Assembly: GCA_012959965.1 (NCBI GenBank)
Contig: DUCF01000017.1
Coordinates: forward strand, 1 to 35,767
Length of the DNA stretch: 35,767 nucleotides
Direction of reading: 5' to 3'
DNA from: Candidatus Thioglobus sp.
GTDB lineage: Bacteria; Pseudomonadota; Gammaproteobacteria; PS1; Pseudothioglobaceae
Shown piece after piece: positions 1 to 35,767 of this stretch; the first letter of the stretch is position 1, and each line of letters opens with the position of its first letter. A program made the position numbers and the translations under genes. The notes beneath the pieces were generated by a model. It was given only the letters and a program-made list of their open reading frames with translations. It was not told the DNA's origin and did no database searches.

Positions 1-70
1 CGCCGTGGTAATGCCCCAAGTGTAGACGACCGGTTGGTCGCATGCCTGATAGTACGCGATGATCTTTCAT
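1..70 (-). CDS. trpS: Tryptophan--tRNA ligase, N-terminal fragment
   Basis: Only the first 23 codons lie in the window; the gene runs off the left edge. The reverse complement reads MKDHRVLSGMRPTGRLHLGH and continues YHG. This is the class I aminoacyl-tRNA synthetase start with the HIGH-type ATP-binding signature (HLGH), and the PTGRLHLGHY context is typical of bacterial TrpRS. The ATG at 70 is well supported because an in-frame TAA lies five codons upstream. The enzyme charges tRNA-Trp in the cytoplasm. It lies downstream of coaX on the same strand after a 94-base gap that shows no clear terminator, so it may be the last gene of the ygfZ-nhaD-coaX run. The motif is seen directly; the choice of TrpRS over TyrRS rests on the flanking residues. 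Confidence 0.85.
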   Translation of the reverse strand, partial: MKDHRVLSGMRPTGRLHLGHYHG

Positions 71-164
71 TTTAAGAATTCTTTAGTGTTCGATTTAATA
101 GTGGGAATTATACCCAAAGGGTGGTTTGTTCGTGGTCTCAGAAGTGCTGTTCGTGATGGTTTTG

Positions 165-857
165 CTAAGACGTTTGAGCGTAGTATTCAATGCCATCCAA
201 AACTAAATTATCATAAATCTCAACAGCCACTTTCATCGATGAAGCTACGTCTTTAGCGCCGCCACCAGTGAGAATGACTTTTGAATTTGTATAGCAATCC
301 AAAAAATCATCAATTTGAGTTTTAATACTGGCAATAAACATACTTTCGGTGCCGCCAAGCCAAGCGGCTTTTGTAGCATTTTGCAAGCCAGAAAAGCCCC
401 TTAAGTTGCTACTTGTAGCAAATTTCTCAAAGCTAGATCGAAGTGCGCTTAGTCCAGGCATTATCAAACCGCCTTGGTGTTTTCCGGTTTCAGCAACAAC
501 GTCAATCGTAAGAGCGCTACCAATATCAATAATGAGTAAATTTTTATTTGGGTGGTGTTTCTGTGCGCCCAGCATCGCTAAGAAACGGTCCACGCCCAAC
601 TCGTTAGGAATCGGATAAGCAACTCTAAGCGTTTTGTATTCTGCTGGCGTTCTGATGATTGCTAGAGAAGGAAACTTTTGTTTAATCGCCTCAACAACAT
701 CAACGTGAGCAACATGACTCAACCAAACAGCTGAGCACGCAGGCAGTGAGTCGGGCCTGAAATCATCTATTAATTGAGTGGCGTCAGCCGAATCAGTCAG
801 CCGCCACTTAATGGCGCTATGGCCAATATCAATAAATAAATTAGAGAATTGGGCCAT
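165..857 (-). CDS. coaX: Type III pantothenate kinase
   Basis: The 230-residue protein would phosphorylate pantothenate in the first step of coenzyme A synthesis. It shows the ASKHA-type ATPase signatures of CoaX: FIDIGHSAIKW at residues 8-18 (phosphate 1 loop), GVDR at 88-91, DIGSALTID at 111-119 (phosphate 2 loop) and GGLIMPGL near 129-136. Length is slightly below the usual 240-260. The ATG at 857 lies 17 bases inside the 3' end of nhaD, implying translational coupling. Type III kinases are insensitive to CoA feedback and often replace CoaA; no coaA is visible here. The downstream gene is trpS. Confidence 0.93.
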   Translation of the reverse strand: MAQFSNLFIDIGHSAIKWRLTDSADATQLIDDFRPDSLPACSAVWLSHVAHVDVVEAIKQKFPSLAIIRTPAEYKTLRVAYPIPNELGVDRFLAMLGAQKHHPNKNLLIIDIGSALTIDVVAETGKHQGGLIMPGLSALRSSFEKFATSSNLRGFSGLQNATKAAWLGGTESMFIASIKTQIDDFLDCYTNSKVILTGGGAKDVASSMKVAVEIYDNLVLDGIEYYAQTS

Positions 858-2220
858 CCATCAATGCCTGATTAATCCATAAATGGGTCAAAATACTGGC
901 GCCGTAGCCCAGTGCAATTGCCCAAATCCACTTCAGATGCGAGACAAAAGTATAGTGGCCTTTTGACTGACCCATAAGCGCTACACCGGCTGCAGAGCCG
1001 ATCGACAACAAACTACCACCAACTCCAGCAGTTAATGTTACCAACAACCATTGACCCAACGACATGTCTGGCTGCATAGTCAAAACAGCAAACATCACCG
1101 GAATGTTATCAACAATCGCTGAAAGGATTCCCACCAAGATATTGGCATATGTTGCACCGAGCTGGACATACATTGCCTCAGATACGAGCGCCAAATAACC
1201 CATAAAACCTAGACCGCCGACACTGACAATCACACCAAAGAAGAATAGTAACGTATCCCATTCTGCGTTGGCAATTTTACGAAAAACGTCAAAACGCTCA
1301 GAGGTAGGCTCACTTGTATGGCGTCTTTTAACAAAGTAACTCACCACCATTAAATAACCCAAGCCTGTCATCATGCCCATCGCTGGCGGTAAGTGAAGGA
1401 AGCTGTGAAAGCTAACTGCTGTTGCGATAGTCAGTAAAAACATTAATGTGATCACCAGTCCACCATCTCTAATGGTGACACTTTGCTCAACCGCTTCTGG
1501 CGTTTCATTCTTGATGAAAAAGTGCATAATCGCCGCCGGTATAATGAAATTAACCAGTGAAGGTACAAACAGACTAAAGAACTGCTCAAAACCAACAATG
1601 CCTTTTTGCCAAACCATTAAAGTCGTAATATCGCCGAATGGGCTGAAGGCGCCACCGGCATTAGCGGCAACAACGATATTAACAAAAGCAATGGAGATAA
1701 AGCGATTATTGCCACTACCGACCGCCATCACTACCGCGCCCATGATAAGTGCTGTTGTTAAGTTGTCTGCGACTGGAGAGATAAAAAAGGCTAAAAATCC
1801 CGTCAACCAAAATAACTGTCTAAAGCTAAAGCCCTTATTAATAAGCCAAACCTTTAAGCGCTCGAATACCAATCTTTCGCGCATTGCCTCAATATAAGTC
1901 ATCGCCACAAGGAGGAATAAAAATAGTTCCGCGTATTCTAGAATATTGTGTCTAAGCGCCACTCCAGCGGCTTCAGGCAAGCCTTGATCAACATAAACCC
2001 AGGCAATTACCGCCCAGATAACACCGGCAACAAGAATGACTGGTTTTGATTTTCTAAAATGAGTAAACTCTTCCACCATCACAAAAATGTAGGCGATAAC
2101 AAACAATGTCAGCGCAAGGTAGCCTGCCCAATGATTGGTTAAATCCAGTGTTTCGCCACCAACCGACGCAAGTGCTGCAACGGGTAAGAAAGATAGTAAT
2201 AATGCAAATAATTTATTCAT
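841..2220 (-). CDS. nhaD: NhaD-type Na+/H+ antiporter
   Basis: A polytopic inner-membrane protein of 459 residues with about a dozen hydrophobic segments, matching the ion-transporter superfamily NhaD. The N-terminal MNKLFALLLSFLPVAALA looks like a signal or first membrane segment, as in other NhaD proteins. Conserved-looking blocks include SPVADNLTTALIMG, ANAGGAFSPFGDITTLMVW and a later DNIPVMFAVL, the paired N/D-rich re-entrant elements of this superfamily. NhaD exchanges cytoplasmic Na+ or Li+ for protons, which suits a marine habitat. I chose the ATG at 2220 over an upstream in-frame ATG at 2256 because it gives the natural hydrophobic N-terminus and overlaps the ygfZ stop by only 8 bases. 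There is no strong Shine-Dalgarno, so coupling to ygfZ is likely. Confidence 0.92.
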   Translation of the reverse strand: MNKLFALLLSFLPVAALASVGGETLDLTNHWAGYLALTLFVIAYIFVMVEEFTHFRKSKPVILVAGVIWAVIAWVYVDQGLPEAAGVALRHNILEYAELFLFLLVAMTYIEAMRERLVFERLKVWLINKGFSFRQLFWLTGFLAFFISPVADNLTTALIMGAVVMAVGSGNNRFISIAFVNIVVAANAGGAFSPFGDITTLMVWQKGIVGFEQFFSLFVPSLVNFIIPAAIMHFFIKNETPEAVEQSVTIRDGGLVITLMFLLTIATAVSFHSFLHLPPAMGMMTGLGYLMVVSYFVKRRHTSEPTSERFDVFRKIANAEWDTLLFFFGVIVSVGGLGFMGYLALVSEAMYVQLGATYANILVGILSAIVDNIPVMFAVLTMQPDMSLGQWLLVTLTAGVGGSLLSIGSAAGVALMGQSKGHYTFVSHLKWIWAIALGYGASILTHLWINQALMDGPIL

Positions 2221-3019
2221 GTTCAATACGAGTAAGAGTGGCGCCATCGACACCATTCAGGGTTATAAGATCGTCTTTGTGCGCCACCTCAAGTGTTGCC
2301 AGACAGTAAAATTCAGCCTCATATTTTACTTGAGAAACCACAATACCGCTTGCCTTAGCGGACTTAGAACTTTCACAATATAAACTATCACCAACAGACA
2401 ACGGCTCGCTTGATTTAAATTCAAACAAGCGTCGCTTTGCTTTACCCAAATAATGAAGCCTTGCAACCACTTCCTGACCTGGATAACAGCCTTTAGTAAA
2501 ATTCACACCAATTTCATCAATATCCAAGTTCAACATTTGCGGCACAAACTTCTCACTAGTGGCGTGAGTCACCTCTGCTAAAGCGGTCTCAATACAGGTC
2601 TTGGACCATTCTTCCTGATTAGAATAATCAAGGTTGGTAGTATTGTCTGACACTACAATCTCAACCGATAGGCGCTGATTAATAAGGTAGGTATTATCAA
2701 TAGCTGCATCAATATGTCCGACTTGAGTAAAGGCATTAGTAATATCTTCAATTACCACGTCAGACATTAGCACAAACATCTTAAGTCGAGGAAGAATTAC
2801 CTCGAGCAAATCAAGCGAAAACGATAAAAGGAAATCATCACCATCACGCATCACCCAAAACAACGCCAAAATTTTTCCTTGGTGTTGGCAATAGGCACTC
2901 AGTTGCACCCTGTTGTCATCGAGCTTAGTAATATCATTGCTCAGTTGGGCCTGAAGGAAGTTCTCAGCATCGGTACCACTGAGTTTAAATAAAGCACGAT
3001 TGGTTAATTGGTAGGGCAT
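2213..3019 (-). CDS. ygfZ: Folate-binding YgfZ/GcvT-like protein
   Basis: A 268-residue member of the COG0354 family, built on the aminomethyltransferase (GcvT) fold. The diagnostic motif KGCYPGQE is at residues 176-183 with the conserved cysteine at 178, followed by VVARLHYLGKAKRRL. In E. coli, YgfZ is a tetrahydrofolate-dependent factor for maintenance of some iron-sulfur enzymes such as MiaB, acting in the cytoplasm. Here it is the first gene of the minus-strand ygfZ-nhaD-coaX run. Length and domain order are normal. Upstream there are about 70 AT-rich bases before the terminator of the next gene, which must hold its promoter, though I cannot pick a convincing one. Confidence 0.93.
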   Translation of the reverse strand: MPYQLTNRALFKLSGTDAENFLQAQLSNDITKLDDNRVQLSAYCQHQGKILALFWVMRDGDDFLLSFSLDLLEVILPRLKMFVLMSDVVIEDITNAFTQVGHIDAAIDNTYLINQRLSVEIVVSDNTTNLDYSNQEEWSKTCIETALAEVTHATSEKFVPQMLNLDIDEIGVNFTKGCYPGQEVVARLHYLGKAKRRLFEFKSSEPLSVGDSLYCESSKSAKASGIVVSQVKYEAEFYCLATLEVAHKDDLITLNGVDGATLTRIEHE

Positions 3020-3086
3020 TTTATAAAATTTAGTAAAAATTAATTAAAACAATAAGTGTTATTTTAACCATTTTTTAAACGGACAT

Positions 3087-3117
3087 AAAAAAACCCCGGA
3101 GCGAACCCCAGGGTTTT
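3087..3117 (-). terminator. Rho-independent terminator of the secreted beta-repeat gene
   Basis: Read on the minus strand, AAACCC-T-GG pairs with CC-C-GGGTTT across a short loop, with one mismatch in the stem, followed by a run of seven T. It lies 47 bases beyond the stop of the gene ending at 3164 and before ygfZ, so it insulates ygfZ from this probably strongly transcribed gene. Confidence 0.82.
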
Positions 3118-3163
3118 CATAACGTCTAACTTAATCTTAAGTCATCTGTTTTTCTAAGAGGTC

Positions 3164-3856
3164 TTAGAAAGATACAGAAGCTACAAGAGAAAGTGAGTTG
3201 TCAGATGTATCATAACCAGCTGTCAAGTTCGCACCTGAAGTTAGGTCACGACTAACTGATACAGTTGTATCACCACCGTTTGTGATAGTAACAGTGTTAC
3301 CAGCAAGACCCATAGAAGCAGTTACAACACCAGCTTCGTCAATTGACAAAGTTACGCCGTTAAGAGTTGTAGAAACATCCCAAGTTGTATCACCATTAGC
3401 TGTACGCGTGATTGCAACATCCATGCCCGCAAGAGTTGCTGAACCTGTAGTATCACCACCTAGTGTGTGGCTAAGTGCAACACCAGCAACTGTAGAAGAT
3501 ACTGTAGCTGCGCCATTTTGGTCTAGAGCGATTGTAACATCACCAGCTAGAACGCTAAGGCTTAGAGTAACGGCAGCATCACCAGCAGAATCGATAGTAG
3601 CAGCAACTGCTACAGGACCGATTGAAGTAGCCATTGCAGCGCCAGTCATATCACCAGTTACAAGGTTCAATGTAGCACTTGCAGTTGAAGCGCCATTAGA
3701 ACCACTGATTGTTACTGAAGCAGCACCAACAGTAGTGTTATCAGAAGCGCCGTTGTCATCAAACGTTACTGAAGCTGAACCCGTTAGAGATACAGCAGCA
3801 ATTGACGCTGAAGAAGCCATTAGTGCAGCTGCACTTAGAGCGATTAGTTTTTTCAT
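3164..3856 (-). CDS. Small acidic secreted beta-repeat protein, porin-like
   Basis: A 230-residue protein with a clear signal peptide (MKKLIALSAAALMASSASIA, cleavage about residue 21). The mature part is almost only S, T, A, G, V, L, D and N. It has no lysine, two arginines and about 17 aspartates, so it is very acidic, and it ends in VASVSF with the C-terminal phenylalanine typical of BAM-inserted outer-membrane proteins. From residue 88 it is built of about six units of roughly 20 residues, consensus like D-x-x-G-D-T-T-x-S-x-x-L-A-G-x-x-V-x-I-T, which reads as beta-hairpins. It has only four aromatic residues, few for a porin. A good Shine-Dalgarno (AAGGAG, 3863-3868), its own promoter and its own terminator suggest high expression. 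Outer-membrane barrel is my inference; a secreted or surface beta-solenoid is the alternative. Confidence 0.7.
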   Translation of the reverse strand: MKKLIALSAAALMASSASIAAVSLTGSASVTFDDNGASDNTTVGAASVTISGSNGASTASATLNLVTGDMTGAAMATSIGPVAVAATIDSAGDAAVTLSLSVLAGDVTIALDQNGAATVSSTVAGVALSHTLGGDTTGSATLAGMDVAITRTANGDTTWDVSTTLNGVTLSIDEAGVVTASMGLAGNTVTITNGGDTTVSVSRDLTSGANLTAGYDTSDNSLSLVASVSF

Positions 3857-3881
3857 GTTATTCTCCTTTTAAGAATAGATA

Positions 3882-3903
3882 ATATCAAAATCATTTTTGA
3901 TAT
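3882..3903 (-). promoter_or_regulatory. Perfect 9-bp hairpin in the 5' UTR
   Basis: ATATCAAAA and TTTTGATAT flank a 4-base loop, 25 bases upstream of the ATG at 3856 and downstream of the predicted promoter. It leaves the AAGGAG ribosome site free. By analogy with the ompA leader such a stem could protect an abundant mRNA from 5' decay; the inverted repeat is seen directly, the role is inferred. Confidence 0.6.
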
Positions 3904-3936
3904 CTTTTTGTCTCTCTTTCGATCGACAATGTGCAC

Positions 3937-3966
3937 ATCATACCGCATGGAATTCCACTCTGCCAA
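3937..3966 (-). promoter_or_regulatory. Sigma-70-like promoter of the beta-repeat gene
   Basis: On the minus strand TTGGCA (3966-3961) is followed after 18 bases by TATGAT (3942-3937). This would give a leader of about 70-75 bases carrying the 9-bp hairpin and the Shine-Dalgarno. Confidence 0.6.
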
Positions 3967-4250
3967 CTATTTTGCAAAAAAAATACAATTCGTTGTTTTT
4001 TTTCAACATAAACTTAGCAAATTACACTAAAACTCTCCTGTAGCTTGATTTAATGCTGTCTGTTTTATTAACAAATCATACAGTACTACATTTCTATGTT
4101 TCGTTTTAAACCCCTTATTTATCTTTTTAGTAACATTATTGTTGTTTTTTTCAATTTTGTTGAATTTATTCAACTGCACCGTAGCTATCACTACTGTAAG
4201 AACAGTTTGCTGTTTCTTATAAATTCAACATTTAGCAATTATCTGGCAAT
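3967..4250. other. AT-rich intergenic stretch without a gene
   Basis: Together with the promoter and leader on its left and the terminator on its right, this fills the 446 bases between two minus-strand genes. I see no credible coding region. It holds two small inverted repeats: GTTGAAT-TT-ATTCAAC at 4159-4174, and an imperfect stem with TAAGAACAG and CTGTTTCTTA around a TTTG loop at 4197-4219. Neither is followed by a T-run, so they are not obvious terminators. Confidence 0.5.
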
Positions 4251-4275
4251 AAAAAACCGGGACAAGCCCGGCTTT
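4251..4275 (-). terminator. Rho-independent terminator of the PuuD-like gene
   Basis: On the minus strand CCGGG and CCCGG pair around a 5-base loop and are followed by six T. It starts about 30 bases after the stop of the gene ending at 4303. Confidence 0.88.
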
Positions 4276-4302
4276 TATAAAATCTTTGTTTTGCTCTACT
4301 CT

Positions 4303-4887
4303 TTAGAACAGGTTGCCGTGGGCAAAACCAGTCATTGTAAGCAACATTGGAATAGATAGAGCTACGTTTGTACGAGAAGCCATTGCCGCTGTAAATTTCG
4401 CTTTAGCAATTTCTTCAGCGCTTGCCTTAACAATGCCAAGAATCTTTTTCTGACATGGCCAGATGATTGCCCAGACGTTAAACAACATAATAGTACCGAG
4501 CCATGCACCAAGACCAATCATTTCTGCGCCTGCAGAGAATGTAAATGCATTAACAAGGCCGACTGTGTTTTCTAAAGCTGCCGCACCCGTTAACCAAGTC
4601 ATTGCTGCTGACATACGAAACCAAAGTAGTGCGCGTGGCGCAACATACTTGCCAATCGCCGCAGGACCAGGACCGCCTTCGTCGGCTAAAGCCTCGCCCA
4701 TTGCAGGGACTTGAACAAAGTTAAAGTAATATAAGAGACCAATCCAAGTAATACCAAAAATAACGTGTAACCAAACAACTAGCTCAGCCGTGTTGAAATC
4801 ACCTGTCGATGGAAGCAAGAAAGCAGCAATAATGGCAAGAATAAAACCTAAGGCAATTGTGCCTTTAATGGAAGTTAATGGGTTCAT
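4303..4887 (-). CDS. PuuD/urate-oxidase-N-like membrane protein
   Basis: A 194-residue integral membrane protein with about five hydrophobic segments (near residues 9-27, 34-56, 86-104, 119-143 and 172-188). I recognise features of the urate hydroxylase PuuD N-terminal family: a histidine in the second helix (H41), a PRALLWFRMSAAMTW block at 84-98, MLFNVWAIIWPCQKK at 134-148 and an SRTNVALSIPMLL block at 171-183. Full PuuD has eight helices and a C-terminal cytochrome c domain; this protein has neither the extra helices nor a CxxCH motif. Urate oxidation is therefore doubtful, and a small haem- or quinone-linked membrane protein is equally possible. Translation starts at the ATG at 4887 behind AGGA. 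Monocistronic, with its own terminator. Confidence 0.6.
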   Translation of the reverse strand: MNPLTSIKGTIALGFILAIIAAFLLPSTGDFNTAELVVWLHVIFGITWIGLLYYFNFVQVPAMGEALADEGGPGPAAIGKYVAPRALLWFRMSAAMTWLTGAAALENTVGLVNAFTFSAGAEMIGLGAWLGTIMLFNVWAIIWPCQKKILGIVKASAEEIAKAKFTAAMASRTNVALSIPMLLTMTGFAHGNLF

Positions 4888-4917
4888 AGGATTTCCTATA
4901 GTTATTTAATCGGCACT

Positions 4918-4923
4918 ATTATA
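4918..4923 (-). promoter_or_regulatory. Candidate -10 element for the PuuD-like gene
   Basis: A perfect TATAAT on the minus strand, about 31 bases before the start codon at 4887. The matching -35 is weak (TTCAAT-like), so only the -10 is called. Confidence 0.45.
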
Positions 4924-5049
4924 ACCATATTTATAGATTAATTGAATATTTGCGACTTTATAGCTCTTTTTTGTCTTATATTTTTATTTAGGTTATACTC
5001 GAATTCAGTAATACAACCTATGACAGTAGTCAGCCGACAATATATTTTC

Positions 5050-5078
5050 TTGACAACTGCAGGATGTGCAATTCAAAT
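5050..5078 (+). promoter_or_regulatory. Candidate sigma-70 promoter of the acyl-ACP synthetase gene
   Basis: TTGACA at 5050-5055 is a perfect -35; 17 bases later comes TCAAAT (4 of 6 to TATAAT). Transcription would begin near the left arm of the inverted repeat at 5083-5116, so the repeat could act as operator or as the 5' end of the mRNA. Confidence 0.4.
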
Positions 5079-5082
5079 TTGT

Positions 5083-5116
5083 TATACATATACATATACT
5101 TATATGTATATGTATA
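5083..5116. repeat. Perfect 16-bp inverted repeat before the acyl-ACP synthetase gene
   Basis: TATACATATACATATA (5083-5098), a CT centre, then the exact reverse complement (5101-5116). It ends 12 bases before the AGGAGA ribosome site. It is made of alternating purine-pyrimidine TA/CA steps, so it could extrude as a cruciform, fold as an mRNA hairpin or bind a dimeric regulator. Confidence 0.85.
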
Positions 5117-5138
5117 TATTGACCAACAGGAGAATAAT

Positions 5139-6773
5139 ATGACAGCTGTATCCAGATCATTCGCCGAATGGCAAGACTATGCAAAAACACTCGACCCTGT
5201 TCATGTGTCGTGGCTAAAGCAGGCCAAAACATCAAAAACCAACTTTGCTGTTGCCGACATTGTTGGGGTGGAAATACCCCATGATCGATTCTTAACGGGC
5301 GTTCTTTTATTTTCCAAAAAAATTAAAGTCATTAGCCCCGAGCAAAATATTGGTCTATTACTACCAAGCAGTGCCGGTGGTGCAATCACAACAATGGCCA
5401 TTCTTGCACTCGGCAAAACCATTGTTAACCTCAACTTTACCGCAGGCAAAAAAGCCTTGCAGTCTGCAGTCGAGCAAGCCCAGATTAAACATATATATAG
5501 CTCGAGCAAATTTTTTGACAAAATGTACGAAAAAGGCGTGGACTTGGCGTCATTCTTTCCCAGTGTTGAAGTATTGTTTTTAGAAGACATTAAAGAAGAG
5601 ATTTCCGGCTTAAGCAAAATAGCTTGCTTGTTAAGCGCCAAGCTTATGCCGGTGAGTATGATCCGTAAACTATTCTTTAAAAAGGTATCGCCAAACGATA
5701 CGGCGGCGATTCTTTTCTCAAGCGGTAGTGAGGGTGCACCGAAAGGCGTGGAGCTCACCCACAGCAATATTGCAGCGAATGCAAAACAGGCGGCGATTGC
5801 GATGGAGGCAATCAGTGCCGATGTTATTATGTCGACGCTACCCACTTTTCACGCCTTTGGTTTTGCGGTTACCACCCTGATGCCGCTTACCGAAGGCGTG
5901 CCTATCGTTTGTCACCCAGACCCTACCGATGTCGCCACTATTGCTGCCGGCGTTGAAAAGTATCACGGCACTATCTTGGTTGGCACACCCACTTTTCTCA
6001 GACTGTACTCCATCAATAAAAAAGTTAGTGGCGAATCCCTACAATCACTAAGACTTATTTTTGCCGGTGCTGAAAAGCTTCGAAACGAAGTTCGAAACAC
6101 CTTTGAGGCAAAATTTAATAAAGAAATATGCGAGGGCTACGGCACCACCGAAACATCGCCTGCAGTCTCAATTAATCTTCCAGCTGATGCCAGCGGCCCA
6201 AGAGCTAAGGTTGGTACCGTTGGACGCACACTGGATGGCACGGCATTTAAGATTGTTGATCCCGACTCTCTAGACGAACTAGCAACAGGTGAAGATGGTT
6301 TGATTTTGATTAGCGGACCACAGCTGATGAAGGGTTACTTAAATATGCCCGAAAAAACAGCCGAAGCAATTGAGATAATTGATGGCTATCGGTGGTATCG
6401 TAGCGGCGATAAAGGACATCTTGATGAAGATGGCTACTTAACCATTGTTGACCGCTATTCACGCTTTGCCAAAATTGCTGGAGAAATGATTAGCTTGACA
6501 ACAGTTGAAGAGCGAATACTAGAAGCCTTGAAAGATGCCGACGTAGAAGTGGCTGCGACATGCCTTCCAGATCAACGTAAAGGCGAGCGAATCGTGCTAC
6601 TTGCAACCGAAGGGGTGACCAAGGAGGTATTGCAAAAAGCCCTTAATGATGCCAAGGTCAACCCACTATACCACCCTGCCAAGGTCTATTCTGTTGAGGA
6701 AATTCCCAAACTGGGTAGTGGTAAAATTGACTTCGGTGCAACTAAAAAAATTGCCCTAGCGCACATAGAATAA
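5139..6773 (+). CDS. Aas-type acyl-ACP synthetase / acyl-CoA ligase
   Basis: A 544-residue adenylate-forming enzyme. Seen motifs: SSGSEGAPKG at 194-203 (phosphate-binding P loop), EGYGTTE at 332-338, then YRSGDKGHLDEDGYL, the hinge region RYSRFAKIAGEMIS and the C-terminal KLGSGKIDF with the adenylation lysine. The block LPTFHAFGFAVTTLMPL and the C-terminal part look most like the synthetase half of Aas, which reactivates free fatty acids by loading them on acyl carrier protein; the lysophospholipid acyltransferase half of Aas is absent. The start at 5139 has a strong AGGAGA; an in-frame ATG at 5064 would add an implausible YIYIYLYVYVYI segment encoded by the inverted repeat. Ten bases separate it from mutM. 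Substrate chain length cannot be read from the sequence. Confidence 0.85.
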   Translation: MTAVSRSFAEWQDYAKTLDPVHVSWLKQAKTSKTNFAVADIVGVEIPHDRFLTGVLLFSKKIKVISPEQNIGLLLPSSAGGAITTMAILALGKTIVNLNFTAGKKALQSAVEQAQIKHIYSSSKFFDKMYEKGVDLASFFPSVEVLFLEDIKEEISGLSKIACLLSAKLMPVSMIRKLFFKKVSPNDTAAILFSSGSEGAPKGVELTHSNIAANAKQAAIAMEAISADVIMSTLPTFHAFGFAVTTLMPLTEGVPIVCHPDPTDVATIAAGVEKYHGTILVGTPTFLRLYSINKKVSGESLQSLRLIFAGAEKLRNEVRNTFEAKFNKEICEGYGTTETSPAVSINLPADASGPRAKVGTVGRTLDGTAFKIVDPDSLDELATGEDGLILISGPQLMKGYLNMPEKTAEAIEIIDGYRWYRSGDKGHLDEDGYLTIVDRYSRFAKIAGEMISLTTVEERILEALKDADVEVAATCLPDQRKGERIVLLATEGVTKEVLQKALNDAKVNPLYHPAKVYSVEEIPKLGSGKIDFGATKKIALAHIE

Positions 6774-6783
6774 AGATAAATTC

Positions 6784-7596
6784 ATGCCAGAATTACCCGA
6801 GGTAGAAACAACTGCTCGAGGCTTAAAGCCGCTTATTATCAATCAAAGCATTGCCAATGTTGGCATCTACCGGCCAAAATTACGCTGGGAGATTCCCAAA
6901 CACTTATCAGTAACACTGAAAGATCAAGTTATTCAAAGTGTCGGGCGCCGAGCAAAATATTTGCTTGTTAATTTTGAACACGGCGCGCTGATACTGCATT
7001 TGGGTATGTCCGGCTCAATACGTGTCGTTCCCACAGAATTACCACTAAAAAAACACGAGCACTTTGAGTTGAAGCTCTATAACAACACAAGCCTTCGTCT
7101 GGATGATCCGCGACGATTTGGCGCTGTTCTTTGGCAAAACAAAGGCGAAACACTGCCTTTGTTTGAGTTGCTCGGGCCGGAGCCGCTTTCAGATAACTTT
7201 ACTACCGACTATCTTTTTCAACGATCAAGGGGTAGAACTCAAAATATTAAAACTTTTATTATGAACGGCTTTGTCGTTGTTGGCGTTGGCAATATATACG
7301 CCTCTGAAAGTCTATTTTTGGCAAGGATTTCACCTAAAATTATTGCAGGAAAAATATCGCTAAAACGCTATCAAACGCTTGTTCAAAGCATTAAGTCAAT
7401 TCTCGCAGAAGCAATAGAAAAAGGCGGCACTACGCTAAAAGACTTCTCCGACGTTGATGGTAAGCCGGGATATTTTTCCCAAGAACTCTCGGTCTACGGC
7501 TGTGTTGATAAGCCTTGCGTGCGTTGCAGTGGTACAATCAAGAAAATCACTCAAAACCAACGCGCTACTTATTATTGCTCAAAATGTCAGAAATAG
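6784..7596 (+). CDS. mutM: Formamidopyrimidine-DNA glycosylase
   Basis: A 270-residue bifunctional glycosylase/AP lyase that excises 8-oxoguanine and formamidopyrimidines. It begins MPELPEVE, with the catalytic proline and glutamate exposed after Met removal, and carries the lysine of GRRAKYLL near residue 59, LHLGMSGS, DDPRRFG, and the helix-two-turn-helix block VGNIYASESLFLARISP. The C-terminal zinc finger has PCVRC and YCSKC. An extra cysteine replaces the usual arginine of the YGR motif before the finger (YGC). Length is normal. The 3' end overlaps the next gene by 13 bases. Confidence 0.96.
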   Translation: MPELPEVETTARGLKPLIINQSIANVGIYRPKLRWEIPKHLSVTLKDQVIQSVGRRAKYLLVNFEHGALILHLGMSGSIRVVPTELPLKKHEHFELKLYNNTSLRLDDPRRFGAVLWQNKGETLPLFELLGPEPLSDNFTTDYLFQRSRGRTQNIKTFIMNGFVVVGVGNIYASESLFLARISPKIIAGKISLKRYQTLVQSIKSILAEAIEKGGTTLKDFSDVDGKPGYFSQELSVYGCVDKPCVRCSGTIKKITQNQRATYYCSKCQK

Positions 7597-7982
7597 ACAA
7601 CCCTAAAACCCTATTCGAGAGCGCTTGCTCTACCAATTCCGAGTCTTTTGCCCTGCAAAACCTAGGCGATATGATGGCGCCAGAATTTAGTGAAAACTGC
7701 ATTATTGTTGTTGACCCTGGAATGAGAATTCATAACCAAGCCTACGCTATCATTAATTACCAAGGCGAACTTTACTTTCGACAGTTTATCAATGTTGACA
7801 ATAAGCCATTAATGCGCTGCTTGAATACTAACTACGAGGATATCAATCTGGTTGGTGGTTACGATATAAAGGGTTGCGTTGTGCAACAGAAACAGCGAAA
7901 ACAAATCGCACTGCACTATTACCATTTAGATGAGGTGAGTAAAAACATGGTTTTTAGCGAAAAAGGCAAGGCTAAAAGTTAG
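7584..7982 (+). CDS. S24-peptidase-fold (LexA/UmuD-like) protein without catalytic dyad
   Basis: 132 residues, starting at an ATG inside the last codons of mutM. The order of elements matches the C-terminal domain of LexA/UmuD: GDMMAPEF at 28-35 where the family has G-D/E-S-M-x-P, then VVDPGMRIHNQAYAII, a strand GELYFRQFI at 61-69, then NTNYEDINL and a G-C-V-V strand near 97-100. The catalytic serine position holds methionine (about M30) and the general-base lysine position holds arginine (R66), so self-cleavage is unlikely. There is no helix-turn-helix domain. It may be an inactive S24-fold adaptor; the overlap with mutM suggests co-translation, possibly a DNA-damage link, but that is inference. 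Confidence 0.68.
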   Translation: MSEIDNPKTLFESACSTNSESFALQNLGDMMAPEFSENCIIVVDPGMRIHNQAYAIINYQGELYFRQFINVDNKPLMRCLNTNYEDINLVGGYDIKGCVVQQKQRKQIALHYYHLDEVSKNMVFSEKGKAKS

Positions 7983-7990
7983 GGCTAGCA

Positions 7991-8698
7991 CTACAACATC
8001 CAAATCAAATGTGCCATTCGCCCAGACCCCTCACCGTCACGACGATAAGAAAAATAGTGCTTGTTTTCTGAATAAGTACAATGGGTGCCCCCTGTAATTG
8101 ATTCGACACCCTGTGCCATAAGAACGGCTCGAGCAACATCGTATAAATCAAACATATATTTGTTATTACGCTGAATAAAGGCGCTTTCAAAATCTGGGTT
8201 ACTACCAACAAAGAACTCTCGCACCTCAACACCCACTTCAAAGGCATTTTGGGAGATCCCAGGGCCTAAATGCGCCAATATTTCACCCTTGTTTGCGTCC
8301 AACGCTTCAACACTAGACTCAATCACACCGCCAAGCAAACCCCTCCATCCCGCATGCACAACACCAACAGCACTGCCGTCTTTTTTGCAGAGAAAAATCG
8401 GCAAACAGTCGGCCGTCAATACAGCGCAAACCACGCTGGGCGTTTGAGTGATAGCAGCATCTGCTTTTAGGGAGCAAGGTAAGTCAGCATTAACACAAAT
8501 ATTGGAATGGCATTGATCAAGCCATTTTGGTTCAGCCGGCAGATTGTAGTGGTTTACTAGTAATTGACGGTTTGCCAAAACAGCATTTGACTCATCGCCA
8601 ACATGATTGGCAAGATTAAAGTTAGCGTAGTTATTATTACTCGCACCACGCTCAATAAATCTTGGTGTACTTAAAAATTTAACGTTTGCTGGAAACAT
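7991..8698 (-). CDS. pgeF: Peptidoglycan editing factor PgeF / YfiH multicopper-like protein
   Basis: 235 residues of the DUF152 (YfiH) family. Metal-ligand motifs are visible: QCHSN with H64, AVLTADCLPIF with C98, VVHAGWRG with H115, then HLGPGISQNAFEVG and YFSYRRDG near the end. Members have been reported as purine nucleoside phosphorylase/adenosine deaminase and laccase-like enzymes, and in E. coli as a factor preventing misincorporation of serine into peptidoglycan. It lies 15 bases downstream of rluD, the common rluD-yfiH pair of gammaproteobacteria, and converges on the S24-like gene with an 8-base gap. Confidence 0.93.
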   Translation of the reverse strand: MFPANVKFLSTPRFIERGASNNNYANFNLANHVGDESNAVLANRQLLVNHYNLPAEPKWLDQCHSNICVNADLPCSLKADAAITQTPSVVCAVLTADCLPIFLCKKDGSAVGVVHAGWRGLLGGVIESSVEALDANKGEILAHLGPGISQNAFEVGVEVREFFVGSNPDFESAFIQRNNKYMFDLYDVARAVLMAQGVESITGGTHCTYSENKHYFSYRRDGEGSGRMAHLIWML

Positions 8699-8713
8699 TA
8701 CTTAATGCGCTTA

Positions 8714-9658
8714 TTACTCAGCGTCAAACTCACTCAAAACATCAAGCAATGCCAACATATCGTCGGGCAAAGGCGCCTTCCAAGACATTGTCTCGCCACT
8801 GATAGGGTGGACAATCGTCAGTTTTTTAGCGTGTAACGCTTGACGTTTAAAGTCCTTCAGTGCATCCTTTAATGCTTCATCGGCTTTTTTTGGAAACCGT
8901 ATTTTGCCGCCATACATCGGGTCGCCAATCAAGGAATAACCAATGTGGGATAGGTGCACACGAATCTGGTGCGTTCTGCCAGTTTCTAGAATGGCTTTGA
9001 CGTGTGTGTGATGAGCAAATCGATCAATAACTCGGTAATGTGTTAATGCGTGCTTGCCAGATTCGGTAACGGCTTGCTTGATTCGATCTCTACTGTCACG
9101 GCCAATCGGCTTGTCAACCGAGCCGCCAGAAATCATGTGACCATAAACTATCGCTGAATATTCGCGCGAAACTGTGTGGGTTTGTAACTGCTCAACCAAG
9201 TTTTTCTGTGCTTTCTCGCTACGAGCAACCACCATCAATCCTGAAGTATTTTTATCCAAACGATGAACAATACCCGCCCTATCCAGTTTAAACAATTCTG
9301 AGTCATAGGCAAGCAAGCCATTTGCTAGGGTGCCTTTCCAGTTGCCGGCGCCAGGATGTGTCACCAAGCCAACAGGTTTGTTAATGATGATGATATCGTC
9401 GTCTTCAAAAACCACTTCAAGAGGAATATCCTCAGCAATCCAGCGAATATTCTCATTCTGTTTCAGGGTTACTTCAACAATCTCATCGCCCTTCGCCCTG
9501 TCTTTTGGTTTAAATTTCCGCCGATTAATCAGCACGTCGCCCGCTTTTATCCAAGTAGTGATTTTCGAGCGGGAATACTCTGGCAGCATTCGTGCAATAG
9601 CAGCGTCGATGCGTTCACCTGTCATGCGTTCGGGTATTATAATTTTGAGTTTCTCCAT
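8714..9658 (-). CDS. rluD: 23S rRNA pseudouridine(1911/1915/1917) synthase
   Basis: 314 residues. An S4 RNA-binding domain occupies about residues 12-70, followed by the RsuA/RluA catalytic domain with GIVHRLDKNTSGL; the catalytic aspartate is D135. The block ILETGRTHQIRVHLSHIGYSLIGDPMYGG is diagnostic of the RluA family. RluD modifies helix 69 of 23S rRNA, including position 1915, which RlmH (encoded at 19428-19895) then methylates. It is immediately followed by pgeF. No clear Shine-Dalgarno precedes the ATG at 9658. Confidence 0.95.
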   Translation of the reverse strand: MEKLKIIIPERMTGERIDAAIARMLPEYSRSKITTWIKAGDVLINRRKFKPKDRAKGDEIVEVTLKQNENIRWIAEDIPLEVVFEDDDIIIINKPVGLVTHPGAGNWKGTLANGLLAYDSELFKLDRAGIVHRLDKNTSGLMVVARSEKAQKNLVEQLQTHTVSREYSAIVYGHMISGGSVDKPIGRDSRDRIKQAVTESGKHALTHYRVIDRFAHHTHVKAILETGRTHQIRVHLSHIGYSLIGDPMYGGKIRFPKKADEALKDALKDFKRQALHAKKLTIVHPISGETMSWKAPLPDDMLALLDVLSEFDAE

Positions 9659-9672
9659 AGCGATATTTTAAT

Positions 9673-10782
9673 TCAAATCGAGTCGTTACTTGTCGCTGAT
9701 AGAGGCTGAATACGGTAAATATTGCCATTATCAGTAGAGAAATATATCCAGCCCTCAGGACTCTGAACGAGTGCTCTAATGCGCTCATTCAAATCTTCAA
9801 ATAATCGCTCTTCGGCAATCGCCACGCCATCATCATCAAGCCCTATACGATTCAAATGGCGCAGTTTCAGTGCACCGGTGAATAAATCCCCTTGCCACTC
9901 GGGAAATGCTGTGCCGCTGTAGAGCAGTAAACTGCCTGGTGCTATGGAGGGCACATAAACTTTAATCGGTTGCTCCATACCTGCTTTGTGCGTCCCTTCG
10001 CCAACACTGAACGGCAGCCAGTATTCTTTGCCATAAGAAATAACAGGCCAACCGTAGTTTTTGCCTTTAACAATTAAATTAATTTCATCGCCACCTCTTG
10101 GGCCGTGTTCAATAGACCACAAACGTTGCTCTAAGTTGTCCCAAACCAAGCCCTGTGGATTGCGATGACCATAACTCCAAATTTCATCAAGCGCCTGATT
10201 GTTGTCCACAAATGGATTATCCTCTGGAACGCTTCCATCAAGATTAAGCCTTATAATCGAGCCAGCATGTGTGCTCAAATCTTGTGCATTAGGGCGGTAA
10301 CCCCTCTCGCCAACTGAGAAATAGACAAATCCATCAGCAAAAACAATCCGACTACCAAAATGCTTGTTGTCGCCCTCTATAGAGCGAGTCACAAGAAGAT
10401 CCTGCCAATCCACCAAATGCGAATCGATTAGACGCGCTCTAGCAAGAGTAGTTTCACTGTAACTATTTACAGGTTTGGCGTAAGTAAAATAAAGCCAATC
10501 ATCAAAATTGTAATTGGGTAGTGTCGCTACATCCATTAGACCGCCTTGGCCTGCCACATGAATTTCTGGCAAACCTGTTATATACTCTACCAGTCCAGAG
10601 TTAACATTAAGGATGCCAAGTTTGCCTTGTCGCTCTGTAAAAACGATCTCATTATCAGAGGTAAACGCCATTCCCCATGGCACACCCAAGCCTGATGCAG
10701 TCTTGACAAGCTGAAAAGTGTCAGCAAGAGCACAAATGGGCCACAAAAAAAACATAATCAACAATAAGCCAGACTTCTTCAT
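9673..10782 (-). CDS. Secreted PQQ-type aldose/sorbosone dehydrogenase
   Basis: 369 residues with a signal peptide (MKKSGLLLIMFFLWPICALA). The rest is a glucose/sorbosone dehydrogenase beta-propeller like E. coli YliI (Asd): GVPWGMAFTSDNEIVFTERQ near the start, GQGGLMDVATLPNY, then YGHRNPQGLVWD and EHGPRGGDEINLI, which supply catalytic histidine and PQQ-contacting residues in the family. It would oxidise sugars in the periplasm with soluble PQQ. No PQQ synthesis genes are in the window. The stop is 14 bases before rluD, so it may be co-transcribed with rluD-pgeF. The physiological substrate is unknown. Confidence 0.87.
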   Translation of the reverse strand: MKKSGLLLIMFFLWPICALADTFQLVKTASGLGVPWGMAFTSDNEIVFTERQGKLGILNVNSGLVEYITGLPEIHVAGQGGLMDVATLPNYNFDDWLYFTYAKPVNSYSETTLARARLIDSHLVDWQDLLVTRSIEGDNKHFGSRIVFADGFVYFSVGERGYRPNAQDLSTHAGSIIRLNLDGSVPEDNPFVDNNQALDEIWSYGHRNPQGLVWDNLEQRLWSIEHGPRGGDEINLIVKGKNYGWPVISYGKEYWLPFSVGEGTHKAGMEQPIKVYVPSIAPGSLLLYSGTAFPEWQGDLFTGALKLRHLNRIGLDDDGVAIAEERLFEDLNERIRALVQSPEGWIYFSTDNGNIYRIQPLSATSNDSI

Positions 10783-10842
10783 AGACAGGGAAAGCTATTT
10801 ATTAGTATCAAAAAAAATAATGTAATTCAAATAAGATTTAAC

Positions 10843-10848
10843 TATACT
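10843..10848 (+). promoter_or_regulatory. Candidate -10 element of the monooxygenase cassette
   Basis: TATACT lies 30 bases before the ATG at 10879 in the 96-base divergent spacer. No good -35 is visible at 16-18 bases, so the promoter may need an activator or may be elsewhere. Confidence 0.35.
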
Positions 10849-10878
10849 GCAAGTCTATAGGTGTGTGGGAGTGTATGT

Positions 10879-12045
10879 ATGCGTTTTGATTTCGTGCCGT
10901 TTTTTAATCCTGGTGAGAACTTACCATGGAATCGGGTCATTAAAATGATGCGCGAACAAACACGCCTAGCCGATGCAGCAGACTTTACAACTGTCTGGCT
11001 AACGGAGCATCACTTTGCACATAACGGCTATCTAAATGCACCGCCCAATCCAATCATGATGTCATGTGACTTGGCAGCTCATTCGGACAAAATTCGCGTA
11101 GGTCAAGCACCAATTGTCTTGCCAGACTGGCACCCTCTTCGAGTTGCCGAGGATATCGCACTCCTAGACAATATGACTGAGGGTCGTGTAGATTTTGGTG
11201 TCGCCAAAGGTATCAATGAGCGCTGCACATTGCAGTTCAATATTAATGCCGATCGAAGAGATAATGAAAAAAGCTACCGCTTATTCTTAGAATCACTCGA
11301 AATTATTCTAAAAGCATGGACACAAACTGCCTTTACCCATAAAGGCGAGTTTTATCAATTCCCCGTTCCAGGTTGGAAAGAAACCAACCGCTTTCTCATG
11401 CCACTTGAAGAGGAATATCACCACGAAAATGGTGAATACAAAGCAATGTACGTCCACCCTCGCCCTTACCAAGATCCACATCCTCCAGTTTGGTTGATGT
11501 CGAATGCGCCACACACCTACAAGATGGCTGCTGAGCGAGGTTTTAATGTGATCGGCATGTCTAGCCCACCAAGCAAATTGTTAAGTTGCTGGGACGCCTA
11601 TTGTGACGCCGACGCCAAAGACGGAGTTATTCATGAGCGCGGAGACAATACCGGTATTTGTGTGGTAATTTATGTCGCCGAAACGATGGAAGAAGCCGAC
11701 AAAACGATTCGCCCAGCAATTAATGGCTATTACGAATACTTGGGCGGCTCTCGCCCAACAGGCGAATGGGGGAGGCGAGCCTACCTTGACGATGACGCCG
11801 AACCGACGAATGAAGATCTTAATGGCGAGTGGTTTGACTTTTTAATGAAATACGAACTTATTTGGGTAGGGACCGCCGACTATGTGGCTGAGAAAATTGC
11901 CAAATACCAAGAGTTAATCGGCCTAAAGCACATCATGCTTTTACAACAATTTCCGGGCATTGAATACCAAAAAATTCTGAAAAGTATGACGCTATTCTCA
12001 GAAAAAGTCATGCCAAAATTTGGCGCAGATGGCGTTAAGAAATAA
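10879..12045 (+). CDS. Luciferase-like flavin-dependent monooxygenase (LLM class)
   Basis: 388 residues of the bacterial-luciferase-like fold. Seen: MRFDFVPFFNPGE at the start, TVWLTEHHF near 41-49 (substrate/flavin region), RVGQAPIVLPDWHPLRVAEDIALLD, GRVDFGVAKG, and in the second half VHPRPYQDPHPPVWLMSN with MAAERGFNVIG. These enzymes use reduced FMN (usually from a separate reductase) and oxygen to oxygenate diverse organics; the substrate is not predictable here. I use ATG 10879 rather than the GTG 18 bases upstream because GGAG sits just before it and the protein begins at the conserved first strand. It heads a four-gene run with gaps of 14, 18 and 9 bases. No flavin reductase is encoded nearby. 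Confidence 0.88.
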   Translation: MRFDFVPFFNPGENLPWNRVIKMMREQTRLADAADFTTVWLTEHHFAHNGYLNAPPNPIMMSCDLAAHSDKIRVGQAPIVLPDWHPLRVAEDIALLDNMTEGRVDFGVAKGINERCTLQFNINADRRDNEKSYRLFLESLEIILKAWTQTAFTHKGEFYQFPVPGWKETNRFLMPLEEEYHHENGEYKAMYVHPRPYQDPHPPVWLMSNAPHTYKMAAERGFNVIGMSSPPSKLLSCWDAYCDADAKDGVIHERGDNTGICVVIYVAETMEEADKTIRPAINGYYEYLGGSRPTGEWGRRAYLDDDAEPTNEDLNGEWFDFLMKYELIWVGTADYVAEKIAKYQELIGLKHIMLLQQFPGIEYQKILKSMTLFSEKVMPKFGADGVKK

Positions 12046-12059
12046 ATGTTAGAGGCAGC

Positions 12060-12728
12060 ATGTTAGAAATCTGGGGAAGAAAAAACGGCAATCAAGTTAT
12101 CCAAGTCCTATGGACACTTGGCGAACTTAATTTGGATTATAAGCGTTATACAGTCGGCGGTAGTTTTGGCGGCTTAGATACAGACGATTATAAAACTTTA
12201 AACCCAAACTCTAAAATTCCAACCATACGCGACAATAACTTTGTTTTATGGGAGTCTCACGCCATTATTCGCTACCTTGCAAGAGAATACGGTCAAGGCA
12301 CCTTGTGGCCCAATGACCCAAAAAAAGCAGCCCTTTCAGATCAGTGGATGACTTGGTCGACCGATGGCTTGATGGGTACTTTTTTTCCAGTCTTTTGGCA
12401 GCTCGTGCGAACCGAGGAGTCTGAGAGAGATTATGAGAAAATTGCCAAAATGGCAAAGAAAAGTGCGAATATTCTCAGCATTCTAGAAGGTCACTTACTC
12501 AACAATCACTATGTTGCGGGCAACGAACTTACTTTTGGCGACATCCCTCTCGGCGTCCTACTACACAAGTACTTTATTCTAGATATCGAGCGCCCTTCTT
12601 TTCCAGGAATTGAGGCCTGGTATCAACGGTTATGCAATCGTGAAGCTTTTCAAAAAAACGCCATGGCGCCATTTGGCAGCTCACCGAGTGAATGGCTGGC
12701 TTTCGAAAAAGCCGGCGAATATGATTAA
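12060..12728 (+). CDS. Glutathione S-transferase family protein
   Basis: 222 residues with an N-terminal thioredoxin-like domain (about 1-82) and an all-helical C-terminal domain. Visible signatures: NPNSKIPTI with the cis-proline, LWESHAIIRYLAREYG (the E-S pair contacting the glutathione gamma-glutamyl group), and VAGNELTFGDIPLGVLLHKYF with the N-capping helix motif. Proteins of this subgroup normally start G-R-x-N-S-x-N-V; here the sequence is GRKNGNQV, so the usual catalytic serine is glycine (residue 10). It could be non-conjugating, or act in isomerisation, dehalogenation or glutathione removal. It lies 14 bases after the monooxygenase. Confidence 0.88.
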   Translation: MLEIWGRKNGNQVIQVLWTLGELNLDYKRYTVGGSFGGLDTDDYKTLNPNSKIPTIRDNNFVLWESHAIIRYLAREYGQGTLWPNDPKKAALSDQWMTWSTDGLMGTFFPVFWQLVRTEESERDYEKIAKMAKKSANILSILEGHLLNNHYVAGNELTFGDIPLGVLLHKYFILDIERPSFPGIEAWYQRLCNREAFQKNAMAPFGSSPSEWLAFEKAGEYD

Positions 12729-12746
12729 ACCAACAAACAATACATA

Positions 12747-13142
12747 ATGAATTTAAACACGACAAACGAAGTTAGAATTACAGCAGAATTGCTTGATGCC
12801 ATAACCCAAGCATATAACGACAACAACATCGATGCGATTATGCAATATTTTGCCGAGGACGCCATCTTTGATCATGGCGCTGGTGCTGATGTTTTTGGCA
12901 CACGCTTTAGTGGAAAGGACACCCTAAGAGAAGTCTTTAGCGGTCTTTTTAATAATGTTAAAAACGTTCACTGGGAAACGCTTGACTCTCACATTGCTGG
13001 CAATAAGGCCTATTGTGAATTCCATCGCAAAGCGGAGTTAAAGAATGGTGAAATCCAAGATTTTCACAGCATTGACGTGCTGACATTCAAAAATGGTCTA
13101 ATTACCCATAAAGACACTTATTTCAAAAATCGCACCACCTAG
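12747..13142 (+). CDS. NTF2-like / SnoaL-type protein
   Basis: 131 residues. The pattern of an N-terminal helix (ELLDAITQAYNDNNIDAIMQYFAEDAIFDHGAG), GKDTLREVFSGLF and an alternating-strand C-terminal sheet ending GLITHKDTYFKN is the cone-shaped NTF2/SnoaL fold. Members act as isomerases, cyclases, dehydratases or small-ligand binders. A buried acid/base pair is plausible from D38/H39 in the EDAIFDHG stretch and the later DFHSIDVLTF, but this is inference. No signal peptide. Its place between the GST and the hydrolase suggests a step on the same substrate. Confidence 0.75.
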   Translation: MNLNTTNEVRITAELLDAITQAYNDNNIDAIMQYFAEDAIFDHGAGADVFGTRFSGKDTLREVFSGLFNNVKNVHWETLDSHIAGNKAYCEFHRKAELKNGEIQDFHSIDVLTFKNGLITHKDTYFKNRTT

Positions 13143-13151
13143 CAACACCCT

Positions 13152-14006
13152 ATGAATGCAACCCCTCTCATTGATCCAGAGCTAGAAAAAGGCTACAACA
13201 TTCGCCTTCTTCATAATGATTTTGAAGGCTTGATTGCCTCATGGGAGGCGCGCAGTAAATCTTTCAGGGAAAGTGTCGACTGCAGCCTCGACCTGCCATA
13301 TGGCGATGGAGAGAAAGATAAATTGGATATCTTTCGCTGTGGTCGTTTAAACGCCCCATTATTTGTTTTCGTTCATGGCGGCTATTGGCAACGCGGGGAC
13401 AAATCTATCTACAGTTATGTTGCGGAGTCTTTTGTGAATGCCGGTATTGACGCTGCATTGATTGGCTACCAACTTTGCCCGGAAGCCAGCATGACAAATA
13501 TTGTCGACAACATTCGCCAAGCTCTTATTTGGCTTTGGCACAACGCCAAATCTCAAGCTATTTCTCAAAATAGGATCAATTTTTCCGGGCACTCTGCTGG
13601 TGGACATATTACAGCAATGTTGCTGGCGACAGATTGGCAAGCATTTGATTATTCATTGCCAACCGACATCATTAAAGCGGCCATACCATTAAGCGGTCTT
13701 TATCAGCTAGACCCAATAAGGAAAACCACTATTGGTGAGGCGCTGCGCTTAGATGACAAAGAAAGTCATGCTCTTAGCCCTCAGTTTCTTAGGCCGCATA
13801 CAAACACACCTATCTTGGTGGCTCTGGGTGGTGGCGAGACCGACGCGTTTCACTGGCAAACAAATGAGTTTGTTAAAGAATGGCAACACTATCAACCTCA
13901 AATTGAATACTTTGCAGAACCAGATGCCGACCACATGGGACTTGTTGAAAGATTGGCCAATTCAGATTCTGAAATTTTTAAGAAAATTCACTCCTTTTTG
14001 CGTTAA
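13152..14006 (+). CDS. Alpha/beta hydrolase, arylformamidase/esterase-like
   Basis: 284 residues of the HSL/arylformamidase group. The oxyanion motif HGGYW is at 75-79, the nucleophile elbow GHSAGG at 146-151 (S148), and the acid/base end is DADHMGLVERL near 263-273 with the probable catalytic histidine. It is most like kynurenine-formamidase-type or carboxylesterase enzymes that cleave small ester or formamide bonds. No signal peptide. As last gene of the monooxygenase cassette, it could hydrolyse an ester or formyl product made by the luciferase-like enzyme. Its stop is one base from the stop of the convergent gene at 14008. Confidence 0.86.
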   Translation: MNATPLIDPELEKGYNIRLLHNDFEGLIASWEARSKSFRESVDCSLDLPYGDGEKDKLDIFRCGRLNAPLFVFVHGGYWQRGDKSIYSYVAESFVNAGIDAALIGYQLCPEASMTNIVDNIRQALIWLWHNAKSQAISQNRINFSGHSAGGHITAMLLATDWQAFDYSLPTDIIKAAIPLSGLYQLDPIRKTTIGEALRLDDKESHALSPQFLRPHTNTPILVALGGGETDAFHWQTNEFVKEWQHYQPQIEYFAEPDADHMGLVERLANSDSEIFKKIHSFLR

Positions 14007-14007
14007 T

Positions 14008-14619
14008 TTATACTTTATTACAAAGCAAATACATAACACCATCAGCCCAGCCATCGACTTCAACCCACATTTCAGCCGATACCCCAATAGAGGAATTTAT
14101 AGCAATCGGTTTTGAATTCTTATGCTCTTTAAAAGAAACATAAAGGGGTAGCATTGGCGGCTCCCCCTCATCAACAAATAAATGAAAATAAGGTATTTTC
14201 CCAACCATATAACCCTCTTTTGTTAACTTGAGATTTGCCTCTTTAGTCAAATAACTTGAATTGGATAAACCTCTTGTTCTCCACCGATGATTGAGGAACT
14301 TAACCAAGCCGTCTTGTATTAAAAGGTCGCCGTTAACTAGCGCCCAATCCTCAATTACACCAGTTTCGTAAATTGCACGATAAATCCCAAACCCACACCT
14401 CATTTGCCCATGTGTGTCATTAATATCATATAGGCTGAAATCAAAATCAGTTTTGCTAAATGCATCAGTAGCATTTTCTAGCACCAGATCAACCTCGTAA
14501 ATTCTGATAGAGTCCTCTTTTACAAGGGTGCCTTTAGTCTGATCAGATGGTAATGACGCTGTCACACTTGTTGATATTAGACTTATAAAACACAAACAAT
14601 ATAAAAAAGCTTTTATCAT
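14008..14619 (-). CDS. Secreted protein of unknown function
   Basis: I do not recognise a family. The 203-residue product starts MIKAFLYCLCFISLISTSVTA, a good signal peptide, and the mature part is mixed alpha/beta in composition with scattered aromatics (MRCGFGIYRAIYETG, YFHLFVDEGEPPMLPLYVSF, VEVDGWADGVMYLLCNKV) and two cysteines that could form a disulfide. A TTG seven codons upstream is an alternative start; I prefer ATG 14619 because it begins directly with the basic-hydrophobic signal. It follows the DUF1501 gene by about 30 bases on the same strand, so a role in the DUF1800/DUF1501 system is suggested by position only. Confidence 0.6.
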   Translation of the reverse strand: MIKAFLYCLCFISLISTSVTASLPSDQTKGTLVKEDSIRIYEVDLVLENATDAFSKTDFDFSLYDINDTHGQMRCGFGIYRAIYETGVIEDWALVNGDLLIQDGLVKFLNHRWRTRGLSNSSYLTKEANLKLTKEGYMVGKIPYFHLFVDEGEPPMLPLYVSFKEHKNSKPIAINSSIGVSAEMWVEVDGWADGVMYLLCNKV

Positions 14620-14649
14620 GGGTTTATTGGATGCTTGCAAGATTAAAGA

Positions 14650-15801
14650 TTATGAAAAAATATAATCATAAGTACGCTTTAGTTTTGATGTTAAAAAAAC
14701 CTTCTGTGAAATCAAATCATGATCAAGCCCCAAAACCCTTTCTATACACGCGGCACAGACTGAGCGATAATCAATTGTTGCATACAAATCCCTTTCTTCG
14801 TACAAATCAGCATCAGCAAGACCGGGCCACTCAGAAATAACTCGACTGTTATCAATTAAACCTCCGGCTAGCAAACCCACGCTTGCATAGCCATGATCGG
14901 TTCCCCCCGTACCATTCACTGACGCAGTTCTGCCAAACTCCGTTAGCGTTAAAATGATGCTCTGATCCCAAGCATCGCCAAGCCCTTCTCTATAAGCCTT
15001 GATAACCTCATCAAGTAATTCAAGACGATCACCATGACTTCCCTCATCTGCACCCTGCAAGGCATGTGTATCAAATTGGTTTACTCGAATTACAGAGGCT
15101 ACGGGGCCACCTTTTGTAGACATTTGCTCACCAGCATATTTGGCCAAACTGACAGGATCTCTCGGAATATTAGACCTTGCTTGATCGGCAACTTTATCAC
15201 CGACTGCCTGAAAGGCTTTTGCCTCCTCCGCTTGATGCGCCATAGTAATTTGCTCTATTAGCCATTTTTCCGGCTTACTTGAACCGTTAACTCTAGCCGG
15301 GTAAAAATTATCAACATTCAAACTACCTCTCAGAATTAGCGGCAACTCAAGAGACAGAGCTCGACCTGGTAACAACGCCAAATCTAGGGCGCGCCCCAGC
15401 CAGCCAGTGGTTGTCGAAAATGGACTCGAACCTCCCCCTTGCATATAATTTTGCCCTTCAAAGTGGGACCTTTTTGTGTAAGGGAAAGAGGTTGCATGAA
15501 CAATCGAAGCCTCCCCTCTTGCCATAAGTTTAGAAAAATGTTGCAATTTTGGATGCAATCCAAAAAATGGATTAACTTTAATTGGATTAGATAAGCCAAT
15601 TTCCTGGCGTAAAGAGGCTAACGCAGGGTCTCCAATTGGAGGAACAGCAGTTAGGCCATCCATACCTCCTTGCAATAAAATGACTGAGATATTCCCTTGA
15701 GGAAGATCTTTGGTAAAACCAGACACTGGAGCAGCAGATAGGAATAACGATGCTCCTGTGAGCTTAAGAAATTCTCGTCTAGTCATTTCTAATTTAGCCA
15801 C
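14650..15801 (-). CDS. DUF1501 family Tat-exported protein
   Basis: 383 residues. The N-terminus MAKLEMTRREFLKLTGASL carries a twin-arginine signal (TRREFLK), so the protein is probably exported folded. The remainder matches DUF1501, an alkaline-phosphatase-like fold: ISVILLQGGMDGLTAVPP, HATSFPYTKRSHFEGQNYMQ, DTHALQGADEGSHGDRLELLDE, TLTEFGRTASVNGTGGTDHG and LLAGGLI. Function in the literature is not settled. It starts at GTG 15801 overlapping the DUF1800 stop by 8 bases; ATG 15786 is an alternative. The DUF1800-DUF1501 pairing is common and suggests a joint envelope process. Confidence 0.86.
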   Translation of the reverse strand: MAKLEMTRREFLKLTGASLFLSAAPVSGFTKDLPQGNISVILLQGGMDGLTAVPPIGDPALASLRQEIGLSNPIKVNPFFGLHPKLQHFSKLMARGEASIVHATSFPYTKRSHFEGQNYMQGGGSSPFSTTTGWLGRALDLALLPGRALSLELPLILRGSLNVDNFYPARVNGSSKPEKWLIEQITMAHQAEEAKAFQAVGDKVADQARSNIPRDPVSLAKYAGEQMSTKGGPVASVIRVNQFDTHALQGADEGSHGDRLELLDEVIKAYREGLGDAWDQSIILTLTEFGRTASVNGTGGTDHGYASVGLLAGGLIDNSRVISEWPGLADADLYEERDLYATIDYRSVCAACIERVLGLDHDLISQKVFLTSKLKRTYDYIFS

Positions 15802-17248
15802 CCTGTACCCCCATCAATTCAGGACTGCACATAAGTGCAATAAACTTTCTTTTGCGACCACTAAGCCCTTCAACTAAATTTCGTGTGGCTGAATTCACCC
15901 CAATTCTATCCATCATTTCCTTAGGGGTGAATTGCGGATGGGCAGTATTATAAATAGCCTCAGAAAAGCGTAAACGACGCTCCAAAAACTCCCCTGAAAT
16001 CCAATATGACTTACTACTCGAATAACCATTAGGCTGTCTTTTTGCCCAAAATGGCTGGCCAAGCTCTTGAAACACTTTTTTTGCAGACATACGCCTATCA
16101 TTTAGGTCTTTATGTATATCACCCCATCCAAGAAAATAAGTAGAATCACTTATTCGCAACACTTGGAAAAGCCAAATCGCTGGCCATTGAAATTTTGGCG
16201 CTTTTGAGGCAATTGCCCGCTCTATAACCGCTTGGTGAATCTTGCGTAAATCACCACCACTTTGTTGCCAGATTTTCATTATGTATTCAATGTCAACACT
16301 CTGCACATCATCGCTAACAAAGTGCTGGCAAAGTTTACGAGCCAAATGTCGCTGAGTGTGTTCGTGAGATGCAAGATGTTCTGTTAAATTATGTAGGCCA
16401 TCTTTTCCAGCGTAAATAGCCTTTCCCAGCACAAGCTTTGTCCCCGGCTCTGCCCTATTAGACACAAACGCATCCCAATGATTAAACAGGCCAAACTTTT
16501 CCAATTGCGGTTTATCGACAATCGTACCCCATCCCGCCAATACTTGAGCAGTCGCTCTAATGTCCGACTCTGTGTAATTCGCTGCTGGAGAAACAGTGTG
16601 TAACTCTAACAGCTCTCGACCCAAATTATCATTAAGACCAACTTTGCATTTGTTATTTTTACGGCATTGAATTGCTCTTTCAGAGTTTTCACCGACACTG
16701 TAAATATTGTCCAAGTAGGTCAACATTGCCGGGTGCGTTGTAACCTTGTAGAGCATATTGGAAAAAGAGCCATTTAAGTTATCCAATATTGCAGCATCCA
16801 TAAAATGCCCAATCAAACCTCTGGTTGTTCCCGAAATGCCAACAGTAAAATGATTACTCCAAAAAAGACTAAAACGCTGCTTCACTTGGTCTTCTGCGTA
16901 CACATTACGATGGGCAAATCGCAATTCATCCAAAAATCTTATGTTGTTTTTTTTCTCATTTATCCACAACAAGCGATCCATTTCAATCTTTGAAAGTGTT
17001 TTATCTTTTTGAATCCTATCTTCATACAATCGAAGTTGGCGTAGCATTTCAGCACGCTCACTCAGGCTAGGAAGGTAGTCTTCAGGCCAATGCTCAATTT
17101 GGTGACTGTTTGATATTGATTTAATCCCAATTGATTTGGACTCAGTGCTTAACTGACCCATTGCCCAGTCTTTAATATCTCGAGGAATGTCATCTTCGGG
17201 TCGAAATAATAGGCCAATTTTTTGTGCTACTCGAAATGATTCAGTCAT
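15794..17248 (-). CDS. DUF1800 family protein
   Basis: 484 residues. Typical DUF1800 landmarks: RFSLFWSNHFTVG, LTYLDNIYSVGEN, NLGRELLELHTVS followed by YTESDIRATAQVLAGWG, then LARKLCQHFVSDD and the C-terminal RISDSTYFLGWGDIH / GQPFWAKRQPNGYS region. No convincing signal peptide is visible at the chosen start. I use ATG 17248, preceded by AGG at a good distance, rather than a TTG eight codons upstream. Biochemical role unknown; DUF1800 proteins nearly always travel with a DUF1501 partner, as here (8-base overlap). It is the first gene of the trio, 127 bases downstream of the tRNA cluster on the same strand. Confidence 0.86.
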   Translation of the reverse strand: MTESFRVAQKIGLLFRPEDDIPRDIKDWAMGQLSTESKSIGIKSISNSHQIEHWPEDYLPSLSERAEMLRQLRLYEDRIQKDKTLSKIEMDRLLWINEKKNNIRFLDELRFAHRNVYAEDQVKQRFSLFWSNHFTVGISGTTRGLIGHFMDAAILDNLNGSFSNMLYKVTTHPAMLTYLDNIYSVGENSERAIQCRKNNKCKVGLNDNLGRELLELHTVSPAANYTESDIRATAQVLAGWGTIVDKPQLEKFGLFNHWDAFVSNRAEPGTKLVLGKAIYAGKDGLHNLTEHLASHEHTQRHLARKLCQHFVSDDVQSVDIEYIMKIWQQSGGDLRKIHQAVIERAIASKAPKFQWPAIWLFQVLRISDSTYFLGWGDIHKDLNDRRMSAKKVFQELGQPFWAKRQPNGYSSSKSYWISGEFLERRLRFSEAIYNTAHPQFTPKEMMDRIGVNSATRNLVEGLSGRKRKFIALMCSPELMGVQGG

Positions 17249-17374
17249 ACAACCTATATTGAGTAAATACAATTACAGAGTCAATATATCACGAAGTGGG
17301 GCTGTTGATTACAAAGATGACATCAATTAATCAATCAAAATCTAGTTAGAAATTTGTAGAATTTATGGAGAATT

Positions 17375-17451
17375 TGGCGTCCCGTAGGAGATTCGAACTA
17401 CCTGTTTTCAGGATGAAATCCTGATGTCCTGGGCCGCTAGACGAACGGGAC
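17375..17451 (-). tRNA. tRNA-Glu (UUC) with an extra base in the T stem
   Basis: 77 bases including encoded CCA. Acceptor GTCCCGT/ACGGGAC pairs perfectly, the D arm GTCTAGCGGCCCAGGAC is E. coli-like, and the anticodon arm TCAGG-ATTTCAT-CCTGA gives UUC. The T arm reads AGGTAG-TTCGAAT-CTCCT: AGGAG/CTCCT would pair perfectly only if one T is bulged. So it may be a weakened or non-functional copy, or carry a sequencing insertion. It is the last of three tRNAs. Confidence 0.85.
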
Positions 17452-17514
17452 AAAAAGCGTGTCTTTAATTAGCACCAAGGCTTGCAATTTACAAGCAAAC
17501 CTCAGCACTGAATA

Positions 17515-17589
17515 TGGCATCCGGTAGGGGAATCGAACCCCTCTTGCCAGGATGAAAACCTGGAGTCCTAACCGATAGACGAACCGGAC
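17515..17589 (-). tRNA. tRNA-Glu (UUC)
   Basis: 75 bases including CCA. D arm GTCTATCGGTTAGGAC, anticodon arm CCAGG-TTTTCAT-CCTGG, T arm AGGGG-TTCGATT-CCCCT all pair perfectly. The acceptor GTCCGGT/ACCGGAT pairs at positions 2-7, but the first pair is G1-U72 instead of the usual G1-C72. Probably the functional glutamate tRNA. A GCTTG/CAAGC inverted repeat lies in the spacer to the next tRNA. Confidence 0.93.
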
Positions 17590-17605
17590 ATAACTTTTTT
17601 TTTGC

Positions 17606-17681
17606 TGGTGGAGCTAGACGGGATCGAACCGTCGACCTCTACACTGCCAGTGTAGCGCTCTCCCAGCTGAGCTATAGCCCC
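17606..17681 (-). tRNA. tRNA-Ala (GGC)
   Basis: 76 bases including CCA. Acceptor GGGGCTA/TAGCTCC shows the G3-U70 pair that is the main alanine identity element. The anticodon arm CTACA-CTGGCAG-TGTAG gives GGC, and the T arm GACGG/CCGTC pairs perfectly. First of the tRNA cluster after the promoter. Confidence 0.97.
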
Positions 17682-17710
17682 AAAATCTGGGTTAATCAGC
17701 AAAAACGTAA

Positions 17711-17738
17711 ATTATAGTCTGTATCTTAATTCAGTCAA
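17711..17738 (-). promoter_or_regulatory. Sigma-70 promoter of the tRNA cluster
   Basis: On the minus strand TTGACT (17738-17733), 16 bases, then a perfect TATAAT (17716-17711), about 30 bases before the 5' end of tRNA-Ala. It lies back to back with the start of the MBL-fold gene. Confidence 0.72.
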
Positions 17739-17785
17739 GTCAAAATTGGTAAAATATTTACTATTATTTGACCGGTATAAGAATC

Positions 17786-18508
17786 ATGGAAAAAACATTT
17801 GACGCTGAGCGATATTCAATCGAAGTACTTTACCATATTGGTGCTTACGAAAACTCTATCCACTTTATTGTCGATAAAAATACAAAACAATGTGCAATTG
17901 TTGATCCTGCATGGGAAGCGGATTTATTTATTCAAAGGATTGAAGAAAAAGGCTACACCTTAACCGACATTTGGATCACCCATTGGCATGGCGACCACAC
18001 CAATGCTGTGGATGAAATGGCGAATAAAACCGGTGCTAAAATTACGGCAGGCATTAATGAGCTGCCCTATCTCGATATTGAAAACACGGTGCATACAGTG
18101 AAAGACGGTGACATCCTTAAACTGGGTGAAACTGAAATCAAAATCATTGAAACTCCTGGCCATACTGCGGGTGGTGTTTGCTACTTACTGGATAACCATC
18201 TGATTGCAGGTGACACGCTGTTTGTCTATGGTGTTGGTATTTGCTGCTTATCGGGCTCAGACCCAGTGAAATTATTCCATTCGCTAAACAAGTTAAAAAC
18301 ACAAGTTGCTGACAATATTACACTGCTTTGCGGCCACGATTATGGCAGTGAAATTAGCACCACACTTGCGCAGCAAAAAAAAGCCAATCCGTTTTTATTG
18401 ATTGACGATTTAGATACTTTTGTTCGTTACCGCATGGAAGTGCATGATGTCACTCGCACTTACCCGATGTCCCCGATGACACTGACCGAGGTCAACGCCC
18501 TTTTATGA
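17786..18508 (+). CDS. MBL-fold hydrolase, glyoxalase II-like
   Basis: 240 residues of the metallo-beta-lactamase superfamily. The metal motif HWHGDH is at 66-71, with H126 in TPGHTAGG, D143 in AGDTLF and a late histidine in LLCGHDYG. The order, and the GDTLFVYGVGICCLSGSDPVKLFHSL block, resembles glyoxalase II-type and persulfide-dioxygenase-like thioester hydrolases, so hydroxyacylglutathione hydrolase is a reasonable but unproven guess. I prefer ATG 17786 over the in-frame TTG six codons upstream. The stop overlaps the nadD start (ATGA), coupling it to the nadD-rsfS-rlmH run. Confidence 0.84.
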   Translation: MEKTFDAERYSIEVLYHIGAYENSIHFIVDKNTKQCAIVDPAWEADLFIQRIEEKGYTLTDIWITHWHGDHTNAVDEMANKTGAKITAGINELPYLDIENTVHTVKDGDILKLGETEIKIIETPGHTAGGVCYLLDNHLIAGDTLFVYGVGICCLSGSDPVKLFHSLNKLKTQVADNITLLCGHDYGSEISTTLAQQKKANPFLLIDDLDTFVRYRMEVHDVTRTYPMSPMTLTEVNALL

Positions 18509-19113
18509 TAGGTATTTATGGTGGCTCGTTTGATCCAGTACACCTTGGCCACCTAGGGACAGCTATAGCAATAAAAAACGAGCTCAACCTAGAAAAGTGC
18601 TTGATGATGCCGTGTGCAACACCTGCTCATAAGGCTGGTCTGCATTATTCGGATAGTGAGCGCCTTGATATACTCAATCTTGCCATTCAAGATTACAGTG
18701 AATTAGAAATTGATAAACGCGAGATTGCCAGAGGCGGTGACTCATTCACCATTGACACACTCAAAGAGTGTCGACAAGAAAGTCCTGACAAAACCCTTTG
18801 TCTTATTATTGGTATGGACAGCTTTATGCAGTTTAAAAGCTGGAAGTGCTGGCAAGAATTTACGAATTTTGTTCATTTAATTGTTTTGGCAAGACCGAAC
18901 TACAAAGCAGATAATCATTCACTGACCTCATTTCACACAACATCTGACAAAAAACATCTGACAAAACAACAACATGGGCTTCTTTACTTTGCCGAGTGCC
19001 CCCTGATAGATGTTTCATCAAGTGAGATTCGCGGTAAAATAGCCGCCAATAAAAATCTTGACGATTTTTTACCCAAAACCATTATTAACTATATAAAAAA
19101 CAATGACACTTGA
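18505..19113 (+). CDS. nadD: Nicotinate-nucleotide adenylyltransferase
   Basis: 202 residues. The nucleotidyltransferase signature GGSFDPVHLGHL is at 5-16 and the ISSTxxR-type motif appears as DVSSSEIRGKI near the end. NadD transfers AMP to nicotinate mononucleotide to make deamido-NAD in the NAD pathway. The start overlaps the MBL gene by four bases and the end overlaps rsfS by 11, the classic nadD-rsfS-rlmH order. Length is normal. Confidence 0.95.
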   Translation: MIGIYGGSFDPVHLGHLGTAIAIKNELNLEKCLMMPCATPAHKAGLHYSDSERLDILNLAIQDYSELEIDKREIARGGDSFTIDTLKECRQESPDKTLCLIIGMDSFMQFKSWKCWQEFTNFVHLIVLARPNYKADNHSLTSFHTTSDKKHLTKQQHGLLYFAECPLIDVSSSEIRGKIAANKNLDDFLPKTIINYIKNNDT

Positions 19114-19438
19114 TGAAGAAATAAAAGTAGTTGTCGATGTAATCGATGACATGAAAGGGGAAAATATCCTTACCTTTAACGTGTTAAAGAAAAGTGCAGA
19201 CATGGAGGCTATCATCGTTGCCACCGGCAGATCAGTGCAACACGTACGCGGTATTGCCAATAACGTCAAAATTGAAGCAAAGCGATTAAGTATGACTTTT
19301 CTTGGCTTAGAAGGCTCTGAAGTTGGAGAATGGGCGCTGGTTGATCTTGGCTCGGTAGTAGCGCACATTATGACTGAAAAAACGCGTGAATATTACAATC
19401 TAGAGAAACTCTGGTCATTCGAGGACGATGAGGATTAA
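19103..19438 (+). CDS. rsfS: Ribosomal silencing factor RsfS
   Basis: 111 residues of the Iojap/RsfS family. Seen: KGENILTFNVLKKS, ADMEAIIVATGRSVQHVRGIANNV, GLEGSEVGEWALVDLGSVVAHIM and REYYNLEKLW, all family hallmarks. It binds ribosomal protein uL14 and blocks subunit joining in slow growth. Overlaps both neighbours by 11 bases. Confidence 0.96.
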   Translation: MTLDEEIKVVVDVIDDMKGENILTFNVLKKSADMEAIIVATGRSVQHVRGIANNVKIEAKRLSMTFLGLEGSEVGEWALVDLGSVVAHIMTEKTREYYNLEKLWSFEDDED

Positions 19439-19895
19439 CCTTATCACCATTGGTAAAAAAATGCCAGAATGGATTAACACTGGCATTAATCACTACAAAA
19501 AACAATTACCAAGCTCTTATAACTTTACCTTGACCGCCCTCGAGGCGCAAAACCGTAAAGCAAAAAATATCGATCAAATCAAAAGCTTGGAAAGCAAAAT
19601 GCTACTTGAAGCCGCCAGTGGCGCCTCTATATTGATAGCATTTGATGAAACAGGAAGACAACAATCCTCGCAAACGATTGCCAATACCATGAAGAATTGG
19701 CAATTGGAAGGTGAGAATGTCGCACTACTGATTGGTGGTGCCGATGGTTTAACGCAGGAATGTAAGGCCAAATGCCACCAACTTTGGGGCTTATCAAAAC
19801 TAACGATGACCCACTCGATGGCAAGATTATTGGTTGTGGAGCAAATCTATCGTGGCCATAGTCTGCTCACTAATCACCCTTATCACAGAGAGTAA
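19428..19895 (+). CDS. rlmH: 23S rRNA (pseudouridine1915-N3)-methyltransferase
   Basis: 155 residues, SPOUT methyltransferase. Seen: MRINLITIGKKMPEWI at the start, LIAFDETGRQQSSQTIA, LLIGGADGLTQECK (SAM-binding knot) and LTMTHSMARLLVVEQIYRG ending in PYHRE. RlmH works on assembled 70S ribosomes and needs the pseudouridine made by RluD, which is also encoded in this window. It ends four bases before the convergent arsC-like gene with no visible terminator. Confidence 0.97.
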   Translation: MRINLITIGKKMPEWINTGINHYKKQLPSSYNFTLTALEAQNRKAKNIDQIKSLESKMLLEAASGASILIAFDETGRQQSSQTIANTMKNWQLEGENVALLIGGADGLTQECKAKCHQLWGLSKLTMTHSMARLLVVEQIYRGHSLLTNHPYHRE

Positions 19896-19899
19896 CCTC

Positions 19900-20247
19900 C
19901 TAGAGGATACTTAGCGCATTCTCTGGTGGACGTCCAATAACCACACCTTTGTCTGTTTTAACAATCGGACGCTCAATAAGAATTGGCGTGGCAATCATTG
20001 CCTTAATTAAAACCTGTTCTGACAAAGACGAATCCGCGAGATTTTGCGCCTTATACTCTGCCTCACCTGTTCTCATTAATTCACGCGCACTCAACCCAAG
20101 ACCAGACAACAGTGAGACGAGCTCTGCCTCATTAGGTGGCGCCTCCAGATAGTTAATGATTTCAAACTCTTTATTGTTTTGCTCTAAAATGGCTAAGGTT
20201 GCTCGTGATTTTGAGCACCGTGCGTTGTGATAAATCTTAGTCGTCAT
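19900..20247 (-). CDS. arsC: ArsC-family reductase
   Basis: 115 residues, glutaredoxin-coupled ArsC/YfgD type. It begins MTTKIYHNARCSKSR with the catalytic cysteine at 11; the family arginine region appears as IERPIVKTDKGVVIGRPPE. It would reduce arsenate to arsenite, or act as a redox protein of the Spx/ArsC fold. No arsenite exporter or ArsR lies nearby, so a house-keeping role like YfgD is as likely as resistance. The start codon is 10 bases from the divergent thioredoxin gene and has no Shine-Dalgarno. Confidence 0.88.
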   Translation of the reverse strand: MTTKIYHNARCSKSRATLAILEQNNKEFEIINYLEAPPNEAELVSLLSGLGLSARELMRTGEAEYKAQNLADSSLSEQVLIKAMIATPILIERPIVKTDKGVVIGRPPENALSIL

Positions 20248-20257
20248 TGATTAATCC

Positions 20258-20812
20258 ATGAAAAAAACCTTAATTATACTACCCCTTATATTGCTATTTC
20301 AAACATGCAATGCTTCTGTGTTTGATGATATTCTTGATTGGTTGCGTCCGCTGCTGTGGACAGCAAACGAAACTGAAACGGCCAAGCCCATTGAAGTGCC
20401 AGCAGAGCTCACTTTTGAGCTGGTTGATATGAACGGCAATGTCCACACCCAAAACAGCGCTAAAGGAAAGTATTTAATTATTAACTTCTGGGCGACGTGG
20501 TGTCCACCGTGCCTTAAGGAAATCCCTGCTTTTGTCGAGTTTTATAACAACCATTCAGATACAGTGGAAATTCTTGGACTTAACTACGAAGGAATGGACT
20601 TCGAATCAGTTAACGACTTTAAAGAGCGTTTTAGCGTTAATTACCCTATTATCCTCTACGCTGGCAACAACGAAGCTGAATACTCAAAATTCGGCGACCT
20701 TGTCGGTATGCCAACAACTCTTGTATATAACCCCAATGGCGAACTTCTACATACCTTTATCGGTGAAATTGGCATTGAAGAGCTAGCGCAGTTTATACCA
20801 ACAAACTTTTAG
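20258..20812 (+). CDS. Periplasmic TlpA/ResA-like thioredoxin
   Basis: 184 residues with a signal peptide (MKKTLIILPLILLFQTCNA; the cysteine is not in a good lipobox). The thioredoxin domain carries NFWATWCPPC with C82/C85 and the cis-proline region GMPTTLVYNPNGELL. Such proteins reduce periplasmic disulfides, for example in cytochrome c maturation. No clear Shine-Dalgarno. The 3' end overlaps that of the convergent epmB gene by 20 bases. Confidence 0.9.
   Translation: MKKTLIILPLILLFQTCNASVFDDILDWLRPLLWTANETETAKPIEVPAELTFELVDMNGNVHTQNSAKGKYLIINFWATWCPPCLKEIPAFVEFYNNHSDTVEILGLNYEGMDFESVNDFKERFSVNYPIILYAGNNEAEYSKFGDLVGMPTTLVYNPNGELLHTFIGEIGIEELAQFIPTNF
20273..20302 (-). promoter_or_regulatory. 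Promoter of the arsC-like gene inside the thioredoxin gene
   Basis: On the minus strand TTGAAA (20302-20297), 18 bases, then a perfect TATAAT (20278-20273). It sits within the signal-peptide codons of the divergent gene and would start a leader of about 20 bases. Confidence 0.62.
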
Positions 20813-21734
20813 ACTCACCACCCTCGTCTCGAACCAATTTTGGCAGTAAATAGCCAGACAAGCTATTTTGTAATTCTCGGTAGATCTCTTTGGCCCTTAA
20901 ATCACTGATCAAGAAGTGTTCGGCGCCAATAACCTTGTCAAGCAAATGCAAGTAATATGGAATGATCGAGCTTGCAAATAGTTTGTGTGATAGCGTGCCG
21001 AGTATACTAGCATTGTCATTGACACCCTTAAGCAAGACCGACTGATTCAACAAAGTCAAAGATTGTAGTTTTTTTACTTGATTAATAAAATCCAGAGAGA
21101 CTTCTCGCGGATGGTTTATATGAAAAACCATCACAACTTTCAGGCGCGTCTTGCTCAAAATATCAGCAAGTTTATCGGTGATGCGACTTGGAACAACCAC
21201 GGCAGTTCTGCTGTGAATCCTAAGAGTTTTGATGCGTTCAACACCCTCGACTGATTTTACTATTTTTTCAATCTTTCCATCACTAAGTGTTAGCGGGTCG
21301 CCACCACTTAGAATAACTTCATTGATCCCAAGATTTTCTTGTAAATACTGCTCAATTTGGCGCCAGTTACTAAGAATATCACGCTCTTCATAATCAAAAT
21401 TTTGCCTGAAACAATATTGACAATGAATCGCGCACACTTGACTGGCAATCAACAGCACTCTTGAGGGGTATTTATGGATAACACCACGTATTGGTGAGTG
21501 TTTCTCGTCCTCAAGAGGAGAAACACTAAAACCTTCTTGTGTTTGACTTGTTGAAGGCAAAACTTGCAATAAAAGGGGGTCCAGGGGATTTCCGGCCTCA
21601 ATTTTATCAGCAAACTCCAAAGGGATTTTAATCGGAAACTTTCCTTCATAAAAGCACTCAACATCCAATTGATGATTAGCCTCATCGGCACTTTTAATAC
21701 TATTTCTAACGCTTTTATTCCAAGTACTATTCAT
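20793..21734 (-). CDS. epmB: EF-P (R)-beta-lysine synthesis radical SAM enzyme EpmB
   Basis: 313 residues of the KamA-like radical SAM family. The cluster motif CAIHCQYC places C101, C105 and C108; ILSGGDPLTLSD and LRIHSRTAVVVPSRI follow. Length and the N-terminus (NKSVRNSIKS) fit EpmB rather than the longer lysine 2,3-aminomutases of lysine catabolism. EpmB makes (R)-beta-lysine, which EpmA attaches to elongation factor P to relieve stalling at polyproline. Neither efp nor epmA is in the window. Confidence 0.92.
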   Translation of the reverse strand: MNSTWNKSVRNSIKSADEANHQLDVECFYEGKFPIKIPLEFADKIEAGNPLDPLLLQVLPSTSQTQEGFSVSPLEDEKHSPIRGVIHKYPSRVLLIASQVCAIHCQYCFRQNFDYEERDILSNWRQIEQYLQENLGINEVILSGGDPLTLSDGKIEKIVKSVEGVERIKTLRIHSRTAVVVPSRITDKLADILSKTRLKVVMVFHINHPREVSLDFINQVKKLQSLTLLNQSVLLKGVNDNASILGTLSHKLFASSIIPYYLHLLDKVIGAEHFLISDLRAKEIYRELQNSLSGYLLPKLVRDEGGESKSLLV

Positions 21735-21872
21735 TCAGATTTATGTAAGGGTCTCCACCCAAAGGTGATTATAATTTACTCACTAACATCACTCTGACGT
21801 TATTACGTAATTATACCAAAGGGCATAGCGATTCAATTTTTTAAGCCCTCAATTAACCAAAAATTTAGCAAT

Positions 21873-24041
21873 ATGAATGCATCCGTAAGCCTTGATGGGC
21901 TTAATCAAGAACAGCGTCTCTCGGTCACCCTTGAGGACAATATGAACGCGCTTATTTTGGCTGGCGCCGGCAGCGGCAAAACACGCGTCCTAACTCATCG
22001 AATTCAATATTTGGTTTCTGAAAAAAACTGCCATCTTGACTCCATTCTTGCCGTTACCTTTACCAATAAAGCCGCCAATGAAATGCGGGAAAGACTGGGT
22101 GATTTGCTGTTAAGGCCTATCGGGCGGATGTGGGTAGGCACTTTTCACTCGCTAGCCCATCGTCTCTTACGAACACACGCGATTGAAGCCAATTTATCGC
22201 CCACTTTTCAAATTCTAGACCAGCAAGATCAATATCGAATCGTTAAGCGATTAATGAAAGAAAACGCTATTGATGAAACTAAATTTCCAATTCGCAAAGT
22301 GCAGTGGTTTATTAACCAGCAAAAAGACGAGGGTATAAAGCCGAATGATATTGACGCTGGCTACAATTTCTTTGTGAAACAAAGCACCAAAGTCTTTACT
22401 CTGTACGAGGCACATTGCCAAGCCAATGACTTGGTGGATTTTGCCGGTCTATTGGTTAAAAGCTACGAATTACTTAAAAACAACGCGTCACTACTCGAGC
22501 ATTACCAAAGACAGTTTAAGCATATTTTAGTTGATGAGTTTCAGGACACCAATACCGTTCAATACCAATGGATTAAGTTGCTGCGAACTGAAAACAATAA
22601 CATTTTTTGTGTGGGTGATGACGATCAATCAATCTATGGTTGGCGTGGTGCAAAAATTGAAAATATTCAGAAAATTGAGCAGGATTTTCAGCCAATCAAA
22701 GTGATCAAATTGGAGCAAAATTATCGCTCAACTGGCAATATCCTCAGCGCCTCAAACGCGCTGATTGCCAACAATCAAAACCGTATGGATAAGTCCCTAT
22801 GGACAGAATCGGGTGATGGTGATTTAATTGATGTCTATAACGCCCGCACCGAAAAAGAAGAGGCACAACACGTAGTAGGTGTCATTAGTGACACCTTTAA
22901 TCAAGGGCAAAACCTTGGTGAAAATGCCATTCTTTATCGATCTAATGCACAATCTCGAGTTTTTGAGGAGGTGTTGATTAAGAAAAATATTGATTATCGA
23001 ATTTATGGCGGTTTACGATTTTTTGAACGCGCTGAAATCAAAGATGCAATGGGTTATGTGCGTTTGGTAGAAAATCAAAATGACAACATTGCTTTTGAGC
23101 GCGTTGTTAATTTTCCAGCTCGCGGCATTGGTCTTGCCACGGTTGAAAAAATTCGAGCTCACAGTGTTGAGAATCACGCCACCCTTTTTCAGTCTGCCAT
23201 TTCAATTACTGACACACTACCCACCCGAGCAGCCAATGCATTAAAGTCATTTATTGAAATGATTGACTCTATAGCAGACGACACCAAACATTTAACGCTC
23301 AGTGAAAAAGTAGACGGTATTTTAACCAAGTCCTCACTGATGGATCATTACGCCAATGATAAAACCGACAAGGCGGGCAGCAAGAAAGAAAATTTGGATG
23401 AACTGGTTAGCGCTGCTGAGCAATATACTCACGACGAAGAAAGTGAGATGAGTGAAACCCAAGGATTTATCGCGTTAGCGACACTTGATACCAGTGGAGA
23501 ATCGAACCAACCAAACCGTGACTGCGTGCAATTAATGACCATTCACTCCGCCAAAGGCTTGGAGTTTCCGAGTGTGTTTTTAGTGGGCATGGAAGAAGAC
23601 TTATTCCCTTCCAGGCAATCCAAAGATGAGCCACACTTAATGGATGAGGAGCGTCGCCTATGCTACGTAGGCATGACACGAGCTATGAAAAAACTCAATC
23701 TTTCTTATGCGGACAAGCGCTTTTTGCACGGACAATCATTCTACTCAATGCCCTCACGCTTCCTAGACGAGGTGCCTAGTGCTTTTCTTAATCGCATCAA
23801 AAGCCCTCACAAGGATTATAGCTACAGCGAGTCCGGAGAATCGTATGGCACTAGAAAAACAATGGTTGCCAGCTCGAGCTCACCTTACTCAATAGGGCAA
23901 ACGGTTAAGCACGCAAAATTTGGCTTCGGAACGATACTGAACTACGAAGGCAGTGGCGACGGTGCCCGTGTTCAGGTTAAATTTAGTAAAGCCGGAACGA
24001 AGTGGTTAATCACTTCTTACGCAAATTTAGAGATCGCTTAG
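21873..24041 (+). CDS. uvrD: DNA helicase II (UvrD)
   Basis: 722 residues, superfamily 1A helicase. Walker A AGAGSGKT is at 30-37, then LAVTFTNKAANEM (Ia), GTFHSLAHRLLR, VDEFQDTN (II), GDDDQSIYGWRGA (III), LEQNYRSTGNIL (IV), MTIHSAKGLEFPSVFLVGMEEDLFP (V) and EERRLCYVGMTRAMKKL (VI). The C-terminal SIGQTVKHAKFGFGTILNYEG is the Tudor-like RNA-polymerase-binding end of UvrD/PcrA, which favours UvrD over Rep. It unwinds DNA in mismatch and nucleotide excision repair. No Shine-Dalgarno is evident before ATG 21873. Confidence 0.95.
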   Translation: MNASVSLDGLNQEQRLSVTLEDNMNALILAGAGSGKTRVLTHRIQYLVSEKNCHLDSILAVTFTNKAANEMRERLGDLLLRPIGRMWVGTFHSLAHRLLRTHAIEANLSPTFQILDQQDQYRIVKRLMKENAIDETKFPIRKVQWFINQQKDEGIKPNDIDAGYNFFVKQSTKVFTLYEAHCQANDLVDFAGLLVKSYELLKNNASLLEHYQRQFKHILVDEFQDTNTVQYQWIKLLRTENNNIFCVGDDDQSIYGWRGAKIENIQKIEQDFQPIKVIKLEQNYRSTGNILSASNALIANNQNRMDKSLWTESGDGDLIDVYNARTEKEEAQHVVGVISDTFNQGQNLGENAILYRSNAQSRVFEEVLIKKNIDYRIYGGLRFFERAEIKDAMGYVRLVENQNDNIAFERVVNFPARGIGLATVEKIRAHSVENHATLFQSAISITDTLPTRAANALKSFIEMIDSIADDTKHLTLSEKVDGILTKSSLMDHYANDKTDKAGSKKENLDELVSAAEQYTHDEESEMSETQGFIALATLDTSGESNQPNRDCVQLMTIHSAKGLEFPSVFLVGMEEDLFPSRQSKDEPHLMDEERRLCYVGMTRAMKKLNLSYADKRFLHGQSFYSMPSRFLDEVPSAFLNRIKSPHKDYSYSESGESYGTRKTMVASSSSPYSIGQTVKHAKFGFGTILNYEGSGDGARVQVKFSKAGTKWLITSYANLEIA

Positions 24042-24048
24042 TTCTAAC

Positions 24049-24462
24049 TTAACTTTGCGTCCAAGGCATGCCGTCATGACGCCAGCCATTTAAATTACCG
24101 CGTTGATCGTGCTCGTCAAGATCCCCCTCAAAGCCGCTAGCAACATGCGAAACATGAGTAAAGCCACTGGCCTCAAGACACTTAAGTGCCTCATTAGAGC
24201 GGTATCCACTGCGACACATTAGGATAATTTCCGTATCAAGTGTATCGTCACACTCCGAGAGTTGTTTTTTCACCGCATCAGAAAATCCCTGGGCATTGGG
24301 CTGCCAATTAGGCTCATCTGCCCACGGTATTAAAACAGAATTATTGGGAAAACCAACAAACTTGTGTTCGGCTTCACAGCGCACATCAACAAATAAAGAA
24401 TTGGGATTATTTGCAAGCCTTTCAAAGGCTTGTTTGGGTAATAAATTACGCTTATAAGACAT
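24049..24462 (-). CDS. Rhodanese-domain protein
   Basis: 137 residues forming one rhodanese domain. The active-site loop is CRSGYRSNEA with the persulfide-carrying cysteine at 83, preceded by LFVDVRCEAEHKFVG. It would transfer sulfane sulfur to a thiol acceptor; the CRSGxRS loop is the common single-domain type. ATG 24462 is preceded by GGAG and preferred to the GTG two codons upstream. It converges on uvrD with a 7-base gap. Confidence 0.9.
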   Translation of the reverse strand: MSYKRNLLPKQAFERLANNPNSLFVDVRCEAEHKFVGFPNNSVLIPWADEPNWQPNAQGFSDAVKKQLSECDDTLDTEIILMCRSGYRSNEALKCLEASGFTHVSHVASGFEGDLDEHDQRGNLNGWRHDGMPWTQS

Positions 24463-24546
24463 TTTCACTCCGTAAGATTAGAACTCAATAATGGCATCAA
24501 TATTATCATAATTCAAAGATCGAATCTGGCGCTTACGATAAAAAAA

Positions 24547-25869
24547 TTACGACTTTTTAACAAACAAAGCAATCGATTCCACATGCGCCGTTTGCGGGAA
24601 CATATCCATGACGCCTGCTTTTTCCAATTGATAGCCCAATTCGAGCAATTTCGCCGTGTCCCTGGCAAGCGTTGCTGGATTACAAGACACATAGACCAGT
24701 CGCTCAACACCGAGTTTCGGCAACAATTCAACAATTTCAATCGCACCTGTACGCGCAGGATCAATTAAGGCTTTATTGTAAGTATGACCCCTGAACCATT
24801 CAAAACCGCTCACATCCTCAAATAAATCCGCTTTGTAAAAAGACGCATTGTCGATACCGTTGCGCTCAGCATTTTCCTTTGCTCTCTCAATTAAACCTTT
24901 GTCCCCTTCTACGCCAACAACGCTTTTTGCATAACGGGCAATCGGCAAGGTGAAATTACCCAGTCCGCAGAAAAGATCGATTACTTTATCTTCATCATTC
25001 AATTCCAATAACGACAAAGCCAAACTCATCATTTTTTGGTTGAGTTCAAAATTAACTTGAGTGAAATCAGTTGGCAAAAAACTCATTTGAATATTGTACT
25101 CTGGCAAGGAGTAGCTCAAATTCACTACGCTGTCCAGCGGTTTGACCGTATCCATGCCGCCGCTTTGTGTGTACCAAGTAATTGATAGTTGCGCAGCACA
25201 ATCTCTAAGCACGGCTTCGTCTTCAACTGTCAGTGGCTCAAGATGGCGAAGAATAAGAACGGTATCGTTCTCAGCAATAGCCACTTCAATTTGTGGGATT
25301 TGGGATTTGCAACTTAAACCCTCAATACATTTGGCCAAAACATCTAGATTATCGCCAAGAGACGGGTGTAGAACCTCGCAACGCTCCATCACCGTAATAA
25401 AGGATGACTTGCGCTCTCTAAAACCGACTAGAACCTTCTCTTTTTTGTGGACGTAACGAACACCCAGTCTGGCTTTGCGACGATAACCCCAGCTTGTCGC
25501 TTGTAGAGGGTCTAACCACTGCTTAGGCTCGATTTTTGCTTGGCCTATAAAAGCACTTTGCAGCCAAGTTTGTTTGGCATTTATTTGATTTTCGCTTGAT
25601 AAGTGCTGGAAAGAACAACCACCACAAATGCCGTAAACCGCGCACTTTGGCTCAATCCTATCTGGAGATGGTGTCAGAATTTCCACAACGTCAGCCTCCT
25701 CGTACTTTGCTCTAGATAAAGATCGATTGGCGATTACCTTTTCACCGGGTAATGCGCCGCGAGTGAAAACAATCTTATCGTCAACGTGAGAAATACCTCT
25801 GCCTTCATTCGATAAAGTTTCAATCTCTAACTCATACGTTTTGGCCTTTACTTTACGCCTTCTACCCAT
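24547..25869 (-). CDS. rlmD: 23S rRNA (uracil1939-C5)-methyltransferase
   Basis: 440 residues. A TRAM domain covers about 8-66; the iron-sulfur cysteines are C76, C82 and C85 in CAVYGICGGC, with a fourth in VMERCEV. The catalytic half has DLFCGLGNFTLPIA (SAM), ALIDPARTGA and YVSCNPATLARD with the nucleophilic cysteine. This four-cysteine layout matches RlmD (RumA) rather than TrmA. The start lies 8 bases inside the end of glcF, so it is probably translated from the glc mRNA. Confidence 0.94.
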   Translation of the reverse strand: MGRRRKVKAKTYELEIETLSNEGRGISHVDDKIVFTRGALPGEKVIANRSLSRAKYEEADVVEILTPSPDRIEPKCAVYGICGGCSFQHLSSENQINAKQTWLQSAFIGQAKIEPKQWLDPLQATSWGYRRKARLGVRYVHKKEKVLVGFRERKSSFITVMERCEVLHPSLGDNLDVLAKCIEGLSCKSQIPQIEVAIAENDTVLILRHLEPLTVEDEAVLRDCAAQLSITWYTQSGGMDTVKPLDSVVNLSYSLPEYNIQMSFLPTDFTQVNFELNQKMMSLALSLLELNDEDKVIDLFCGLGNFTLPIARYAKSVVGVEGDKGLIERAKENAERNGIDNASFYKADLFEDVSGFEWFRGHTYNKALIDPARTGAIEIVELLPKLGVERLVYVSCNPATLARDTAKLLELGYQLEKAGVMDMFPQTAHVESIALFVKKS

Positions 25870-27016
25870 CTAATAACTCCACCCAATGTTTAACAGGCAC
25901 TGGAGACCCTTTTTGCAAATGCATCAAACAGCCAATGTTGCTAGTGACAATCATTTCTGGATTTGATTTGGTTAAATGTGTGATCTTATTTGATCTTAGC
26001 TCTTTGGCCAACTTGGGCTGAAATATCGCATAAGTGCCCGCCGAACCGCAACACAGATGCGAGTCTGTCACCGGTATTTGTGTATAGCCAAATTGGCCTA
26101 ATAACGATTCCACTAAACCGCCTAGTTGCTGACCGTGTTGCATTGTACAGGGCTCATGGTAAGAGATATTTTTTTCACTCAAATGCAATTGAGAAAGATC
26201 TTCTTTTGATAAAAATTCGGCGATATCTTGCGTGTGTGAGGCAACCAATAACGCCTTAGCGTGATACTCATCCTCCTTATCAAAGAGTGATGGATAGTCT
26301 TTCACCATGACACCGCAGCCACTGGCACTGGAAAGTATGACTTCAATGCCATTTTCTAGTTGTCCTTGCCATGCATCAATATTGCCTTTAACCTTGCGAA
26401 TCGCCTCCTCAGAGGCTGCCAAATGCTGATCAATCGCGCCACAACACTGACTCTGCGAGCCTTCAACTACAGCAATATTCAGTTTGGCTAAAATGTTTTT
26501 AATGCTGTGATTAATATTCGGCGCCAAGGTTGGCTGTACGCAGCCACCCAATAAAAGAACTTTACGCATACTGTTTTCAACTTTGAGTTTGCTGCCTACT
26601 TTGCCAGAATGGCGGAAAAAATAACCAACCGGCTTAAACAGCAAAGGCGTTGTTAAAAACTTGCGAACAAGGGTACGATAGTTTTTTTGCCAAAAAGGAC
26701 GTTTAGTTTCAAGAAAATCTCTACCGATATCGAGCAGTTGTGAATACTCAACACCAGATGGGCAAGTTGTCTCACACGAGCGGCACGTGAGACAACTATC
26801 TAAATGCTTTAAAGTATGGAAACTTGCTTGATTGTCTTCAAGCGCCGATTGCATTAAATAAATGCGTCCTCTTGGCGAATCGAGCTCGTCACCAAGCAGC
26901 TGGTAGGTTGGACAAGTAGCTAAACAAAAACCACAATGCACACAAGCACCAATCACCTTGTTGGCTTTTTGATTGGCAAAGTCAGTGAGTGAGGCCTGTT
27001 TAACCGAGGAGTGCAT
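25862..27016 (-). CDS. glcF: Glycolate oxidase iron-sulfur subunit
   Basis: 384 residues. Two 4Fe-4S ferredoxin motifs are present: C25/C28/C31/C35 (CVHCGFCLATCP) and C75/C78/C81/C85 (CLTCRSCETTCP). Two CCG domains follow (QCCGAIDQH and HLCCGSAGTYAIF). GlcF passes electrons from the flavin subunits toward the quinone pool. The ATG overlaps the glcE stop (TAATG). Length is close to E. coli GlcF. Confidence 0.94.
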   Translation of the reverse strand: MHSSVKQASLTDFANQKANKVIGACVHCGFCLATCPTYQLLGDELDSPRGRIYLMQSALEDNQASFHTLKHLDSCLTCRSCETTCPSGVEYSQLLDIGRDFLETKRPFWQKNYRTLVRKFLTTPLLFKPVGYFFRHSGKVGSKLKVENSMRKVLLLGGCVQPTLAPNINHSIKNILAKLNIAVVEGSQSQCCGAIDQHLAASEEAIRKVKGNIDAWQGQLENGIEVILSSASGCGVMVKDYPSLFDKEDEYHAKALLVASHTQDIAEFLSKEDLSQLHLSEKNISYHEPCTMQHGQQLGGLVESLLGQFGYTQIPVTDSHLCCGSAGTYAIFQPKLAKELRSNKITHLTKSNPEMIVTSNIGCLMHLQKGSPVPVKHWVELLDG

Positions 27017-27576
27017 TAAACAAAAACTCCGTACGGATCAAAAATTTGTTTTAATTTCTGGGTTAATGACGCATGTAGTGCAGAAGTATTTTGTTGTGGT
27101 TTTGGTTTTTTCTGATGATTCAGAGCCGCAGCCGTTGGCAATATTTTAAAACTCATTTGCGTGATAAGCGCCAGCCGGCCTTTTGAGCCAACCAACAACC
27201 TGGAGACATCGTAACCGGCAACATTTTTCATTACTTGGCCGCCAAAATTCATCAATTGGCCTTTGCCATTAATAATTTGTACGCCCAAAATGGCATCTGC
27301 AAAGTCCGCACCCGAACTCGCATACAGTGCACCAATGGTTTGTTCTGGATTATCGGTGTAAAAAGTAAGTGCTTGATTATTTTTCTTGAGAATTTTCTCG
27401 ATTTCCGCAATTGAAGTGCCGGCTTTCAAAGTAATCACAAGCTCTTCGGGGTGGTATTCAACAATACCAGAATAAGCGCTCATGTCGATATTCTCTAGCG
27501 ATTCTGAGCGTGCTCCGCCAATGTGAATTTGCTCACTTTCTTTGATTAACTGTTGAAACTCTGCAATCGATTTCAT
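27016..27576 (-). CDS. glcE: Glycolate oxidase FAD-binding subunit, shortened
   Basis: 186 residues, about half of the 350-residue E. coli GlcE. The FAD-binding-4 part is recognisable: GIVEYHPEELVITLKAGTSIAEIE, ADAILGVQIINGKGQLMNFGGQVMKNVAGYDVSRLLVGSKG-type sequence and ALITQMSFKILP. Then, after a linker rich in K, P and Q, it jumps to LTQKLKQIFDPYGVF, equivalent to the extreme C-terminus. The middle 150 or so residues are absent with the frame intact, so this is a compact form, not a frameshift. Its position between glcD and glcF and normal overlaps argue for function. Confidence 0.88.
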   Translation of the reverse strand: MKSIAEFQQLIKESEQIHIGGARSESLENIDMSAYSGIVEYHPEELVITLKAGTSIAEIEKILKKNNQALTFYTDNPEQTIGALYASSGADFADAILGVQIINGKGQLMNFGGQVMKNVAGYDVSRLLVGSKGRLALITQMSFKILPTAAALNHQKKPKPQQNTSALHASLTQKLKQIFDPYGVFV

Positions 27577-27586
27577 TAAAGCCCCC

Positions 27587-29017
27587 TCAAAAACGATCTA
27601 ACTCTGGATGCGGTAATTCACCGTGATGCACGTGCATATTACCCAACTCTGCACAACGATGCAGCTCTGGTACTGCTTTGCCCGGATTGAGTAGTGACTG
27701 TGGATCAAACACTGCTTTTATTTGGTGAAAAACCTCAATCTCTGCAGCACTGTATTGTACACACATGGCGTCTAATTTTTCAATACCAACGCCGTGCTCT
27801 CCTGTAATCGAGCCGCCCACAGCAACGCAATGCTTGAGAATGTCCATGCCAAAAGCTTCTGCTTTATCGATCTCACCTGGCTTGCCAGCATTATAAAGAA
27901 TCAATGGATGAAGGTTGCCATCACCGGCGTGAAAAACATTAGCAACACGGAGCTGATAATGTTCTGATAATTCGTTAATTTTCTCCAATACGCCAGCCAA
28001 ATGACGCTTTGGAATTGTGCCGTCCATACAATAATAATCTGGCGCAAGTCTTCCTACCGCAGGGAAGGCTGATTTACGCCCTTTCCACAACAATAAGCGC
28101 TCTGCTTCATTCTCAGAAACTTTAATGGTTGAAGCGCCGGCAAGAATTTTCAACGCCGCCTCAAGCTCCGCTTCTACCGATTCCACTTCGCCGTCGAGCT
28201 CACACAACAATAACGCCTCCGCGTCTAACGGATAACCAGCATGTGCAAAGGCCTCAGAAGCCTCAATAGCAAATTTATCCATCATCTCTAAACCTGCTGG
28301 AACAATGCCAGCCTTGATGATATCCGCCACAGCATTGGCGCATTCTCTGACTGTGTCAAAACCTGCCATCACCAGTTTTGCAAGCGCTGGTTTTCTGGTG
28401 AGTTTGACGGTAATTTCAGTAATAACACCGAGTAGTCCCTCAGAACCGTTCATCAGGGCTAACAAACCCAAACCCTCGTCACTACGGCTCAAAATCAACT
28501 CTTCGCCATCCATTGTGAGCATTTTGATCGCCTCAACATTATGCACGGTTAAGCCGTATTTAAGACAGTGCACACCACCAGAATTTTCAGCAACATTACC
28601 GCCAATGGTGCATGCGATTTGCGAAGATGGGTCCGGCGCATAATACAAACCGTGCTCGGCAACCGCCTCACTAATCGCTAAATTTCGAACGCCTGGCTCA
28701 ACAACGGCCAATTGCTTTTCGACATCAATCGATAAAATTTGAGTCATTTTTGACAACCCAAGTACCACACAGCCTTCAAGCGGTGTCGCACCACCTGAAA
28801 GGCCTGTGCCAGCACCACGAGTCACTACCGGTGTTTTTGTTCTTCGACAAATTTTGAGTACAGCTTTGACTTGTTCAACACTTTTAGGCAGCGCCACAGC
28901 CATTGGTTTTTGTTTGTAAACACTGAGTCCATCACACTCAAAAGCGCGAGTATTCTCACTGCCGTAAATGACGCTACCCTTGGGTAAGGCATGGGATAAC
29001 TGACTACTGACTGACAT
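27587..29017 (-). CDS. glcD: Glycolate oxidase catalytic subunit
   Basis: 476 residues from the chosen start; oxidises glycolate to glyoxylate with FAD. Closely GlcD-like throughout: VVTRGAGTGLSGGATPLE (FAD loop), YYAPDPSSQIACTIGGNVAENSGG, GGVHCLKYGLTVHNVE, GLEMMDKFAIEA, ANVFHAGDGNLHPLI, GSITGEHGVG and the C-terminal MHVHHGELPHPELDRF. The open frame extends up to 29119 through the 18-bp repeats, but that part would encode NLNHNV repeats absent from known GlcD. I choose ATG 29017; ATG 29026 is an alternative three codons upstream. It leads the glcDEF-rlmD operon, divergent from the aminotransferase. Confidence 0.95.
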   Translation of the reverse strand: MSVSSQLSHALPKGSVIYGSENTRAFECDGLSVYKQKPMAVALPKSVEQVKAVLKICRRTKTPVVTRGAGTGLSGGATPLEGCVVLGLSKMTQILSIDVEKQLAVVEPGVRNLAISEAVAEHGLYYAPDPSSQIACTIGGNVAENSGGVHCLKYGLTVHNVEAIKMLTMDGEELILSRSDEGLGLLALMNGSEGLLGVITEITVKLTRKPALAKLVMAGFDTVRECANAVADIIKAGIVPAGLEMMDKFAIEASEAFAHAGYPLDAEALLLCELDGEVESVEAELEAALKILAGASTIKVSENEAERLLLWKGRKSAFPAVGRLAPDYYCMDGTIPKRHLAGVLEKINELSEHYQLRVANVFHAGDGNLHPLILYNAGKPGEIDKAEAFGMDILKHCVAVGGSITGEHGVGIEKLDAMCVQYSAAEIEVFHQIKAVFDPQSLLNPGKAVPELHRCAELGNMHVHHGELPHPELDRF

Positions 29018-29040
29018 GAGGGTCATTATCCAGTGATTTG

Positions 29041-29085
29041 AATTCACGTTGTGATTTAAATTCACGTTGTGATTTAAATTCACGC
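29041..29085. repeat. 18-bp direct repeats in the glcD/aminotransferase spacer
   Basis: AATTCACGTTGTGATTTA occurs exactly at 29041-29058 and 29059-29076, followed by a partial third copy (AATTCACGC, 29077-29085) and preceded by a GTGATTTG remnant at 29033-29040. Each full unit contains the small palindrome TCAC-GTT-GTGA. The partial copy forms a different inverted repeat, AAATTCA-N8-TGAATTT. They lie 24 bases upstream of glcD, so they could be regulator sites or simple slippage repeats. Confidence 0.85.
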
Positions 29086-29183
29086 TGCTATGAATTTTTT
29101 TACAACCGCCAAAATTCAAATGTAAGATAATACGCGCCAGTACTTAACTGTCTTCTTTTTTTAATCATCCAAAAAAACATATC

Positions 29184-30293
29184 ATGCAATCATTTAATCC
29201 ACCTGTAAGAACACTCATGGGTCCTGGTCCATCAAATGTTCACCCTAGAATTCTTAGCGCAATGGCTAGACCAACTATTGGTCACCTAGATCCTGCCTTT
29301 GTTAGCATGATGGACGAAGTTAAAGAAATGCTGAAAATTGCGTTCAAAACTGAAAATGACTTAACAATGCCTGTGTCTGCACCAGGTTCTGCAGGTATGG
29401 AAGCATGTTTTGCAAACTTAGTTGAGCCAGGAGATAAAGTCATCGTTTGTAGTAACGGTGTTTTCGGTGGCCGGATGAAAGAAAATGTTATTCGTTTTGG
29501 CGGTGTAGCTGTCATGGTCGAAGACGACTGGGGCACAGCCGTTAGTGCTGACAAACTAGAGCAAACACTAAACGAAAACAAAGATGCAAAAATCGTTGCT
29601 TTTGTTCACGCTGAAACTTCAACAGGCGCTATGTCTGATGCTAAAAAACTTTGTCAGATTGCACACAAACACGACTGCCTTACAATTGTTGACGCGGTAA
29701 CATCACTTGCAGGCTCTGAGCTGCGTGTTGATGAATGGGAAATTGATGCCATTTATTCTGGCTCTCAAAAATGTCTTTCAGCCATGCCGGGTATTTCACC
29801 AATCAGCATGGGCGATCGCGCAATTCACAAATTGAGTAACAGAGCGACACCTGTTGCAAGTTGGTTCCTTGACATCAACTTGGTTATGGGCTACTGGGGC
29901 GAAGGCGCCAAACGCACATACCACCACACAGCACCTGTTAATACTCTTTATGGTTTGCACGAGTCTCTTGTGATGATGTGTGAAGAAGGTGTTGAGAATG
30001 CATGGGCAAGACATCAAACAAACCACGAATTCCTTAGAGATGGTCTTGAGGCTATGGGTATGAACTACCTTGTGAAGAAAGAAGATCGCTTACCGCAATT
30101 GAACAGTGTTTTCATTCCTGAAGGCGTTGATGAGGCAGCAGTTAGAACAACTCTTTTGAATGACTACAACCTAGAAATTGGCGCAGGTCTTGGCACATTA
30201 GCAGGGAAAGTATGGCGCATCGGCTTGATGGGCCACACTTCTAGAAAAGAAAACATTACACTTTGTTTAGCGGCTTTGAAAGACGTTCTTTAA
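29184..30293 (+). CDS. Serine/alanine--glyoxylate aminotransferase
   Basis: 369 residues, class V PLP aminotransferase. It opens RTLMGPGPSNVHPRIL with the P-G-P substrate loop, has SAPGSAGMEACFANL, HAETSTGA, IVDAVTSLAG (PLP-contacting aspartate) and the Schiff-base lysine K196 in SGSQKCLSAMPG; the R near the end (VWRIGLMG) would bind the carboxylate. It would convert glyoxylate to glycine using serine or alanine; the amino donor cannot be decided by eye. It is divergent from glcDEF, matching glyoxylate supply. No Shine-Dalgarno precedes ATG 29184 (an A-rich leader instead). Single gene with its own strong terminator. Confidence 0.9.
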   Translation: MQSFNPPVRTLMGPGPSNVHPRILSAMARPTIGHLDPAFVSMMDEVKEMLKIAFKTENDLTMPVSAPGSAGMEACFANLVEPGDKVIVCSNGVFGGRMKENVIRFGGVAVMVEDDWGTAVSADKLEQTLNENKDAKIVAFVHAETSTGAMSDAKKLCQIAHKHDCLTIVDAVTSLAGSELRVDEWEIDAIYSGSQKCLSAMPGISPISMGDRAIHKLSNRATPVASWFLDINLVMGYWGEGAKRTYHHTAPVNTLYGLHESLVMMCEEGVENAWARHQTNHEFLRDGLEAMGMNYLVKKEDRLPQLNSVFIPEGVDEAAVRTTLLNDYNLEIGAGLGTLAGKVWRIGLMGHTSRKENITLCLAALKDVL

Positions 30294-30311
30294 GCAACAA
30301 GCGTAAGACAT

Positions 30312-30342
30312 AAAAAAAGCGACCCGAAGGTCGCTTTTTTTT
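30312..30342. terminator. Bidirectional terminator between aminotransferase and ferredoxin
   Basis: GCGACC-CGAA-GGTCGC with a stable CGAA tetraloop, flanked by A7 and T8, so it works in both directions and closes both convergent genes. Confidence 0.95.
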
Positions 30343-30357
30343 GTGCCTAATAATTAT

Positions 30358-30597
<240 letters not shown>

Positions 30598-30691
30598 CTA
30601 TTCAACCTAATAAAATCTAATTAATACAACTGCTATAGCTGTACTTTCCTCATTCCTGAGGCTGCATATTTTAACTTATCAGAGCGAATAT

Positions 30692-30716
30692 ATTAATGAT
30701 TTTGGGTATCATTAAT
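30692..30716. promoter_or_regulatory. 9-bp inverted repeat upstream of the dual PPIase gene
   Basis: ATTAATGAT, 7-base spacer, ATCATTAAT, ending 22 bases before the ATG at 30739. It lies in the 144-base divergent spacer to the ferredoxin, and could be an operator half-site pair or a 5'-UTR hairpin. A smaller CCTCA-TTCC-TGAGG stem lies near 30648-30661. Confidence 0.5.
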
Positions 30717-30738
30717 GGTTTTTATTTCAGGGTTATTC

Positions 30739-31725
30739 ATGAGAGTTCTACTGCTTACATTTTCACTTCTTCTGTCTTCGCTCTCATTTGCCGCTCAAGA
30801 CGAGGGAGTTTTTGCCCATATTCAAACCAATAAAGGTGAAATTGTTGTTGCGCTTGCCTACGAACAGGCACCGTTAACAGTCATTAACTTTGTCTCCCTT
30901 GCAGAAGGCACCAAAGTCAGCAATAAAGACCTGGGCGTACCCTTTTACGATGGTGTTATTTTCCATCGAGTGATTGATAATTTCATGATTCAAAGTGGCG
31001 ACCCTCAAGGCACAGGAAGGGGTGGCCCTGGCTACAAGTTTATCGATGAATTCAGTGATTTAAAACACGATAAGCCTGGTGTTTTATCGATGGCCAATTC
31101 TGGCCCTACCACTAACGGCTCTCAGTTTTTCATCACTCACATAGCAACACCTTGGTTAGATGGAAAACACAGTGTTTTTGGCTCCGTTATTGAAGGCATA
31201 GATGTTGTTAACTCTATTGAGCAAGGCGATGTCATTGAGCGTATTACAATTCAAAGAGTGGGCGAGAATGCAAATAACTTTACTACCGGAGAAGGGGCTT
31301 TTAACGCCGCACTTGCACTCAAATCTCTTGAGTTGGATGCAGCACAAGAAAAGCAAAACCAGGCTTTTAAAGAGCTTGTTGCAACAACCTTTCCAAGTGC
31401 TCAAAAAAATGACTTGGGTTATTTTTCTATTACAACTCAAGCGGGCACTGGAGAGGGAGTAAAAGCCGGCAACAACATCGCCATTGAACTCTCAATTGAG
31501 CTGATTGACGGTACAGTTCTTCAACCACCAGGCGAACCCGTTCGATTCAGATTGGGCGGTGGTGAAATGTTAGGCGTTATTGACACCACCGCCCTCAATA
31601 TGGCGATTGGCGAAATGCGACTTGCTATCACCACTTATCAACAAGCATTTGGGAATAGAGATATGGGCATCCCTACAGACTCCATCTTAGTCTTCAAATT
31701 GAAGCGACTTTCGAGCGGAGAATAA
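30739..31725 (+). CDS. Periplasmic cyclophilin-FKBP fusion peptidyl-prolyl isomerase
   Basis: 328 residues with a signal peptide ([20 protein letters not shown]). Residues 23-175 form a cyclophilin domain with active-site residues in place: FHRVI (R77), [25 protein letters not shown]139 and H144. A helical linker (about 185-215) leads to a C-terminal domain at about 235-325 that follows the FKBP pattern: [54 protein letters not shown]. In that domain, positions equivalent to FKBP12 Y26, F36, D37 and W59 are L, L, Q and I by eye alignment, so its isomerase activity may be lost. ATG 30739 is preferred over 30715 because it gives the clean signal. Six bases before mraY. Confidence 0.85.
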
Positions 31726-31731
31726 ACACCC

Positions 31732-32817
31732 ATGTTTCTCGAACTGATTAACTTTTTAGCATCACTTGATACAGGCTTTAATGTTCTAAACTACTTAACT
31801 GTTAGGGCGGTTTTCTCGATGATGAGCGCCTTGTTGATTAGTCTATTTCTTGGCAAGTTTATCATTGCCAAGTTACAGCATTACCAAATAGGACAAGTAA
31901 TTAGAGGGGACGGCCCAGAAACTCATCACGCCAAAGCTGGCACGCCAACAATGGGCGGAGTTTTAATATTATTCTCCTTTGTTGTCAGTATGATTGTCTG
32001 GGGCGACTGGCATAATAACTATTTATGGATTGTGCTTTTCACTGCATTTTCCTTTGGCGGTATTGGTTTTATTGATGACTACCTTAAGTTAAAACACCAG
32101 TCATCGGATGGGCTTAGCAGCAAAAAAAAACTGATCTTTCAATCTATTGCCGCAATTATGATCGGCGCTTTCCTGCTTTACAACGCCGAGAGCCCTATTG
32201 ACACTCAACTGTTTATCCCTTTTTTCAAAGGTGCCGGCTTTGAGTTGGGTGTTGTTGGTTTTTTAATTTTGAGTTACTTTGTCATTGTTGGCAGTTCAAA
32301 CGCCGTCAACCTCACCGACGGGCTTGATGGGCTTGCCGTCATGCCAGTGATTTTAATCAGTGGTGCCTTGGCTATTTTTGCCTATATTGGTGGCAACTAT
32401 AACTTTTCTAACTATCTTAATATGCCATTCATGCCTGGCACTGGTGAGTTGTTTGTAGTTTGTGCGGCCTTGATTGGGGCTGGCTTTGGTTTTTTGTGGT
32501 TCAACACTTATCCAGCCGAAATCTTCATGGGCGATGTTGGTTCACTTGCTCTCGGCGCTATTTTAGCGGTCGTTGCCATTATCGTTCGCCAAGAAATATT
32601 GTTTTTCCTAATGGGGGGTGTTTTTGTTGCCGAAACCCTTTCGGTCATCCTCCAAGTTGGCTATTACAAACGCACCAAAAAACGGCTATTCTTAATGGCG
32701 CCATTGCATCATCACTTTGAAAAGATGGGGTTATCAGAGCCCAAGATTATAGTGCGCTTCTGGATGATCACCTTAATTCTTATTCTTATTAGTTTGGCAA
32801 GCATTAAGATCCGTTAA
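31732..32817 (+). CDS. mraY: Phospho-N-acetylmuramoyl-pentapeptide-transferase
   Basis: 361 residues, ten predicted membrane helices. Hallmarks: [25 protein letters not shown] (the D-D pair), [25 protein letters not shown] and MAPLHHHFE (HHH motif). It joins UDP-MurNAc-pentapeptide to undecaprenyl phosphate, giving lipid I at the inner membrane. Normally mraY sits between murF and murD in the dcw cluster; here it follows a periplasmic PPIase and precedes dCMP deaminase. Confidence 0.97.
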
Positions 32818-32841
32818 TAACCATAGTAAAATGCTCGACTT

Positions 32842-33294
32842 ATGAATACATTAGACAAATGGGACAACCGCTACTTATCGCTCGCGAAAGAAGTTGCTAC
32901 TTGGTCCAAAGACCCATCAACTCAAGTAGGTGCGGTGACTGTTGGCGCTAAGAAAGAAGTGCTATCACAGGGCTTTAACGGCTTTCCAAGAGGGATTAAG
33001 GATACGGACGAGCGCTACAATCACCGAGAAACCAAGTATAAATTTGTTGTGCACGCTGAAATGAACGCTATTTATAACGCCACCTATTCGGGCACTTCGC
33101 TTGACGGTGCGACGCTCTACATATACGGCCTTCCTATTTGCTCGGAATGCGCGAAAGGTATTATTCAAGTGGGTATAAAAAAAGTTGTTATTGAAAAATC
33201 CAAAGAACTTGATAACTGGAATGAAAGCTTAAGACTCTCACAAGAAATGTTTTCTGAGGCCGGCGTTAAATTAATTATTAAAGGCGAAGACTAG
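32842..33294 (+). CDS. Deoxycytidylate deaminase
   Basis: 150 residues. Zinc motif HAE (H71, E73) and PICSEC (C100, C103); GFNGFPRGIKDTDERYN and the deaminase core are typical of dCMP deaminases (ComEB/DCD family). It makes dUMP for thymidylate synthesis. This is an alternative to the Dcd/dUTPase route used by E. coli. 24 bases after mraY, 3 bases before prfC. Confidence 0.92.
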   Translation: MNTLDKWDNRYLSLAKEVATWSKDPSTQVGAVTVGAKKEVLSQGFNGFPRGIKDTDERYNHRETKYKFVVHAEMNAIYNATYSGTSLDGATLYIYGLPICSECAKGIIQVGIKKVVIEKSKELDNWNESLRLSQEMFSEAGVKLIIKGED

Positions 33295-33297
33295 TCA

Positions 33298-34866
33298 ATG
33301 AGCGAAGTATCCAAACGTCGCACTTTTGCGATTATCTCCCACCCTGACGCCGGCAAAACTACCGTTACTGAAAAGCTACTACTCTACGCCGGTGCGATTA
33401 AGTCCGCTGGTAGTGTTAAAGCCAGAAAAGCCAGTACACACGCTACTTCAGACTGGATGGAAATGGAAAAAGAAAGAGGTATTTCCATTACCTCATCCAT
33501 TATGCAGTTTTCTTATGACAACCATATTATCAACTTGCTTGATACCCCAGGTCATGAAGACTTCTCTGAGGACACTTACCGAACTTTAACGGCAGTCGAC
33601 TCTGCACTAATGGTAATAGACGTTGCTAAGGGCGTGGAGCAACGCACGATTAAATTAATGGAAGTCTGCCGACTGCGTGACACGCCCATTTTAACGTTCA
33701 TTAACAAACTTGACCGCGAAGGAAAAGAGCCAATTGATTTACTCGATGAAGTAGAGTCTGTGCTCAATATTGAATGTGCCCCAATTACCTGGCCAATCGG
33801 CATGGGTAAGCGTTTCAAGGGCGTTGTGCACTTATTGGAAGACAAAATCTACCTTTATGAGGCCGGAAAAAACTCAGAAATTGGTGAAAACACCATTATT
33901 GAAGGCATCAACAACCCAGAACTAGACAGCATTCTCGGCACTGAAATGGCCGAAGAAGTAAGAGAGGAAATCGAACTCATTGTTGGCACTAGCACGGCTT
34001 TTGATTTGGACGATTTTCTTGCAGGAAAACAAACCCCTGTATTTTTTGGCTCAGCTATTAGCAACTTCGGCATCCAAAACCTCCTAGATGGTTTTCTTGA
34101 GTACGCACCAACGCCTCAGTCTCGCGAGAGCGACGTTAGAGTGGTCAGCCCATATGAGGACAAGCTCACCGGCTTTGTCTTTAAAATTCAAGCAAATATG
34201 GACCCTAGGCACCACGATAGGCTGGCCTTTATGCGCATCGTTAGCGGCGAATACACGAAAGGCATGAAAGTACTTCAGGTTTCTACCGACAAACAAATAA
34301 AAATTGCCAATGCAGTTACTTTTATGTCGCGTGAAAGGAGTGCTGCTGACCACGCCCACGCTGGTGATGTCATTGGCATTCACAACCACGGTGGAATTAG
34401 CATTGGTGACACCTTTACCCAAGGTGAGAAACTCAACTTTCAAGGAATACCAAATTTCGCCCCGGAATTATTTCGTCGCGCTCAACTGAAAGACCCTCTC
34501 AAAGCAAAAGCGCTACAAAAAGGCTTAAATCAACTTTCTGAAGAAGGTGCGACACAAGTCTTTCGCCCCATTATTAATAGCTCTCAAATATTGGGTGCTG
34601 TCGGTATTCTGCAATTTGATGTGGTTGCTCACAGATTAAAGCATGAATACGGTGTTGATTGTCAATTTGAAGCAATTGCCGTTGCCACAGCACGTTGGGT
34701 TACAGGCAGTGATAAAGATATTGAGCAACTCAAAATAAAAGCGGGTAATAATGTCGCAATAGACAGTGCGGGGATGTTGTCTTATCTAGCACCAAGCATG
34801 GTTAACTTACAGTTGACGATGGAGCGTCATCCGAATCTTATATTCAGCGCCACACGAGAACACTAA
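33298..34866 (+). CDS. prfC: Peptide chain release factor 3
   Basis: 522 residues, translational GTPase. G1 SHPDAGKTT at 14-22, then [10 protein letters not shown] (switch), [14 protein letters not shown] (G3) and [10 protein letters not shown] (G4). EARWV-type C-terminus appears as [11 protein letters not shown]. The overall layout (domains G, II, III) and length match RF3, which recycles RF1/RF2 after peptide release. Last gene of the PPIase-mraY-deaminase-prfC run, followed by a strong terminator. Confidence 0.97.
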
Positions 34867-34874
34867 AGAATAGG

Positions 34875-34910
34875 CAATAAAAAACCCGGTAAAAGCCGGG
34901 TTTTTTATTG
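34875..34910. terminator. Bidirectional terminator between prfC and the ABC ATPase
   Basis: A perfect 15-bp inverted repeat, CAATAAAAAACCCGG and CCGGGTTTTTTATTG, around a TAAAAG loop. A-run and T-run on either side of the CCCGG core make it work in both directions. Confidence 0.95.
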
Positions 34911-34926
34911 TTAATTGATTAACCTA

Positions 34927-35767
34927 CTAGTCATCCGAAACAATCGGCTTAACTACTTGAGCAATACAATGTTTTGTTAGATAGCCTGTATCTGTGCCGC
35001 TCTCATTTCTAACCACCGCATATTCAGCATTCGAACGTAAGATTTCACAAAGTACATTGTCAATCGTGTCACTCTCTTTAACAATAATATTGGTGCCCGC
35101 CTCACTCGGCTTGGCATCAATCATGACCGACTCTGCATGAAGCACGTGTGAACGGTTTACCTTCTTAACAAAGTTGGTTACGTAGTCATCCGCAGGGCTC
35201 ATCAAGATTTCTTGAGGCGAGCCATGTTGAATGAGTTCGCCACCATTAAGAATGGCAATTTGGTCACCAATCTTAAGCGCTTCGTCCAGATCATGAGTAA
35301 TAAAGATAACCGTTTTATGCAACTCACTTTGAAGCTCCAAAAGAAGGTCTTGCATATCGCTTCGAATGAGTGGATCCAGCGCACTGAAGGCCTCGTCCAT
35401 CATTAAAATTTCAGTATCGCAAGTAAGTGCACGAGCCAAGCCTACACGTTGTTGCATACCGCCAGACAACTGCGAAGGATAGCGGTCTTCATAGCCATCC
35501 AAACCAACACGATCAATCCATCTCTGTGCTCGTTTCTCAGCCTCTTCGCCCTCAATACCTTGAAGGTGAATACCGTAGCAAACATTATCCATAACAGTCT
35601 TGTGTGGCAACAAAGCAAAGCTCTGGAAAACCATTGCCGTTTTTTGCTGCCTAAAGCGTCTTAATTGCTCAGGAGCCATCTGAATCACATCCTCACCACC
35701 AATCATAATTGAACCAGAAGTTGGCTCAATAAGACGGTTAATGTGGCGAATCAACGTTGACTTACCC
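34927..35767 (-). CDS. proV: Glycine betaine/proline ABC transporter ATP-binding protein, 3' part
   Basis: The gene enters from the right edge in the middle of Walker A (GKSTLIRHINRL) and about 279 residues are visible. Seen: AMVFQSFALLPHKTVMDN (Q loop), LSGGMQQRVGLARAL (signature), ILMMDEAFSALDPLIR (Walker B, D loop) and FITHDLDEALKIGD (H loop). The FQSFALLPH and EAFSALDPLIR wording is typical of the ProV/OpuAA osmolyte subfamily. The C-terminal about 85 residues resemble a single reduced CBS region, which in this family senses osmolarity. The permease and binding protein would lie outside the window. Proline betaine or choline specificity cannot be judged. Confidence 0.88.
   Translation of the reverse strand, partial: GKSTLIRHINRLIEPTSGSIMIGGEDVIQMAPEQLRRFRQQKTAMVFQSFALLPHKTVMDNVCYGIHLQGIEGEEAEKRAQRWIDRVGLDGYEDRYPSQLSGGMQQRVGLARALTCDTEILMMDEAFSALDPLIRSDMQDLLLELQSELHKTVIFITHDLDEALKIGDQIAILNGGELIQHGSPQEILMSPADDYVTNFVKKVNRSHVLHAESVMIDAKPSEAGTNIIVKESDTIDNVLCEILRSNAEYAVVRNESGTDTGYLTKHCIAQVVKPIVSDD

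Follow-up and report, generated by a model that had tools for sequence, protein, structure and literature searches.

A conserved four-gene monooxygenase, GST, SnoaL and hydrolase module in Candidatus Thioglobus with a tentative link to trigonelline-type catabolism

The closest described system is the trigonelline operon of Acinetobacter (tgnA, tgnB, tgnC). The flavin-dependent opening of N-methylpyridines, in work ascribed to Perchat in 2018, reportedly leads to formamides, and a homarine operon is said to have been reported recently in marine bacteria. TgnA/B open the trigonelline ring (PMC8269262). Activity of these enzymes on homarine is considered unlikely; this isomer of trigonelline is abundant in the sea, and as of 2021 no degradation pathway for it had been characterised (PMC8269262). 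The trigonelline operon and the cassette described here have the types of the luciferase-like monooxygenase (LLM) oxygenase and the hydrolase in common, and a Tgn-type operon occurs in the cassette's own genome and, in one relative, adjoins the cassette. In contrast, the cassette contains neither a reductase nor an aldehyde dehydrogenase, and the annotated tgn operons examined have no GST or SnoaL gene. Each of the four protein types is already known; in the literature searched, no described pathway with this four-gene set was found, as the preliminary description of the locus had supposed.

The window, a stretch of 35,767 nucleotides of Candidatus Thioglobus sp., belongs to the genome G000 of the Ca. 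Thioglobus/SUP05 genus (1.79 Mb draft, 99.7% complete). The cassette spans positions 10879-14006 with four open reading frames on the plus strand, separated by gaps of 14, 18 and 9 bp:

10783..10878, no strand assigned: divergent intergenic region between a PQQ-type dehydrogenase gene (minus) and the cassette (plus), sole candidate 5' control region
10879..12045, plus strand: luciferase-like (LLM, FMN-type) monooxygenase oxygenase component, 388 aa (Pfam Bac_luciferase)
12060..12728, plus strand: GST-fold protein, theta-like, 222 aa, Gly10 for catalytic Ser, ES glutathione motif present (PDB 6nv6, alignments)
12747..13142, plus strand: SnoaL/NTF2/KSI-fold protein, 131 aa, D42, H43, D110 and D123 invariant (Pfam SnoaL_2, AF2)
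13152..14006, plus strand: kynurenine-formamidase-like alpha/beta hydrolase, 284 aa, HGGYW, GHSAGGH, DHM/DHF (Pfam, PDB, alignment)

Gene coordinates and gaps as well as the four family names (Pfam Bac_luciferase, GST_N_2/GST_C, SnoaL_2 and BD-FAE/Abhydrolase_3) agree with the preliminary description. Its statement that transporter, regulator and flavin reductase are missing holds for the run in the window but not for all relatives: a flavin reductase operon adjoins the cassette in L010/L062, a divergent HTH-cupin gene lies beside it in L026/L068 and an ABC transporter set is located downstream in L070.

As start of the monooxygenase we assigned ATG 10879, which is the aligned start in nearly all relatives and is preceded by GGGAG; an alternative in-frame GTG is found at 10861. 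A promoter scan of 10783..10878 gave no convincing match, with promoter scores at shuffle background, and the terminator scan yielded nothing usable, the terminator-like sites falling inside genes. The upstream PQQ-type dehydrogenase was dropped as a part of the cassette because G029 (L102) has it at this position but lacks the cassette, and the downstream DUF1501/DUF1800 genes were rejected as they are not kept in L005-L011. Beside this DUF1501/DUF1800 pair, a 210 aa protein with zero Pfam matches is encoded on the minus strand at 14008-14640.

The monooxygenase is a member of the Pfam family Bac_luciferase PF00296 (5e-42; 144.8 bits compared to a gathering score of 27.9). Its EHH motif and the FMN-site residues are invariant among 12 aligned homologues, and a dN/dS of 0.03 was obtained. 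The AF2 model, with a middling pLDDT of 71, exhibits the LLM barrel; the best matches in the PDB (Z 30 to 7bip, 2i7g and luciferase) are tied and thus indicate the fold only. Diketocamphane monooxygenase (4uwm/5aec) matches with Z 27.6-27.8, close to luciferase and others. Similar to the bacterial luciferase, MupA-Atu3671 and MsnO8 families, the protein shows this fold and the N-terminal FMN-site motifs; it differs from them in staying below all NCBIfam cut-offs, with matches mostly within the N-terminal 160 residues. The similarity to TgnB (28% over 163 aa) falls short of full-length orthology, and another LLM of the same genus reaches 66% over 345 aa. Genes for a TgnA reductase or a TgnC dehydrogenase adjoining the cassette LLM are absent in the window; in one relative, G023, they lie directly upstream as a joined tgn operon.

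For the second protein, the Pfam domains GST_N_2/GST_C and a match to PDB 6nv6 (1e-55) confirm the GST type. Full-length similarity and the ES motif are shared with this theta-like bacterial GST. In contrast, Gly10 occupies the position of the catalytic Ser of the solved relatives 6nv6, 4kh7, 4kdu and 4iel, which bears out the missing serine noted in the preliminary description. Thioglobus copies carry Gly or Ala at this site (Ala in most other copies), while Ser is kept in the alphaproteobacterial copies; dN/dS amounts to 0.05-0.07. Judged from these residues, the protein could plausibly bind glutathione without the usual thiolate activation. The third protein matches Pfam SnoaL_2 (4e-16), and its AF2 model (pLDDT 85) resembles limonene-1,2-epoxide hydrolase and ketosteroid isomerase (Foldseek ~1e-8), without a hint on the substrate. 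At ~20% identity to these enzymes no family can be assigned; the invariant D42 and D110 are plausibly placed relative to their catalytic residues, in weak alignments.

The hydrolase matches Pfam BD-FAE (1e-17)/Abhydrolase_3 and, nearly over its full length, the bacterial esterases 9n8r (2e-36) and 2pbl (1e-30) as well as kynurenine formamidase 4e11 (2e-20). The HGGYW oxyanion motif, the GHSAG nucleophile within GHSAGGH and a C-terminal His in DHF/DHM are common to all of them and agree with the kynurenine formamidase motifs. It differs in reaching no NCBIfam cut-off, and the run contains no kynurenine-pathway or other tryptophan catabolism genes. As none of the four proteins reached an NCBIfam model at its cut-off, curated models assign no specific function to the cassette. 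Structure prediction, proposed earlier as a check, provided the LLM barrel and the KSI/LEH fold but, with the LLM matches tied, no pointer to a substrate.

The LLM is present in 12 of the 29 genomes of the Thioglobus genus. LLM, GST and hydrolase are contiguous in all 11 fully readable Thioglobus loci; eight of these have an intact SnoaL, L005 and L006 have none, and in L010 the gene carries a frameshift. Of 15 loci overall, four are without a recognisable intact SnoaL, the gene being missing, broken or not found. The frameshifted gene of L010 (7861-8261) belongs to the tgn-joined cassette and reflects either true decay or an assembly error. A search of a 369-genome sample of the host's class matched only G000 itself. 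In G532, a genome of the same phylum and another class, all four genes form one run (LLM 62-63%, GST 46%, hydrolase 42%, SnoaL 54%), with the order of SnoaL and hydrolase reversed compared to the window and a divergent HTH-cupin gene alongside. The same run was found in G1106, G877 and G1093, with no SnoaL match in the G877 stretch; by resemblance, these four genomes are probably Rhodobacteraceae-like. G1386, with a 40% LLM and none of the other three genes nearby, lies at the edge of the module. Pairwise dN/dS values of 0.03-0.11 for all four genes, at high dS, show purifying selection. The four genes are a genuine conserved enzyme module. They stay together in related and unrelated genomes of two Pseudomonadota classes, so that the cassette passed the neighbourhood check suggested for it, and this joint conservation supports the earlier view of a co-inherited small-molecule module.

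In most Thioglobus genomes with the cassette, it lies between rluD and a metallo-beta-lactamase gene. TPR-sulfotransferase genes occupy that site in the complete genome G007. G029 lacks the cassette there and has rluD, the PQQ-type gene and the metallo-beta-lactamase gene side by side. Since the site is empty or differently filled in relatives, the cassette counts as accessory and its site as variable. In relatives, genes for TPR-sulfotransferases, glycosyltransferases or APS kinases are often found there (window 9673-17785; also L006, L008, L057, L098 and L104).

In G023 (L010/L062) the cassette is not found at the rluD site. Here it follows 57 bp downstream of a five-gene operon on the same strand, with the order abH (alpha/beta hydrolase)-FR (flavin reductase)-LLM2-ALDH-CMD, and sits between CMD and an EamA-type gene, which adjoin directly in relatives. 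LLM2 shows 66% over 345 aa to annotated TgnB; comparison with the Acinetobacter tgn cluster gave 55% for ALDH to TgnC, 37% for FR to TgnA, 35% for abH and 46% for CMD. Judged by its LLM, the Tgn-type operon occurs in 25 of 29 genomes of the Thioglobus genus, G000 included; two genomes from another genus also have it. The two copies considered here, recognised by similarity to tgn genes, are:

L054 5266-9985, strand not given: Tgn-type operon of the host genome (G000:C26)
L010 1207-5944, strand not given: Tgn-type operon joined to the cassette

The join was observed in one of the 12 Thioglobus carriers, the one with the frameshifted SnoaL. As tgn is nearly universal in the genus, co-occurrence within the genus is uninformative. 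The reductase of the operon in G000:C26 is the only match in G000 in a search that covered the PF01613 family, a flavin reductase family distinct from the SsuE and Fre types, and is therefore a likely FMNH2 source for the cassette LLM. No flavin reductase for the cassette had been seen in the preliminary description; that picture changes, since the PF01613 reductase of the genome sits in the trigonelline operon, which is cassette-joined in a relative.

Outside the genus, all four alphaproteobacterial carriers, in three genera, and the more distant G1386 contain a TgnB-type LLM, and the loci read in three genera revealed TgnC-like, TgnA-like and amino-acid-synthesis-type partners. In G532 it belongs to a genuine tgn operon (70% to both TgnB and TgnC), and in G877 and G1093 to a paralogue that combines TgnC-like, TgnA-like and hydrolase genes. 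At a base rate of 56 in 248 genomes of that alphaproteobacterial family, three of three genera would arise by chance with a probability of ~0.01; calculated after the fact on few cases, this co-occurrence is only suggestive. Paralogous Tgn-like operons (38-42% to TgnB) were observed at L113 7144-13712, L114 2763-12813 and L115 6687-10541, comprising TgnC-like, amino-acid-synthesis-family and TgnA-like reductase genes, some together with CoA-transferase or BKACE genes. A connection of SUP05 to trigonelline was not found among the matches listed in the literature search. Taken together, a link to trigonelline-type catabolism is supported by the single operon join, the reductase count and the small test of co-occurrence.

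The cassette probably breaks down a small algal metabolite. With a probability of roughly 0.38 we regard it as an accessory catabolic module, an oxidative side route that shares its reductase with tgn and serves an N-heterocyclic or betaine metabolite resembling trigonelline. Substrate, reductase sharing and the order and nature of each reaction are what we infer as follows. In this reading the LLM is the oxygenase of a two-component flavin monooxygenase; it has no reductase of its own and most likely draws its FMNH2 from the TgnA-like enzyme encoded by the trigonelline operon in G000:C26. Its substrate is probably a small phytoplankton N-heterocycle or N-methyl-betaine, either an analogue of trigonelline (e.g. 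homarine) or a compound formed by the Tgn pathway, which oxygenation would open or activate. The GST-fold protein could bind glutathione and, although it lacks the usual Ser, help in an isomerisation or a C-S step; the KSI-fold protein may dehydrate or shift a double bond, and cleavage of a formamide, ester or lactone bond would fall to the formamidase-like hydrolase. The resemblance of the hydrolase to kynurenine formamidase, together with the formamides said to result from N-methylpyridine opening, counts for this trigonelline-type reading. Homarine, with no characterised pathway and TgnA/B unlikely to act on it, is an attractive candidate substrate. It is rather doubtful that the cassette represents in particular an undescribed aerobic opening of N-methylpyridinium betaines (e.g. 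homarine) other than trigonelline in SUP05 and roseobacter-type marine bacteria, by a stand-alone LLM fed from the trigonelline reductase, a Ser-less GST that binds glutathione, an isomerase of KSI fold and a formamidase. The sequence of oxygenation, glutathione adduct, isomerisation and hydrolysis considered earlier cannot be read from the gene order, because this order varies, SnoaL is lacking, broken or undetected in 4 of 15 loci and the Thioglobus GST lacks the transferase Ser.

The limited similarity to TgnB and the join in a single genome count against the trigonelline reading, and it is quite possible that the cassette is a catabolic module unrelated to trigonelline which landed by chance beside the operon in G023. 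The LLM might then be a type II Baeyer-Villiger-like or a C-S/C-N cleaving enzyme acting on a cyclic ketone, terpene, sulfonate or carnitine-type betaine, with the hydrolase opening a lactone or ester. In agreement with this, 3,6-diketocamphane, alkanesulfonate and sulfone monooxygenases are found near the LLM model at similar Z, and 3-hydroxyacid-dehydrogenase-like genes upstream in L069/L070 and the ABC transporter in L070 suggest other substrates. Further in its favour, on a Roseovarius pelagicus plasmid (L025 9693-15855) homologues of SnoaL (59%) and the hydrolase (55%) lie among CMD, BKACE, PaaI thioesterase and Rieske genes; LLM and GST are absent from this stretch, the SMO search gave no homologue on the plasmid among the matches listed, and this context likewise counts against the trigonelline reading. 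However, the Tgn-type operons in the checked alphaproteobacterial carriers and the same-strand join in G023 would then be a coincidence.

A detoxification or stress module, an optional island set in which LLM and GST modify a reactive electrophile or inhibitor, e.g. from phytoplankton, and SnoaL and hydrolase finish the conversion, appears unlikely. The accessory spread over 12 of 29 genomes, the variable site with TPR-sulfotransferases or nothing in relatives and the GST among the four genes would fit such a role, but the Thioglobus GST is devoid of the catalytic Ser, no efflux pump is attached and the ABC transporter set after the G1093 copy, recognised by sequence resemblance, is of uptake type. 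Finally, each family is common and versatile, as would be expected for a chance run of four unrelated genes. Since the cassette is conserved across classes, we reject this explanation as extremely improbable; the same set in two classes in different order, the tight gaps and the purifying selection all stand against it.

Work on SUP05/Thioglobus bacteria has mostly dealt with sulfur oxidation and carbon fixation. The join of cassette and tgn operon is the first concrete clue to the role of the cassette. The link of this conserved accessory module, in one genome, to a trigonelline operon present nearly throughout the genus suggests that SUP05 bacteria also consume N-heterocycles or betaines of phytoplankton.
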